64,000 bases of DNA from Fusobacterium varium. GTDB taxonomy: Bacteria; Fusobacteriota; Fusobacteriia; Fusobacteriales; Fusobacteriaceae. Positions 1-64,000 of the stretch are shown here, piece by piece. The translations under genes and the position numbers were made by a program. Below the pieces are notes generated by a model, which had not been told where the DNA came from, did no database searches, and saw nothing but the letters and a program-made list of their open reading frames with translations. Numbering within the stretch: the first letter of the stretch is position 1; the number at the start of each line of letters is the position of its first letter. The stretch lies in assembly GCA_900637705.1 (NCBI GenBank), contig LR134390.1:682001-746000 (forward strand), given 5' to 3'.

Positions 1-641
1 AAAAATTAGGATTACATGGAGAAATCTTACTTGATTATGTTAAATGGTTAAGAGATAGAATCATTTCTCAAAGAACTGATGCTAACTACTCTCCAATATT
101 CCACATAGATGTTTATGGAACTATTGGTGCTGCATTTGATTGTGATACTAAAAAAATGGCTGACTACATTGCTACATTAGTAGAAGCTGCAAAACCATTC
201 AAGTTAAGAATAGAAGGACCTATGGACGTTGAAGACAGAGATAAACAAATTGAAGCTCTTGCTGCTTTAACTGCAGAAGTAGATGCTAGAGGAATTGAAG
301 TTGAATTAGTTGCTGATGAATGGTGTAATACTTTAGAAGATATTAAATTATTTGCTGATAAAAAAGCTGGACATGTAGTTCAAATAAAAACTCCAGACCT
401 TGGAGGAGTAAATAACATAGCTGATGCAATTCTTTACTGTAATAAAGTAGGAATAGGATCATACTGTGGAGGAACTTGTAACGAAACTAACAGATCTGCT
501 GAAGTTACTACTAACATCGGTATGGCATGTGGAGCTCTTCAAGTTCTTGCTAAACCAGGAATGGGTGTTGACGAAGGATATATGATCGTATTTAACGAAA
601 TGTCTAGAGTTGAAGCTTTAGTAAACAGAAGAAAAAAATAG
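1..641 (+). CDS. mal: Methylaspartate ammonia-lyase, C-terminal part
   Basis: Partial gene: the reading frame is open from base 3 and only about the last 212 of roughly 410 residues are present. The enzyme deaminates (2S,3S)-3-methylaspartate to mesaconate, the second step of the methylaspartate route of glutamate fermentation, in the cytoplasm. The fragment has the enolase-superfamily barrel: an acidic metal ligand in RIEGPMDVED, another in ELVADEWCNT, and QIKTPDLGG, whose lysine matches the catalytic base known in the Clostridium tetanomorphum enzyme. CGGTCNETNRSAEVTTNI near the end is also family-typical. A terminator follows, then citDEF 130 bp downstream, which suggests the next steps of the same pathway. 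Confidence 0.93.
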   Translation, partial: KLGLHGEILLDYVKWLRDRIISQRTDANYSPIFHIDVYGTIGAAFDCDTKKMADYIATLVEAAKPFKLRIEGPMDVEDRDKQIEALAALTAEVDARGIEVELVADEWCNTLEDIKLFADKKAGHVVQIKTPDLGGVNNIADAILYCNKVGIGSYCGGTCNETNRSAEVTTNIGMACGALQVLAKPGMGVDEGYMIVFNEMSRVEALVNRRKK

Positions 642-680
642 TTTTCTTTTAAAAATATAATTATAATTTATTTTGATTTT

Positions 681-711
681 GGAAAAGGTAGTTATATGAC
701 TACCTTTTTCC
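681..711 (+). terminator. Intrinsic terminator after mal
   Basis: The stem GGAAAAGGTAGT (681-692) pairs with ACTACCTTTTTCC (699-711) around a 6-nt loop and runs into a T-rich stretch. It separates mal from citD, although read-through may still join them. Confidence 0.75.
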
Positions 712-770
712 TTTAATTAGTCCTAATATTTAAAAAATTTTATTTAGAATTTAATAATGAGGTGAATCAA

Positions 771-1031
771 ATGACAATAAAGAAAGCTGCTAAATGTGGT
801 ACTCTAGAATCAAATGATATATTTGTGATTCTAACTCCAGCTGAAAGCGGAATAGAAGTAGAATTAGAAAGTACTGTAGAAAAACAATTTGGAGCTCATA
901 TAAGAGAAGTTATAAAAAATAAACTTGTAGAACTTGGGATTGATGGTGTAAAAGTTCAGGCTCAAGACAAAGGGGCTCTTGATTATACTATTAGAGCTAG
1001 AATAGAAGCTGCTGTTGCTAGAGGATTATAA
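771..1031 (+). CDS. citD: Citrate/citramalate lyase acyl-carrier (gamma) subunit
   Basis: Small acyl-carrier subunit (86 aa) that carries the phosphoribosyl-dephospho-CoA arm of the lyase complex. The GTLESND motif places a serine at residue 14, the position of the prosthetic-group serine in characterised CitD. The C-terminal DKGALDYTIRARIEAA stretch is also typical. I chose ATG 771 because AGGTG at 760-764 sits 6-7 nt before it; an in-frame GTG at 762 would overlap the ribosome site. citE follows after 35 bp and citF after that. The genes needed to build and attach the arm (citC, citX, citG) are not in this window. Next to mal, the complex may act on citramalate rather than citrate. Confidence 0.92.
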   Translation: MTIKKAAKCGTLESNDIFVILTPAESGIEVELESTVEKQFGAHIREVIKNKLVELGIDGVKVQAQDKGALDYTIRARIEAAVARGL

Positions 1032-1066
1032 TAATTATATTATTTTTTATATGAGAGGTGTTTATA

Positions 1067-1939
1067 GTGGAATTAAGAAGAACTATGTTATTTATGCCTG
1101 GAAATAATCCAGGAATGCTCCAAACAGCTGCTGTATTTGGTTCAGATGCTGTTATATTTGACTTGGAAGATGCTGTTGCGTTGACAGAAAAAGATGCTGC
1201 TAGATATTTAATAAGTGAAGCTTTAAGAACAAATAAATATGATGATGTAGAAGTTGTAGTAAGAGTTAATCCTTTATCAACTCCATATGCAGAAAAAGAT
1301 ATAGATGTAATAGCAAGATTGAAACCAGATGCTATACTTCTTCCAAAAGCATGTCCTGAGGACATAGCTGTATTAGATAAAAAACTAGATGAAATAGAAA
1401 AAGAAATGGGATTTGAAGCTGGAAGTATAAAAATACATCCATTAGTAGAAACTACTTATGGGGTAGAAACAGTTTACGAAACTATAAAATCAAGTCCAAG
1501 AGTCATTTCAGTTTTACTAGGAGGAGAAGACCTTGCAGTTGATTTAGGAGTAAAAAGAACTAAATCATCAGATGAATTATTCTATGCAAGAACTAAAGTG
1601 GTAAATGCATGTAAAGCTTGTAAAGTAGATGCAATTGACACACCATTTACAGATACAAATGACTATGAAGGATTGATGGCTGACTCATTAAAAGCAAAAA
1701 TGTTAGGATTTACAGGAAAACTTGCTATAAACCCAAGACAAATAGATACAATCCATGCAGCTTACTGTCCATCGCAGGCTGAAATCAATCATGCTTTAAG
1801 AGTAATAGCAGCTAAAGAAGAAGCAGCTAAAGAAGGGCTTGGAGTATTTTCATTAGATGGAAAAATGGTTGACCTTCCAATTATAAATAGAGCTATTCAT
1901 ACATTGGATGTTGCAAGACTTATTGGTCTGATAGATTAA
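1067..1939 (+). CDS. citE: Citrate/citramalate lyase beta subunit
   Basis: Beta subunit (about 290 aa), the lyase that cleaves the acyl-arm thioester to acetyl-arm plus an oxo acid: oxaloacetate for citrate, pyruvate for citramalate. It is a HpcH/HpaI-type TIM barrel, with LRRTMLFMPGNNPGML at the start, VIFDLEDAVA (acidic Mg2+ ligand), VVVRVNPL, LLGGEDLAVDLG and GFTGKLAINPRQID. The likely start is GTG 1067, behind GAGAGGTG (1053-1060); the GTG at 1058 lies inside that ribosome site. It is the middle gene of citD-citE-citF. Substrate choice cannot be read from the sequence; the mal neighbour favours citramalate. Confidence 0.92.
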   Translation: MELRRTMLFMPGNNPGMLQTAAVFGSDAVIFDLEDAVALTEKDAARYLISEALRTNKYDDVEVVVRVNPLSTPYAEKDIDVIARLKPDAILLPKACPEDIAVLDKKLDEIEKEMGFEAGSIKIHPLVETTYGVETVYETIKSSPRVISVLLGGEDLAVDLGVKRTKSSDELFYARTKVVNACKACKVDAIDTPFTDTNDYEGLMADSLKAKMLGFTGKLAINPRQIDTIHAAYCPSQAEINHALRVIAAKEEAAKEGLGVFSLDGKMVDLPIINRAIHTLDVARLIGLID

Positions 1940-1964
1940 TCAATAATATGTGAGGTGTTTATAG

Positions 1965-3509
1965 ATGAAAAATGTTTTAGGAAGAGAAGTTCCTGATTTT
2001 ATAGAAGGATATGGAAAAATCAGTCATTATAATGGATATTTAGCAAATACAACAGGAGTGGTAAAAAAGAATTATACTTTTAAAGTTGTAACTCCTAATG
2101 ATAAGAAACTTCATACAGATTTTATAGAATTAATGGATAAGCTTCCATTAAAAGATGGAATGGTAGTATCTTTTCACCACCATTTAAGAAATGGAGATTA
2201 TGTACTAAATTTAGTAATGGCAGAAATAGCAAAGAGAGGATACAAAGATATAACAATAGTTGCAAGTTCTATATTTCCATGCCATAAGCCTTTAGTAGAA
2301 ATGATAGAAAAAGGAATAGTAACACAAATATATGCTGGATATATGTCAGGGCCAGTAGCTCAAGCAATATCACAAGGTAAAATGCAAAAACCAGCTGTTA
2401 TGCATACACATGGTGGAAGAGCAAGAATAATGGAAACAGGAGAAGTCGAAGTAGATATAGCTTTTGTTGCAGCTCCAACATCAGATGAATATGGAAATAT
2501 TAATGGAGTAGATGGAAAATCAGCATGTGGAGCTTTAGGATATGCTCATTCAGATGTAGAAAATGCTAAATTAGTAGTTGCAATTACTGATAATTTAGTT
2601 CCTTATCCAAATACAACAATAGAAATAAATCAAACTTTAATAGATTATGTATTGGTAGTAGATGCTATTGGAGATCCAAAAGGAATAGTATCAGGAACTA
2701 CTCAGATTACTAAAAATCCAATTGGATTAAAAGTTGCTGATCTTACAGCTAAATTTATAGAACAATCAGGATATTTAAAAGATGGAATGAGTTTTCAGAC
2801 AGGTGCAGGAGGAATATCACTTGCAGTTGCAGCAGAAGTTAGAAATCTTATGAAATCAAAAAATATAGTAGGTAGTTTTGCTGCTGGAGGAATAACAGGA
2901 TATATAGTAGATATGTATAAAGATGGACTTTTTAAAGCTTTATTTGATGTGCAATGTTTTGATCTTAATGCAATTAAATCAGCAAAAGAGAATCCAAATC
3001 ATATAAAAATGTCAGCAACAATGTATGCAAATGCAAATAACAAAGGTTCAGTAGTAAATATGCTAGATATAGTTATACTAGGTGCAACAGAAATGGATAC
3101 AAATTTCAATGTAAATGTAACTACAGGATCAGATGGTGTTATTATGGGAGGATCTGGAGGACACAGTGACACAGCTGCTGGATCAAAATTATGTATAATA
3201 GTATCACAACTTGTAAATGCAAGAATATCAGTAGTGAAAGATAGAATAACTACTGTAACAACTCCTGGAGAAACAGTAGATGTATTAGTAACAGAAAGAG
3301 GAATAGCAATCAATCCATTAAGAAAAGATTTGATAGAGAAATTTAAAAATTCTAATCTTCCAATAAAAACAATAGAAGAACTAAAAGAAATAGCAGAAGC
3401 TATGACAGGAAAAGAAGAAGCAATAGAATTTGAGGATAAAATAGTTGCTGTGGTACAATACAGAGATGGTTCTGTAGTGGATGTTGTAAGACAAGTAAAA
3501 AATAACTAA
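1965..3509 (+). CDS. citF: Citrate/citramalate lyase alpha subunit (transferase)
   Basis: Alpha subunit (514 aa), which swaps the acetyl group on the acyl-carrier arm for the substrate acid before CitE cleaves it. It is a family-length CoA-transferase-like protein. GLVSFHHHLRNGD-type sequence near residue 65, a glycine-rich FQTGAGGISLAVAAEV segment near residue 270 and GSDGVIMGGSGGHSDTAAGSKL near residue 390 match CitF. The ATG follows TGAGGTG by about 7 nt and lies 25 bp after citE. It is the last gene of the set; the metK riboswitch transcript starts just downstream. The closest studied three-subunit citramalate lyase is from Clostridium, so I infer citramalate as substrate but cannot prove it. 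Confidence 0.92.
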   Translation: MKNVLGREVPDFIEGYGKISHYNGYLANTTGVVKKNYTFKVVTPNDKKLHTDFIELMDKLPLKDGMVVSFHHHLRNGDYVLNLVMAEIAKRGYKDITIVASSIFPCHKPLVEMIEKGIVTQIYAGYMSGPVAQAISQGKMQKPAVMHTHGGRARIMETGEVEVDIAFVAAPTSDEYGNINGVDGKSACGALGYAHSDVENAKLVVAITDNLVPYPNTTIEINQTLIDYVLVVDAIGDPKGIVSGTTQITKNPIGLKVADLTAKFIEQSGYLKDGMSFQTGAGGISLAVAAEVRNLMKSKNIVGSFAAGGITGYIVDMYKDGLFKALFDVQCFDLNAIKSAKENPNHIKMSATMYANANNKGSVVNMLDIVILGATEMDTNFNVNVTTGSDGVIMGGSGGHSDTAAGSKLCIIVSQLVNARISVVKDRITTVTTPGETVDVLVTERGIAINPLRKDLIEKFKNSNLPIKTIEELKEIAEAMTGKEEAIEFEDKIVAVVQYRDGSVVDVVRQVKNN

Positions 3510-3516
3510 ATAATTA

Positions 3517-3544
3517 TTGACATAATTAGTAAAAAATATATAAT
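3517..3544 (+). promoter_or_regulatory. Promoter of metK riboswitch transcript
   Basis: TTGACA at 3517-3522 and TATAAT at 3539-3544 with a 16-bp spacer, placed directly upstream of the SAM-I aptamer. Consensus sigma-70 type. Confidence 0.8.
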
Positions 3545-3572
3545 AAAGTATAAATGATAAATATAAAGAATG

Positions 3573-3710
3573 CCATCAAGAGAGATTGAGGGACTGGCCC
3601 GTTGAAATCTCAGCAACCTGCTTTTTAAGTGTGGTGCTAACTCCTGATAGATGGAATATTGGATTTAGAACTTAATCCCTTTCATCTGTCTGGTGAAAGG
3701 GATTTTTTTA
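3573..3710 (+). promoter_or_regulatory. SAM-I (S-box) riboswitch upstream of metK
   Basis: SAM-sensing leader. Aptamer 3573-3654: P1 pairs CCATC (3573-3577) with GATGG (3650-3654), and the conserved core motifs GAGGGACTGGCCC, CAGCAACC and GGTGCTAA are present. Terminator: AATCCCTTTCA (3674-3684) with TGAAAGGGATT (3694-3704), then a T run. A competing antiterminator can form between GATAGATG (3646-3653) and CATCTGTC (3683-3690); it uses the 3' side of P1 and the terminator's 5' arm. SAM binding should therefore stop transcription before metK. Confidence 0.96.
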
Positions 3711-3750
3711 TCTTAAACATCAAATTAATGGTATATTTTAAGGAGGAAAA

Positions 3751-4905
3751 ATGAAAAATTTAACTTATTTCACATCAGAATTTGTGTCACCTGGTCACCC
3801 AGATAAGGTATCAGATCAAATTTCAGATGCAGTAGTAGACGCATGTCTTGCTGATGATCCGAATTCAAGAGTAGCATGTGAAGTATTTTGTACAACAGGA
3901 CAAGTTGTTGTAGGAGGAGAAATTACAACTACTACTTATATAGATATTCAAGACATTGTAAGAAGCAAAATAGATGAAATTGGATACAAAGAAGGAATGG
4001 GATTTGATTCAAATTGTGGAGTACTTAGTGCTATTCATGCTCAATCACCAGACATAGCTATGGGAGTAGATATTGGAGGAGCAGGGGATCAAGGAATAAT
4101 GTTTGGAGGAGCTGTAAAAGAAACTCCAGAATTAATGCCATTGGCTCTTGTATTAGCTAGAGAGATACTAGTAAAATTAACTAAAATGACTAGAGCAAAA
4201 GAACTTCCATGGGCAAGACCAGATGCAAAATCACAAGTAACTTTAGCTTATGATGAAAATGGAAAAATAGATCATGTTGATACAGTGGTAGTATCTGTAC
4301 AACATAATCCAGATGTAACTCAGGCTCAGATTAGAGAAGAAGTAATAGAAAAAGTAATAAAACCAGTATTAAAATCATATGAGCTTAAACCAGAAGAAGT
4401 AAAACATTTCCATATTAATCCAACAGGAAGATTTGTAATTGGAGGACCACATGGAGATACAGGAGTAACAGGAAGAAAAATAATAGTAGATACATATGGA
4501 GGATTTTTCAGACATGGAGGAGGAGCTTTTTCAGGAAAGGATCCTTCAAAAGTAGATAGATCAGCAGCATATGCAGCAAGATGGGTAGCAAAAAATATAG
4601 TAGCAGCAAACTTGGCAGACAAATGTGAAATACAATTATCATATGCAATAGGAGTAGTAGAACCAACATCAGTAAAAGTTGATACATTTGGAACAGGAAA
4701 AGTAGATGAATATGCTTTAGCAGAAGCAGTAAAAAAAGTATTTGATTTAACACCGAGAGGAATAGAAAGAGCACTAGAATTAAGAAGTGGAAAATTTAAA
4801 TATCAAGACTTGGCAGCATTTGGACATATAGGAAGGACAGATTTAGATCTTCCATGGGAAAAAATTGACAAAGTAGAAGAATTAAAAAAAGTTTTAAATA
4901 AATAA
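3751..4905 (+). CDS. metK: S-adenosylmethionine synthetase
   Basis: Makes SAM from methionine and ATP in the cytoplasm. At 384 aa it has normal length. Family motifs are [21 protein letters not shown] near the start, [13 protein letters not shown] near residue 110, [12 protein letters not shown] near residue 235 and [19 protein letters not shown] near residue 255. The start ATG follows AAGGAGG by 6 nt. The gene sits under a SAM-I riboswitch, so its product should repress it. A nucleosidase that acts on SAM by-products follows after a terminator hairpin. Confidence 0.98.
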
Positions 4906-4915
4906 TTAAAATATA

Positions 4916-4962
4916 AAAAGATGAATCAAAGGACTAAAATTAGGATTTTGATCATCTTTTTT
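4916..4962 (+). terminator. Terminator between metK and the nucleosidase gene
   Basis: AAAAGATGAATCAAA (4916-4930) pairs imperfectly with TTTTGATCATCTTTTTT (4946-4962), ending in a T tract, just before the next gene's ribosome site. Confidence 0.65.
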
Positions 4963-4976
4963 AAAGGGGAAGGAAA

Positions 4977-5732
4977 ATGAAAAAATTAATAATAATGTTA
5001 TTGATAATTTGTCTAGCAACAACTGTTTTTGCTCAAAAAATTGCTTTGATAGGAGCAATGGATTCAGAGATAGAACTTCTTAAAAATTCTATGAAAAATG
5101 TAACAGAAGTAAAAATAGGGGCTATAACTTATTATGAGGGTACACTTGAAGGGAAAAATATAGTACTTTTGAAAACAGGAGTTGGAAAAGTAAATGCAGC
5201 TATTGGTGCAGATACTGTTATTAGAGAGTTTGAAGTTGAAAGTATAATATTTACTGGAGTAGCAGGAGCAATTGATAATAAATTAAATATTGCTGATATA
5301 GTTATATCAAAGGATTTGGTACAGCATGATGTAGATTTAACAGCTTTTGGCAGACCAATGGGATTGATACCAGGTAATAACTCTATAGAGTTTAAAGCTG
5401 ATAAAAATTTAATAGATATTGCCTATGAATCTGCTGTAAAAGTTTTAGGAAAAGATAAAGTTAAAATAGGAAGAATAGCAACAGGGGACCAATTTATAGC
5501 TGATAAAGATAGAGTTAAAATGATAGGTGAAATTTTTGAAGCTTCTGCTGTAGAGATGGAAGGAGGAGCTGTAGCTCAGGTAGCTCAGTTATATAATGTA
5601 CCATTTGTTGTATTGAGAGCAGTTTCAGATAAAGCAGATGGAAGCGCTAAAATGACATATGAAGATTTTGTTGTTGTTGCAGCTGATAATTCAGCTAATA
5701 TTGTAAAGGAAATGTTGAAAAGAATTAAATAG
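4977..5732 (+). CDS. mtn: 5'-methylthioadenosine/SAH nucleosidase with signal peptide
   Basis: Cleaves methylthioadenosine and S-adenosylhomocysteine to adenine plus a thioribose, for SAM salvage (251 aa). The catalytic residues are visible: the glutamate in GAMDSEIELL (E31), the Met-Glu pair in VEMEGGAVAQ and the aspartate in RAVSDKAD. The odd point is the N-terminus: about 20 extra residues, Lys-Lys followed by a hydrophobic stretch and TVFA-Q, which look like a cleavable signal peptide absent from usual cytosolic forms. There is no lipobox. The ATG follows GGGGAAGGA. The enzyme would then act in the periplasm or outside the cell. It sits after metK and ends with a very strong terminator. 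Confidence 0.9.
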   Translation: MKKLIIMLLIICLATTVFAQKIALIGAMDSEIELLKNSMKNVTEVKIGAITYYEGTLEGKNIVLLKTGVGKVNAAIGADTVIREFEVESIIFTGVAGAIDNKLNIADIVISKDLVQHDVDLTAFGRPMGLIPGNNSIEFKADKNLIDIAYESAVKVLGKDKVKIGRIATGDQFIADKDRVKMIGEIFEASAVEMEGGAVAQVAQLYNVPFVVLRAVSDKADGSAKMTYEDFVVVAADNSANIVKEMLKRIK

Positions 5733-5758
5733 GAATAAATAATATTTTAAGTCAATCT

Positions 5759-5806
5759 AAGTGTATCTTGAATATTGGAAAATCAATATTCAAGATACAC
5801 TTTTTA
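5759..5806 (+). terminator. Strong intrinsic terminator after mtn
   Basis: A perfect 19-bp stem, AAGTGTATCTTGAATATTG (5759-5777) with its complement at 5784-5802, a 6-nt loop and a T run. Closes the metK-mtn unit. Confidence 0.9.
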
Positions 5807-5835
5807 ATATAAAAAATATTTAAAGTGCAAAATTA

Positions 5836-5864
5836 TTGACACTCTTTATATCAAGTGTTATACT
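5836..5864 (+). promoter_or_regulatory. Sigma-70 promoter for the 5899 membrane gene
   Basis: TTGACA (5836-5841), a 17-bp spacer and TATACT (5859-5864), 34 bp before the start codon. Confidence 0.8.
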
Positions 5865-5898
5865 TTTACAGTATTGAAAAAATCAAGGAGATAGATAT

Positions 5899-7050
5899 AT
5901 GGAAAGATTGAAAAAGAAAGCAGTAAGTATGGAAGCTTTTGTGTGTTTAGGATTATTAGCAGGCTCTTGCATAGCAACAGCTAATATAATGGGACCTGTA
6001 AATATGATAAATACTATAATGGGAACTGCACATGATCTTTTAATAAACACAGTATTTTTCATAATGGGGGTAGCTGTATTAGCAGGAGCTCTTTCAGAAA
6101 TATTATCTGAATTTGGAGTAATATCATTGATAAATAAACTGCTTTATTTTGTAATCTATCCTTTATATAAATTGCCAGGAGCTTCTGCATTGGCAATAGT
6201 AACAACATATATATCTGATAATCCAGCTGTTCTCAGTCTAGCAGCAAATAAAGAGTTTAGAAAATATTTTAAAAATTATCAATTTGTTGCTCTTACTAAT
6301 TTAGGAACATCTTTTGGAATGGGATTTATAGTTTCAGCATTTATGGTTGCTCAAGGTGGGCTTATGAAAGAAAATCTTTTCAAGGCAGTTCTTATAGGAA
6401 ATTTTGGAGCAGTAGTAGGAAGTATAATAAGTGTAAATTTAATGATGCATTATAGCAAGAAATATTTCAAAAGTATAGGAGAATCAGAAGAAGAAAAAGA
6501 AATAGAAAAATTTGTTCTTGATACAAGAGAAATAAGAAGAGGAACAGTTTTTGGAAGGTTTTTAGAAGCAATGCTGGAAGGTGGTAAAGTAGGAGTAGAT
6601 ATGGGAATTGCTATAATTCCAGGAGTAATCATTATATGTACAACAGTACTTATGCTTACAAATGGCATGCCAGAAGGTGGCTATACAGGAGCTGCTTATG
6701 AAGGGATAGGAATACTCCCAATAATTGGAGCAAAACTTAATTTCATATTGAAACCACTTTTTGGATTTAGTAGTCCAGAAGCAATAGCTTTTCCAATAAC
6801 AGCTCTTGGAGCTGTGGGGGCTGCGATTGGTCTTGTTCCTCAATTTATAAAAGAAGGAGTAATAGGTCCAAGAGAGATTGCAGTTTTTACAAGTATGGGA
6901 ATGTGTTGGAGTGGATATTTAAGTACACATGTAGCCATGATGGATAGTTTAAAGTATAGAGATTTAACTGGAAAAGCAATATTTAGTCATACTATTGGAG
7001 GATTAGCAGCTGGAATAGCAGCAAACTTTTTATATTCATTATTTATATAA
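5899..7050 (+). CDS. Nucleoside-recognition (Gate) type membrane protein
   Basis: Integral inner-membrane protein of 383 aa with about ten hydrophobic segments. The conserved-looking stretches GASALAIVTTYISDNPAVLSLA (near residue 94) and NLGTSFGMGFIVSAFM, with a late AFPITALGAVGAAIGLVP, resemble the Gate-domain membrane proteins found in clostridia and fusobacteria (CD0519/CD1768-like), whose substrate is unknown. The ATG follows AAGGAGA. It is expressed alone, from the promoter at 5836 to a probable hairpin after 7050. I give the family with moderate confidence and no substrate; a carboxylate or nucleoside carrier is possible. Confidence 0.6.
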   Translation: MERLKKKAVSMEAFVCLGLLAGSCIATANIMGPVNMINTIMGTAHDLLINTVFFIMGVAVLAGALSEILSEFGVISLINKLLYFVIYPLYKLPGASALAIVTTYISDNPAVLSLAANKEFRKYFKNYQFVALTNLGTSFGMGFIVSAFMVAQGGLMKENLFKAVLIGNFGAVVGSIISVNLMMHYSKKYFKSIGESEEEKEIEKFVLDTREIRRGTVFGRFLEAMLEGGKVGVDMGIAIIPGVIIICTTVLMLTNGMPEGGYTGAAYEGIGILPIIGAKLNFILKPLFGFSSPEAIAFPITALGAVGAAIGLVPQFIKEGVIGPREIAVFTSMGMCWSGYLSTHVAMMDSLKYRDLTGKAIFSHTIGGLAAGIAANFLYSLFI

Positions 7051-7154
7051 TCACAAAAGAAGATATATATTTATCTTCTTTTTTTAAAGGAAAGATATTT
7101 TAGTTTTGTATAATTAATGTATAAAGAGGAAATTTTGATAAAGGAGGTATTTTT

Positions 7155-7364
7155 ATGAGAGGTGGATTAAAAGATAGAATAGATGCAGAAAATTTAGCTA
7201 AAGCTGTAGAAATGGGAGAAGAGTTTTTAGAAAAAGATAAGAAAGTAGAAATATCTTTTGATGGAAGTGAAATAGTTATTACTAAGATTATATCATATGC
7301 TATTACTGAAGAATTTGTTGAAGAAAATGAGAAAAAATTGAAAAAATTGGGTATATTAAAGTAA
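7155..7364 (+). CDS. Small conserved-looking protein of unknown function
   Basis: 69 aa, charged and soluble, with no cysteine, signal peptide or membrane segment. It starts at ATG 7155 behind a strong AAAGGAGG and ends in a Lys-rich EKKLKKLGILK tail. The middle (KKVEISFDGSEIVITKII) is predicted beta strand and the ends look helical. I do not recognise the family. It is monocistronic: a weak hairpin follows at 7381-7414. Confidence 0.6.
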   Translation: MRGGLKDRIDAENLAKAVEMGEEFLEKDKKVEISFDGSEIVITKIISYAITEEFVEENEKKLKKLGILK

Positions 7365-7715
7365 GAATATTGTATAAAATAAAGGTGACTAAAAAATTAT
7401 TTTTAATCATCTTTATTTTTATAAAAGGAAATAGAATAAACATGATATATTGTACACTTATGAAAAAAATATTTTAAAAATTTATTTTCAGAAAATATAT
7501 GTACTAGTTTAAGTTCATTACATCAATATTAGATATTAAATACGTAAATAAGACAAGAAAAAAAGAAAATACTTTACTTTTGTACAAAAAGGGAATATAA
7601 TACATCATATAAGGCATTAAAGGCAAATATATATTGTTTAAATATAGTTTGCACTAACATAACAAATGAAAATAAATTTTCAAAAAATATTTTATAATAA
7701 TGGAGGGAGATATTT
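7365..7715 (+). other. AT-rich gap with weak terminator and malic-enzyme promoter
   Basis: No gene is seen. An imperfect hairpin (AAAGGTGACTAAAAA at 7381-7395 with 7400-7414) probably ends the 7155 transcript. The rest is AT-rich leader; the only promoter-like signal is at 7573-7601. Confidence 0.5.
7573..7601 (+). promoter_or_regulatory. Probable promoter of malic enzyme gene
   Basis: TTTACT (7573-7578), 17 bp, TATAAT (7596-7601). The -35 matches consensus at 4 of 6 positions. This leaves an untranslated leader of about 108 nt with no recognised riboswitch. Confidence 0.5.
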
Positions 7716-8894
7716 ATGCCAACAGTATTTGAAAGAGCATTGGAAATGCATGAAAAAAACAAAGGGAAGATATCAATAGTTTCAAAAGTAAAAGTAGCTA
7801 ATAAAGATGACTTGAGTCTTGCTTATTCTCCAGGAGTAGCAGAACCATGTAGAAAAATAGCAGAGAATAAAGAAGATGTATATAAATATACAGCTAAAGG
7901 AAATATGGTTGCAGTTATTACTGATGGAACAGCAGTATTAGGACTTGGAGATATTGGTCCAGAAGCAGCTCTTCCAGTAATGGAGGGAAAATGTGTATTA
8001 TTTAAAGAATTTGCAGGGGTAGATGCAATTCCTATTTGTTTAGATACTAAAGATCCAGAAGAAATAATAAGAACTGTAAAATTACTAGCTCCAGGTCTTG
8101 GAGGAGTAAATTTAGAAGATATTTCAGCACCTAGATGTATAGAAATAGAAACTAGATTGAAAAAAGAATTGGATATTCCTGTATTTCATGATGATCAGCA
8201 TGGAACTGCAATAGTAGTTGCTGCTGGATTGATTAATGCTTTTAAGGTTGTAGGGAAAAAGTTCTCTGATGCTAAAGTTGTAGTAAATGGAGCAGGAGCA
8301 GCAGGAAGCTCTATAACAAAACTTGTAAGAGATTTAGGAGCAAAAGAAATATTGGTTCTTGATAAACCAGGAATCCTTAGAAGAAGTGACAAAGAATCTT
8401 ATGATTTTTCTAAAAGAGAATTAGCTGAAATAACTAATCCTAATGATCTTGCTGGAGATTTAGCATTTGCAGTACAGGGAGCAGATGTTTTCATTGGAGT
8501 TTCTGTAGGAAATATTCTTACTACTGAAATGGTAAAAACAATGAATAAAGATGCTGTTATATTTGCAATGGCAAATCCTACTCCTGAAATAATGCCAGAA
8601 GATGCTTTGGCTGGAGGAGCAAAAATAGTGGGTACTGGAAGATCAGATTATCCTAATCAAATAAATAATGTTCTTGTATTCCCAGGATTATTTAAGGGAG
8701 CTTTAAGAGCAAAATCTAAGAAAATAACTGAAGAAATGAAACTTGCAGCAGCAAGAGGACTAGCTTCTCTTATTACTGATGAAGAAATGAATGAAAATTA
8801 TATTATTCCAGATGCTTTCGATAAAAGAGTTGCAGATGCAGTTGCAGATGCAGTTGAAAAAGTAGCAAAAGAACAAGGAATATGTAGAGATTAA
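7716..8894 (+). CDS. Malic enzyme (short form)
   Basis: Oxidative decarboxylation of malate to pyruvate with NAD(P)H formation, in the cytoplasm. It is 392 aa, the short prokaryotic form without a phosphotransacetylase domain. Motifs are SLAYSPGVAEPCRKIA near residue 30, DGTAVLGLGDIGPEAALPVMEGK (catalytic/metal region), FHDDQHGTAIVVAAGL near residue 155 and the dinucleotide-binding VVVNGAGAAGSSI near residue 188. The start ATG follows GGAGGGA. It is monocistronic with a strong terminator. Cofactor preference is not assigned. It fits pyruvate supply in a fermenting organism. Confidence 0.93.
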   Translation: MPTVFERALEMHEKNKGKISIVSKVKVANKDDLSLAYSPGVAEPCRKIAENKEDVYKYTAKGNMVAVITDGTAVLGLGDIGPEAALPVMEGKCVLFKEFAGVDAIPICLDTKDPEEIIRTVKLLAPGLGGVNLEDISAPRCIEIETRLKKELDIPVFHDDQHGTAIVVAAGLINAFKVVGKKFSDAKVVVNGAGAAGSSITKLVRDLGAKEILVLDKPGILRRSDKESYDFSKRELAEITNPNDLAGDLAFAVQGADVFIGVSVGNILTTEMVKTMNKDAVIFAMANPTPEIMPEDALAGGAKIVGTGRSDYPNQINNVLVFPGLFKGALRAKSKKITEEMKLAAARGLASLITDEEMNENYIIPDAFDKRVADAVADAVEKVAKEQGICRD

Positions 8895-8902
8895 TAAATA
8901 AA

Positions 8903-8940
8903 AAGGCAGACTGTTTTATGGGCAGTCTGCCTTATTTTTT
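8903..8940 (+). terminator. Intrinsic terminator after malic enzyme
   Basis: AAGGCAGACTG (8903-8913) pairs with CAGTCTGCCTT (8923-8933), followed by a T run. It overlaps the 3' end of the converging gene and may serve both strands. Confidence 0.9.
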
Positions 8941-9226
8941 AAAATAGAATTTCATGTATAGTAAGTTCTGATTCTCCCTCTCTTAATTCATTTAATTGAG
9001 GAACGAATGTAGTAAAATGTTGAGTTTTCATATGTTTATTTAAAACTTCCATATTTTCCCATTTTTCTATAAAGGCAAGAACACTTCTGTTATTTTTATC
9101 CTGTACCATTTCATAAAAAATATTTCCTTTTTCTTTTCTTGTTTCCTCTGCTAATTTTTTTGCTATCTCTAAATATTTATCAATATTTTTTTCAGGTACA
9201 ATAGATTTTGCATATACAACTATCAT
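8939..9226 (-). CDS. Antibiotic-biosynthesis-monooxygenase (ABM) domain protein
   Basis: 95 aa, a single ferredoxin-like ABM domain of the YgiN type. It opens with MIVVYAKSIVPEKNIDKYLE and has the typical central NIFYEMVQDKNN and FIEKWENMEVLNKHMKT segments. Members include quinol monooxygenases and small stress proteins; the substrate here is unknown. The start follows AAAGGAGG by about 8 nt. It lies 59 bp after metH on the same strand and could be the last gene of the metF-metH transcript. Confidence 0.8.
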   Translation of the reverse strand: MIVVYAKSIVPEKNIDKYLEIAKKLAEETRKEKGNIFYEMVQDKNNRSVLAFIEKWENMEVLNKHMKTQHFTTFVPQLNELREGESELTIHEILF

Positions 9227-9285
9227 AATATTGGCCTCCTTTATTTAATTAATCTTATTATAACTGTATCAGATATTAAAAATTA

Positions 9286-12200
9286 TTACAAACTAAAATA
9301 AAAACTTTTTGGATTTGAAATATAAATACCACATACAGTACTCAATGGCAACATAGCATAATTACTAGTAAGTGAGGCACCTGTTTTTTCTCCATCAACG
9401 ATTTCAAAAATAGTTTTTTTGATGGAATGATCTGGAATTGATGGATAGCCTATAGCAGGTCTGATATTAGGTATCCAAATATTTTTTTCTTTCAAATAAC
9501 TTTCTAAAAATTCAGAAGCAGCCTCTGCGATTCTTGTGAGAAGAATATTTTCCATTATACTCATATAATTATCTTGAAGGAATAAAGAACTAGTTACTGA
9601 AATAACAAAAGCTCCTATAAAATCTTTTTTGTTGAAAAAATCGCTTATTCCAATATCTTTATTTTTTATTTTTCCTCTTGTAAAAGATATACTCCAGCTT
9701 TTATCTCCATCATTTATTGTTAAGGTATCTGAATTTTTACACATGGAAAAATTCCAAATGAACATCTTATTTTTATATTATTTTCTTTCATTTTATCGAA
9801 AATATGTTTAGCATCACCTAATGTCTGTTCTTCTAAAGGAGTATTTTTAACTTTCATATTATGTAAAAGAAAATTCCAATTGATATATTTTTCAATTCTT
9901 TCAAGAGTAAATTCTAGATACTGTTTTCCTAATTGATTTGGAAGTACAATTTCTGAAGAAAAGTTATCTTTTAAACAGATTTCTTTTTCAGAATTTTCTT
10001 TTTTAGTATTTAGATATATGCTGCAAAGGTTTTCAAGCTCTTTTGTTTTTTCTTCCATAAATACTTCTTTATCACCATAGATAAGTTTATTTATCATTGT
10101 GAGAGTATCCAAAGCATCTGTAGTATGAAAAGTCCTTTTTTTATAAAAGGGTTCTAATTTAACAGCAGTATGCAATTTCGATGTAGCTGCTCCTGCCACA
10201 AGAACAGGAATAGATATTTTATTCTCATTTAAAAGGGATAAAGTTTTTTCCATTTCTTTTAATGAAGGACTGATAAGACCACTTAATGTAATAATATCTA
10301 CACTGTTTTTTATAGCTTCTTCTAATATTTTTTCTTTACTTACCATAACTCCTAAATCTATTACTTCATAACCATTACACTTTAAAACTGTTCCAGCAAT
10401 ATTTTTACCTATATCATGGACATCTCCTTCAACAGTGGCCATAAGAATTTTACCTTTTATTCTTATATCGGCTTTTACTTTCATGTGAGGTTTGAGAATA
10501 TCCACAGCCTTATTCATAACACTTGCTGATCTTATAAGCTGTGGAAGATATAGTTCACCTTTTTCAAAAAGAATACCTATTTTATCCATACCTTTCATTA
10601 AGATATTTTGTATTATATCCAATGGAGTCATATTTTTTAGAGCAGTATTTATATCTGTGTCAAAAGTTGTACTTCCCCCATAAATAAGAGCTCTTTCTAT
10701 TCTATCTTTTAAAGATTCAAAATCATTATTTATCATTTTATTAGTGGAAGAACTATTAGGTTTTAAGTTAACAGAAGCATTTTTTAATTTTGCAGCAAGT
10801 TCTAATATAGAATCAAGAGATTCTGTATTTCCATTTATCAATGCTAAAATTATATCCCTTTCATCTGAAGTAAGCTGGGGTGCTTTTTCACCAGGATTCA
10901 TTATAGCAAAATTCATTCCTTTTTCTTTTGCAGCTTCAATAAAAAGAGAATGTATAGCTGCTCTCAATGAATTATTTCCTCTAAAAGCAAAAGATAAGTT
11001 GCTAAGTCCACCACTAATACCACAATATGAAAGATTTTCCTTTAGCCATTGAATTGTTTTTAAAAAATTTAATCCATTGTATCTATCATCTTTGCTTCCA
11101 GTACCAATAGCAAGTATATTTGGATCAAAAATTATATCTGAGTCAGAAAAGTTTTCTTCTTTTAATAATTTGTATGAACGATTACAGATTTCTATTTTTC
11201 TTTCAAAAGATATTCCCTGCCCTTTTTCATCAAAAGCCATAACTACTACAGCAGCCCCATATTTTTTTATTATTCTGGCTTTTTTTCTGAAGGATTCCTC
11301 ACCTTCTTTTAGAGAAATAGAATTTACTATTGATTTTCCAGCTATATTCTTTAAAGCAGTTTCAATAGTGAGAAAATCTGATGAATCTATCATTATAGGA
11401 ACTTTTGAAACTATTGGATCATTTTGGATTATTCTTAAGAACTTTTCCATTTCTTCGTGGGGTATTAATAATCCATCATCAAGATTGATATCTAAAACAG
11501 CAGCTCCTTTTTCTATTTGTAAGCGAGCAATTTCTAAAGCTTTTATATAATTTTTTTCTTCAATCAATGTTTTAAATATTTTAGAACCAGCTACATTATT
11601 TCTTTCACCAATTACTGTGAATTTATTATTGAAATTATATATTTCATTTCCAGATAAAAAACATTTATTTTCTTTAACAATAATAGGTCTGGGTTCTTTA
11701 TTTTTTACTAAATCAGCTATTGCTTTGATATGTGAAAAATGTGTTCCACAACATCCACCTAGAATATTCACTTGTTTTTTATCTACTAATTCTTTTAAAT
11801 ATCCAGTTGTTATTTCAGGAGTTTCTTCATATTCACCATTTTCATTAGGAAGTCCAGCATTTGGATACAATGAAATATATTTATCTGTAAAAGCAGCTAT
11901 TTTTTTATCATTGGAATAAGGTCTTTAGCTCCAAAGGAACAATTAAGTCCAAAGGAAATGATAGAAGGTCTATCTAGAGCAACAATTAATGATTCTATGC
12001 TTTGTCCTGAAAAGATTTTTCCTTGTTTATTTACAGTTGCAGAAATCATAATTGGAAGTTGAATATTTTTCTTTTCAAAAAGCTCTTCAGCAGCTATAAG
12101 TGCAGCTTTAGCATTTAACCCATCAAATATAGTTTCTATCAATATACAGTCAGCACCACCATCTATGACACCTTCTATCTGTTCGGAATAGATATTTTTC

Positions 12201-12622
12201 ATTTGATCAAAATTAAGTTCTCTTTCATAAGGATTATCTCCAACTGGAAGGGAAAGACTTTTACTTGTGGGACCAATAGAACCAGCAACATATATTTTTT
12301 TTCCAGAAGTTTTATAGAAATTATCTGCTATTTCCCTAGCTAATTCAGCTCCTTTTTTTGAAAGTGTATAGGACATATCTTCTATTCCATAATCTTTTAG
12401 AGATATTCTGTTACAATTAAATGAGTTAGTTTCAATGATATCAGCTCCAGCTTTTATATAACCAGTATGTATTTCTTTAATAATATCAGGTCTTGAAATA
12501 TTTAGAATTTCATTACACCCCTTTTTTCCTTGAAAATCAATCTCTGAAAGGTTATATTTTTGAATAGCTGTTCCTGTAGCCCCATCTAATACCAGTATTC
12601 TTTTTTTTAGTTCGTTTATCAT
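9286..12622 (-). CDS. metH: Cobalamin-dependent methionine synthase, interrupted by two frameshifts
   Basis: Transfers a methyl group from methyltetrahydrofolate to homocysteine through cobalamin. Domains in order: homocysteine-binding (ILVLDGATGTAIQ at the start; zinc cysteines in GLNCSFG and LGGCCGTH), pterin-binding (NVAGSKIF onward), cap plus B12-binding with the GDVHDIGKNI motif, and a C-terminal activation domain (RPAIGYPSIPDH). One-base deficits break the frame at the A7 run 11900-11906 and the A5 run 9734-9738 (coding-strand A). Restoring one A at each gives one 1112-residue protein, a normal MetH length, and restores MIKKIAAFTDKY and FPCVKNSD. The start overlaps the metF stop (TAATG). 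Sequencing error is the likely cause; decay is the alternative. Confidence 0.9.
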
Positions 12623-13503
12623 TATCTGTTACCTCCAGAAATTTCTCTTATATGTGCAATATTTGCCATTATTTTTTTAGCTGTATCTACTTTATTCATA
12701 GTATACAAATGTATTCCATCAATATCAGATGTTATTAAATCTATAATCTGTTCAGTGGCATATGCAGTTCCAGCTTCTTTTAATGCTTGAGTATTATTTT
12801 CATATTTATTTAATATCTTTTGAAATTTTTCTGGAATACTGCATCCACACATTGAAGTTATTTTTCTTATTTGTTTTGCATTTGTGACAGGCATTATACC
12901 TGCAACTAATGGTATATTTATTTGAAGCTTATTTAACTTATCCCTAAAACGATAAAAAGATTCATTGTCAAAAAATATTTGTGAAATTAAGAAGTCAGTT
13001 CCAGAATCTACTTTTCTTTTTAGATTAAAAAGATCAAGAAGATCATTTGTTTCTAGGTGACCTTCTGGATAATATGCTCCACCTATTGAAAATTCTCTTT
13101 TTTCTTTAACATAAGAAATAAGATCTTGTGCATATTTAAAATCTCCTTCTCCTATAGGAGTAGAATCTTTAGGCTTATCTCCTCTTAAAGCAAGGATATT
13201 TTCTATATTATTGGCTCTTAATTGTTTTAATATATCATCAATTTCATTTTTTTTAGCTCCCAAACATGTGAGATGTGCTAAAGCTTCTATTTTATTATTA
13301 TTTTTAATTTTTGAAGCAATTTCTACTGTATTTCCTCGGGTAGCCCCACCAGCTCCATATGTGACACTAATGAAGTCAGGTTGTAATTTTGCAAGTTCAT
13401 CAATAGAAGAATAAACATCTTCCAAAGAATATATACTATTTGGTGGAAATACTTCAAAGGATACAATTGTTTTTTTTCTTTTAAATAATTCTGAAATTTT
13501 CAT
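12622..13503 (-). CDS. metF: Methylenetetrahydrofolate reductase
   Basis: Reduces 5,10-methylene- to 5-methyltetrahydrofolate, the methyl donor for MetH. It is a 293-aa FAD-dependent TIM barrel with VSFEVFPPNS near residue 14 (catalytic glutamate), FISVTYGAGGATRGNT near residue 44, ALRGDKPKD near residue 108 and GGAYYPEGH near residue 141. The start ATG follows an AGGAGA-type site. It is the first gene after the minus-strand SAM-I riboswitch and overlaps metH by one base, so the two should be co-translated and shut off together by SAM. Confidence 0.95.
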   Translation of the reverse strand: MKISELFKRKKTIVSFEVFPPNSIYSLEDVYSSIDELAKLQPDFISVTYGAGGATRGNTVEIASKIKNNNKIEALAHLTCLGAKKNEIDDILKQLRANNIENILALRGDKPKDSTPIGEGDFKYAQDLISYVKEKREFSIGGAYYPEGHLETNDLLDLFNLKRKVDSGTDFLISQIFFDNESFYRFRDKLNKLQINIPLVAGIMPVTNAKQIRKITSMCGCSIPEKFQKILNKYENNTQALKEAGTAYATEQIIDLITSDIDGIHLYTMNKVDTAKKIMANIAHIREISGGNR

Positions 13504-13529
13504 TTGCTCATCTCCTGTTTGAATCCAAT

Positions 13530-13670
13530 AAAAAAAGCTTTTTCCACCTGATAGATGAAAAAAGCTTAAAATTTTAGAATTTAAACCATCTATCAGGAAT
13601 TAGCACCACACTTAAAAGCAGGTTGCTGAGATATCAAAGGGCCTGTCCCTCCATCTCTCTCTATGGATTT
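13530..13670 (-). promoter_or_regulatory. SAM-I (S-box) riboswitch upstream of metF-metH
   Basis: Read on the minus strand: the aptamer spans 13670-13582, with P1 formed by AAATCCAT and ATGGTTTA, and core motifs GAGGGACAGGCCC, CAGCAACC and GGTGCTAA. The terminator hairpin (about 13568-13538) has an AAGCTTTTTTC / GAAAAAGCTT stem and a T run. A perfect 10-bp antiterminator is available between CTGATAGATG (13597-13588) and CATCTATCAG (13557-13548). The architecture matches the metK leader. Confidence 0.96.
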
Positions 13671-13683
13671 AATTATTTCATGA

Positions 13684-13712
13684 ATTGTATCACATTCAAA
13701 TATTATTGTCAA
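13684..13712 (-). promoter_or_regulatory. Promoter of metF riboswitch transcript
   Basis: Minus strand: TTGACA (13712-13707), 17 bp, TACAAT (13689-13684), just upstream of the aptamer. Confidence 0.8.
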
Positions 13713-13805
13713 TAGAGGAAAAATAAGAAGTTATTCTTTTGAATTTATACAATAGTGAAAAAATGTGGTATAATTCTTATAAAAGGATATAGAAAAGGAG
13801 TAGAT

Positions 13806-14930
13806 ATGAGGGGAGTTATTTTAAAAAATGTTGAAAAAGTATATCCTAATGGCTTTAAAGCTGTTCATGGAATAGATTTAGAAATAAAACCTGGAGAATT
13901 TATGGTATTGGTAGGACCTTCAGGGTGTGCTAAATCAACCATGTTGAGAATGATAGCTGGGCTGGAAGATATAACAAGTGGAGAATTATGGATAGAAGGT
14001 AAAATATCTAATACTCTTCCACCTAAGGATAGAGGTATAGCAATGGTGTTTCAAAATTATGCTCTTTATCCACATATGTCTACTTATGAAAATATGGCTT
14101 TTGGATTAAAAATGGCAAAATTTCCTAAAAAAGAAATAGATAAGAGAGTAAGAGAAACTGCTGAAAGACTTGAAATAAGTGATATTTTGGATAGAAAACC
14201 TAAAGAAATGTCAGGGGGGCAGAAACAAAGAGTAGCATTAGGAAGGGCCATAGTAAGAGAACCAAAAGTATTTCTTTTTGATGAACCTCTTTCAAATTTA
14301 GATGCTAAATTAAGAGTATCTATGAGAGTAAGAATAACTCAGCTTCATAAAGAGCTTCTCAAAGAAGGTAAGGAAACTATAATGATATATGTAACTCATG
14401 ATCAAGTAGAAGCAATGACAATGGGAGATAGAATATGTGTGCTTAATAAAGGAAAAGTTATGCAGGTGGATACTCCAATGAATATATATAATTCTCCTAT
14501 AAATAAGTTTGTAGCTGGATTTATAGGTTCGCCAGCTATGAATATAGTTGAAGGAGAACTTTTGGAAGAAAATGGAGATATTGTAGTAAAATTAGATGCA
14601 GATACTTATTTAGCTTTAGATAAGAAAAAGTATGAAAAATTAAAAAATAACATTGGAGAAAAAATATGGTTTGGAATAAGACCAGAAAATATAAAGGTGT
14701 CTGATGAAATTGATAAAACCAAAAATAGAATTGAAGGGATTGTCAGTGCAGTAGAAAATATGGGAAATGAAGTATATATATATTTTAAAATAGGAGAAAA
14801 GGAGTTTACAGCAAGAGCTTCTACAAATGTAATTGAGAATGTTTCATTTGGGAAAAAACTATTTTTTGACTTTAATATGTTAAATATTCATATTTTCCAT
14901 TATAAAACAGAAAAAAATATATCAAAATAG
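13806..14930 (+). CDS. ugpC: ABC transporter ATPase, UgpC/MsmK type
   Basis: Cytoplasmic ATP-hydrolysing subunit for sugar or glycerol-phosphate importers (374 aa). Walker A is VGPSGCAKSTML near residue 37, the signature MSGGQKQRVALGRA near residue 135, Walker B VFLFDEPLSNLD and the H-loop VTHDQVEAMT. A regulatory TOBE domain follows (residues about 240-370). I start at ATG 13806, behind AAGGAG; an upstream in-frame ATG at 13755 lacks a ribosome site. No permease or binding protein is nearby, so it probably energises several importers encoded elsewhere, as MsmK does. The exact substrate is unknown. Confidence 0.88.
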   Translation: MRGVILKNVEKVYPNGFKAVHGIDLEIKPGEFMVLVGPSGCAKSTMLRMIAGLEDITSGELWIEGKISNTLPPKDRGIAMVFQNYALYPHMSTYENMAFGLKMAKFPKKEIDKRVRETAERLEISDILDRKPKEMSGGQKQRVALGRAIVREPKVFLFDEPLSNLDAKLRVSMRVRITQLHKELLKEGKETIMIYVTHDQVEAMTMGDRICVLNKGKVMQVDTPMNIYNSPINKFVAGFIGSPAMNIVEGELLEENGDIVVKLDADTYLALDKKKYEKLKNNIGEKIWFGIRPENIKVSDEIDKTKNRIEGIVSAVENMGNEVYIYFKIGEKEFTARASTNVIENVSFGKKLFFDFNMLNIHIFHYKTEKNISK

Positions 14931-15024
14931 GAAAAATTAAATTTAATCTCTTTATTTCTTAAAGATTATGAGGTATACTAATATTAACTATACATCATTA
15001 TCATTATTCAAAGGGGGAATAATC

Positions 15025-15576
15025 ATGACAAATCAGTATAATAAAGATGGTAAAAAAGAAGGACTATGGGTAAAAACTTACGATAATGGGAGAATTCAAG
15101 AAGAAAAAAATTATGTAAATGGAATTAGAGAAGGCGAATACAAATCATATTATATGAATGGTCAGATAGAAACACATAAATTCTATAAAAATGGAAATAT
15201 TCATGGAGTATATGAAACTTTCTATAGTGATGGAAAGTTAAGTTCAAGACGTACTCTTGTGAATGGAGAAACAGTAGGACTTTATGAAGAGTTTTTCCCA
15301 AATGGAAAATTAAAAAAATCATCAGAACATGTAAGCAACTCAACAACAACAAAAAATATAAAATATTTCCCGAATGGACAAGTGAAACTTGATGTTAATT
15401 TTAAAAATGGAGCTATGTATGGTTCTTATAAAGAATATTTTTCAAATGGAGTTCTATATATAGAATGTAATTATGGAGAAAATGGAAAATTAGATGGTGT
15501 TTATAAAGAGTATGATGCTGAAGGAAAATTAGTAAAAGAATGCTATTATTCTAACGGCTCAGAACAATTTAAATAA
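15025..15576 (+). CDS. MORN-repeat-variant protein
   Basis: 183 aa, built almost entirely of repeats of the form (D/N)G-x4-5-G-x3-Y-x5-G, such as KKEGLWVKTYDNGRIQEE and IREGEYKSYYMNGQIETH, each about 22-24 residues. This is the MORN-variant antitoxin-like repeat common in fusobacteria. No signal peptide is seen. The start is ATG 15025 behind AAAGGGGGA; an in-frame ATG at 14968 has none. I see no toxin partner next to it, so a toxin-antitoxin role is not supported. It ends at a strong terminator. Confidence 0.8.
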   Translation: MTNQYNKDGKKEGLWVKTYDNGRIQEEKNYVNGIREGEYKSYYMNGQIETHKFYKNGNIHGVYETFYSDGKLSSRRTLVNGETVGLYEEFFPNGKLKKSSEHVSNSTTTKNIKYFPNGQVKLDVNFKNGAMYGSYKEYFSNGVLYIECNYGENGKLDGVYKEYDAEGKLVKECYYSNGSEQFK

Positions 15577-15594
15577 TAGAAAGAGAAAATAAGT

Positions 15595-15634
15595 AGCTGC
15601 CTGAAGAAAGAATATCTTTACAGGCAGCTTTTTT
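15595..15634 (+). terminator. Intrinsic terminator after MORN-variant gene
   Basis: AGCTGCCTG (15595-15603) with CAGGCAGCT (15621-15629) and a T run to 15634. Confidence 0.85.
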
Positions 15635-15670
15635 AATAAATAATTTCTATTAATTTAGTTTCTTTTAAAA

Positions 15671-16399
15671 TTAAAACGAAGTTACAATTGTATATTTAAA
15701 CTTATCCCCTCTAACAATTCGTTCAGTAAACATTACAGGGTTCTCATCTTCAAAGGTAACTCTTTCTATTTTTATAACTGGTTGAAATTTCATTAAATTA
15801 AGATGTTTTATTATTTCTTCATCTGGAGTAATTGGGTAAAAAGTTTCTTCACCTTTAGAAAACTTTATTGAAAATCGAGTTTTCAATATATTACATAAAG
15901 ATGAATTACTTAATTCGTCTTTATGAAGGCAATTAAACTTTTCTACTGGAAGATATGTTTTTTCAAAAATAAGTGGAACAGAATCTACAAGTCTTAAACG
16001 AGTAATTCTATGAATGTTACTATTTTCTTTTATTTTTAAAAAGTTTGCGACATATTTATCAGCAGGTATTATTTCAAAAGATAAAACTTTAGAAAAAGCT
16101 TCTTTTCCAAGTTTTTTCATTTCCTCAGTAAAATCATAAAATTTATATAGATCAGGTTTTAGTTGTTTAGAGGCAACAAAAGTTCCTTTTCCATGTTTTT
16201 TATAAATATATCCCATTTTTTCTAATTGAAAAATAGCCTGTCTTACAGTATCACGGCTTAAAGAAAATTTATCACAAAGTTCTCTTTCAGAAGGTAATTT
16301 TTCATGTTCTTTAAATTTATCACATTCTATTTCTGAAAGTAGAAAATTCATTAATTGACCATATAATGGCATTTTATTATTTTTATCAAAATCACACAT
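15671..16399 (-). CDS. GntR/HutC-family transcriptional regulator (UTRA domain)
   Basis: 242 aa. An N-terminal winged helix (KLPSERELCDKFSLSRDTVR near residue 38, then the wing YIYKKHGKGTFVAS) is followed by a UTRA effector domain (residues about 85-240, with IHRITRLRLVDSVPLIFEKTYL). Such proteins usually repress neighbouring sugar, amino-acid or phosphonate genes and release DNA on binding a small ligand. A terminator separates it from the aminotransferase gene upstream on the same strand; whether it controls that gene or itself is unknown. Confidence 0.88.
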   Translation of the reverse strand: MCDFDKNNKMPLYGQLMNFLLSEIECDKFKEHEKLPSERELCDKFSLSRDTVRQAIFQLEKMGYIYKKHGKGTFVASKQLKPDLYKFYDFTEEMKKLGKEAFSKVLSFEIIPADKYVANFLKIKENSNIHRITRLRLVDSVPLIFEKTYLPVEKFNCLHKDELSNSSLCNILKTRFSIKFSKGEETFYPITPDEEIIKHLNLMKFQPVIKIERVTFEDENPVMFTERIVRGDKFKYTIVTSF

Positions 16400-16490
16400 A
16401 AAATTTCCTTCTCCCGAATTTGAAATTATTTACACTAATAACATTATATAATATAAATCTAAAATTGAATAAAAGCAATAGATTAAACTT

Positions 16491-16535
16491 AAAAAGTCTC
16501 TTTTCAGACTTGAAGTGTCAAAAAAGAGACTTTTT
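16491..16535 (-). terminator. Terminator after the aminotransferase gene
   Basis: AAAAAGTCTCTTTT (16491-16504) and AAAAGAGACTTTTT (16522-16535) form a 14-bp stem ending in a T tract on either strand. It ends the minus-strand aminotransferase transcript. Confidence 0.85.
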
Positions 16536-16545
16536 ATGTAAAATG

Positions 16546-17652
16546 TTATTTTTTTAGAATTCTTAAAGTTTTTTCAATGGCTTTTAAAGTATAATCCAAT
16601 CTATAGAAACGGGCATTTTCACCCATATGTCCTATTCTAAGGACCTTATTACTTAAATAAGAATAAGAACCAGCTATCATTACTTCAAAATTATGGAGAA
16701 GGTAATCAGATACCTCTTTGCAATCATATCCTTCTGGAAGGCAAAAAGCAGTTACAGTTGGAGAATATCCATTTTTTAAGTAAAGTTCTACTCCCATATC
16801 CATAAGTCTAGTTCTTACATATTCAGCAGCTGTGTGGTGTCTTTCTCTAACTTTTTCTATTCCCTCATTATAAATGTTATCAATAGCAACATCGAAAGCA
16901 ATCAAATCACTGGCAGGCATTGTATAAGGAAAAAGCTGTTCTTTTACACAATTTTTCCATAAAGATAAATTACAGTAAAAAGAAGCAATAGGAGTTTTTC
17001 TGCTCTCAATAGCTTTCCAAGCATCATTGCTTACTGTCATTATTGTAATTCCAGAAGGAGCAGAAAAAACTTTTTGAGAACCTCCTAAAGCAATATCAAT
17101 TCCCCAGCCATCTACATCTAACTGTACTCCACCTACGGCAGCAACGCTGTCAACTACTGTCATGATTCCTTCTGATTTTAAAATTTTACAAATAACTTCA
17201 ACGTTATTAAGTACTCCAGAAGGAGTGTCACAATGAACTATAGTAGCATATTTAAAATTTTTATTTTTTTCAAGAAATATTCTTAATTTATCAATATCAA
17301 GAGTTTTTTTTATATCAGTTTCAAGTAGAGTAACTTCTCCACCATAAGTTTCTACTAGATCTTTGAATCCATCTCCAAAGATACCATTTGATATAACAAG
17401 AACTTTATCTCCAGGTTCAGTAAGTGAGGCACAAGCAGTATCTAATCCAAGCATACCTTCACCATTCATTATAATAGTCTGAGCTTTTTTAGCACCAAAT
17501 AATTTTCCAGTTTTTTTACATAATTTATCATAAAAATTAAAAAAATTAGGATCTAAATCAGGATTTCCAAAAAAGCTACATCTAGCTTTTAAAACATTTT
17601 CTCTTACCATTGTGGGTCCAGGAGTCATCATAAGATAATTTGCTTTATACAA
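16546..17652 (-). CDS. Class V aminotransferase (alanine-glyoxylate / AEP transaminase-like)
   Basis: PLP-dependent enzyme of 368 aa. MMTPGPTMVRENVL at the start, NGEGMLGLDTACASL, VHCDTPSGVLN, VVDSVAAVGG (PLP-binding aspartate) and the lysine in GGSQKVFSAPSG place it with alanine-glyoxylate, serine-pyruvate and 2-aminoethylphosphonate transaminases. The exact substrate cannot be told. Translation probably begins at TTG 17652, 8 nt after GGAGG. It lies downstream of the CoA-activase gene on the same strand (66 bp) and upstream of a GntR regulator; a link with phosphonate or glyoxylate metabolism is only a guess. Confidence 0.82.
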   Translation of the reverse strand: MYKANYLMMTPGPTMVRENVLKARCSFFGNPDLDPNFFNFYDKLCKKTGKLFGAKKAQTIIMNGEGMLGLDTACASLTEPGDKVLVISNGIFGDGFKDLVETYGGEVTLLETDIKKTLDIDKLRIFLEKNKNFKYATIVHCDTPSGVLNNVEVICKILKSEGIMTVVDSVAAVGGVQLDVDGWGIDIALGGSQKVFSAPSGITIMTVSNDAWKAIESRKTPIASFYCNLSLWKNCVKEQLFPYTMPASDLIAFDVAIDNIYNEGIEKVRERHHTAAEYVRTRLMDMGVELYLKNGYSPTVTAFCLPEGYDCKEVSDYLLHNFEVMIAGSYSYLSNKVLRIGHMGENARFYRLDYTLKAIEKTLRILKK

Positions 17653-17717
17653 TCAATACACCTCCAAAATTTTAAAACCTCTTTATTTCTTTAATTATAT
17701 CATAAATTAAATATTTT

Positions 17718-20700
17718 TTAAGAATTTTTTAGGTTTTTTCTGGCAACAGATAGCATAAGTTTTATTCTATTTAATTGATTAACTTCAGAGTAAGCAGGAT
17801 CATAGTCAATTGGAGCTATATTGACATGACTATACTCTGATCTTAATTTTTTAATCATACCTTTTCCAGTTATATGGTTAGGAAGACAACCAAAGGGTTG
17901 GACACAAACAATATTAGGAACTCCCTTTTCTATAAATTCTATCATTTCTCCCATGAGGAACCAACCTTCACCAGATTGATTTCCTATTGATATATATTGA
18001 GAGGTTTTTTTAGCAAGGTCTTGTATAGAGTCTTCATGTTCAAACTTAGAATTTTTCTGTAAAGCATTATTTAAAACTTTTGTATATTGATCTATTACCC
18101 AAAGTGTTGCCTTTAATTTTAATGCTGCAATTTTGCCTTTAAATCTTTCTGTTATAAATATATCACTATATATACAATATTTAATAAAACTCATAAGACT
18201 TGAAGTATAAACTTCTCCACCTTCAGCTTCTATAAATTCAGCTAGATTATTATTAGCAAAAGGGCTAAATTTTACAAGTATTTCTCCAACTATTCCTACT
18301 TTTATTTTCTTTTCATTAGATACTTCTATTTTAGAAAAGTCATTTACTATTGCATTTATGTTATTTTTAAATTGAGAAAACTTACCATTTTGTATATTTT
18401 CTTTAACTTTTTCATTCCATTTTTCATATAATTCAAAAGTGCTTCCTTTAATTTTTTCATAAGGACGTACATGATAGAGAAGTTTCATCAGTATATCTCC
18501 ATATGATACAGCAATCAGGCATTTGTGAGCAAAAGGAAGAGTTATAGAGAAACCTTCCTGTTTTTCAAAACCACTTGCATTTAAAGAAAGGATAGGAATT
18601 TTTTCAAAGCCACTGTCTTTTATAGCTTTTTTTAAGAATCCTAAATAGTTAGTAGCACGGCAACTTCCACCAGTTTGTGAAATCATAACAGCAGTTTTAT
18701 CAAGATCATATTTTCCTGATTTTAAAGCAGCAATGAGTTCTCCAATGACCAATATTGATGGATAACATGCATCATTATTAACATATTGAAGTCCACAATC
18801 TAATGCCTCTTGAGTTTCATCTAGTACTTCAAGATTATATCCTTCAGCTTTGAATGCAGTTTTTAGCAATTTAAAATGCATAGGTGCCATTTGTGGAGCA
18901 AGAATAGTATATTCTTTTTTCATTTTTTTTGTAAATTGAGCACGTTTGTATTCTATTTTCTTTTTAATAGATGATCTAAGAACATTTTTCTTATAATCTA
19001 AAGCAGCTAAAAGACTTCTTATTCTTATTTTTACAGCTCCAAGATTACTTATCTCATCTATTTTTAAAAGGGTATGTACTTTTCCATGATTAGCCAAGAT
19101 TTCTTCAACTTGATCTGTAGTTACAGCATCTATACCACAACTAAAACTATTCAATTCTATAAGTTCAAGGCAATTACTTTTTCCTACATAAGCAGCAGCT
19201 CTGTATAACCTTGAGTGATATGTCCATTGATCTATTACCCTTAATTCTTCATCTAAAGAAGCAAGGCTGGCAACAGCATCTCCTGTAAGAACAGCTATTC
19301 CAAAAGAATTTATTATATTAGGGATACCATGATGGATTTCTTTATCACAATGATAAGGTCTTCCACAAAGTACCACTCCAGTTTTTCCAGTTTTTTCCAG
19401 TTCATCAATTATTTCGAGAGCTTTATTTCTCATATCTTTTCTGAAATTATATTTTTCTTCCCATGCAGCATCTACAGCTATTTTAGTTTCAGATTTTGAT
19501 ACTCCAAATCTTTCAAACTCTTCAAATACAGTCTTATAAAGTATTTCTTTACTTTCAAATGAGAAAAATGGCAATATTAAATCTATATGTTTTTCTTTTA
19601 AAATATCCATATTGTTATTAATAACTTCTGGATAAGACATAACAATAGGACAATTAAATTGATTAGAAGATTTTTCATCCTCTTTTTCTTCAAATATGAC
19701 ACAAGGATAAAAAATTCTTTTTACACCTTTTTCTATAAGATTTATAATATGTCCATGAACAAGTTTTGCAGGATAACATATAGAATCAGAAGATATAGTA
19801 TCAATTCCCTTTTCATATAATTTTTTAGATGAATCATCTGATAAAACTACTCTAAATCCAAGATTAGTCAATAAAGTAAACCAAAATGGATATGAGTCAT
19901 AGAAATTCAAGACTCTAGGAATACCAATTTCTCCTCTAGTAGCTTTTGAAGGTTCTAAAGGTGTATAGTTAAATAATCTGTTATATTTATAATCAAACAT
20001 ATTAGGTGCTGTATTTTTCTTCATTTTTCCAAGAGGGTTATCACATCTGTTACCAGATATGAAATTTTCCCCATTCTTAAATTTATGGATAGTCAATAAA
20101 CAATGATTATTACAAAGCTTACATCTAGTAAGGTTTGTAGTACAGCTGAAATTATTTAACTCATCAAGAGTCATAATAGATGAACTTTCTCCAGCCTGTT
20201 CCATTGCTATAAGGGCAGCTCCAAAAGCTCCCATAAGTCCAGCAACATTAGGTCTGATTACATTTCTTTCTGAAACTAACTCAAAAGCTCTTAATACAGA
20301 ATTATTAAGGAAAGTTCCTCCTTGAACAACTATATTTTTTCCTAATTCATCTTTATTTTTAATTTTTATAACTTTAAAAAGTGTATTTTTAACAACAGAG
20401 TAAGAAAGTCCAGCAGAGATATCAGCCACTTCTACTCCATCTTTTTGAGCCTGTTTAACTTTTGAATTCATAAATACAGTACATCTAGTACCAAGATCAG
20501 CTGGAGATTTAGATTCCATTCCCAATTTAGCAAACTCTAAAATATTCATTCCGAGGGAATGAGCAAAAGTTTCAAGGAATGATCCACACCCAGAAGAACA
20601 AGCTTCATTCAAAAGAATGGAAGTAATAATACCATCTTGTATTTTTAGGCATTTCATATCCTGCCCACCAATATCAAGTATAAAATCAACATCTGGCTGA

Positions 20701-21947
20701 AAAAATTGAGAACCTTTATAGTGTGCCATAGTTTCAACTATACCAATATCGACTCTCAATGCTGCTTTGATTAGAGTTTCTCCATATCCAGTTACACATG
20801 AACTTTTAATAATAATGTTTTTATTCATTTTTGAGTATAGTTCTTTAAGTGTAGCAATAATATTATCAAGTGGATTTCCCTTATTATGGGAATAATGTGA
20901 GAATAGTATCTCTTTTTCTTCTGAAATAAGAACTACTTTAATTGTAGTGGAACCTGCATCTATTCCAAGGTAAGCATTTCCTTCATAAGTATCCAAATCT
21001 CTTGTTTCTATTTTTTCCTTTTCGTGTCTTTCAAGAAATTCATTCAGTTCATCTTCGTTTTCAAATAATGGCTGTAATCTTGAAGTATCAGAAGTATCTT
21101 TTTCATTAAGGCGCTCTACTTTAGTTTTAAGCTCTTCATAAGAAAATACAGCTTCATTTTCTTTAGATAGCAAAGCAGCTCCCTGAGCAACAAAAAGTTG
21201 TGAGTTTTCAGGAAAAATTACATCTTCAGGGGCTAATTTTAATGTATCAATAAATCTATTTCTAAGCTCACTTAAAAAGAAAAGAGGACCTCCTAAAAAA
21301 GCTACCTTTCCTGTAATTTTTTTACCACAAGCAAGACCAGTTATAGTTTGGTTAACTACAGCTTGAAATACAGATACAGCTATATTTTCTTTTCTAACTC
21401 CCTCGTTGATGAGGGGTTGTATATCAGTTTTTGCAAATACTCCACATCTGGCAGCTATTGGATATATAGAATCAAATCCTTTTGCAAGTTCATTAAGACC
21501 TGAAGCATCTGTATCTAAAAGACTAGCTATTTGATCGATAAATGCTCCTGTTCCACCAGCACAGCTTCCATTCATTCTTTGATCCATATCATTTTTTAGA
21601 AAAGTTATTTTTGCATCTTCCCCACCGAGTTCAATAGCTACATCAGTTTCTGGAATAATTGTTTCAATAGATTTTATACAAGCAATAACTTCCTGTACAA
21701 AATCTATTCCTATCCATGAAGATATCCCCATTCCACTGGAACCAGTAATATTTATTTTGTATCTTATATCTTCACCAAAATTATTTTTTATATATTCCAA
21801 AAATTCATCAAATATTTTTTTAGTTGTTTCTCTAACATTAGATAGATGTCTTTGATAAATTGAATAAATAATATTATCTTTTTCATCAAGACATACTATT
21901 TTTACAGTAGTGGAACCAACATCTATTCCTATGTAAAATTCTCTCAT
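17718..21947 (-). CDS. Giant 2-hydroxyacyl-CoA dehydratase activase-related protein
   Basis: 1409 aa. Two ASKHA ATPase modules in tandem: the first begins FYIGIDVGSTTVKIV (residue 4), the second YLGIDAGSTTIKVV (near residue 328). Each has a pair of cysteine motifs like the 4Fe-4S ligands of HgdC activases: SCAGGTGAF and ARCGVFAK in the first, CSSGCGSF and TRCTVFMN in the second. A cysteine-bearing linker follows, then a DUF2229-like region (IGIPRVLNFYDSYPFW onward) and a C-terminal part resembling dehydratase D components. Related activators push an electron into 2-hydroxyacyl-CoA dehydratases using ATP. ATG 21947 follows AAGGAGA. The partner dehydratase is not in this window. Confidence 0.88.
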   Translation of the reverse strand: MREFYIGIDVGSTTVKIVCLDEKDNIIYSIYQRHLSNVRETTKKIFDEFLEYIKNNFGEDIRYKINITGSSGMGISSWIGIDFVQEVIACIKSIETIIPETDVAIELGGEDAKITFLKNDMDQRMNGSCAGGTGAFIDQIASLLDTDASGLNELAKGFDSIYPIAARCGVFAKTDIQPLINEGVRKENIAVSVFQAVVNQTITGLACGKKITGKVAFLGGPLFFLSELRNRFIDTLKLAPEDVIFPENSQLFVAQGAALLSKENEAVFSYEELKTKVERLNEKDTSDTSRLQPLFENEDELNEFLERHEKEKIETRDLDTYEGNAYLGIDAGSTTIKVVLISEEKEILFSHYSHNKGNPLDNIIATLKELYSKMNKNIIIKSSCVTGYGETLIKAALRVDIGIVETMAHYKGSQFFQPDVDFILDIGGQDMKCLKIQDGIITSILLNEACSSGCGSFLETFAHSLGMNILEFAKLGMESKSPADLGTRCTVFMNSKVKQAQKDGVEVADISAGLSYSVVKNTLFKVIKIKNKDELGKNIVVQGGTFLNNSVLRAFELVSERNVIRPNVAGLMGAFGAALIAMEQAGESSSIMTLDELNNFSCTTNLTRCKLCNNHCLLTIHKFKNGENFISGNRCDNPLGKMKKNTAPNMFDYKYNRLFNYTPLEPSKATRGEIGIPRVLNFYDSYPFWFTLLTNLGFRVVLSDDSSKKLYEKGIDTISSDSICYPAKLVHGHIINLIEKGVKRIFYPCVIFEEKEDEKSSNQFNCPIVMSYPEVINNNMDILKEKHIDLILPFFSFESKEILYKTVFEEFERFGVSKSETKIAVDAAWEEKYNFRKDMRNKALEIIDELEKTGKTGVVLCGRPYHCDKEIHHGIPNIINSFGIAVLTGDAVASLASLDEELRVIDQWTYHSRLYRAAAYVGKSNCLELIELNSFSCGIDAVTTDQVEEILANHGKVHTLLKIDEISNLGAVKIRIRSLLAALDYKKNVLRSSIKKKIEYKRAQFTKKMKKEYTILAPQMAPMHFKLLKTAFKAEGYNLEVLDETQEALDCGLQYVNNDACYPSILVIGELIAALKSGKYDLDKTAVMISQTGGSCRATNYLGFLKKAIKDSGFEKIPILSLNASGFEKQEGFSITLPFAHKCLIAVSYGDILMKLLYHVRPYEKIKGSTFELYEKWNEKVKENIQNGKFSQFKNNINAIVNDFSKIEVSNEKKIKVGIVGEILVKFSPFANNNLAEFIEAEGGEVYTSSLMSFIKYCIYSDIFITERFKGKIAALKLKATLWVIDQYTKVLNNALQKNSKFEHEDSIQDLAKKTSQYISIGNQSGEGWFLMGEMIEFIEKGVPNIVCVQPFGCLPNHITGKGMIKKLRSEYSHVNIAPIDYDPAYSEVNQLNRIKLMLSVARKNLKNS

Positions 21948-22002
21948 AAATTAATCTCCTTATTATTGTTCTTAAATATAATGTGATTTTTATGAGAGAT
22001 TG

Positions 22003-22341
22003 TTAAATCAAAAGAATTCGGGAATCATACCGTTCAAGGATTGTATAAAATGTTAAAATATCTTTTTGTGGATAAATAACAGTATTTATGCAAGGATCTT
22101 CTGTAACAATCTCTGTCATTTCTAGAAAAGCAGGGATGGGATTTTTTAAAACTTCCCTATCTGCAAGCTCTATTTTATCTATCTTTATAAAACTATATTC
22201 TCTACTACTTTCTATTTTTCCTAAAAGTAAAATGTTTTGAGGTAAATCTTTAAAAGTAGAATGTTTTTCCTGAATATCAAAATTAGAAGTAAAAAACATA
22301 AACATAAATGAAATTACAAAATAAAATAATCTCATTGTCAT
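22003..22341 (-). CDS. Small protein with signal peptide, unknown
   Basis: 112 aa. The N-terminus is hydrophobic (RLFYFVISFMFMFFTSNF), either a signal peptide or a membrane anchor, followed by a mixed soluble part with DKIELADREVLKNPIPAFLE and a C-terminus ending in RILLI. The ribosome site AAGGAGG precedes it. I recognise no family. It lies between a HAD phosphatase and the CoA-activase on the same strand, with short gaps, so co-transcription is likely. Confidence 0.6.
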   Translation of the reverse strand: MTMRLFYFVISFMFMFFTSNFDIQEKHSTFKDLPQNILLLGKIESSREYSFIKIDKIELADREVLKNPIPAFLEMTEIVTEDPCINTVIYPQKDILTFYTILERYDSRILLI

Positions 22342-22368
22342 ATTTGCCTCCTTGTTAAAATTAAAAAA

Positions 22369-23085
22369 TTATAAAGTTTCCACATCAGAATGTACTTTAT
22401 AAATAACATCTTTTCTTTCTATAATAATTTCAGTATTTTTTTTCAAATAATCAGATTCTTTTATACTATTTAAAAGTTCAAGACTAGGATTAATAGCCCT
22501 AGGATGTCCAACACTAAGAAGCATACTGTAATCACCATGAGTATCCCCATAAGCATAACTTTTCATTAAATCAATACTATATTTTTTACAGAACATATCT
22601 ATAGATTTCATTTTATTTTCTGAATCCCACATTGGAGAAATTTTTCCAGAAAGAACTCCATTTTCTACATGATATATAGAACCACAAAAATCATCAGCAT
22701 TCCATTTTTTAGCCATTCGAGATACTAAAAAGTCTGGACTTCCAGAAATAAAAATAACCTTATGTCCCTGTTCTTTATGCCATTTTATCATGCTTCTTGT
22801 ATAAGAATAAACTCTATTTCCTTTTAATTCAACTACCTGATCTGATACAAAATCATTATACTTTGTAGAAAGTCCTTTTATAGCATCAACATAAGTTTGT
22901 GTAAGACCAAGAAGATATTTGTCATAATCTCCTATTCTCTCGTCCCAGAGTTTAAAAGCTTCTTTTACCCTTGTGTCATATTCTCTGAAGTCTAACAATT
23001 CATATTTTATAAGTTTTTTAAAATGCTCAGTCAGAAGAGAATTTCTATAAATTGTCCCATCAATATCAAAAAATGCTGCAATCAT
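22369..23085 (-). CDS. HAD-IB family phosphatase
   Basis: 238 aa from ATG 23085; an in-frame ATG at 23094 abuts the GAGGAG ribosome site. HAD motifs: FFDIDGTIYR (catalytic aspartates), IFISGSPDFLV and YGDTHGDYSMLLSVG. The SerB-like subfamily IB includes phosphoserine and lipid-linked phosphatases. The substrate cannot be assigned from sequence alone. It is first in the minus-strand run towards the CoA-activase. Confidence 0.85.
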   Translation of the reverse strand: MIAAFFDIDGTIYRNSLLTEHFKKLIKYELLDFREYDTRVKEAFKLWDERIGDYDKYLLGLTQTYVDAIKGLSTKYNDFVSDQVVELKGNRVYSYTRSMIKWHKEQGHKVIFISGSPDFLVSRMAKKWNADDFCGSIYHVENGVLSGKISPMWDSENKMKSIDMFCKKYSIDLMKSYAYGDTHGDYSMLLSVGHPRAINPSLELLNSIKESDYLKKNTEIIIERKDVIYKVHSDVETL

Positions 23086-23239
23086 ATATATCATCTCCTC
23101 ATTTTTATACGAAATTAACTATCTATGTTAAGAAATTATAGTTCAAAAATGAAAAAAAGTCAATTTTTCTCATTGTTTCTTGACTAAAATATGGTAAAAT
23201 TAATATAATAGTATTTTTTGTAAAAAAGGTGTGTGAAAT

Positions 23240-24063
23240 ATGAAAAAATAAAATTTATTTATATATATTTTTTATTAACAGTGATAATTTTTGCTCAAGA
23301 AGGTTATATAGCATCTTTTAATACATTAAGACTTGGAAAAAGTCAGAAAGATTACACTTTGACAGCTCAGGCTCTTGAAATGTTTGATATAGTAGGACTT
23401 GTAGAAGTAATGGACATAGAAGGAGCAGAAAAACTTGTTAATGCTTTAGAGAAAGTATCTGGTGAAAAATGGGATTATCATATATCTCCATTTCCAGTAG
23501 GAAAGAATAGTTACAAAGAATATTTTGCTTATGTGTGGAAAAAAGATAAAGTAAAGTTTTTAAAAGAAAGAGGTTTTTATAAAGATGTAGAAGATAAATT
23601 TGCAAGACCTCCTTATGGAGCAGATTTTAAAATAGGAAAATTTGATTTTACATTTGTTCTTGTCCATTCAGTATTTGGTAAAAATGAGAGTGCACGAAGA
23701 GCAGAGGCTTTTAAAATGAATGAAGTATATGATTATTTTCAGAATATGGATTTGCAAGAAAATGATATTATTATTGCTGGAGATTTTAATCTTTCAGGAT
23801 TTGATGAGTCATTTGAAAAATTACTTTCACATTCTGATAAAATAATATATGCTTTAAGTCCAGTAATAAAAACAACATTAGGGAAAAAAAGCTTGGCAAA
23901 CTCTTATGATAATATGTTTTTATCAACAATATATACTAAAGAATTTACAGGGAAAAGTGGAGCTTTGGATTTCACTCAAGGACAATATAAACTTATGAAA
24001 GATAAAATATCAGATCATCTTCCTATATTTATAGTAGTAGAAATATCAGAAGATGACGATTAA
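23240..24063 (+). CDS. Secreted endonuclease/exonuclease/phosphatase-fold hydrolase (one frameshift)
   Basis: EEP-fold protein with GLVEVMD (metal glutamate), IIAGDFNLSG (Asp/Asn) and DKISDHLPIF (Asp-His). The frame from ATG 23240 meets a stop after three codons (ATG AAA AAA TAA). One more A in the A6 run 23243-23248 gives MKKIKFIYIYFLLTVIIFAQ, a classic signal peptide running into the body, 274 aa in all. GTG 23233 is in frame without repair but overlaps the AAGGTG ribosome site, so ATG 23240 with a missing base is more likely. The product is probably a periplasmic nuclease or phosphodiesterase. thiN follows 15 bp later. Confidence 0.85.
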
Positions 24064-24078
24064 AAAATAGAGGTAAGA

Positions 24079-24711
24079 ATGAAAACAGCATATGTATTTT
24101 TTAATGGACAACTTGAAGGAAGTAGAGAATTTTATATAAAATTGATAGATGAAAAAAAAGGGGATATTTATTGTGCTGATGGTGGAGCCAATCATTTGGA
24201 GGCTTTAGGCATTTTTCCACTAGAAATATGGGGAGATCTTGATTCTGTAACAAAGGAAATTATAGAAAAATATCGTAATAATAATGTAAGAATAAAAAAG
24301 TTTCCTAAAGATAAAGATTATACAGATGGGGAATTAATATTGCAGCATATTTCAAAATTGAACTATGATGAAATTATTATAATCGGTGGATTAGGAGGAA
24401 GGATAGACCATTTACTGACAAATTTGAATCTTATATTTAAATTTAAAAATTTAAAATTTGTAACAGAAAAAGAAAGAATATTTTCCATTGAAAAAAAAGC
24501 TGAATTAACAGGACTAAGAGGAAAAACTATTTCTTTTGTTCCTTTTTCTGAAAAAGTTGAAGGACTTACATTAGAAGGTTTTAAATATCCACTAAACAAA
24601 TATATTCTTCATCAAGGGGATTCTATCTGTATGAGCAATATAGCTGTAGATGATATATGCAAAGTGACTTTTGATACGGGAAAATTGATGGGAATAATAT
24701 TAAATAAATAG
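24079..24711 (+). CDS. thiN: Thiamine pyrophosphokinase
   Basis: Makes thiamine diphosphate from thiamine and ATP, in the cytoplasm. It is 210 aa, normal length. Motifs: YCADGGANHLEALGIFP near residue 35, IWGDLDSV, KDKDYTDGELIL and IIGGLGGRIDHLLTNL near residue 105. The start follows AGAGGTAAG. No TPP riboswitch is seen. It probably shares a transcript with the EEP gene before it and the small membrane gene after it. Confidence 0.93.
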   Translation: MKTAYVFFNGQLEGSREFYIKLIDEKKGDIYCADGGANHLEALGIFPLEIWGDLDSVTKEIIEKYRNNNVRIKKFPKDKDYTDGELILQHISKLNYDEIIIIGGLGGRIDHLLTNLNLIFKFKNLKFVTEKERIFSIEKKAELTGLRGKTISFVPFSEKVEGLTLEGFKYPLNKYILHQGDSICMSNIAVDDICKVTFDTGKLMGIILNK

Positions 24712-24736
24712 ATTGTTATAGTAGGAGGGGTAATAT

Positions 24737-24994
24737 ATGTTAAAAGTATGGATTGGAATAGGAATATCGTTATTAATAATTGCAGCATATTTTGGAGTTC
24801 TTTTAGTGAGTTCAACAAAAGAATCAGATGATAAATATGTTGTAGGAGTATTGAGAACAGGTTATAAAATATTTGAATATTTTAATAGAAAGAAAAATAA
24901 TTTAGGAATATATCTTTCTTATATTATCCTATGGGTAGGCTATATGGCATTGAATGGAAGAAAACCTAAGTTAAAAAAAGATACAATGAAGTAA
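24737..24994 (+). CDS. Small membrane protein, unknown
   Basis: 85 aa. One strong N-terminal membrane segment (VWIGIGISLLIIAAYFGVLLV) and a second near residue 58 (LGIYLSYIILWVGYMAL), with a lysine-rich C-terminus. It starts at ATG 24737 behind AGGAGGGG. Family not recognised. It is the last gene of the thiN unit; the next promoter starts within a few bases of its stop codon. Confidence 0.65.
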   Translation: MLKVWIGIGISLLIIAAYFGVLLVSSTKESDDKYVVGVLRTGYKIFEYFNRKKNNLGIYLSYIILWVGYMALNGRKPKLKKDTMK

Positions 24995-24998
24995 ACTA

Positions 24999-25027
24999 TT
25001 GACAGAAGCACATTATTGTAGTATAAT
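24999..25027 (+). promoter_or_regulatory. Sigma-70 promoter for thioesterase gene
   Basis: TTGACA (24999-25004), 17 bp, TATAAT (25022-25027): a full consensus match, 32 bp before ATG 25059. Confidence 0.85.
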
Positions 25028-25058
25028 TTTTCGAGAATTTAATATCAGGAGGATAATA

Positions 25059-25436
25059 ATGCTGAAAGAAGGAATGAGCTTAACACTTGAAAAAATAGTA
25101 AGTGAAAATGAAACAGCAGCTAAGATTGCATCAGGAGCTTTAAATGTTTTTGCAACACCAATACTTATAGCATTTATGGAAAATGCCTCATTTGAGTTGG
25201 TTCAAAAAGAACTTCCAACAGGGGAAACAACAGTAGGGACATCAGTAAATATAAAACATTTAAAAGCTAATCTTATAGGAGATAAGATCAAATGTGTGTC
25301 TGTCCTTGAAAAAATTGATGGAAAAAAACTTGAGTTTTCTGTAAAGGTATATCATGGAGATACTTTAGTTGGAGAAGGAACACATGGAAGATTTATAGTA
25401 AATGAAGAAAAATTTCTAAATAAATTAAAGGGGTAG
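25059..25436 (+). CDS. FlK-like hotdog thioesterase
   Basis: 125 aa, hotdog fold. Thr33, Glu41 and His67 keep exactly the spacing (8 and 26 residues) of the catalytic Thr42-Glu50-His76 of fluoroacetyl-CoA thioesterase FlK, in the segments NVFATPILIAFMENAS and GTSVNIKHLKANLIGD. Most relatives hydrolyse ordinary or unknown short acyl-CoAs, so a fluoroacetate role is not implied. The start is ATG 25059 behind AGGAGG, with its own consensus promoter. uraA follows after a weak hairpin. Confidence 0.85.
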   Translation: MLKEGMSLTLEKIVSENETAAKIASGALNVFATPILIAFMENASFELVQKELPTGETTVGTSVNIKHLKANLIGDKIKCVSVLEKIDGKKLEFSVKVYHGDTLVGEGTHGRFIVNEEKFLNKLKG

Positions 25437-25501
25437 TCTATGTACTATCCTTTTTTTAAGGATAAATAAAATTTTAAATAATATATTTTAAAGGGGGAAA
25501 A

Positions 25502-26764
25502 ATGGAAAATAACATGGAAAAAATAGGAAGTAAAACTAAGCTCTTGTTGGGAGCACAACATGTACTTGCAATGTTTGGAGCAACAGTTTTAGTTCCTTTT
25601 TTAACTGGGCTAAATCCTTCAATTGCACTTATAGCAGCAGGAGCAGGGACACTAATATTTCACTTTTGCACAAAAAGGATAGTACCAGTATTTTTAGGTT
25701 CATCTTTTGCATTTATAGGAGCTTTGACTTTGGTGTTAAAAGAGGAAGGAATAGGAGCTGTAAAAGGTGGAGTTATAGCAGCAGGATTTATTTATTTGGT
25801 AATGGCTTATTTGGTAAAAATTTTTGGAGTAGAAAAAATAAAATCTTTTTTTCCACCAGTAGTAACAGGACCAATTATAATGGTAATAGGTCTTAGAATG
25901 AGTCCAGTAGCTTTAAGTATGGCAGGATATGCAAATGGAAAGTTTGATCCTAAAAGTTTGATAATAGCTCTAGTAGTTATTATTTCTATGATTAGTATTA
26001 CAATAATGAAAAAGTCTTTTTTCAGACTTGTTCCAATCTTAATATCTGTAACATTAGGATACATAGTGGCTATGTGTATGGGGCTTGTAAGCTTTGAACC
26101 AATAGCACAGGCAAATTGGATAGGACTTTCATCAGAAGCAGCAAATGATTTATTTACATTACCTAATTTTTCTGTAAGTGGGGTACTTGCAATAGCTCCT
26201 ATAGCTTTAGTAGTTTTTATTGAACATATTGGAGATATTACAACAAATGGTGCTGTTGTAGGAAAAGATTTCTTTAAAAATCCTGGAATCCATAGAACAC
26301 TTATGGGAGATGGAGTTGCTACAATAGTGGCAGGACTTTTAGGAGGACCAGCAAATACTACTTATGGAGAGAATACAGGAGTTCTTGCAGTAACTAAAGT
26401 TTATGATCCTTCAATTTTAAGAATAGCAGCATGTTATGCAATTGTTTTAGGACTTTTAGGAAAATTTGGAGTAATTCTTCAAACTATACCTGCTCCAGTA
26501 ATGGGAGGAGTTTCAATAATATTATTTGGAATGATTTCATCAGTAGGAGCTAGAACACTTGTAGATGCAGGATTAGATTTTTCTAATTCGAGAAATCTTA
26601 TTATAGCATCATTAATATTTGTATTTGGAATAGCAGTAGATAATATTGTTATATGGAAAACAGTTTCTCTTTCTGGATTAGCTCTTGCAGCTTTTGCAGG
26701 AGTGGTTCTAAACAAAGTTCTTCCATTAGATAGAGAAGTTATGATAAATAAAAAGATAGACTAA
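25502..26764 (+). CDS. uraA: Uracil/xanthine permease (NCS2 family)
   Basis: Inner-membrane nucleobase symporter (420 aa) with about 12-14 membrane segments. NCS2 features: LLGAQHVLAMFGATVLVPFLTG at the start, VTGPIIMVIGLRM, ALVVFIEHIGDIT (the glutamate that binds the base) and GGPANTTYGENTGVL (second binding glutamate). The last motif fits UraA-type uracil carriers best. ATG 25502 follows AAAGGGGGA. A bidirectional terminator closes the gene. Confidence 0.9.
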   Translation: MENNMEKIGSKTKLLLGAQHVLAMFGATVLVPFLTGLNPSIALIAAGAGTLIFHFCTKRIVPVFLGSSFAFIGALTLVLKEEGIGAVKGGVIAAGFIYLVMAYLVKIFGVEKIKSFFPPVVTGPIIMVIGLRMSPVALSMAGYANGKFDPKSLIIALVVIISMISITIMKKSFFRLVPILISVTLGYIVAMCMGLVSFEPIAQANWIGLSSEAANDLFTLPNFSVSGVLAIAPIALVVFIEHIGDITTNGAVVGKDFFKNPGIHRTLMGDGVATIVAGLLGGPANTTYGENTGVLAVTKVYDPSILRIAACYAIVLGLLGKFGVILQTIPAPVMGGVSIILFGMISSVGARTLVDAGLDFSNSRNLIIASLIFVFGIAVDNIVIWKTVSLSGLALAAFAGVVLNKVLPLDREVMINKKID

Positions 26765-26768
26765 TAAA

Positions 26769-26806
26769 AAAATCCATAAATCAAAATATTTTGGTTTATG
26801 GATTTT
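26769..26806. terminator. Bidirectional terminator between uraA and wzz
   Basis: AATCCATAAATCAAAA pairs with TTTTGGTTTATGGATT around a short AT loop, with A and T runs on either side. Serves both converging genes. Confidence 0.85.
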
Positions 26807-26815
26807 CTTACTTTT

Positions 26816-27776
26816 TTAATTGTTATTTTTTATAAGAGATATTGTTCTCTTTTTATAATTATCTATAAATTCAGCAATAAAAGCACTCATTATTCCTAAT
26901 ACTATTCCTAATAAAATTCCAACTGCTAAAATCATTTTAGCTTTACTTTTTGTTTCTATTTCATAGATAGAGGAATCTAAAGTAATTATATTTTTTACTT
27001 CATCATCTCTTTTTAATCCATTTAAACCAATCAGCATTTCAGAACTTTGATTATATAGACTTGTTACCTTTTCTCTTTCAACAGATAAAATAGGATTAGT
27101 ATATTCAATAAATTCTTTGATATTAGTATCTTTATTTAAGTTATTTTTTCTTTTTCAAGTATTTCCTTGATATGATTTCAATTTTGTTAAGTTTTTCTCT
27201 TGAAATTCTATTTTCAGATTCAACAAAAGTATATCTATTTTCTATTTCATCATCAACCTGAATATTGATAAGGGATTCTATAATGGTGATGTATTTATTT
27301 AATATGTCTTTTTGAAGTTCCTGATCTTTTTTCATAGTGACTGATACTGTATAGCTGTTAGTATCTCTATTAAACGAAACTTTTAGAATATCATTTAAAA
27401 ATTTAGATCTTGAATAATCATTTCTGTTTCCTTCTTTTATTTTTTCTAAATAGAGTTCATTCAATTTTTCCAGTTTGAAGAATTCATCAACATATTTATT
27501 AGTAATCAGAATATTATCTACATTTATTTTTGTAAAATTTAAACCAGATTTTGCAAAGAAATAATTATTTTCAAGTTTAGCATAGTTGATATTAAATTTT
27601 AATGCTAAGGTATCTTGTTTAAGGCTTCTGACAAAAAAAGCAACTCCTAGTCCTAGTAAAGAACAGATAATAAAAATTGCTAAAACTAGTATTTTTCTTT
27701 TAATAATAATGTCTACTAGTTCATAGATATCTATTTCATCTTCTTCATAGTATTCTCTTTTTTCTAATTGATTCAT
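26816..27776 (-). CDS. Wzz-type polysaccharide chain-length protein (one frameshift)
   Basis: Inner-membrane, polysaccharide co-polymerase type. It has an N-terminal acidic cytoplasmic start with DIYELVDIIIKRK, a membrane segment near residues 30-50, a long periplasmic coiled region and a C-terminal membrane segment (MILAVGILLGIVLGIMSAF). The frame breaks at the A6/A5 cluster 27144-27155: removing one A joins both halves into a 319-residue protein, normal for Wzz. Here the run is one base too long, unlike the other breaks. A consensus-like promoter lies upstream. No other polysaccharide genes are in the window. Confidence 0.85.
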
Positions 27777-28093
27777 AACAACTCCTGTGTATAATTTTTA
27801 TATTTTTAAATTCTAGTAGAAGTATATAAATTTTTATTAAGTGAAAAATCCTATACTTACAAATAATTCTATCTTATAATTTAATTTTTGTCAATTTTTA
27901 TGCTTTTAAAAATTGATAAAATTTATATTTGTTTTGCTTTAAAGAAAGGGAATGATTCAAAATGAAAATCAAATTATTCTATAATAATATAGTGCATATT
28001 TAATGAAGTTTTTATGGTTAAAACAGAATTATATCTTGATAAAAATCAAGGAAAAATTAATTTTGAAAAAGAGATCATTAAACTTAAAATTTT
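27777..28093. other. AT-rich gap between autotransporter and wzz
   Basis: No gene is seen. It holds the probable wzz promoter (minus strand, 27866-27894). No clear terminator after the autotransporter gene was found. Confidence 0.5.
27866..27894 (-). promoter_or_regulatory. Probable wzz promoter
   Basis: Minus strand: TTGACA (27894-27889), 17 bp, TAGAAT (27871-27866), about 90 bp before the start codon. Confidence 0.65.
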
Positions 28094-30666
28094 TTAAAAA
28101 CTATATTTCAAACCTATAGTAATTTTTGTATCCCTATATCCACTTCCTCCCCATTGATGAGAAACATTTCCCCAAAGGTTAAAATTAGGATTTACTTTTA
28201 TTTCTGTTCCAATTTTTACTTCTCCAATATCTTTTGTGCCTCTTATTTTATTATTTACATCGTCCATAGATACTTTGATATCTTTGCTGTTATGAATCCA
28301 GTTTGTTTCAACAAAAGGTTGAACCTCCTTGCTGTTGTTTTTGTCTGCAGAGTTGAAATGATTTGCATATACTCTTACTCCTACACGAGTTTGAATATTT
28401 CCTTCCCCTTTAGTTTCAACTTTAGTTCCATTGACTTCAGTATGGTTATCAGTATTAACACCCATATATATAATTTGTGCCTTTGGCTGAATATAATATG
28501 TTTTTCTGTGAAAGTCATCATTATTTATTTTAAAGCTATATCCACTTTCAATTGAAGCTGTAACCCCTTTTGATTTATATTTTTCTTTTTCTAACTCTTC
28601 ACCATGAACTTCGTTATCAAACCAGCTGTATGTCAGCCATGTATCTGTATAGAATCCAGATTTATCATTTTCATTGGCATAGTATGTTCCATAGACTCCA
28701 AGATTGAAACCTTCTGTTTCCCCCTTTGAAGTATAAGATATTTTATTTGACTCAGTTTTGCTGTGATTGAACCCATATCCTGCCATAATACCTAAATGAT
28801 AACGATTGTTTTCATTACTGCTCCAATCAGCAATATCTCCTCCTACTTGAATTATGTTCTTTTTATTTTTAGTTTTTAATTGATTTGAACCATCTCTAAA
28901 TGTACTGTATCCACCAACATTTCTCACCCATATACTTGATACTTTTTCTTTTTATTCAGAGCATCTGTATATTGTGGTTCTCCTAAACGATCATGAAGTG
29001 TATGAATAAATAAAGAATTTACTGCTACAGCATTTGCTAGATAACTTCCAGATTCTGGACGATAAATAGGATTAATTACAGGTGGAACCACCAAAGGAGG
29101 AGCAATAATCTCAGGATCTGTTGGATCAATAGTTGGAGGAATAACAGTAGGTGGAACAATCGAAGGAATCATACTTGTCAAATACCAATTATTACTATCT
29201 GTAATGACTCCATCACCACGATTCAGGAAGTATTCATAGGCTCCTGCTACTATTCTTCCATCTTTTATAAATTCTCCATCTGAAACTCCAAGAACAGAAA
29301 TAAGTTCAATCCCATTTACTGTATAGGCTCCCTTTCCTCCCATATTATTAATTCTTACTTTAGTTGTTCCAGAGGTATCTCCTTCAACTATCATTTTATC
29401 AGTAATAGAATTATCATCTTCAAGTTGAGTATTAAAAACTATTGTACTGTTATCTCCATAATAATTTTGAGATATTGTGAGAGTTCTGGCAGAAAAATTA
29501 TTATAGTCTGGAACAGCATTGATATAAACAGTTGTTCCATTTAGTATATTTAGATTAGATATTATTGAATCATCTGTAACATTCCATTGACTCCCAGTCA
29601 TTGTAATGTCAACAGTACTTTCATTTCCTATATATGAAGCTCCTTCCCAAAAAGAACCATCATTCATAGAAACCTGTATTTGAGAATTATTATTAGCATA
29701 GATGCTTCCCTTTAAATTCATTAAAGAATTTGTGGCATTTATTTTTCCACCATTAACTGCATAAAAAACGGCTTGTATACCTCCAGAATTAGTTTGAACA
29801 GTAAAATCTCCTGTTATATTTACACTTCCTTTATTGGCATAGATTCCTATTTCATGTCCATTGGTATAGTTATCTCCAAATATTATTTTCCCACCATTAT
29901 TTAAATTAAGAATGCCATTAACATTAGATACAGCAAGTCCATAAGCACTAGATGTATTGTCACTGACAGAATTATTTATTACAGTAACAAAATCATTAAA
30001 ATTTGTAGTAGATAAAGTATTAGTTGCATTAGAAATTACTCCAGTTGCTCCATTTGAATTAAGGTATATATTTACATCTTGATTGAAGTCTGTATTTCCA
30101 AGACTGTAAATTCCTATTTTTCCAGTATAAATATTTACACTGCCATAACCAGTATTGTTCTTGCTAAAACTGTTAGTAGTTCCTTCACCTAAATATAATC
30201 CATATCCTTTTTCAAAATTAGAATTGATTATAGTATCTCCCTTTATATGAAGCTGAGAATTTACTCCAATAACTCCAATAGTATAATAATCATTGTTATT
30301 ATTCATTATATTTGCAGTAAGCCCTCCATTAAAGTATGCTTTACCTCCATCAGTTACTAATACAGCATCTCCAGTGGTAGGACCTAATTGATTTACAATT
30401 ACCATACCATCAGCTGTAAGTTTTCCACCAGACTCTATGCTTAACACACCAGTATTAGGTTTACCTGACATATTTGATTCAAATACAACTTCATTAATAT
30501 TTTGAATATGAACATCTCCTCCATATTCCCAATTTCCTGAGTTAATCCAAGTATGACCTTTAGATGTAGTAAAATCTCCATCTGTCCAAATTGTTTGAGA
30601 AAATGTACTATTTCCTATATATAAAAAAGCTGCAATCAATTGTCCCCAAAATAATTTTCTTTTCAT
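28094..30666 (-). CDS. Type V autotransporter (one frameshift)
   Basis: Surface-exposed adhesin-type protein. Signal peptide MKRKLFWGQLIAAFLYIGNS; a passenger of about 480 residues rich in Asn, Gly, Thr and Ser, suggesting a beta helix; a proline-rich linker (VPPTVIPPTIDPTDPE) near residue 500; then a C-terminal 12-strand-type barrel ending in the aromatic outer-membrane signature GLKYSF. The two halves are in different frames. One extra A in the A5 runs at 28943-28953 joins them as KKKKVSSIWVRNVGGY and gives 857 residues. A methionine seemingly starting the barrel half is an internal GTG/valine. The passenger's binding target is unknown. Confidence 0.88.
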
Positions 30667-31397
30667 TTTTCCCCCTATTATACGTTAAATTAAAAAATAA
30701 AACTTTTTATTAAAGTATTTATGAAATGTCATATATATTTTATGGTAATGACCATTTTATTCTACTAGTAGATATATGTATTCACTTAATCCCTCCTGTT
30801 ATCATCACAGTGGTATTTTTTACCAAAAATATATTTATTACTAAATAATGTATATATTTTATTGCTGTATCCTCCAAGAATGTTTTTAATGTCTGTGATT
30901 TTTATTTTTATGAGAATTTAGCAGATATATTATGTTAAGTTTTTCTCGCTTTTTATAAATTTTTATAAAAAATTTTTAATTTAAATATTTTATAAGCAAC
31001 GATAATATGTATTCCAATTTTTTATATATGACATCATTTTATTTCAAACATTTCTTTAAATAAAAGTTTTTAAAAGATAAAAAATATTATTAATTAAATT
31101 TAATATATATGTGTGTTAAAAAATGTGATAAGTATGATGAAAAAAATAGAATGAGAATAAAAAAACTTTAGAATGTAAAATTATGAATAATAGAAATTTT
31201 TAGCAATGAATATTTTTTATAATTAAAATTTGATTCTATAAAAATATTAAGTTTCAAAAATAAGGTGAGATATTTAACAGTATGATATTTTCTTAAAAAG
31301 TATAAAAAGATTGAAATGTTTTTGTGAAACCTACTTTTTAAAATAGGTCCAATGTGATATAATTAATAATACTATAATTGATTTGAGGAGAATTGAC
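30667..31397. other. Divergent AT-rich intergenic region
   Basis: About 730 bp between divergent genes, extremely AT-rich, with no ORF that has both a ribosome site and useful length. Signals seen: GGGGGA ribosome site of the autotransporter gene (about 30670), an isolated GGAGGG followed by a 5-codon minus-strand ORF near 30780-30800, and the extended -10 at 31355. It may hold autotransporter regulatory DNA. Confidence 0.5.
31355..31363 (+). promoter_or_regulatory. Extended -10 promoter for acyltransferase-metG unit
   Basis: TGATATAAT (TGN-TATAAT form) at 31355-31363, without a good -35, 35 bp upstream of ATG 31398. Confidence 0.5.
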
Positions 31398-32039
31398 ATG
31401 AGTAGGGAGAGAGAAGCAGTTAAATATCGAAGGTATGGACTAATTCTTTATTACATACTGAAAATAGTAGGAAAAACATTAAATATAAAAATAATAAAAA
31501 ATGATAAAATTAAAGAAAATGAAGAGAGCTATGTTTTTGCATTTTGGCACAATAAACTTGTAGCTCCAAGTCTTTGTCTTGATTATATAGAGAAAAGAGC
31601 TGTGCTTGCCAGTCCTTCAAAAGATGGTGAACTTATTTCGGTTCCTCTAGAAAAGATGGGATTTCATATGGTAAGAGGTTCTTCAGATAAAAATTCAACA
31701 TCTAGTTTGATATCTCTTATTAAACTGATGAAAAAAGGATATAGTATAGGAACTCCAGTAGATGGTCCTAAAGGACCTATATATGAGGTGAAACCTGGAA
31801 TGATTTATTTAGCTCAAAAGGGAAAGATACGGATGGTTCCCCTGGGAGGGGCCTATAAGAGAAAATGGACATTTAATAGAGCATGGGATAAATTTCAATT
31901 TCCAAAACCTTTTACAACAATGGTATTTTTGATGGGAGATCCAATAGAAATACCTAAAGATGCAAATATAGAAGAATATTGTGAAATTTTAAAAAATAAA
32001 TTAAATGAATTAGATAAGGAAGCTGAAAAATATTTTTAG
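31398..32039 (+). CDS. DUF374-type lysophospholipid/lipid A acyltransferase-like protein
   Basis: 213 aa. The acyltransferase HX4D-like motif appears as FAFWHNKLVAPSLCLDY near residue 50, followed by LASPSKDGELIS, MVRGSSDKNSTSSL and TPVDGPKGPIYEVKPGMIYLA, the hallmark of the DUF374 family near LpxL-type enzymes. It may acylate a lipopolysaccharide core or phospholipid at the inner membrane. ATG 31398 follows GAGGAG; a TTG at 31383 is rejected because it overlaps that site. metG begins 30 bp downstream. Confidence 0.85.
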   Translation: MSREREAVKYRRYGLILYYILKIVGKTLNIKIIKNDKIKENEESYVFAFWHNKLVAPSLCLDYIEKRAVLASPSKDGELISVPLEKMGFHMVRGSSDKNSTSSLISLIKLMKKGYSIGTPVDGPKGPIYEVKPGMIYLAQKGKIRMVPLGGAYKRKWTFNRAWDKFQFPKPFTTMVFLMGDPIEIPKDANIEEYCEILKNKLNELDKEAEKYF

Positions 32040-32069
32040 CAAAAATATCTAACAAAAGAGGAGAGATAA

Positions 32070-33995
32070 ATGAGTAAAAATTTTTATGTAACAACACCTA
32101 TTTATTATGTGAATGGAGATCCACATGTTGGAAGTGCTTATACAACTATAGCAGCAGATGTTATAGCAAGATATAAAAAAACTATGGGGTATGATGTTTT
32201 CTTTTTAACTGGAACTGATGAACATGGACAAAAAGTAGAAGAAACAGCTAGACAAAAAGGATACACACCTCAAGAATGGACAGATATAATGGCACCAAAG
32301 TTCGTGGAGATGTGGAAAGCTTTAAATATAGAATACACTGATTTTATAAGAACTACTGAACCAAGACATAAGGAAGCTGTAAAAAAAATATTAAAAAAAG
32401 TTTATGATAATGGAGATATATATAAAGGAGAATATTCAGGAAAATATTGTGTATCTTGTGAAACATTTGTTCCTGAAAATCAAATAGTAAATGGGAATCA
32501 TTGTCCTGACTGTGGAAAAGAATTAAGAGTAGTAAGAGAAGAATCTTATTTCTTTAAAATGTCAAAATATCAAGATGCTCTTTTAGCTCATATAGATTCT
32601 CATCCAGATTTCATTCTTCCTCGTTCAAGAAAGAATGAAGTTGTTTCTTTTATTAAACAGGGATTACAAGATTTGTCTATATCTAGAAATACTTTTGAAT
32701 GGGGGATTCCAATAGAGTTTGCTCCTGGACATATAACTTATGTGTGGTTTGATGCTCTTACTAACTATCTTACAGCAGTAGGATATGAAAATAACCCTGA
32801 GTTATTTGATAAATTCTGGACTAATGGAGAAGTTATGCATCTATTAGGAAAAGACATAGTAAGATTCCATGCTATTATTTGGCCATGTATGCTTCTTTCA
32901 GCAGGAGTAAAGCTTCCTGATAATATTGTGGCTCATGGATGGTGGACTTCTGAAGGAGAAAAGATGTCTAAATCTAAAGGGAATGTGGTAGATCCAATAG
33001 CAGAAAGTAAAAAATATGGAGTAGATGCTTTCAGATATTGTCTGCTTAGAGAAGTTCAATTTGGAAATGATGGAGATTATTCAACAAAATCAGTAGTTAC
33101 TAGAATCAATTCTGATCTTGCAAATGATTTGGGAAATTTATTAAATAGAACACTGGGAATGTATAAAAAATACTTTAATGGTGTAATCGTTGATGGAACA
33201 GAAAGAGATGTTTTTGATGATGAAATAGAAAATTTATGGAATGAAACTTTAAGTGAAGTTACTGAACAAATGAATATAGTTCAATTTTCAAAATCTCTTG
33301 AAGCTATATGGAAATTTATATCAAGACTTAATAAATATATTGATGAAACTATGCCTTGGTCACTTGCAAAAGATGAGAATAAAAAAGATAGACTGGCAGT
33401 TGTAATGAACCATTTAGTAAATGGATTGTATAAAATAGCTGTAATGGTTTATCCATATATGCCTGCTGCAGCTCAAAAAATATGGAATCAATTAGGAGTA
33501 GAAAAACTTGTAAGAGATGCTAAAGTAGCAGATATTACAGGTTGGAATCTTCTTCCAGCTGGACATATATTAGGAAATGCTGAACCAATATTCCCAAGAC
33601 TTGATTTAGAAGCTCTTGAACCTAAAAAAGATCCAATGTCAGTAAATCCAGAATTGGTAATAGAAAATGCAGTAGATATTTCTGAATTTGATAAATTAAA
33701 AATACAGGTAGTAGAGATATTAGAAGCTGGAAAAATAACTGGAGCTGATAAACTTCTTAAATTTAAAGTAAGTCTTGGAGATCATGCTAGACAAATAGTT
33801 TCTGGAATTGCAAAATCATATCCAGAACCAGAAAAATTAGTAGGAAAAAAAGTTCTTGCTATAACTAATCTAAAAACTGTTAAACTTAGAGGAGAAGTAT
33901 CTCAAGGAATGCTTTTGAGTACTGAAGATAAAGTAAATGGACTTAGATTAGTAGAAGTAGATAAAAGTGTAGTAGTAGGATCAAGAGCAAAATAG
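32070..33995 (+). CDS. metG: Methionyl-tRNA synthetase
   Basis: Charges tRNA-Met. 641 aa, with an HIGH-type motif in YYVNGDPHVGSAY (start), zinc cysteines in CVSCETFVPENQ and CPDCGK (near residues 128-150), the KMSKS loop GEKMSKSKGN near residue 298, an anticodon-binding helical domain and a C-terminal EMAP-type tRNA-binding domain (residues about 540-641, with KIQVVEILEAG and LRGEVSQGML). Follows the acyltransferase and precedes galU by 20 bp, so it is likely co-transcribed. No T-box leader is seen. Confidence 0.97.
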   Translation: MSKNFYVTTPIYYVNGDPHVGSAYTTIAADVIARYKKTMGYDVFFLTGTDEHGQKVEETARQKGYTPQEWTDIMAPKFVEMWKALNIEYTDFIRTTEPRHKEAVKKILKKVYDNGDIYKGEYSGKYCVSCETFVPENQIVNGNHCPDCGKELRVVREESYFFKMSKYQDALLAHIDSHPDFILPRSRKNEVVSFIKQGLQDLSISRNTFEWGIPIEFAPGHITYVWFDALTNYLTAVGYENNPELFDKFWTNGEVMHLLGKDIVRFHAIIWPCMLLSAGVKLPDNIVAHGWWTSEGEKMSKSKGNVVDPIAESKKYGVDAFRYCLLREVQFGNDGDYSTKSVVTRINSDLANDLGNLLNRTLGMYKKYFNGVIVDGTERDVFDDEIENLWNETLSEVTEQMNIVQFSKSLEAIWKFISRLNKYIDETMPWSLAKDENKKDRLAVVMNHLVNGLYKIAVMVYPYMPAAAQKIWNQLGVEKLVRDAKVADITGWNLLPAGHILGNAEPIFPRLDLEALEPKKDPMSVNPELVIENAVDISEFDKLKIQVVEILEAGKITGADKLLKFKVSLGDHARQIVSGIAKSYPEPEKLVGKKVLAITNLKTVKLRGEVSQGMLLSTEDKVNGLRLVEVDKSVVVGSRAK

Positions 33996-34015
33996 AGATA
34001 GGAGGAACAGATAGA

Positions 34016-34897
34016 ATGAAAAAAGTCACAAAGGCAGTAATTCCAGCAGCAGGACTAGGAACAAGAGTATTACCTGCTACGAAAGCACAGCCTAAAGAGA
34101 TGCTTGTAATAGTTGACAAACCATCTTTACAATATATTGTGGAAGAACTTGTAGAGTCTGGAATCACAGATATAGTAATTGTTACAGGAAGAAATAAAAA
34201 TTCTATAGAAGATCATTTTGACTACTCATACGAACTTGAAAATACACTAAAAAAAGATGGAAAAGATGAACTTTTAGAGAAAATAGAAAATCTTTCAACT
34301 ATGGCAAATATTTTTTATGTAAGACAAAATCTTCCTAAAGGATTGGGACATGCTATATTGAAAGCAAAACCTTTTATAGGAGATGATCCTTTTGTTATAG
34401 CTCTTGGAGATGATATAGTATATAATCCAGAAAAACCAGTAGCTAAGCAATTAATAGATGTATATGAAAAATATGAATCAAGTATAGTAGGGTGTCAAGA
34501 GGTAGATGAAAAAGATATTTCTAAATATGGAATAGTTAAACCAATTGAAAAACTTGATAAAAGTACTTGTGTTATAGAAGACTTTATAGAAAAACCATCT
34601 CTTGAAGAAGCTCCTTCTAATTTTGCATGCCTTGGAAGATATCTTTTAACAGGAAAGATATTCAAATATCTTGAAAAAGTTAAACCAGGAAAAGGTGGAG
34701 AAATACAGCTTACAGATGCTATATTGGATATGCTTAAAGATGGAGAAAGAGTTCTTTCTTACAACTTTGAAGGAAAAAGATATGACATTGGAAATAAAGT
34801 TGGACTTCTAAAAGCTAATATAGAGTTTGGACTTAAAAATGAAGAAACAAGAGAAGAATTATTAAAATATCTGAAAACAGAACTTAAATTAGATTAA
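34016..34897 (+). CDS. galU: UTP-glucose-1-phosphate uridylyltransferase
   Basis: Makes UDP-glucose for surface glycans. 293 aa with the nucleotidyltransferase signature AVIPAAGLGTRVLPATKAQPKEML at the start, ENTLKKDGKDELLEKIE, VRQNLPKGLGHAIL, ALGDDIVYNP and EIQLTDAILDML. The start follows AGGAGGA, 20 bp after metG. Ends at a hairpin terminator. Confidence 0.96.
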   Translation: MKKVTKAVIPAAGLGTRVLPATKAQPKEMLVIVDKPSLQYIVEELVESGITDIVIVTGRNKNSIEDHFDYSYELENTLKKDGKDELLEKIENLSTMANIFYVRQNLPKGLGHAILKAKPFIGDDPFVIALGDDIVYNPEKPVAKQLIDVYEKYESSIVGCQEVDEKDISKYGIVKPIEKLDKSTCVIEDFIEKPSLEEAPSNFACLGRYLLTGKIFKYLEKVKPGKGGEIQLTDAILDMLKDGERVLSYNFEGKRYDIGNKVGLLKANIEFGLKNEETREELLKYLKTELKLD

Positions 34898-34903
34898 TAA
34901 TCA

Positions 34904-34945
34904 AGATGATGAGCATGATTTTATATCAACTCATCATTCTTTTTT
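34904..34945 (+). terminator. Intrinsic terminator after galU
   Basis: AGATGATGAG (34904-34913) pairs with CTCATCATTCT (34930-34940), then a T run. Confidence 0.8.
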
Positions 34946-34966
34946 ATAATACATAGAGGGGGAAGT

Positions 34967-35842
34967 ATGGGAGGAAAATTAAAAAACATAAGTGCAATGC
35001 TGATATTTGGAACAATAGGAATATTTGTAAAAAATATAGAATTAGCTTCCAGTGAAATAGCTTTGCTAAGAGGAATAATAGGAGGAATTGTTCTTATTAT
35101 TGTTTCTATTTTGGTAAAAAATAAAATATCTTTTAAAGATATAAAATCTAATCTTCTACTTCTTTTATTATCAGGAGGAGCTATTGGATTAAACTGGATA
35201 TTTCTGTTTCAAGCATATAAATATACAACTATTTCTAATGCTACATTGAGTTACTATTTTGCTCCAGTTTTTGTTATGCTTCTTTCACCAGTTATATTAA
35301 AGGAAAAACTAACTGCAAAGAAAATATTTTGTGTTGTATGTGCAATGCTGGGAATGATATGTATAGTAGGAAATAGTAATGGTGGAGCAGAAGGAAGAAA
35401 TGATTTTCTAGGTATAGTCTATGGACTCACAGCAGCAGCTTTTTATGCCAGTGTTATACTTATGAATAAATTTTTAAAAAATTTAAAAAGTCTTGAAACA
35501 ACTTACATACAATTAATTTTAGCAGCAGTTGTACTTATGCCTTATGTATTCACTGTTGAAGGATTTAATATTTTCAGAATTCCTGCATCTTCAATACCAT
35601 ATATACTGATATTGGGAATGGTTCATACTGGACTTGCTTATTTGTTATATTTTTCATCTCTGAAAGAATTAAAAGGTCAGACTATAGCAGTTCTAAGTTA
35701 TATAGATCCCATATCTGCTGTAATAATTTCAGCTATATTTTTAAGGGAAAAAATGGGATTACTTCAGATAGCAGGTGGAATTTTAATTTTAGGTTCCACA
35801 TTTGTAAGTGAACTTACAAAAAACAAAGGGGGGAATAAATGA
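34967..35842 (+). CDS. EamA/DMT-family exporter
   Basis: Ten predicted membrane segments in two EamA repeats (residues about 5-140 and 150-290), 291 aa, inner membrane. The opening SAMLIFGTIGIFVKNI and the late LSYIDPISAVIISAIFLREKM are typical of the drug/metabolite transporter superfamily. The substrate is unknown. ATG 34967 follows GAGGGGGAAG. The stop overlaps the next gene's start (ATGA). Confidence 0.88.
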   Translation: MGGKLKNISAMLIFGTIGIFVKNIELASSEIALLRGIIGGIVLIIVSILVKNKISFKDIKSNLLLLLLSGGAIGLNWIFLFQAYKYTTISNATLSYYFAPVFVMLLSPVILKEKLTAKKIFCVVCAMLGMICIVGNSNGGAEGRNDFLGIVYGLTAAAFYASVILMNKFLKNLKSLETTYIQLILAAVVLMPYVFTVEGFNIFRIPASSIPYILILGMVHTGLAYLLYFSSLKELKGQTIAVLSYIDPISAVIISAIFLREKMGLLQIAGGILILGSTFVSELTKNKGGNK

Positions 35843-36440
35843 GAATTTTATTTATAGGAAATAGTCATACTTATTTTAATGATATGCCGCATATTTTCAA
35901 GATGATATGTCAAGAAAATAATATTGATACAGAAGTAACAATGATAGCACATGGTTATAAAGGGTTGGATTTCCATAAAGATGAACCTGAAGTTAGATTT
36001 AATATATTTTATGGAAATTATGATTATGTTGTGCTTCAACATCTTCAAAATGGGTTTGATGAAAAAGTTCTTAGAAGTTCTGTTGAAGCAATTAACAAAT
36101 TTATAAAAATGGCTGGTTCAAAAGCTATATTATATATGCCATGGACTATAAAAAAGAAGAAAATAAACAGAAAGCTATGTCAGAGGCTTATCTTAATTTA
36201 GGTTTAAAATTAAATATAGCTGTAGCTCCTGTTGGTATAGTATGGTGGAATTTTAAGAAAAAATATTCTGAAATTGAATTATATTTTAATGATAATGAAC
36301 ATGCTTCTGAAATGGGATCAACTTTAGCTGCTTATACTATTTTCAATACTATATTTAATAAAAAAGCAGCATGTAAAACAGAAATATGTGTAGATATGGT
36401 TGATGAGACATATAAAGTAATAGAGGAATTAAAAAAATAA
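35839..36440 (+). CDS. SGNH/GDSL-like hydrolase (one frameshift)
   Basis: Begins with the SGNH block I motif FIGNSHTYFNDMP and ends with NDNEHASEMGS, an Asp/His-type block V, so an esterase or deacylase fold is likely (DUF4886-like). The frame breaks at the A6 run 36150-36155; one more A gives MPWTIKKEENKQKAMSEAY and a 200-residue protein. Starts in the last four bases of the transporter gene, so the two are translationally coupled. No signal peptide. The substrate is unknown. Confidence 0.75.
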
Positions 36441-36469
36441 AAGAGACTAGTTCAAGATAAAAGTATAAT

Positions 36470-36783
36470 AAAAAAAGACCAATCTCTTAGATAAAAGAAA
36501 TATAAAATTATCCTGTATTTTATGTAATAATTTAGCTAATTTAAAAAGAATAATTTTTTTTAATTTAAGACTAGCTTCAGTAGAAAGAAAATCTATTAAT
36601 TTTGTTCATACTCCTAAATCGGTAAACTCATTTCGCTTATCGCTTCATTCAAACAGTACCGATTTTGACGAAGTATATTACTTCATTAATTTACGATTTT
36701 CCTTCTAATTTTCGCTAGTCTTAAACTAAGATATTTTTTATAGCAAATAGTTATTATTTTATTTTTTTGCTTGGTCTTTTTTT
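36470..36783 (-). repeat. Nested palindromic intergenic element, copy A
   Basis: No gene in 36441-36809. Outer inverted repeat AAAAAAAGACCAA (36470-36482) / TTGGTCTTTTTTT (36771-36783); middle TTTAAGACTAGC (36564-36575) / GCTAGTCTTAAA (36714-36725); inner AAATCGGTA (36616-36624) / TACCGATTT (36657-36665). On the minus strand the core 36725-36564 is clearly similar to copy B at 61814-61961, sharing the loop TGTTTGA-TGAA...CGA...GAGTTTAC and a TTAATAG...CTTTCTACTG flank. A MITE-like element or a structured RNA is possible. Confidence 0.75.
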
Positions 36784-36809
36784 ATTGAAAATATAAGTAA
36801 TTTTATTTT

Positions 36810-37293
36810 TTAATTAACTTTTTTTATTACAAATGATTTGTTATCTATCGCTCTCATTGTAGCAAGTATTCCATCAAGATGATCATATTCATGCTGCAGA
36901 AGTTCAGCAAGATCTCCCTCTAAAGACATTTCTTGTTCTTTCCAGTCCATATCTAAATATTTTATTCTGCATCTTTTATAACGTTTTACTTTGACTAAAA
37001 GGTTAGGAAAAGACATACAATCATCTAATACTTCCATCATTTCATCATCTGGAAATTCCAGAACTGGATTTATAAATATCACAGGTTTATCAATGAACAT
37101 ATAAAGAAGCCTTTTTTAACTCCTATTTGAGGTGCTGCAATAGCACGACCAGCATGATATTTTTCTCTGAAATCCAATAATGTATCATGAAGATTTTGAA
37201 CTATAAATTTAATATTCTCTATTTCATCTTTTTTAATGGTTCACTTATCTGATATAATTCTTCATTTCCGAGAAGAAGAATTTCTTTTTTCAT
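36810..37293 (-). CDS. def: Peptide deformylase (two frameshifts)
   Basis: Removes the formyl group from new N-termini. Two one-base deficits, at A6 runs 37229-37234 and 37112-37117, break it; adding one A at each restores a 161-residue protein of normal length. The metal-binding QHEYDH is intact. Motif 1 reads GRAIAAPQ (consensus GXGXAAPQ) and motif 2 DDCMS instead of EGCLS, keeping the metal cysteine, so this is a divergent deformylase. ATG 37293 lies 10 bp after the amidohydrolase stop, on the same strand. If a second def exists elsewhere, this copy may be a paralogue with another role. Confidence 0.85.
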
Positions 37294-37302
37294 AGCAATC
37301 TC

Positions 37303-38471
37303 CTATTTGTTGTTTGATAAATAATTTAAAGCAAATTGAGCATATAATGCAGTACCAACTTCAAGCATATCTTCATCTATATCAAATTTTTCATGGTGAT
37401 GAGGAAAATCACTTCCTTTTTCTTTATTTCCAGTTCCAAGTTTTACCATAACTCCAGGAACTATATTAGAAAAGAATGAGAAATCTTCTCCTCCAGTAGA
37501 AGGAGGAACAGTAACAACATTTTCTTTTCCTACAAGAGAAGCAGCTGTTTCTCTTGCTAAAGCAGCACAGTTATCATCATTGATAGTTGGTCCGACTCCC
37601 TCTGTAAATTCCACCTCAGCAGTAGCTCTGTAAGCTTCAGCTGTAGATTTAGCTATTCTTGTTATAGAAGTGAAGAAATTTTTTCTGACTTCTGGACTGT
37701 AACATCTAGTAGTCCCAGTCAATACAGCAGTAGGAGCAATTACATTAAATCTTGTTCCAGATTTAATTTCTCCAACAGTGAGTACAGCAGGATCAAAAGG
37801 AGAATATTCTCTGCTGATTACAGATTGAAGGTTCATAACAATAGCAGAACCTACTACAACAGCATCTACACATTGTTCAGGTCTTGCTCCATGTCCCCCT
37901 TTACCTGTTACAGTTATTTTAAACATATCCCCTGAGGCCATTCTTGCACCACTGTCAGCAGATATCTGTCCAGAAGGAACATCTGATGAAACATGAATAC
38001 CCATGATAGCATCTACACCTTCCATAACTCCAGCAGCTATCATTTTTTTAGCTCCAAGTACAACTTCCTCTCCTGGCTGGAAAAAAAGTTTAACAGTACC
38101 ATTTATTTCATCTTTCATTCTATTTAAAATCTTGGCAGCTCCGAGAAGCATAGCACCATGAGAATCATGTCCACATGCATGCATTAATCCATGCACTTTA
38201 GAAGCATATTCTTTTCCAGTCTGTTCAATAACAGCTAGAGCATCAATATCCCCTCTCAATGCAACAGTTTTTCCTGAATGGGCACCACGTATTGTAGCAA
38301 CTACTCCTGTATCAGCTACAATTTCACATTCTATTCCATCTTTTTCCAGTTCATTTTTTATTTTTTAGAAGTTTCATATTCTTGAAGACTTGGTTCTGGA
38401 TTCATATGAAACTCTCTTCTCATATTTATTACATAATCTTTGTACTCTTTTGCTAATTCTTGTGATTTCAT
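37303..38471 (-). CDS. M20 family amidohydrolase, module 1 (one frameshift)
   Basis: Zinc amidohydrolase of the aminoacylase/HipO/AbgB group, which hydrolyses N-acyl amino acids or small peptides. Motifs: LRGDIDALAV, MHACGHDSHGAMLLGAA (metal ligands), FFQPGEEVVLGAKKM, TGKGGHGARPE and a C-terminal FPHHHEKFDIDED. The first 40 residues are in another frame; one more A in the A6 run 38361-38366 restores ETSKKIKNELEKDGIE and a 389-residue protein. ATG 38471 follows an AGGGGGAAAC site. It is the last of three tandem copies and follows its own peptide-binding protein gene. Confidence 0.88.
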
Positions 38472-38543
38472 TTTGTTTCCCCCTTATATATTAAAATATT
38501 AGATACATTTTAACTCATATTTTTATTTATGGAAATAGAATTA

Positions 38544-40091
38544 TTATTTTTCTCTTAATACAAAGGCATTAGAGATATCTATATATCCAGTTTTTTTCAT
38601 GATAAGTCCCTCTACATTTTTATTCATTCCCAAGTTAAGTTTAGGAAATACTAAAGTATAATGAGGAAGATCTCTTTGAAGAATATCCTGTACATGTTTG
38701 TATAAAAGATTTCTTTCATCTTCATTTACAGAATTTCTAGCTCTGTCTAAAAGTTCATCAGCTTCCTTAGATACATAGTTGCTTCTGTTAGCTGAACCAT
38801 TTCTTTGTGAAGAATGAAACATTGGATACAAAGCTGCATCAGCATCTCCAGAAGATACATTCCAAGAGAAAAGGTAAAGCTGTTTGTTATGTTCTAATGT
38901 TTTTGAAAGGTAAGTTCCCCATTCAAATACTTCTATTTCAACGTTTATTCCAAGAGCTTTTAATTGATCCTGAATGATAACACACATATCAACTCTTGTA
39001 GATTCATCATTTACCCATAATTTTATGTTAAATCCATCTGGGTATCCAGCTTCTTTTAAAAGCTCCTTAGCTTTCTCTATATTCACTTCATAGATATTAG
39101 AGTCAGGATTGTATCCAGCTACTACAGTAGGAAGTGTTGAATTAGCTGGAACAGCAGCTCCTCTGAATACAGCATCAGCAAGGACTCTGTTGTCTACAGC
39201 ATATGCTATGGCTTGTCTTACTCTTATATCAGCAAATAGTGGATTTGTTTGATCAAAGGCAAGATATAAACTTGAAGGTGCTTCCACTTCTACTAATTCA
39301 AGTTTTTTATGATTCATAACAGCTTCTCTATCCATGATACCAATATCAAAAGCTACATCTATTTCCCCAGTTTCAAGAGATATCATTCTGTTGCTTACTT
39401 CAGGAATATTTCTGAAAATTATATTTTTTATTTTTGATTCACCTTTCCAATTTTCAGGAAATGATTCAAGAATTATTCTATCTCCAGTTATCCATTCTTT
39501 AAATTTATGCTGTCCAGTTCCAACTGGATTTTTAAAAACATCTTCTCCAGCTTCTACAGCAGCTCTTTTATTGATAATAGAACCATTTGTAGTAGCTAAA
39601 TGTTTTAATAAAGGTCCGAAAGGTTCTTTTGTAGTAACCTTTATAGTATTTTCATCAATAATAGCAACCTCTTTTATGGGATTAAAAAGATATGAAGCCT
39701 GTGGAGAAGCTATTGCTCTGTCTAAAGAATATTTCACATCTTCAGAAGTAAGGATATCTCCATTATGGAATTTTACTCCTTTTCTCAAATGAAATATCAT
39801 ACTATAATCATCAACTCTTTCCCATTTTTCAGCAAGTCCAGGTTGAATATTAAGATTTTCATCCATAATAGTAAGAGTATCAAATATCATTTGCATAACT
39901 TTGTTTGAAACAGTATCAATACTTTTTTGTGGATCAAGAGTTTTTGCATCTGATTTTTGAGCTATGACAAGAGTTTCTTTTAAAGCAGTATCATTACCAG
40001 TCTTTTTTTCAGAAGTTACAGTTTTTCCAAATCCAACTAATACCAGTATCGTAAGTATTAATCCTAAAGTTTTTAAAATTTTCTTGTTCAT
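38544..40091 (-). CDS. Peptide-type ABC substrate-binding protein, module 1
   Basis: 515 aa, SBP family 5 (OppA/DppA). Signal peptide of about 25 residues with no lipobox cysteine, so probably free in the periplasm. Body motifs: SDAKTLDPQKSIDTVSNKV, AEKWERVDDYSMIFHLRKGVKFHNGD and LLKEAGYPDGFN. Captures peptides or related ligands for an ABC permease; none is encoded in this window. It is preceded by an attenuator-like leader (promoter 40435, small ORF 40195-40392, terminator 40134) and followed by amidohydrolase 1 after 72 bp. Confidence 0.93.
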   Translation of the reverse strand: MNKKILKTLGLILTILVLVGFGKTVTSEKKTGNDTALKETLVIAQKSDAKTLDPQKSIDTVSNKVMQMIFDTLTIMDENLNIQPGLAEKWERVDDYSMIFHLRKGVKFHNGDILTSEDVKYSLDRAIASPQASYLFNPIKEVAIIDENTIKVTTKEPFGPLLKHLATTNGSIINKRAAVEAGEDVFKNPVGTGQHKFKEWITGDRIILESFPENWKGESKIKNIIFRNIPEVSNRMISLETGEIDVAFDIGIMDREAVMNHKKLELVEVEAPSSLYLAFDQTNPLFADIRVRQAIAYAVDNRVLADAVFRGAAVPANSTLPTVVAGYNPDSNIYEVNIEKAKELLKEAGYPDGFNIKLWVNDESTRVDMCVIIQDQLKALGINVEIEVFEWGTYLSKTLEHNKQLYLFSWNVSSGDADAALYPMFHSSQRNGSANRSNYVSKEADELLDRARNSVNEDERNLLYKHVQDILQRDLPHYTLVFPKLNLGMNKNVEGLIMKKTGYIDISNAFVLREK

Positions 40092-40133
40092 TTTTTTCCC
40101 CCTTAAATTTTATAATAAACTTGAAATTTGTAT

Positions 40134-40162
40134 AAAAAAAAGCAGCCCAGTCAGGCTGCTTT
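40134..40162 (-). terminator. Leader terminator before binding-protein gene 1
   Basis: Minus strand: AAAGCAGCC / GGCTGCTTT stem with a 6-nt loop and eight T. It lies inside the 5' leader, 42 bp before ATG 40091. Stem and following ATACAAAT match the hairpin at 46216-46242. Confidence 0.88.
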
Positions 40163-40194
40163 AAATATACTTTCATTTATCCTAAAATAATCAT

Positions 40195-40392
40195 TTATTC
40201 AATTATAACTAATAAGGTTTTCCTATTAATTACAACTGACATCAATAGGAACACAAAAGTTGTTAAAACTATGGAAACTAAACCTAACATCAGAGATAAT
40301 TGTATATATATTTCTTTTAAAGTAAAAGTAAAAAAGTAGTAAAAGTAATAAAAATATACAAATGCTCTAAATTCTAAGTTAGTTCTTAACAT
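40195..40392 (-). CDS. Small hydrophobic leader ORF, Phe/Tyr-rich
   Basis: 65 aa from an ATG 7 nt after AAAGGAGG (an in-frame TTG at 40413 precedes that site). Residues 11-21 read FVYFYYFYYFF: ten of eleven are Phe or Tyr. A membrane-like segment follows (QLSLMLGLVSIVLTTFVFLLM) and the tail is NRKTLLVIIE. It has its own promoter upstream and an intrinsic terminator 32 bp after its stop, then the binding-protein gene. This could be an attenuation leader peptide sensing aromatic aminoacyl-tRNA, or a small membrane protein of the uptake system. The family is not recognised. Confidence 0.6.
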   Translation of the reverse strand: MLRTNLEFRAFVYFYYFYYFFTFTLKEIYIQLSLMLGLVSIVLTTFVFLLMSVVINRKTLLVIIE

Positions 40393-40434
40393 ACCCTGCG
40401 TCCTCCTTTTCAAAATGATTACTTCTTGTAGAGG

Positions 40435-40463
40435 ATTGTAATACTAAAAAAACGAAAAGTCAA
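40435..40463 (-). promoter_or_regulatory. Promoter of leader ORF / binding-protein gene 1
   Basis: Minus strand: TTGACT (40463-40458), 17 bp, TACAAT (40440-40435). Starts the leader transcript about 40 bp before the small ORF. Confidence 0.7.
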
Positions 40464-40483
40464 GAAATATTTTAAAATATTTT

Positions 40484-41656
40484 TTAATCTTTATTTTTAT
40501 CTAAGAAATCAAGAGCATATTGAGCATAAAACGCTACTCCATCTACAAATACATCTTCATCTACATCAAATTTTCCATGATGATGTGGATATGTAGTACC
40601 TTTTTCTTCATTTCCTGAACCTAAATTACACATAACTCCAGGAACTATTGAAGAAAATTCAGAAAAGTCCTCTCCACCAGTTGCAGGAGGAGTTTCTATT
40701 ACATTTTCTTTTCCAACTATCTTTCCAGCTGCTTCACGAGCAATGGAAGTACAGGTATCATCATTGATAGTTATTTTTACTAGATTGGAATATTCTATTT
40801 CAGCAGTTGCTCTATATGCTTCAGCTGTAGCTTTGGCTATTCTTTCAATTGCAGCTGGCACTTTTTCTTTAAATTCTGGATTATAATATCTTACAGTTCC
40901 TTCAATAACTGCTCTGGGAGCTATAACATTGAATCTAGTTCCAGAATGAATAGATCCTATTGTTACAACTAGAGGATCGAAAGGACTGAACTCTCTGCTT
41001 ACAAGGGACTGAAGATTCATAACAACAGCAGAACCAGCAACAACAGCATCTATTGTTTTTTCAGGTTCAGCACCATGTCCTCCCTTTCCTGTAACAGTTA
41101 TTTTAAAATAATCAGCTGATGCTGTTTTTGCACCTGGATCAGCATTTATGGTTCCAGAAGGAAGTCCACTTGAAATATGCATTCCCATGACACTGTCTAC
41201 TCCCTCAAGAGCTCCCTCAGCTACCATGGCAGCAGCTCCTTTTCCAACTTCTTCACCAGGCTGAAAGAAAAATTTAACAGTTCCATTTATTTTATCTTTC
41301 ATTTCATTGAGAACCATAGCAGAACCAAGAAGCATAGCACCATGAGTATCATGTCCACAAGCATGCATAAGTCCATGTACTTTTGAAGCATATTCTTTTC
41401 CACTTTCTTCTACTACTGCAAGAGCATCAATATCTCCTCTTAAAGCTACAGTTTTACCAGGGTGATCACCTTTGATAGTTGCTATAACTCCAGTACCAGC
41501 AATACTTTTATTTTCAATACCAGCTTTATCAAGTTCCTCTCTTATTCTTTTGGAAGTATTATATTCTTTCATACTTGCTTCAGGATTCATATGAAATTCT
41601 CTTCTCATATTTATTACATAATTTTTATATTTTTCTGCCAATTTCTTAGTTTGCAT
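40484..41656 (-). CDS. M20 family amidohydrolase, module 2 (intact)
   Basis: 390 aa, the only one of the three copies without a frameshift. Motifs as in its paralogues: MRREFHMNPEASMKEYNTS, LRGDIDALAVVEE, MHACGHDTHGAMLLGSA, PGEEVGKGAAAMVAEGALEG, TGKGGHGAEPE, TGGEDFSEFSSIVPGV and YPHHHGKFDVDED. Start ATG 41656 follows GGGAGG; the TTG at 41668 overlaps the site. Follows binding-protein gene 2 after 18 bp. Expected to release amino acids from N-acyl or dipeptide substrates taken up by the partner. Confidence 0.92.
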   Translation of the reverse strand: MQTKKLAEKYKNYVINMRREFHMNPEASMKEYNTSKRIREELDKAGIENKSIAGTGVIATIKGDHPGKTVALRGDIDALAVVEESGKEYASKVHGLMHACGHDTHGAMLLGSAMVLNEMKDKINGTVKFFFQPGEEVGKGAAAMVAEGALEGVDSVMGMHISSGLPSGTINADPGAKTASADYFKITVTGKGGHGAEPEKTIDAVVAGSAVVMNLQSLVSREFSPFDPLVVTIGSIHSGTRFNVIAPRAVIEGTVRYYNPEFKEKVPAAIERIAKATAEAYRATAEIEYSNLVKITINDDTCTSIAREAAGKIVGKENVIETPPATGGEDFSEFSSIVPGVMCNLGSGNEEKGTTYPHHHGKFDVDEDVFVDGVAFYAQYALDFLDKNKD

Positions 41657-41674
41657 TTTTCCTCCCAACCAGTT

Positions 41675-43237
41675 TTATTTTTCAACATATGCTTTAGTTA
41701 AATCAACATATCCATTTTTCTTAAAAATCATATTTTTTACTTTAGTACTTTTTGCAAGATTAAGTTTAGGATAAACTAAAGTATAATGAGGAAGTTCTTC
41801 TTGAAGAATATCTTGTACTTTTTTATAGATTTCAGTTCTTTCATCTTGGTTTACCGAAGTTCTTGCTTTATCCAAAAGGTCATCTACCTCTTTGTTAGAA
41901 TAGAAACTTCTGTTACCAGATGCTCCATGCTGAGTAGAGTGGAACAGAGGATAAAGAGAAGCATCTCCATCTCCAGATGAATTCCATGAAAGGAAATAAA
42001 GTTCTTTATCAGGAAGAGCTGTTTTAGAAACATAAGCTCCAAATTCAAAAACTTTAATTTCAACATTGATACCAACAGCTTTTAATTGGTCTTGAATAAT
42101 TACACACATATCAACTCTAGGTCCATCGTCCATTACCCATAACTGAAGATCAATTCCATTAGGATATCCTGCTTCTTTTAAAAGCTCTTTAGCTTTTTCA
42201 ATATTTTGGTCATATTTTTTTACATTTGGATTATAAGCAGGAGAAGCTTTAGCCATAACTGAGTCAGCAGCAACAGCTGAACCTCTGAAAATTGCATCTA
42301 CAAAAACATTATTATCAATAGCATAGGCGATTGCCTGTCTTAATTTTTTATTTTGGAATTTAGGTACAGTCTGATCAAATCCAATATAGAGAATAGAAGG
42401 AGATTCTACTTCAAGTAACTCTAAATTTTTGTGATTTTTAACAGCTTCTTTATCCATAAGTCCAATATCAAAAGAAATATCAGCTTCTCCAGTTTCTAAG
42501 TAAATCATTCTGTTACTTACTTCAGGAACAGTTTTAAAAGTGATTTCTTTAATTTTAGGAGCACCATGATATGAATCATTAAACGCTTCAAAAACAATTT
42601 TATTTCCAGGAAGCCATTCTTTGAATTTGTATTGTCCAGTTCCTACAGGATTCTTAACATAATCTTCTCCAGCAGCTTCAACAACTTTCTTATTAACAAT
42701 TCCACCTTGAATAGCAGCAAGATTTTGTAGAAGAGCTCCAAAAGGAGTTTTTGTAGTAACTTTTACAGTATAGTCATCTATAACAGTAACTTCAGAAATA
42801 GGATTATAAAGATACATAGTTTGTGGAGAAACAACAGCTCTTTCCAATGTAAACTTAACATCTTCAGCTTTTAGTTCATCTCCATTATGAAATTTAACAC
42901 CTTTTCTTAAGTAAAAGACAACACTATATTCATCAATTCTTTCCCATCTTTCAGCAAGAGCAGGTACTATATTAAGGTTTTCATCTAATTCTAAAAGAGA
43001 ATCATACATAAGATTGATAGATTTGTTAGACATAGTATCAATACTTTTTTGAGGATCAAGAGTTTTAGGATCAGATTTCATTGCTACAACAAGAGTATCT
43101 TTTAATTGAACATTGGCAGTAGCCACAGGCGCTGCTTTTTCCTCTTTTGATGAAGCAGAAATTTTCATAGCACTGAATAAACCAACACAAACCAATAGTA
43201 CACCCATTCCAAGTTTTTTAAGCATTTTATAATTCAT
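41675..43237 (-). CDS. Peptide-type ABC substrate-binding protein, module 2
   Basis: 520 aa, SBP family 5. Signal peptide MNYKMLKKLGMGVLLVCVGL with SMK-ISASS after it; the cysteine lies too deep for a lipobox. Motifs: SDPKTLDPQKSIDTMSNKSI, ERIDEYSVVFYLRKGVKFHN and ELLKEAGYPNGID. It has no leader terminator of its own; only a GC-rich hairpin (43262-43289) separates it from amidohydrolase 3, so it is probably transcribed with module 3. ATG 43237 follows AAGGAGAT. Close to modules 1 and 3 throughout, which indicates local duplication. Confidence 0.93.
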   Translation of the reverse strand: MNYKMLKKLGMGVLLVCVGLFSAMKISASSKEEKAAPVATANVQLKDTLVVAMKSDPKTLDPQKSIDTMSNKSINLMYDSLLELDENLNIVPALAERWERIDEYSVVFYLRKGVKFHNGDELKAEDVKFTLERAVVSPQTMYLYNPISEVTVIDDYTVKVTTKTPFGALLQNLAAIQGGIVNKKVVEAAGEDYVKNPVGTGQYKFKEWLPGNKIVFEAFNDSYHGAPKIKEITFKTVPEVSNRMIYLETGEADISFDIGLMDKEAVKNHKNLELLEVESPSILYIGFDQTVPKFQNKKLRQAIAYAIDNNVFVDAIFRGSAVAADSVMAKASPAYNPNVKKYDQNIEKAKELLKEAGYPNGIDLQLWVMDDGPRVDMCVIIQDQLKAVGINVEIKVFEFGAYVSKTALPDKELYFLSWNSSGDGDASLYPLFHSTQHGASGNRSFYSNKEVDDLLDKARTSVNQDERTEIYKKVQDILQEELPHYTLVYPKLNLAKSTKVKNMIFKKNGYVDLTKAYVEK

Positions 43238-43261
43238 TTTTAATCACATCTCCTTAATTAT

Positions 43262-43289
43262 TCCCAAGGGTCCCTAGAGGGACTTGGGA
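43262..43289 (-). other. Intercistronic GC-rich hairpin without T tract
   Basis: Minus strand: TCCCAAG ... CTTGGGA (outer) and TCCCT ... AGGGA (inner) around the TAG stop of amidohydrolase 3. No T run follows, so it looks more like an mRNA processing or stability element than a terminator. Confidence 0.6.
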
Positions 43290-44451
43290 TTCTTCTTTAA
43301 ATAGTCAATAGCATATTGTGCATAGAATGCAACTCCATAAACAAAGGCATCTTCATCTACATCAAATTTTCCATGATGATGAGGATAAGTTATTCCTTTT
43401 TCCACATTTCCAGCTCCAAGTCTAGTCATAACTCCTGGAACTATTGAAGAAAACTCAGAAAATCTTCTCCACCTGTACCAGCAGGAGTATGTATAACATT
43501 TTCTTTTCCAACTATTTTAGCAGCTGATTCCTGAGCAAGTTCAGCACAGACATCATCATTGATAGTAGGTTTTACAAGACTTGAATATTCCATTTCAGCA
43601 GTTGCTCTATATGCTTCAGCTGTTGATTTTGCAATTCTTTCAATAGCATCAGCAATAATTTTTTTATATTCAGGTTTATAATATCTTACAGTTCCTTCCA
43701 ATACAGCAGTAGGAGCTATAACATTGAATCTAGTTCCAGATTTTATTGAACCAGTAGTTACTACAACAGGGTCAAATGGAGAAAGCTCCCTGCTTACTAT
43801 TGATTGAAGATTCATAACAGTAGCAGCTCCAACAACAACAGCGTCTATACATTGTTCAGGTCTTGCTCCATGTCCTCCTTTTCCTGTAATAGTTACTTTA
43901 AAAGAATCAGCAGAAGCCATTCTAGGACCTGGATCAGCATTTATAGTTCCAACAGGCATATCAGAAGATATATGTATTCCCATAACACCATCTACTCCTT
44001 CAAGAGCTCCTTCGGCTACCATAGCAGCAGCACCTTTTCCAACTTCTTCACCAGGCTGGAAGAAAAATTTAACAGTTCCTTCTATTTCATCTTTCATTTC
44101 ATTTAAGACTTTTACAGCACCAAGAAGCATAGCTCCATGAGTATCATGTCCACAGGCATGCATCATTCCATGAACTTTTGAAACATAGTTATGAGTATTT
44201 TCTTCAACAACAGCCAAAGCGTCAATATCTCCTCTAAGTGCTACAGTTTTACCAGGTTTATTACCTTTTATAGTAGCTATAACACCAGTACCAGCTATTC
44301 CCTTATATTCAACACCCATTTTTTCAAGCTCTTCTTTTATTCTTTTGCAAGTATTGTATTCCTGCATACTTACTTCAGGATTCATGTGGAATTCTCTTCT
44401 CATTTGTATGACGTAATCTTGATTTTTTTTAGCTAAATCTAAAGTTTTCAT
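43274..44451 (-). CDS. M20 family amidohydrolase, module 3 (one frameshift)
   Basis: Same family as modules 1 and 2. The break is in a short run: coding-strand T4 at 43459-43462 (GAT TTT CTG). A fifth T restores GGEDFSEFSSIVPGVM, identical in style to module 2, and the frame then runs to a TAG at 43274, 392 residues in all with YPHHHGKFDVDED. ATG 44451 follows GGGAGGAACC. The product pairs with binding protein 3. Confidence 0.9.
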
Positions 44452-44482
44452 AATTGGTTCCTCCCAGTTTTAATTATCAATT

Positions 44483-46056
44483 TTATTTTTCATTTATAAC
44501 ATACATATTTTCAACATCTATATATCCATCATTTCTGAATATCATATTTTTTACATTTTTTCTTATGGCTACATTCAACATAGGATATACTAAAGTGTAA
44601 TGTGGAATATCTTCTTGTAATATTTCTTGAGCTTCTTGATACAATTTTGTTCTTTCTTCTTGATTAACTGAGTATCTAGCTTTATCTAAAACTTCATCTA
44701 ATTTCTCATTTTTATAGAAACTTCTGTTTCCAGATAAACCTTGTTGGCTAGAGTGAAACAAAGCATATAAAGCAGCATCTCCATCACTAGTAGAATTCCA
44801 AGAAAGCAAATATAATTGTTTATTAGGCTGAGCAGTTCTTGAAACATATGCTCCCCATTCAAATATCTTTATTTCAGCATTAATTCCAATAGCTTTTAAC
44901 TGTTCCTGCATAATCACACACATATCAGTTCTAGGACCATCATCATTAACCCATAATTCTATATTCAATCCATCTTTATATCCAGCTTCAGCCATTAATT
45001 GTTTAGCTTTTTCAATATCTTGATCATATTGTTTAGCTGGAGTGATATGAGCAGGACAAGCTTTTGGCAAAGGAGAATCAGCAGCTATTGCAGAACCTCT
45101 GAATACAGCTTCAGCTAAAACTTTAGTATCCACTGCATAAGCGATTGCCTGTCTTAATTTTTTATTTTGATATTCAGGAGTTGTCTGGTCAAATCCTAAA
45201 TACAATGAAGATGGAGAAGCAACTTCTAAAAATTCCATATCTTTATTTTTTTAACAGCTTCTTTATCCATTATTCCAATATCGAAAGCGATATCAGCTTC
45301 ACCAGTTTCCAAAGCTATCATTCTATTGCTTACTTCAGTTATAGTTCTCATAGTAATCTGTCTAACTTTTGGAGCACCTTGAAAAGCTTCATCAAAAGCT
45401 TCAACGATTATTCTGTCACCAGGTATCCATTCTTTAAATTTATATTGTCCAGTTCCTACTGGGTGTTGGAAGAAATTTTCCTCTCCAACTTCCTGCACAG
45501 CTCTTTTGCTCACTATGCACCCTTGTGTTTGAGCCAAGTTTGTCAATAAAGGACCGAAAGGTTTTTCAGTAGTAATTTTTACAGTATTTTCATCAATCAC
45601 TGTAACTTCTGTTATTGGTTTGAATAAGTAAGATGTCTGATTAGAAACTCTTGCTCTGTCTATTGAAAATTTTACATCTTCAGCAGTCATTGTATCTCCA
45701 TTGTGAAATTTTACCCCTTTTTTCAAATGGAATATAGTATTTGTATCATCAACAGCTTCCCAACTTTCTGCTAAACAAGGCTGAACATTTAAGTCTTTAT
45801 CTAATGACAACAATCCATTGAATATCAAACGAATAGTTTTGTTAGATGTTGTATCAATTGTTCTTTGTGGATCAAGTGTTTTTGCATCAGCTTTTGAAGC
45901 TATTACTATATTTTCTTTATAAGAATTAACTGTTTCAGTTTTTTTAGTTTCAACTTTTTTATCAGTAGCAATGACATTCATTCCTGTAAAAAATATAACT
46001 GCTGCAGCAACAGCTATTATTCCAATTTTTTTTATTACTTTATTTTTATTTTCCAT
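44483..46056 (-). CDS. Peptide-type ABC substrate-binding protein, module 3 (one frameshift)
   Basis: SBP family 5, with a signal peptide (KKIGIIAVAAAVIFFTGMNV). Motifs SKADAKTLDPQRTIDTTSN, ESWEAVDDTNTIFHLKKG and LMAEAGYKDGLN. The frame breaks at coding A7 run 45246-45252; one more A gives AVKKNKDMEFLEVASPSS, matching the paralogues, and 524 residues. ATG 46056 follows GGGAG, which lies inside a small overlapping ORF (46035-46178). An attenuator-like leader precedes it. First gene of the longest module transcript. Confidence 0.92.
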
Positions 46057-46178
46057 TTATACCACTCCCTGTGTTTATCATCAAAATTATTAAAGATAGA
46101 ATTAGAAATATTTTTCCCATTATTTAGTAATAGTGATGAACAGAGTAGTGTAGAATAGTTAGTTTTAAAGTTTTTCAT
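46035..46178 (-). CDS. Small ORF overlapping binding-protein gene 3 start
   Basis: 47 codons from an ATG behind AGGGGGAAT, in a frame different from the binding-protein gene, ending 22 bp inside it. The peptide (MKNFKTNYSTLLCSS...KWKIKIK) looks unremarkable: polar, basic at the end. Its ribosomes would pass over the GGGAG site of ATG 46056, so translational coupling is a plausible role. No family recognised. Confidence 0.35.
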   Translation of the reverse strand: MKNFKTNYSTLLCSSLLLNNGKNISNSIFNNFDDKHREWYKWKIKIK

Positions 46179-46215
46179 TTTTATTCCCCCTAAAGTTATT
46201 TTTTGTGATTTGTAT

Positions 46216-46242
46216 AAAAAAAGCAGCCTGTTAGGCTGCTTT
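46216..46242 (-). terminator. Leader terminator before binding-protein gene 3
   Basis: Minus strand: AAAGCAGCCT / AGGCTGCTTT with a 3-nt loop and seven T, within the leader about 160 bp before ATG 46056. Nearly identical to the hairpin at 40134-40162. Confidence 0.88.
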
Positions 46243-46357
46243 AATAACTAAAACGACATTTTATATTTTCATTCTGAATAAACTCACTATAGAGTATCAC
46301 AAAGAATTTAAAAATATTTTTAAATAGGATTAATACATAACTTAACATAATCTAAGT

Positions 46358-46510
46358 TTATATGAAGCAGTTATATATTTTAGATTCCTCAAAAAGTCGA
46401 ATAATGTTTAAATTGACCTTAACATAATTATTGGCATATGAAATTTTATTAGAACTGAGTATGAGCACTATTATACATATGACAAATATTATTATGTTAA
46501 ATAAAAACAT
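46358..46510 (-). CDS. Small hydrophobic leader ORF, module 3
   Basis: 50 aa from ATG 46510 behind GGGGGAGG, a very strong ribosome site. The first 18 residues (MFLFNIIIFVICIIVLIL) form one membrane segment; the rest is polar with NNYVKVNLNIIRLFEES. It occupies the same place as the 40195-40392 ORF: between promoter and leader terminator of a binding-protein gene. It shows no clear sequence similarity to that ORF. A small membrane protein or an attenuation leader; not decided. The rest of 46057-46606 is AT-rich leader. Confidence 0.5.
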   Translation of the reverse strand: MFLFNIIIFVICIIVLILSSNKISYANNYVKVNLNIIRLFEESKIYNCFI

Positions 46511-46544
46511 ATTCTGACCTCCCCCTAATTTATTTGTTGTTCAG

Positions 46545-46573
46545 AGTATAAACCCAAATTAAAAAAATTGCAA
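46545..46573 (-). promoter_or_regulatory. Promoter of module 3 leader
   Basis: Minus strand: TTGCAA (46573-46568), 17 bp, TATACT (46550-46545), just after the PanF gene. Confidence 0.65.
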
Positions 46574-46606
46574 GAAAAATTTTTAAAAATTACAAAAAAA
46601 TAATAC

Positions 46607-48049
46607 TTAATTACCAAAAAATAAGTTGTCTACCTTTTGTGAATTAGGCTTTCCAAGAAGAGAACCTCCAATGAAAAGTATTATAGAAAAAATTATTACA
46701 GGAACAATTTGATGCATACCAATAAATTTTATATCCATAATTACCATGTATAAATAAGATATGACACTAAATATCATTGAAACAGCAGCTCCAGTGGCAT
46801 TAGCTTTTTTCCAGTATAATCCAAAAAGTATAGGACAGAAAAAAGCAGCTTCCTGACCAGCTAGTGCAAAAAGATTTATCCATACCAGAAGCTGTGGAGG
46901 ATTTAAAGCTAAAACAAAAACTATTATTCCAAGTATAAGAGAAGTTCCTAAGGAAAGTTTTCTTATTTTTGATTCACTTGGATTTTTTTCTACATAGTTT
47001 ATATATAAATCTTTGACAATAGCAGCTGATGACATTATAAGTAAAGAATCTACAGAGGACATAATTGCTGCAAGAGGACCAGCAATAAATATCCCAGCAA
47101 GAATTGGATACATATTTTTTATAGCAAGTATAGGAATTATTTTATCTCCTACTTCAATTCCAGGTTCTACAGCTATTCCCATTACTCCTACTAAATGCAT
47201 TCCAAGCATAAGGAGTCCTACAAAAGAGGTTCCAATTATCATAGCTCTATGCATTGCTTTACTATCTTTGAATCCCATACATCTAACTTCAGTAACAGGA
47301 AGTCCTAATACACCTATTCCTACAAGTAGCCAGAAAGATAAAATAAAAGGTTTTGATACAGCTCCTCCACCATCAGGAGTCAGGAGAGAAGGATTAGTTT
47401 CAAGAACTTTCTTCATTATATTTTCCATGCCACCACCTTTATTTAATATTATTACAAAAAGTAGTCCAGTAGCAAGAAGCATAACTATTCCCTGTATGGC
47501 ATCAGTTATGGTTACAGCTCTAAATCCTCCAAAGGTTGTATATATAATAACTACAGCAGAAAATATAATTAATCCAAGGGTATATGAGTATCCTGTGACA
47601 CTTTCAAATAATCTAGCACCTCCTACAAATTGAGCAACAATAGTTCCAATAAAAAATATCAGCATCATTAAAGATGAAAGTATAATGACAAGGCTACTTT
47701 CATATCTTGCTCTTAAAAAATCTGTAATAGTAACACCATTTATTTTTCTTGATATAATAGCAAGCTTTTTTCCTAAAACTCCAAGTGTTAAAAAAGCTGT
47801 AGGGACTTGAATACAAGCAAGAAATACCCAACTGAGTCCAAGTTTATATGCTATTCCAGGTCCTCCTATAAAAGAACTGGCTCCAACATAAGAGCTAATC
47901 AGAGTCATAGCAAGGACAAGTCCTCCCATACTCCTGCTTCCAATAAAATATTCTTCAATAAATTTTCCTTTTTCATTTTTATATTTGCCCATTTTCCATG
48001 CAATAAAGAGAATAATTAAGATATATATTATAATAGGAATTATTATCAT
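46607..48049 (-). CDS. panF: Sodium/solute symporter, PanF type
   Basis: 480 aa, about 13 membrane segments, SSS family. VLAMTLISSYVGASSFIGGPGIAYKLGLSW near residue 50 (first sodium-site helix), GGARLFESVTGYSY, TTFGGFRAVTITDAIQGIVM and AIMSSVDSLLIMSSAAIVKDLY are family hallmarks. Pantothenate is the likely cargo because the upstream partner is a YhdT-like gene, the usual PanF companion. Overlaps that gene by one base (TAATG). Confidence 0.82.
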   Translation of the reverse strand: MIIIPIIIYILIILFIAWKMGKYKNEKGKFIEEYFIGSRSMGGLVLAMTLISSYVGASSFIGGPGIAYKLGLSWVFLACIQVPTAFLTLGVLGKKLAIISRKINGVTITDFLRARYESSLVIILSSLMMLIFFIGTIVAQFVGGARLFESVTGYSYTLGLIIFSAVVIIYTTFGGFRAVTITDAIQGIVMLLATGLLFVIILNKGGGMENIMKKVLETNPSLLTPDGGGAVSKPFILSFWLLVGIGVLGLPVTEVRCMGFKDSKAMHRAMIIGTSFVGLLMLGMHLVGVMGIAVEPGIEVGDKIIPILAIKNMYPILAGIFIAGPLAAIMSSVDSLLIMSSAAIVKDLYINYVEKNPSESKIRKLSLGTSLILGIIVFVLALNPPQLLVWINLFALAGQEAAFFCPILFGLYWKKANATGAAVSMIFSVISYLYMVIMDIKFIGMHQIVPVIIFSIILFIGGSLLGKPNSQKVDNLFFGN

Positions 48050-48300
48050 TATTCTCCCTCCTGCTCTAAGTCAATGTCTTTAAAAAAGAATTTTACTGCT
48101 AAAAAAACAAGTATATTGATTAGAAAAAGTCCAACAACACATGAATAAAAAAACCATCTAGGTAATCCAAAAATAAATTTATATTCTGAAGGAGAAATAT
48201 TTTCATCAATATATCCCCAGAAATACCACCATACAAAATATATTAAATAAAGAATAATAGTAATGATAACTTCTTTATTTATTTGTTTTCTTGTATTCAT
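48049..48300 (-). CDS. yhdT: YhdT-like small membrane protein (DUF997)
   Basis: 83 aa, two membrane segments (IITIILYLIYFVWWYFWGY and FYSCVVGLFLINILVFLAVKFF) with the family-typical FGLPRWFF between them. Usually found directly upstream of panF, as here, and thought to assist the symporter. Stop and panF start overlap. Start follows GAGGTG. Confidence 0.82.
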   Translation of the reverse strand: MNTRKQINKEVIITIILYLIYFVWWYFWGYIDENISPSEYKFIFGLPRWFFYSCVVGLFLINILVFLAVKFFFKDIDLEQEGE

Positions 48301-48795
48301 TTTTCACCTCTTATTGAAATTTATTTACTATACAAGAGGATAATATATTAAAATACAAAAAAAATCAATATTTTTTACACAGAATTAACTTAAAAGAATA
48401 TTTAGAGTAACTTTTTTAATACTTTAATAGATTATAAAAAAACTATATTCAATATTATAAGAACAGAATTTATATTATGTGTAATATTATTATGTATAGG
48501 TATATAGGGAAAGAGATTAAAATTGCTAAAACATTTATTATAGGATTTATAGCTAGAGAAAATATAGAAGTACAGGAAGTTTATAGTCTTGTATTAAAAA
48601 TTTTTAAATTTGTATATAACACTTTTAGATACATAAAATCTATTTTGGTTATAGCAGATGCAAAATATAATAACATAATTGTTTTATGAAAAATAATAAA
48701 AAATAAATTTAAAAATCATAGAAATAAAAATAAATATGTAGTAAGATAGGTATAATAATGTATTATGGAAGAGTGTATTAACTCAGGGGGAAAAG
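48301..48795. other. AT-rich divergent intergenic region
   Basis: Between divergent yhdT and the YczE-like gene. A 70-codon plus-strand ORF at 48477-48689 has a protein-like composition but no ribosome site. TATAAT at 48751-48756 may serve the YczE-like gene. Nothing else is recognised. Confidence 0.45.
48477..48689 (+). CDS. Doubtful 70-codon ORF
   Basis: Open frame in an AT-rich gap. Residues such as GKEIKIAKTFIIGFIARENI look protein-like, but no Shine-Dalgarno, promoter or known motif supports it. It may be a gene remnant or chance; listed only so that the gap is described. Confidence 0.2.
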   Translation: MCNIIMYRYIGKEIKIAKTFIIGFIARENIEVQEVYSLVLKIFKFVYNTFRYIKSILVIADAKYNNIIVL

Positions 48796-49452
48796 ATGAA
48801 AAAAGAGATTATAAGATTTACTAAATTATTTATTGGATTGTTTGCTTGTGCACTAGGTTGCATAATAATTTTAAAGGCAAACCTTGGGCTATCTCCATGG
48901 GACGTTCTTCATCAGGGATTATCAAAAACTCTGGGAATAACAATAGGGCAAGCAAGTATAGGATTAGGACTGATGATAGTTGTATTAGATATATTTTTAG
49001 GGCAGCCAATAGGTCTTGGAACAGTATTGAATTTTATGTCCATAGGGGTTTTTATGGATTTGATACTATATTTAAATTTTATTCCAGTTGCAGAATCTCT
49101 GTCTTTAAAAATAATTATGCTGCTGATAGGAATTTTAATTTATAGTTATGGTATTTTTCTATACATGGTGCAGGGAATGGGGTGTGGACCAAGAGATGGA
49201 TTTATGCAGATACTTACTAAAAGAACAAAATATTCAGTAGGACTTATAAAAAATATAATAGAAATAATTGCATTTTCTCTAGGGTGGCTACTAGGAGGAG
49301 AACTTGGACTAGGAACAATAATTACAGCTTTATCTATGGGAATTATTTTGGAAGTGATGTTTAAATTTTATAATGTAGATGTGAAAGAACTTCAACATAG
49401 AAATATTAAAGAGGAAATAAAACACTTAAGTAAAATTGGAAAAGTAAAATAA
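48796..49452 (+). CDS. YczE/YitT-type membrane protein
   Basis: 218 aa with five to six membrane segments. GLFACALGCIIILKANLGLSPWDVLHQGLS at the start and MVQGMGCGPRDGFMQIL near residue 130 are characteristic of the YczE (COG2364) group. Molecular function is not established for the family. ATG 48796 follows CAGGGGGAAA. Monocistronic. Confidence 0.85.
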   Translation: MKKEIIRFTKLFIGLFACALGCIIILKANLGLSPWDVLHQGLSKTLGITIGQASIGLGLMIVVLDIFLGQPIGLGTVLNFMSIGVFMDLILYLNFIPVAESLSLKIIMLLIGILIYSYGIFLYMVQGMGCGPRDGFMQILTKRTKYSVGLIKNIIEIIAFSLGWLLGGELGLGTIITALSMGIILEVMFKFYNVDVKELQHRNIKEEIKHLSKIGKVK

Positions 49453-49565
49453 AAAATAAATTAAATACAAGTAGAAATCTAGGATTATCTTTAAATTTAG
49501 AAATTAAAATTTAGGAAATCACTCATTGTAAAATAGAATTGGGCAATAAGCTCTGGGGAGAGGTT

Positions 49566-49673
49566 ATGAAAAAAATACTATATTGTATATTTTTACCATT
49601 TTATTTTATCCATCTTTTTATGTTAGGAATTGTTGAAACAATAAAAGAAGATAAAATTGATGAAGAATTTTAA
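49566..49673 (+). CDS. Tiny membrane protein (35 aa)
   Basis: MKKILYCIFLPFYFIHLFML is one membrane helix, followed by GIVETIKEDKIDEEF. A strong GGGGAGAGG site lies 3-11 bp before ATG 49566, which makes translation credible despite the length. It lies alone, with a terminator-like hairpin just after it. No family recognised. Confidence 0.5.
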   Translation: MKKILYCIFLPFYFIHLFMLGIVETIKEDKIDEEF

Positions 49674-49691
49674 AAATAAAATTATGAAAAT

Positions 49692-49729
49692 AAAAAACTA
49701 CCTTCAAATTATAAAGGCAGTTTTTTTTT
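49692..49729. terminator. Probable bidirectional terminator
   Basis: AAAACTACCTT and AAGGCAGTTTT pair with one mismatch, with nine T on the plus strand and six A before the stem. Serves the tiny gene and the converging 49731 gene. Confidence 0.7.
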
Positions 49730-49730
49730 A

Positions 49731-50183
49731 TTATTCTTCGCTAATATCTGAAAAAGATTGTCCAATTATAAGGTCAAGAGCAGTATCGAGAGAATCTTTA
49801 AATCTTTTTTCTATCATTATCAATAATTTCAAAAGAATCTCTTTTTCATCTGATAGATTCAGATATTGTGTTGTAAAGTCCATATCGGTATTTTTTTCAG
49901 CATCTTCCATAAGTTCGTATACTTCAAATAATTTTAAAATTATGGTATCTTCCTTATCAAAAGATTTTTGCTGCTTTATTTTTTCAATTTTTATTTTTAT
50001 ATACTCTAAAATGATTTCTTCTTTCCATATCTTATTTCTTTCAAGATAATATTGATAAATAGAATTTCCCAAAGTTTTCTCTAAATTTTTAATAGGGAAA
50101 AATTTTCCAAAAGTTGAAATATTTACATCTAAAAATTCTTCTTCTAAATCAATTGGATTTTCTTCTAATTCTTTTTCTATCAT
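49731..50183 (-). CDS. Acidic helical protein, unknown
   Basis: 150 aa, about a third Glu, Asp and Lys, mostly helical by composition (EYIKIKIEKIKQQKSF and EILLKLLIMIEKRFKDS), with no signal or membrane segment. I recognise no motif. The start follows AGGAGA and lies 12 bp after the MATE gene, so it is probably its operon partner. Confidence 0.65.
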   Translation of the reverse strand: MIEKELEENPIDLEEEFLDVNISTFGKFFPIKNLEKTLGNSIYQYYLERNKIWKEEIILEYIKIKIEKIKQQKSFDKEDTIILKLFEVYELMEDAEKNTDMDFTTQYLNLSDEKEILLKLLIMIEKRFKDSLDTALDLIIGQSFSDISEE

Positions 50184-50195
50184 AATACTCTTCTC

Positions 50196-51548
50196 CTATA
50201 CAGTAACATCTCTTATCCATTTTAAAGTTCTATACCTAAATAATGAAAAAGCAAGTTTAATAACTTCTGAAAAATCTGCTATTCCAACTAAAATATAAAC
50301 TGGAACTTTGTAATATGCTCCAATAAAAGCTACTGGAACAGCATAGAACCATAGTGGAAATATATCTAAACAGAATGCAACTTTTGTATCTCCTCCAGCT
50401 CTGAATAGTCCTATTAATAGAGTCCAGTTAATCATTTTTAGAAAAACAAACATTCCTACTGTCCTCATAGTTTTTATAGCTAATATATGTGTATCTGAAG
50501 GAAGATGATATAGAGAAACAATAGTATTTGTAAGTCCTTGAACAAGAAAAAGGCTAAATAAAGCCATTCCAAAAGCTATCTGTAATATTTTTTTTGAATA
50601 TATGATAACTTTATTTTTATTACCCTTACCTATGGTATGTCCAATTATAACAGAAGCTGAGTTGGATATTCCCATAAATAATACAGAAGAAATAGCAGTG
50701 ATAATATCAGCTATCTGCACACAGGCAGCCTGTGTAGTTCCCAGTTTAGAATATGCTACTGAAAGGGAAACTACTCCAAGTATCCACAACATTTCTGTAA
50801 GAAAAACAGGGGTAGAAATTTTTATTATTTCTTTTATAAGGTTTTTAGGAAGATTTAAATAAGATTGTAAATTTCCTTTTAGATTAAAATCTTTCTTATA
50901 AACTATAAATAAAATAGTTGAAAGTTCCAACATTCTAGCAATAACAGTAGCTAAGGCAGCTCCTCTTTCTTCTAAACGTGGAAATCCAAAATTACCATAT
51001 ATAAAACAATAGTTGAAAAATGTGTTTGCAGTAACTCCAATGGAAGCAGATATCATAGGAATTCTAGTAAGTCCCATAGCTCTAAGACAGAAGCCTATAC
51101 TGAAAGAAATAGCATAAAATGTATAAGAAAATAGTGCTCTTCTTATATAAGATACCCCAATAGATAAAACTTGTGGTTCTTTAGTAAAGATTCCAATTAT
51201 TTTTTCAGCTCCAATAAAAGTAATAATAGAAAAAATAAGAGAAAGAGTAATACCAGCAAGCACAAGTTTTCCTAATATTCTTCTTATCATTTCAAAGTTT
51301 TTCTTACCAAAATATTGAGCTATAAATACTCCCATACCACTACATAATCCAAATAAAAAAAGATCCAATATTCTATATACACTATTAGCAAATCCAACAG
51401 CTGCAATAAATTCAGTTCCCAGTCTTCCTATCATAAGATTATCAATAAAATTTAGTGATGAAGAGATTAGTTGCTGTATCATTAAAGGTATTCCAATAGT
51501 AAGGAAACTTTTATAAAATTCAGATAAATCAATTTTTTCTTTTTGCAT
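50196..51548 (-). CDS. MATE family efflux transporter
   Basis: 450 aa, 12 membrane segments in two homologous halves. Opening SEFYKSFLTIGIPLMIQQLISSSLNFIDNLMIG and GLCSGMGVFIAQYFGKKN are typical MATE features. Exports cationic compounds using an ion gradient; the substrate is unknown. ATG 51548 is preferred because GGGAGG precedes it by 5 nt; an in-frame ATG at 51590 has no such site. Confidence 0.9.
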   Translation of the reverse strand: MQKEKIDLSEFYKSFLTIGIPLMIQQLISSSLNFIDNLMIGRLGTEFIAAVGFANSVYRILDLFLFGLCSGMGVFIAQYFGKKNFEMIRRILGKLVLAGITLSLIFSIITFIGAEKIIGIFTKEPQVLSIGVSYIRRALFSYTFYAISFSIGFCLRAMGLTRIPMISASIGVTANTFFNYCFIYGNFGFPRLEERGAALATVIARMLELSTILFIVYKKDFNLKGNLQSYLNLPKNLIKEIIKISTPVFLTEMLWILGVVSLSVAYSKLGTTQAACVQIADIITAISSVLFMGISNSASVIIGHTIGKGNKNKVIIYSKKILQIAFGMALFSLFLVQGLTNTIVSLYHLPSDTHILAIKTMRTVGMFVFLKMINWTLLIGLFRAGGDTKVAFCLDIFPLWFYAVPVAFIGAYYKVPVYILVGIADFSEVIKLAFSLFRYRTLKWIRDVTV

Positions 51549-51646
51549 GAATCCTCCCAAGATAAATATGCCATTTAAATATTTTATCAATAAAAAATTT
51601 AAAATACAAGAGTCATAAAAAGAAAATAAAAAATTGAAAAAAAGTA

Positions 51647-51675
51647 TTGACAGAGAAAAGTAAATGATTTAATAT
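51647..51675 (+). promoter_or_regulatory. groESL promoter
   Basis: TTGACA (51647-51652), 17 bp, TAATAT (51670-51675), directly upstream of the CIRCE element. Confidence 0.85.
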
Positions 51676-51688
51676 GTATATGTAAAAA

Positions 51689-51715
51689 CTAGCACTCGTC
51701 ATCAATGAGTGCTAA
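51689..51715 (+). promoter_or_regulatory. CIRCE operator (HrcA site)
   Basis: CTAGCACTC-N9-GAGTGCTAA; one base differs from the consensus TTAGCACTC-N9-GAGTGCTAA. It sits just after the -10 box, as expected for heat-shock repression by HrcA. Confidence 0.95.
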
Positions 51716-51743
51716 TAAAAAATAATGAATGGAGGGATATGTT

Positions 51744-53649
<1,906 letters not shown>

Positions 53650-53660
53650 TAATTAAGAAT

Positions 53661-53696
53661 AAAAAACCTCTCCTTTTATGTAAGGAGAGGTTTTTT
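53661..53696 (+). terminator. Intrinsic terminator after groEL
   Basis: AAAAAACCTCTCCTT (53661-53675) with AAGGAGAGGTTTTTT (53682-53696): a 15-bp perfect stem, usable by both strands. Confidence 0.93.
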
Positions 53697-53717
53697 GATT
53701 TAGGTTAAAAAAGGGGA

Positions 53718-54905
53718 TTATTTAACCAGATTTATAAAAAATGTGATGATGGCAGCATTAAAAAAATCAATAAATAATCCACCAACAATTGGAATAACAA
53801 AAAATGCTTTAGGTGAAGGTAGATACTTTTCTGTAAGAGCTTCCATATTGGCAAGAGCTTTTGGAGTAGTACCAAAACCACAACCACAATGACCTCCTGT
53901 CATAACAGCAGCATCATAATCTCTACCAGTAATATTGAAAGTAATAAAATATGCAAATCCACCCATAAGAATAGTTTGTCCAATAAGCATAAGAATCAAA
54001 GGAAGAGCCAATTCCTTCAATTCCCATAGTTTAAAACTCATAAGTGTCATTGAAAGAAACATAGCAAGAGTAAAACTTCCAATAATAGATACTATATCTA
54101 AATCAATTTCAAATTTTCCAGAGTAGTCAGACATATTTCTCATAATAGTTGCAGCAAACATTGCTCCTATGTATGGAGGAAGAACTAAACCTAAACTACT
54201 TAAAAAATTTGAAATTAAACTTCCAGCTCCCATAGCTATAACAATTTGAAATCCAGTTGGAAGAACTTTTTTAGCAGAAAGAAATTCATTTTTATTCCCA
54301 GAATTTTCAAAATCAGATTTATTATTTTTCTTTTCAAGTAACTCATGTTTTTTTATGAGTCTTTTACATATGGGACCAGCAATAATACTCCCTGCAATAA
54401 GTGCATAAGTGGCAGTTGCCATGGCAACCATAGTTGCTCCTTGGGCACCAAATTGTTCTATGATAGGACCAAAAGCTCCAGCAGTACCAGGACCTCCTGT
54501 TGTAGCTAGAGAACCAGTAGCAAGTCCAATAAGGAGATTGATATGAAGAAATTTAGCCATTGCCACACCAAAAACATTTTGAAGTATGGCAAGTCCTATA
54601 GCTGCCAAAAGAAACATTAGCACAGGTATTCCAGCTTTTTTTAACAATTTTATACTTGCAGAAAAGCCAACAGTTGTAAAAAAAGCTATCATGAAGACTT
54701 CTCTTAAAGTATCTTCAAAAATAAAAGAAAAGAAACCAGTTTCATGTCCTATTAAAGTCACTATTGAGAATATAGTTCCTCCTGTAACTGCATCAGGAAT
54801 ACAATTTTCTTTTAAAAAATTAAAAGTGTTGTTAATAAATTTTCCAAAATAAAGAACTAAGACAGCTAAAGCCATAGTCTGAATAGTGGTAAGATTTAAT
54901 ATCAT
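53718..54905 (-). CDS. gltS: Sodium/glutamate symporter
   Basis: 395 aa, ten or more membrane segments. ATGSLATTGGPGTAGAFGPI near residue 145 and MTGGHCGCGFGTTPKALANME near residue 345 are the re-entrant loop motifs of the ESS family. Imports glutamate with sodium, which fits the methylaspartate fermentation genes at the window start. ATG 54905 follows AAGGAGG. Monocistronic. Confidence 0.95.
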   Translation of the reverse strand: MILNLTTIQTMALAVLVLYFGKFINNTFNFLKENCIPDAVTGGTIFSIVTLIGHETGFFSFIFEDTLREVFMIAFFTTVGFSASIKLLKKAGIPVLMFLLAAIGLAILQNVFGVAMAKFLHINLLIGLATGSLATTGGPGTAGAFGPIIEQFGAQGATMVAMATATYALIAGSIIAGPICKRLIKKHELLEKKNNKSDFENSGNKNEFLSAKKVLPTGFQIVIAMGAGSLISNFLSSLGLVLPPYIGAMFAATIMRNMSDYSGKFEIDLDIVSIIGSFTLAMFLSMTLMSFKLWELKELALPLILMLIGQTILMGGFAYFITFNITGRDYDAAVMTGGHCGCGFGTTPKALANMEALTEKYLPSPKAFFVIPIVGGLFIDFFNAAIITFFINLVK

Positions 54906-55241
54906 TTTTGTGTCCTCCTTGAAAATATTCGTTATTTTATACCGTAAAAAAATTATATTCTAATCATATATTAAATATACTGTTACGATTAATATACCAC
55001 AATTTTTATATATCTTTCAAATATATATAATATATTATTCCGAAATAAAATTAAATTTTATAAATGTTTTGTATATTTATAAGTCATTAAACTTAAAAAA
55101 TGAAACACATCAAAATGTAAAAATGTAAATTAAAAAAAATTTTTTAAAAATATTTTCTGAATAAGATTTAAATGAGGTATAATATATAATAAAGTAATTT
55201 TAAATTGAACTAAAAATCTTAATATATTTGGAGGCATGGGT
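54906..55241. other. AT-rich divergent region
   Basis: Between gltS and the phosphoglucomutase gene. TATAAT at 55178-55183 (plus) and at 54957-54952 (minus) are the best -10 candidates; neither has a good -35. No gene or riboswitch seen. Confidence 0.4.
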
Positions 55242-56972
55242 ATGGAAAAAGAAATTTTAAAAAGATATGAATTATGGCTAAATTCAGATTACCTTGATAA
55301 AGAAGATAGAGAAGAACTAATGAGTATAAAAGGAAATGATGCAGAAATAGAGAATAGGTTTTATACTGATTTGAGTTTTGGTACTGCTGGAATGAGAGGA
55401 ATAAGAGGGATAGGAAAGAATAGAATCAATAAATACAACATAAGAAAGGCAACTCAGGGACTTGCTAATTATATAATAAAAAATACAGGTGAAATTGGAA
55501 AGAAAAAGGGAGTAGCTATAGCCTATGATTGTAGAATAGACTCAGTTGAATTTGCATTAAATACAGCTCTTGTTTTAGCAGGAAATGGAATTAAAGCTTA
55601 TCTTTTCACATCACTAAGATCAACACCAGAATTATCATTTGCTACAAGAGAGTTAAAAGCTCAGGCTGGAGTAATGGTAACAGCTTCTCATAATCCAAAA
55701 GAATATAATGGGTATAAAGTATATTGGGAAGATGGGGCACAAATAGTAGAGCCTCAGGCAAGTGGTATAGTAAATGAAGTGAATAGTGTAGATATATTCA
55801 GTGACATAAAAATGATTTCAGAAGAGGAAGCAAAATCAAGAGGACTATTAGAATATATTGGGAAAGAAATAGATGACAGATTTGTAGAAGAAGTAGAAAA
55901 ACAAGCTATTAATAGAGATATACCAGGAAAGAAAGATTTTAAAATAGTATATTCTCCACTTCATGGAACAGGAAGGGTAGCAGTACAGAGAGTATTGAAA
56001 GAAATGGGATTTGATTCTGTGTATACAGTGCCTGAACAGGAAATGCCAGATGGAATGTTTCCAACTTGTCCATATGCAAACCCAGAAGATAAGTCAGTAT
56101 TTAAGCTAAGTACAGAACTTGCTGATAAAATAGGTGCAGACATATGTCTTGCTAATGACCCAGATGCAGACAGAACAGGTATGGCAATTAGAGATAATGA
56201 AGGAAATTGGGTATATCCTAATGGGAATCAAATTGGAGTTCTTTTAATGAATTATCTTTTAGAAATGAATAAGAATATTCCTTCAAATGGAGCAGTAATA
56301 TCAACAATAGTTTCTACACCTATGCTTGATGTAATAGCTAAAGACAAAGGAATAAAATTATATAGAACACTTACAGGTTTCAAATATATAGGAGAAAAAA
56401 TTAGGCAGTTTGAAACTAAGGAACTAGATGGAACTTTCTTATTTGGATTTGAAGAATCTATAGGTTATTTAGTAGGAACACATGTAAGAGATAAAGATGC
56501 TGTAGTAGCTACTTTGATGATATCTGAAATGGCTGCTTACTATAATAGTATAGGGACAACTGTGTATAAAGAGTTGAATAAATTATATGATAAATATGGT
56601 TGGTATGTAGAAGAAACAGTAGCTATAACTAAACAGGGTAAAGATGGACTGGAAGAAATAGGAAGAATAATGGAAAATTTAAGAACACATGAGCATGAAG
56701 TAATATGTGGTAAAAAAGTTGAATGTTACAAAGATTTTAAACTACAGATAGAGAAAAATATGAAAACTGGAACAACATCAAAAATTGATTTACCTAAATC
56801 AGATGTTATTCAATTTATACTTGAAGATGGAACTTATGTAACAGCAAGACCTTCTGGAACTGAGCCAAAGATAAAGTATTATATTTGTGTTGTGGATAAG
56901 GTTAAAGAGAAATCATTGGCTAAGCTCGAAGATATTAAAACTGGTTTTCAAGCTTATGTAGATTCATTATAA
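55242..56972 (+). CDS. pgcA: Phosphoglucomutase/phosphomannomutase
   Basis: Interconverts glucose-1- and glucose-6-phosphate. 576 aa, alpha-D-phosphohexomutase family: catalytic serine in TASHNPKEYNGYKVYW near residue 148, metal loop NDPDADRTGMAI near residue 303, sugar loop GFEESIGYLVG and phosphate loop ARPSGTEPKIKYY. I prefer ATG 55242, 7 nt after GGAGG; ATG 55236 is too close to it. Works with GalU (elsewhere in the window) to supply UDP-glucose. hemW follows 19 bp later. Confidence 0.93.
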   Translation: MEKEILKRYELWLNSDYLDKEDREELMSIKGNDAEIENRFYTDLSFGTAGMRGIRGIGKNRINKYNIRKATQGLANYIIKNTGEIGKKKGVAIAYDCRIDSVEFALNTALVLAGNGIKAYLFTSLRSTPELSFATRELKAQAGVMVTASHNPKEYNGYKVYWEDGAQIVEPQASGIVNEVNSVDIFSDIKMISEEEAKSRGLLEYIGKEIDDRFVEEVEKQAINRDIPGKKDFKIVYSPLHGTGRVAVQRVLKEMGFDSVYTVPEQEMPDGMFPTCPYANPEDKSVFKLSTELADKIGADICLANDPDADRTGMAIRDNEGNWVYPNGNQIGVLLMNYLLEMNKNIPSNGAVISTIVSTPMLDVIAKDKGIKLYRTLTGFKYIGEKIRQFETKELDGTFLFGFEESIGYLVGTHVRDKDAVVATLMISEMAAYYNSIGTTVYKELNKLYDKYGWYVEETVAITKQGKDGLEEIGRIMENLRTHEHEVICGKKVECYKDFKLQIEKNMKTGTTSKIDLPKSDVIQFILEDGTYVTARPSGTEPKIKYYICVVDKVKEKSLAKLEDIKTGFQAYVDSL

Positions 56973-56991
56973 ACTAAATGGAGGAAAATCA

Positions 56992-58068
56992 ATGGTAGAT
57001 GGGATATATATACATATTCCTTTCTGTTTAAATAAATGTAACTATTGTGATTTTTTATCATTCAAATCTAATGAAGAGAGTAGAAAAAAATATGTAGATT
57101 ATTTATTGAAGGAAATAGACTTATATCCTCCATATAAATATAACACAGTTTATTTCGGGGGTGGAACCCCCTCTCTTTTAGATTTTGAAGATATAGATAG
57201 AATTCTAAAAAAACTAGATATAGAAGAAGATGCTGAGGTAACTCTTGAAGTAAATCCTAAGACTGTAGATTATAATAAACTTGTTCAATTAAAAAAAATA
57301 GGAATAAACAGGTTGAGTATAGGGATACAGTCATTTGATGAAAAATATTTGAGAATACTTGGAAGAATGCATTCTTCAGAAGAAGGAATAGAAACTTATT
57401 ATAATGCAAGAAAAGCAGGATTTGAAAATATAAGCCTTGATTTGATGTTTTCATTGCCGGGACAAAGTGTGGAAGAAGTAGAAAATGATTTGAAGAAACT
57501 ATTAAGTATAAAGCCAGAACATTTTTCTATTTATTCACTTATCTGGGAAGAGGGAACTGTATTTTTTGAGAAGCTGAAAAAGGGACTTCTAAGAGAAACT
57601 GAAAATGAAATAGAAGCAGATATGTTTGAAAAAATAATAGATATAGCTGAGAAGGCAGGATATATTCATTATGAAATATCTAATTTTTCATTACCTCAAA
57701 AAGAGGCTATACATAATACAAAATACTGGGAAAATAAAGAATATTTAGGAATAGGTTTAGGAGCATCTGGATATATTGATAATCTAAGATATAAAAATCA
57801 GATGAAATTTTTAGAATATTATGGTAGTATAGAAAGTAAGGGAAAACCAATTATAGAAAAAGAGAGGCTGACTTCAAAAGAAAAAGAAGAATATAAATAT
57901 ATTTTAGGTTTTAGACTTTTAAAAAAAGGAGTTAGACCAGAAGGGGAGTATATAGAAAAGTGTATATCCCTTGAAAAACGAGGTTATTTAAAAAAAAGTG
58001 GAGAATATTTTATTTTAACTAAAAAAGGACTTATGGTTGCAAATGATGTGTTAGATGAATTTATATAA
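56992..58068 (+). CDS. hemW: HemW-like radical SAM protein
   Basis: 358 aa. Radical-SAM cysteines in CLNKCNYCDF near residue 13 (CX3CX2C), the FGGGTPSLL SAM loop near residue 55, RLSIGIQSFDEKYL and a HemN-type C-terminal domain. Family members are heme chaperones rather than coproporphyrinogen oxidases. Middle gene of a run pgcA-hemW-yggS-sepF with short gaps. Start ATG 56992 follows GGAGG. Confidence 0.92.
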   Translation: MVDGIYIHIPFCLNKCNYCDFLSFKSNEESRKKYVDYLLKEIDLYPPYKYNTVYFGGGTPSLLDFEDIDRILKKLDIEEDAEVTLEVNPKTVDYNKLVQLKKIGINRLSIGIQSFDEKYLRILGRMHSSEEGIETYYNARKAGFENISLDLMFSLPGQSVEEVENDLKKLLSIKPEHFSIYSLIWEEGTVFFEKLKKGLLRETENEIEADMFEKIIDIAEKAGYIHYEISNFSLPQKEAIHNTKYWENKEYLGIGLGASGYIDNLRYKNQMKFLEYYGSIESKGKPIIEKERLTSKEKEEYKYILGFRLLKKGVRPEGEYIEKCISLEKRGYLKKSGEYFILTKKGLMVANDVLDEFI

Positions 58069-58082
58069 GGAGTTGAAAAATA

Positions 58083-58758
58083 ATGGGTGATATTAAAAAA
58101 ATATTTTAGAAATAGAAGAGGACATAAAAAACACTCATTAAATTCTGAAAGAGCAAGATTCATAGCTGTTACAAAGTATGTAGGAGCAGAAGAGATGATT
58201 CCAATAGTAAATTGTGGAGTAAAAGTTTTTGGAGAAAATAAAGCTCAAATTATGAAAGAGAAACAGGAAAAATTTAATGAAATGGGAATAAAAGATGTAG
58301 AGTGGCATTTTATTGGTAATCTTCAGAAAAATAAAGTAAAGTATATTGCAGAATATGTAAAAATGATACATTCAGTAAATAAATTATCTCTTGCTCAGGA
58401 AATTGACAAAAGAGCAAAACAGTATAATAGAATTATTGATGTCTTACTTGAAATAAATATAGCTGGAGAAGAGAGTAAAGAAGGATATGAGCTTGAGGAA
58501 TTATATGAAGAACTTCCTCAATTAATGGAATTGAAAAATATAAATATAGTAGGTTTAATGACTATGGCACCATTTGTTAATGATGAAGAACTATTAAGAA
58601 GTGTTTTTAGAAGATTAAGAGAAATAAAAGATGAACTAAATGAAAAATGGTTTAAAGGAAAATTAGTTGAACTTTCTATGGGAATGACTAATGATTATAA
58701 AATAGCATTGGAAGAAGGGGCAACATTAATAAGAGTAGGTAGAAAGATTTTTCAATAG
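58083..58758 (+). CDS. yggS: PLP homeostasis protein YggS (two frameshifts)
   Basis: Single-domain PLP-binding protein. From ATG 58083 (14 bp after hemW; AAGGAG site) the frame stops after a few codons. One extra A at the A7 run 58095-58101 and one at the A6 run 58126-58131 restore MGDIKKNILEIEEDIKKHSL and run into the long intact part with RFIAVTKYVG (PLP lysine), FGENKAQ, WHFIGNLQKNK, HSVNKLSLA and LSMGMTNDY. Total 225 aa, normal. GTG 58087 is open without repair but gives an unrelated N-terminus. Followed by sepF, the same order as ylmE-ylmF in Firmicutes. Confidence 0.9.
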
Positions 58759-58772
58759 GAGGTTTTAATAGA

Positions 58773-59321
58773 ATGAAGAAAAAAGAAGGTGGGAAAAACT
58801 CTTTTAAAGTTTTTCGAGATTTAAAAGAACTTTTAGGGATAGACAATCCTGAAACAGACGAAATAGATGATATGGAAGGATTAGAAGAACTTGATGATAC
58901 TGGAATAATTGAAGTAAATTCTAATGGAAAAGAGCAGGAAGTTACAGCTCCTAAAGATAGCACACCATTAAATTTAGGAGGATATGGAAAAACATCTTCA
59001 AGTCTTGAAGCTGAATTAAATGCAGGAGGAAATTATCAGACTATATTTGTAGATCCTAAGACTTTTGCAGATTGTAAAAAGATAGCTACATATATAAAAA
59101 GTGATAAAATGGTAACTTTAAATCTTGAATATCTAGACCTTCCTACAGCTCAAAGACTGATGGATTTTTTAGCTGGAGCTATGAGTATAAAAGGTGCTAG
59201 TTTTATTGAAATAAGTAAAAAAGTATATACTGCTGTTCCTAAGAGCATGAAAGTATATTACGAAGGAAAAAAAGATAGTAAAGGCAGAACAATTTTAGAT
59301 TTTGGAAGAGAGGAAAAATAG
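58773..59321 (+). CDS. sepF: Cell-division protein SepF
   Basis: 182 aa. An acidic, flexible N-terminal half (residues 1-85, with a basic amphipathic start), then the SepF/DUF552 domain: DPKTFADCKKIATYIKSDKMVTLNLEYL and AQRLMDFLAGAMSIKGASFIEIS. Anchors FtsZ to the membrane. Start ATG 58773 follows AGGAGG. Sits after yggS, a common pairing, and 2 bp before the next gene. Confidence 0.9.
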   Translation: MKKKEGGKNSFKVFRDLKELLGIDNPETDEIDDMEGLEELDDTGIIEVNSNGKEQEVTAPKDSTPLNLGGYGKTSSSLEAELNAGGNYQTIFVDPKTFADCKKIATYIKSDKMVTLNLEYLDLPTAQRLMDFLAGAMSIKGASFIEISKKVYTAVPKSMKVYYEGKKDSKGRTILDFGREEK

Positions 59322-59323
59322 AA

Positions 59324-60301
59324 GTGGAAAAAAAGATAAAGGCATTGGCTCTTTTTTCTGGTGGGCTGGATAGTGCACTTGCTGTAAAAGTTATAAAAGA
59401 TCAAGGTGTGGAAGTTATAGCCTTGAATTTTGTTTCGCATTTTTTTGGTGGAAAGAATGAAAAGGCTGAGAAAATGGCAGAGCAGCTTGGAATAAAATTA
59501 GAATATATTGATTTTAAAAGCAGACACACAGAGATAGTAAAAAATCCTGTATATGGCAGAGGAAAAAATATGAATCCTTGTATTGATTGTCATTCGTTAA
59601 TGTTTAAGATTGCAGGAGAACTTTTAGAGGAATATGGAGCACAATTTGTAATATCTGGAGAAGTACTTGGACAAAGACCAATGTCACAAAATGCAGCAGC
59701 ATTGGAAAAAGTAAAAAAACTTTCAGGAATGGAGGATTTAGTATTAAGACCATTGTCAGCTAAACTTCTTCCTCCAAGCAAAGCCGAATTAGAAGGCTGG
59801 GTAGATAGAGAAAAATTGCTGGATATTCAAGGAAGAGGAAGAGGAAGACAAATGGATCTCATGAAATATTATGGGATTGAAGATTATCCTACACCTGGTG
59901 GAGGGTGCCTGCTGACAGACCCAGCTTATTCAGATAGACTAGAGATATTAGAAAAAGATGGATTGCTTGAAGAAAAAGAATCTTATTTATTTCATTTACT
60001 AAAGATAGGAAGATTTTATAGATTAGATAAAGGAAAATATCTTTTTGTTGGAAGAGATGAAGAGGGAAATAATAAAATAGATCAATATAAAGAAATGGGA
60101 AGTTTTCATATAACAGGTTGTCAAATGGCAGGACCACATATACTTGGATATGGAAATTTTTCAGAAGAGGAAAAACAGTTTGCATTAAATCTGTTTTCAA
60201 AATATTCTAAAGTTAAAGGGAAAGTAGAGATAGAAGTAAGAATAAATGGTAATATAGTAAAAGTTCCCCCAGTGAATATTGAAGAAGTAGAGAAAAAATA
60301 A
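59324..60301 (+). CDS. ThiI/MnmA-like ATP-pyrophosphatase, probable tRNA thiolase
   Basis: 325 aa. PP-loop ALFSGGLDSALAVKVIK near residue 9 and cysteines in NMNPCIDCHSLMF and TPGGGCLLTD (near residues 88 and 198) match MnmA/ThiI-type sulfur-transfer enzymes; the disulfide pair would bridge the thiolation. The C-terminal half (LKIGRFYRLDKGKYLFVGRD) looks like DUF814 or a related NFACT-like domain. The target is not settled: tRNA 2- or 4-thiouridine is the best guess. Begins at GTG 59324 behind AGAGGAAAA. Confidence 0.75.
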   Translation: MEKKIKALALFSGGLDSALAVKVIKDQGVEVIALNFVSHFFGGKNEKAEKMAEQLGIKLEYIDFKSRHTEIVKNPVYGRGKNMNPCIDCHSLMFKIAGELLEEYGAQFVISGEVLGQRPMSQNAAALEKVKKLSGMEDLVLRPLSAKLLPPSKAELEGWVDREKLLDIQGRGRGRQMDLMKYYGIEDYPTPGGGCLLTDPAYSDRLEILEKDGLLEEKESYLFHLLKIGRFYRLDKGKYLFVGRDEEGNNKIDQYKEMGSFHITGCQMAGPHILGYGNFSEEEKQFALNLFSKYSKVKGKVEIEVRINGNIVKVPPVNIEEVEKK

Positions 60302-60350
60302 AAGAGTTTCAAATAGTAGGATAGCAGAATAGAAAAAATAAAGTAAAATT

Positions 60351-60427
60351 AAAAGAGTCTAATTCAAAAATTACTTAAATCTATTCATATCAGAGGTTAG
60401 AAAGTATTTTTGTATCAGGCTCTTTTT
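60351..60427 (+). terminator. Possible hairpin terminator before AGCS gene
   Basis: AAAAGAGTC (60351-60359) pairs with GGCTCTTTT (60418-60426) with one G-U, across a long loop, then T. Weak because of loop size. Confidence 0.4.
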
Positions 60428-60449
60428 GTATTTAAAAATTGGAGGAAAA

Positions 60450-61780
60450 ATGAATTCTTTTGAGTCAATAGTTGATATTATAAACAATATTATGTGGAAT
60501 AAAAATCTGCTTGTAGTAATCTTAGTAATAAGTGGAATAGTATTTACAGTAAAAACAAGAGGTGTGCAATTTAGGTTATTTAAGCATATGATATCTCTTA
60601 TAACTGAAAAAACCAAAAAAATAGAGAAGGAATAAGTTCATTCCAAGCTTTTTGTATAAGTACAGCTTCAAGAGTAGGAGTGGGAAACTTGGCAGGAGTA
60701 GTAGCAGCAGTTTCTGTAGGAGGACCAGGGTCAGTTTTCTGGATGTGGATAGTGGCTCTTTTAAGTTCAGCTACTGCATTTGTAGAATCAACAATAGCTT
60801 TAATATATAGAGAAAAAGACCCACAAGGAGGATATAGAGGAGGAGCTCCATATTTTCTCACAAAAGGATTGAATAAAAAATGGCTGGGAGTTTTATTTGT
60901 AATATTTGCTCTTATATGTTGGGCTGGAGTTTTTCAAATTATATCTAATTCTGTAACTGAGTCTTTTAATACTGCATTTGGAATAAATCCAAGAATTACA
61001 TCTATAGTTATTGTAATACTGGCAGCAGCAGTTCTCTTTGGAAGAAGAGATAAAATAGTGAAGGTATTGGATAAGATGGTTCCTGCAATGGCAGCTATAT
61101 ATCTTATTGTAATTATTTTTATTATAATAAAAAATATTACTATACTTCCAGCAACAATTATAGATATATTTGAACATGCTTTTGGAATAAAGCAATTTTT
61201 AGGAGGAACATTTGGAAGTGTAGTAATGCAGGGAGTAAAAAGAGGCTTATTTTCTAATGAAGCAGGTTCGGGATCAGCACCATGTGCAGCAGCAGCTGCA
61301 GATATAGATCACCCTGTAAAGCAAGGTTTGGTTCAGGCATTAGGAGTATTTGTAGATACTGTATTAATATGCAGTGCAACAGCTTTTGTTATATTATTAT
61401 CAAAAGGAAGTATTCCAGAAGGACTTGGAGGAATGACACTTCTTCAAGAGTCTTTTAGATATCAAGTAGGAAATTGGGGAGTTGTATTTACAGCAATTAT
61501 ATTATTTTTGTTTTCATTTAGTACTATATTGGGAGTAAGTTTCTATGCTAAACCAAATCTAGCTTTTTTATATGATAGGTCATGGCTTCAAGAAGCATTT
61601 AAGGTTTTTACTCTAATAATGCTTTTTATTGGAGGAGTTAGGCAAAATTTTTTAGTATGGAATCTAGCTGATTTAGGATTAGGACTTATGACAATAGTTA
61701 ATTTGATAGGGGTATATCCTCTTGCATATAAAGCTGTAGAATCTTTGAAAGAGTATGAAAAAATTTATATAAAGAAATAA
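60450..61780 (+). CDS. Sodium:alanine/glycine symporter, AGCS family (one frameshift)
   Basis: 443 aa after repair, ten or more membrane segments. First part MNSFESIVDIINNIMWNKNL, then TRGVQFRLFKHM (an AGCS hallmark). The frame breaks at the A7 run 60615-60621; an eighth A restores KKNREGISSFQAFCISTASR and reaches VGVGNLAGVVAAVSVGGPGS and NEAGSGSAPCAAAAADIDHP. Start ATG 60450 follows GGAGG (a TTG at 60426 is out of place). Imports alanine or glycine with sodium, in keeping with an amino-acid fermenter. Repeat copy B starts at its 3' end. Confidence 0.92.
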
Positions 61781-61992
61781 AAAAGTAGGTATCTCAAAAG
61801 AAAATTGAATAAGTTTTAGAGCTTTGGAAATTAGAGAGATTTACGTAATTAATGATGCAAGTAAAATGTAAAAAATAGTATGTTTGAGTGAAACGAGTTT
61901 ACTATTTTTAATTTTATGAGCAAGATTAATAGGAAATCTTTCTACTGGAAAAGCTCTAAAATTATATTTTGACTAATGAGATATCTACTTTT
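61781..61992 (+). repeat. Nested palindromic intergenic element, copy B
   Basis: Outer inverted repeat AAAAGTAGGTATCTCA (61781-61796) / TGAGATATCTACTTTT (61977-61992) with one G-T pair; middle TTTTAGAGCTTT (61814-61825) / AAAGCTCTAAAA (61950-61961); inner AAAAATAGTA (61871-61880) / TACTATTTTT (61900-61909). Central loop TGTTTGAGTGAAACGAGTT resembles that of copy A. Lies between converging AGCS and Rrf2 genes, so it may also terminate both. Confidence 0.78.
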
Positions 61993-62013
61993 ATATTATT
62001 ATGTTAATTACTA

Positions 62014-62424
62014 TTATTTAGCTGAAGCATCTCTTAAATCTTTAAAACTTGTATTGCTTAATTTTCTCTTGACATCTTCTTGAATAGAATAAAGTAGAGA
62101 ATTTACAGGATCAGTTTCAACTTTTTTAGCAGAGTTTATATTTTTTAAGCTTGTATTAATGAAAAGGTCGCCTTGAATAACTTCTATCACACTTCTCAAG
62201 CTGATGTCGTCTGCAGACTTTTTTAATTTGTATCCACCTTTTATACCTCTAAAAGATTCAACAAGTTTAACTTTACATAACCTTCTTAAAATTTTAAGAG
62301 CAAATTTCATAGACATTTTTTCAGCTTCACTAATTTCTCTTGCATTTGCTATTTCACCTTTATCTAATTTAGATAAATATAATACGATTTTTATTGCGTA
62401 ATCACTTTCTTGTGTTATTTTCAT
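62014..62424 (-). CDS. Rrf2-family transcriptional regulator
   Basis: 136 aa from ATG 62424. Winged helix: KITQESDYAIKIVLYLSKL at the start, then IANAREISEAEKMSMKFALKILRRL and SFRGIKGGYKL. No CX5CX6C iron-sulfur cluster cysteines are visible, so it may not be an IscR-like sensor. The start follows AAGGAG. Divergent from the ThrE pair; an effect on those genes is possible but unproven. Confidence 0.88.
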   Translation of the reverse strand: MKITQESDYAIKIVLYLSKLDKGEIANAREISEAEKMSMKFALKILRRLCKVKLVESFRGIKGGYKLKKSADDISLRSVIEVIQGDLFINTSLKNINSAKKVETDPVNSLLYSIQEDVKRKLSNTSFKDLRDASAK

Positions 62425-62541
62425 TTTATGTATCACTCCTTATTTATAATTAAATCATTTTGTAAAATTTATTTTAGATATTCTATTTTTTGTATTTTAT
62501 GCTATAATTTAGGCAAATAAAAAAATATCTGGGAGATTTTA

Positions 62542-63309
62542 ATGGATAAAAAAACCGAATATAAGATTCTTTCACTTGCCTGTCTTACAGGAAAAATTAT
62601 GTTGCAAAATGGCTCTGAAGTATATAGAGTAGAAAATCATATATGTCAGGTAGCTGAGCATTATGGAATGACACCTCAATGTTTTGCTACACTTACATGT
62701 ATAATAATTACTCTTAAAAACTCCGAGGGAGAAGTTATCTCACTTGTGGAAAGAGTAACATCTAGAACTACTAATTTGGATAAAGTCTATCAAGTATATT
62801 CTCTAATAAGAAATATAAGCAACTATAGTTGTGATGAACTTAGAGAAGAACTTCTCAAAATTGAAAATGAAAAGCCATATTCATTTTTTATAAATGTTGC
62901 TGGCAACTGTATAGGAGCTGGATTTTTCACTTTCTTATTTTCAGGAAATATAAGAGAGTTTCTAGCTGCTTTTTTATGTGGTATACTTATTGCAATAGCA
63001 ACAAGAATTACTGATACCCTAAAATTAGGAACATTTTTTACTAATCTTTTGTGTGGTGGAATATCTTCTGGAACAGCATGTTTATTCCTTCATTTAGGAT
63101 TTATAACAGATGTTTCCATTCCAATAATTTCCACTTTGATGATATTGGTACCAGGAGTTGCATTTATTAATTCTATGAGAGATATATTCTCAGGAGATCT
63201 TGTTACAGGACTTTCCAGACTAGGTGAAGTAGCAATGATAGGAACTTCTATAGCTGTAGGTTCAGGTATAGCACTAAAATTACTTCTAAACTTAGGGAGG
63301 GCATACTAA
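62542..63309 (+). CDS. Threonine/serine exporter, ThrE N-terminal half
   Basis: 255 aa. A soluble start (MLQNGSEVYRVENHICQVAEHYG, the ThrE hydrolase-like domain) then five membrane segments ending SRLGEVAMIGTSIAVGSGIALKLLL. Pairs with the following gene as split ThrE subunits; exports threonine or serine. Start ATG 62542. Stop overlaps the next start (TAATG). Confidence 0.88.
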   Translation: MDKKTEYKILSLACLTGKIMLQNGSEVYRVENHICQVAEHYGMTPQCFATLTCIIITLKNSEGEVISLVERVTSRTTNLDKVYQVYSLIRNISNYSCDELREELLKIENEKPYSFFINVAGNCIGAGFFTFLFSGNIREFLAAFLCGILIAIATRITDTLKLGTFFTNLLCGGISSGTACLFLHLGFITDVSIPIISTLMILVPGVAFINSMRDIFSGDLVTGLSRLGEVAMIGTSIAVGSGIALKLLLNLGRAY

Positions 63310-63767
63310 TGTCAATAGAAAAAATAATATTTCAGATTATAGCTGCTATATTCACTACCTTTGGATTTGGGTTAATGTTTAATATAAAACATAAAAATCT
63401 CTTCCATACCAGCATAGCTGGTGGATTGAGTTGGGCAGTATATCTTTTAGGGCAGCATTTAAATTATTCTGAAGGCTTGACATTCTTTATAGCAACATTT
63501 GCTCTTGCACTATATTCAGAAGCAGTTTCTAGGATAATATATACACCTGTAACAACAATATTGATAGCTGCCTTGATACCTTTAGCACCAGGAGGAGGAA
63601 TTTATTATACAATGTATAATTTAATTGATAAAAATTATCCTATGGCAGTTCAAAAAGGCATTCAAACTTTTATTATAGCTGGAGCCATGGCTGTAGGTAT
63701 TTTTTCAGCATCAACTGTATTTAGACTTTATGATGAAATAAAATCTAGAGTTAATAAAAATATTTAA
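63309..63767 (+). CDS. Threonine/serine exporter, ThrE C-terminal half
   Basis: 152 aa, five membrane segments. FGFGLMFNIKHKNLFHTSIAGGLSWAVYLL and IPLAPGGGIYYTMYNLI match ThrE_2 (DUF3815-type). It is translationally coupled to the previous gene by a one-base overlap. Both halves are needed to form the exporter. Confidence 0.88.
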   Translation: MSIEKIIFQIIAAIFTTFGFGLMFNIKHKNLFHTSIAGGLSWAVYLLGQHLNYSEGLTFFIATFALALYSEAVSRIIYTPVTTILIAALIPLAPGGGIYYTMYNLIDKNYPMAVQKGIQTFIIAGAMAVGIFSASTVFRLYDEIKSRVNKNI

Positions 63768-63796
63768 GTTAAAAGGGAAGTATTTCCCTTTTAACT
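63767..63796. terminator. Bidirectional terminator between ThrE and HU genes
   Basis: AGTTAAAAGGGAA (63767-63779) pairs perfectly with TTCCCTTTTAACT (63784-63796) around a 4-nt loop, including the HU stop codon. Confidence 0.85.
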
Positions 63797-64000
63797 ATTT
63801 TTAACTCTGTCAGCAAATTTTTTTCCAACTGTAAACTTTAAAACTCTTTTAGCAGGGATAACTATTCTTTCTTTAGTTTTAGGATTTCCATAAATTCTTT
63901 GCTCTCTATGCTCTATTTCAAATTTACCCCAATCTTTAAAGATAACTTTTTCATTTTCATCAATAACTTGTTTTAAAGTATCAAAAAAAACTTTTACTCT
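63791..64000 (-). CDS. HU-family DNA-binding protein, C-terminal part
   Basis: Partial: the last 69 residues; the start lies beyond the window. FKDWGKFEIEHREQRIYGNPKT is the HU beta-arm region (usually GFG-F...R-R-GRNP) and RIVIPAKRVLKFTVGKKFADRV the C-terminal helix. Arm sequence deviates from standard HU (DWGKFEI for GFGTFEV), so it may be an IHF/HU variant. Binds and bends DNA. Confidence 0.85.
   Translation of the reverse strand, partial: RVKVFFDTLKQVIDENEKVIFKDWGKFEIEHREQRIYGNPKTKERIVIPAKRVLKFTVGKKFADRVKNS

Follow-up and report, generated by a model that had tools for sequence, protein, structure and literature searches.

The window, a stretch of 64,000 nucleotides from Fusobacterium varium (contig LR134390.1), carries on its minus strand a gene for an ABC transporter peptide-binding protein (38544-40091; match to the Pfam family SBP_bac_5, PF00496), located in a cluster where SBP genes alternate with genes for M20 amidohydrolases. 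The next gene, presumably in the same operon, encodes an M20-type amidohydrolase (37303-38259, minus strand) whose N-terminus is disrupted in the window, and an M20 paralogue at 40484-41668 belongs to PF01546. Ahead of the binding-protein gene, the initial annotation had described a promoter, a strong Shine-Dalgarno (SD) sequence, a 65-codon ORF with aromatic residues 11-21 and a terminator, and all of them, like the gene itself, were found where it had placed them on the minus strand. The promoter TTGACT-17-TACAAT (40435-40463) has 10 of 12 matches to the consensus, the SD sequence GGAGG (40402-40406) is kept in relatives, and AAAAGGAGG precedes the ATG at 40392. In the window reading, the leader ORF (40195-40392) has residues 11-21 FVYFYYFYYFF, a run in which Phe and Tyr codons both occur. 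At a distance of 32 bp from its stop codon lies an intrinsic terminator, the hairpin AAAGCAGCCTGACTGGGCTGCTTT with a 10-pair stem (40139-40162) followed by a U-run, which is also one of the matches to the family pattern discussed below (G000:C1:722136-722158).

The leader and the orthologous gene are present in three further genomes of the genus (G001, G002 and G007), with 99% identity over the first 160 nt and the promoter in an unchanged position. In these relatives, the TTTTTT run around codons 20-21, near 40333-40328 in the window, contains one T more, giving a 55-codon ORF whose peptide reads MLRTNLEFRAFVYFYYFYYFFYFYFKRNIYTIISDVRFSFHSFNNFCVPIDIS(R/H)N, with the end given as ...YYFFYFYFKRNIYTIISDVRFSFHSFNNFCVPIDIS.N. 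Thus the window does hold 65 codons, as annotated, but the second half that had been likened to a membrane helix is out of frame with all three close relatives, and past the deletion the earliest mismatches of the window with these genomes do not alter the amino acids when read in the frame of the relatives. The missing T is probably a sequencing or assembly error, judging from the other single-base frameshifts that seemingly split genes in the window (9720-12622, 35839-36440, 43274-44451, 44483-46056 and 37303-38259) and that themselves suggest assembly errors; the "membrane helix" half should therefore not be interpreted. In G009 (MFRTYFSFSYFVFFYFYYFMFSKKNRQCFSNARLCFNMLNFF) and G005 (MFRTYFNFKSFYFFYYLYYFFIYIKEKYDVILGLVLNYRRGII), the orthologous binding-protein genes are preceded by diverged leaders that retain the promoter (TTGACA-17-TATAAT and TTGACA-17-TAGAAT, respectively), the SD sequence, the Phe/Tyr run and the terminator. 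Aligning the leaders among relatives, a check proposed in the initial annotation, therefore showed an aromatic run before the same gene in all five genomes, conserved in composition and not in exact order.

Regarding the RNA, the initial annotation had reported no convincing antiterminator pairing. Folding of the leader combined with a scan for complements revealed one, together with a competing protector. The antiterminator is formed by GUUAGG (40288-40283, inside the leader ORF) and CCUGAC in the 5′ arm and loop of the terminator (segment 3, 40155-40150), a pairing that covaries and recurs in about 40 sister leaders. GUUAGG is part of the motif AUGUUAGG (segment 2, 40283-40290), the best complement of the terminator arm, which could pair alternately with segment 1 or segment 3. 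When the RNA was folded only up to the terminator loop, mimicking transcription, and without a ribosome, minimum free energy structures and pairing probabilities placed this motif in a long protector helix, P1, in which GAACUAACUUAGAAUUUAGAG (segment 1, codons 3-10, 40365-40385; also supported by a permutation test) pairs with CUCUGAUGUUAGGUUUAGUUU (40275-40295). With a 33-nt mask around the P site standing in for the ribosome, a crude treatment based on equilibrium folding, the predicted antiterminator probability of the window leader was 0.00 for free RNA, 0.75 for a stall at Phe8, 0.01 at Phe11 and 0.00 at the stop codon. In these simulations only the Phe8 stall released segment 2 in the window leader, while in relatives the Phe11 stall did so partly, and stalls deeper in the aromatic run allowed the protector to re-form.

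The leader is not a solitary structure. A search with the terminator pattern containing a CTRAC loop yielded 43 sites, spread over 12 genomes of the genus with six of them in the window's genome, and none with the reversed control pattern; among 96 genomes of the order, the control again had no matches and most pattern matches were within the genus. Among the 31 non-redundant sites, 30 come after an SD-bearing leader ORF, in most cases one with many Ile/Leu/Val, Trp or Phe/Tyr codons, and the codon run fits the downstream gene in most of the roughly 40 sister leaders. Leaders of the Ile/Leu/Val class precede genes for ilvE-type branched-chain aminotransferase, livK-type binding proteins and SBF symporters, as well as the SBP/M20 cluster. 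Trp leaders are found before SNF/NSS symporters (the NSS genes in other species) and, in the window's genome, before another SBP gene, while the Phe/Tyr leader precedes the SBP_bac_5 gene. A Leu-rich leader with the family motif and terminator (L274, MHTNHLLLNLHILALLLLSQ...) is also present in G078, another genus of the family, followed by a gene that by eye looks like leuA. The window itself holds a second leader on the minus strand, with an Ile/Val/Leu-rich ORF (MFLFNIIIFVICIIVLILSSNKISYANNYVKVN..., 46358-46510) that heads the SBP/M20 cluster and is conserved in G001, G002, G007, G009 and G010. Its segment 2, AUGUUAAGG (46417-46425), pairs with UUAACAUAAU near 46500-46490, and its terminator, AAAGCAGCCTAACAGGCTGC with a U-run (46217-46242), is near-identical to that of the Phe/Tyr leader; its close relatives L132 and L133 were included in the motif and folding analyses. 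Beyond these genomes, a tblastn search of a collection of genome contigs with the leader protein profile gave no match, probably because the query is of low complexity. Runs of nine Phe/Tyr codons are a poor search pattern when used alone, since the base composition of some relatives makes them too frequent. A combined DNA pattern matched only Fusobacterium mortiferum An814 among the genome contigs, a collection that may omit records near the window, and had no match in viral contigs.

When 30 leaders were scanned for the upstream stretch most complementary to the 5′ arm and loop of the terminator, nearly all of them gave AUGUUAGG or a close variant, located 55-104 nt into the leader ORF. It is read as MLG in frame 0, as NVR-like in frame 1 and as KC-stop in frame 2, and its retention in all three frames points to selection on RNA and not on the peptide. 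Protector probability exceeded 0.5 in 90% of the leaders, compared to 13% of 180 dinucleotide-shuffled controls, and the full switch behaviour was predicted for 63% of leaders and 5% of shuffled controls. Stalls were simulated at the first four regulatory codons, one or another of which raised the antiterminator above 0.5 in 26 of 30 leaders, and with the ribosome at the stop codon it stayed below 0.2 in all 30; the stall-release simulation failed for the Trp leader L136, the Ile/Leu/Val leader L133, L218 and the Phe/Tyr leader of G009 (maximum 0.37). Taken singly, antiterminator duplexes were modestly better than shuffles (mean z of -1.5, p<=0.05 in 8 of 30). Across 41 leaders, own strands surpassed permuted strands for both the protector (z of -5.5) and the antiterminator (z of -6.9), with 0 of 20,000 permutations reaching the observed value in each case, a significance that is overstated because the leaders share ancestry. 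Coordinated variants were found as GUUAGA/UCUAAC in Trp leaders and UUUAGG/CCUAAA in G005. In the leader L212 all three strands change, from CUUAACAUAAU/AUUAUGUUAGG/CCUAAC to CUUAAUAUAAU/AUUAUAUUAGG/CCUAAU, by a C to U change in segment 1, G to A in segment 2 and C to U in segment 3, and such a triple change would be hard to explain without both pairings.

Taking all this together, the leader is very probably a ribosome-mediated attenuator that senses the charging of Phe/Tyr-tRNA and controls the peptide-binding protein gene, and probably the M20 hydrolase gene as well. Leader-peptide attenuation, as suggested in the initial annotation, is supported by the conserved aromatic run, the antiterminator and protector, their covariation and the sister leaders. 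According to the proposed mechanism, segment 1 and segment 2 (AUGUUAGG and its neighbours inside the ORF) would form the protector, and segment 2 with segment 3 the antiterminator, segment 3 otherwise entering the terminator. When Phe and Tyr are plentiful, or the leader is untranslated, the protector would keep segment 2, the terminator would form and the genes would be off. When charged tRNA is scarce, the ribosome would pause where the aromatic codons begin (at Phe8, perhaps at Phe11) and cover segment 1, leaving segment 2 free to build the antiterminator, with readthrough and expression as the outcome. It thus looks like the peptide-uptake gene is transcribed only under phenylalanine or tyrosine shortage; we infer here the sensing of Phe/Tyr, the direction of control and the substrate class of the binding protein. 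The components of an attenuator are in place: an ORF with an SD sequence and clustered codons, predicted to be translated, in the window, its orthologues and sister leaders; an intrinsic terminator between this ORF and the structural gene; and an antiterminator mutually exclusive with the terminator, through the competition of segment 2 for the terminator arm and its covariation. The release of segment 2 by a stalled ribosome is an in silico result, the protector being broken in 26 of 30 leaders, and in the window leader only at the first aromatic codon.

Alternatively, the peptide could act as a nascent-chain arrest leader of the TnaC or SpeFL type, sensing a small molecule in the ribosome tunnel. 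An [ND][VA]R tripeptide recurs in many leaders, reminiscent of the SpeFL ending, and some leaders (MYSANICWTT...) are mixed in composition. However, this tripeptide simply results from AUGUUAGG, which other leaders read as MLG or KC-stop, and codon composition tracks gene function. No conserved arrest peptide of the TnaC or SpeFL kind was found across the leader classes, whose peptides differ, and we consider this explanation very unlikely; a SpeFL/TnaC-like arrest peptide was discarded as a candidate, because the leaders read the underlying nucleotides in three different frames. It is extremely unlikely that the ORF codes for a small structural membrane protein, a functional aromatic or hydrophobic peptide with an incidental terminator. 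This doubt, raised in the initial annotation, drew on the strong SD sequence and on the helix-like second half of the window ORF, yet that half does not share the relatives' reading frame, and conservation in it concerns the RNA, in the form of helices used in three frames. Moreover, the peptide has no Pfam match, the diverged orthologues are only about 40% identical and have different C-termini while sharing composition, and sister leaders with unrelated peptides have a common terminator and motif. A translation-independent RNA element that simply overlaps the ORF, such as a T-box, a riboswitch or a protein-binding terminator, would fit the strong structure of the ribosome-free RNA and the pairing, seen by eye, of the SD region with the ORF end in Trp and Phe/Tyr leaders, but it is hardly credible given that no Rfam family, T-box included, matches, that an ORF with an SD sequence stands at 30 of 31 sites, mostly with a class-specific codon run, and that the ribosome-free RNA is predicted to be OFF.

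Ribosome-mediated attenuators were defined for the trp, his, phe, leu and ilv operons of E. coli and Salmonella (PMC1183508). The attenuator proposed here shares with them a leader ORF with regulatory codons, a protector, antiterminator and terminator made from shared strands, and readthrough predicted upon starvation. It differs in the position of segment 1, which occupies codons 3-10 and falls no later than the beginning of the run; in segment 2, most of which is within the ORF, in any frame; in its main targets, genes for uptake and peptide capture; and in having one RNA layout that serves several genes per genome with different codon runs. The E. coli pheM/pheL leaders (RF01859) likewise have a short Phe/Tyr-rich peptide ahead of a terminator, but the gene is different and there is no evident sequence relation; the score for the Rfam model Phe_leader was below its gathering threshold (28.5 vs 55 bits, E of 0.73), and at a relaxed cut-off the Rfam search returned only chance-level matches, with no fitting family. 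T-box leaders also antiterminate at low aminoacyl-tRNA, often at amino-acid transporters, but they read the tRNA directly and without translation. The T-box covariance model found no match in the leader, and a 2008 survey listed no T-boxes in its Fusobacteria/Thermotogae genomes (PMC2494555). Other uORF attenuators are given in an ncRNA survey that includes Fusobacteria, and these leaders are not described in the accessible part of it (PMC8632094). Our literature search retrieved no report of these leaders or of amino-acid attenuation in the phylum Fusobacteria, and the set of leaders in Fusobacterium and close relatives appears undescribed, while its mechanism is supported as classical ribosome-mediated attenuation applied here to uptake.

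Fusobacteria subsist on the fermentation of amino acids and peptides. It seems reasonably likely that a single reusable layout, composed of the protector, AUGUUAGG and a CCUAAC terminator with interchangeable codon runs, works as a regulon-wide starvation sensor in Fusobacterium and near relatives, choosing which peptides and amino acids are imported. In such a family, the three-strand switch of the shared RNA layout would persist while the peptide-coding content changes. The leader codon run would then name the amino acid controlling each transporter and reveal the purpose of each binding protein, a rule that would predict substrate classes for many anonymous peptide-binding proteins.

Some additional structures were noticed among the leaders and elsewhere in the window. 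In leaders L218, L220, L223 and L240, which precede livK-type genes and have the common motif and terminator, the composition is mixed (MYSANICWTTVYGLSLSLNNLSQFSYTLLKC and the like). Two short Trp leaders, L168 and L171, end in WWWSF-stop before NSS-like genes, and their terminator sequence differs from the common one, so that Trp control here would do without the shared hairpin. In the window leader the bases adjacent to the SD sequence (40411-40396) show complementarity to the ORF end, as do those of the Trp leaders L158-L166 (GUUAUCAA/UUGAUAAC), which could possibly provide feedback on leader translation. Finally, two SAM riboswitches (Rfam RF00162) are located in the window, one at 3570-3657 on the plus strand, upstream of a gene starting at 3751 (plus strand), and the other at 13583-13669 on the minus strand, upstream of a gene starting at 13503 (minus strand).
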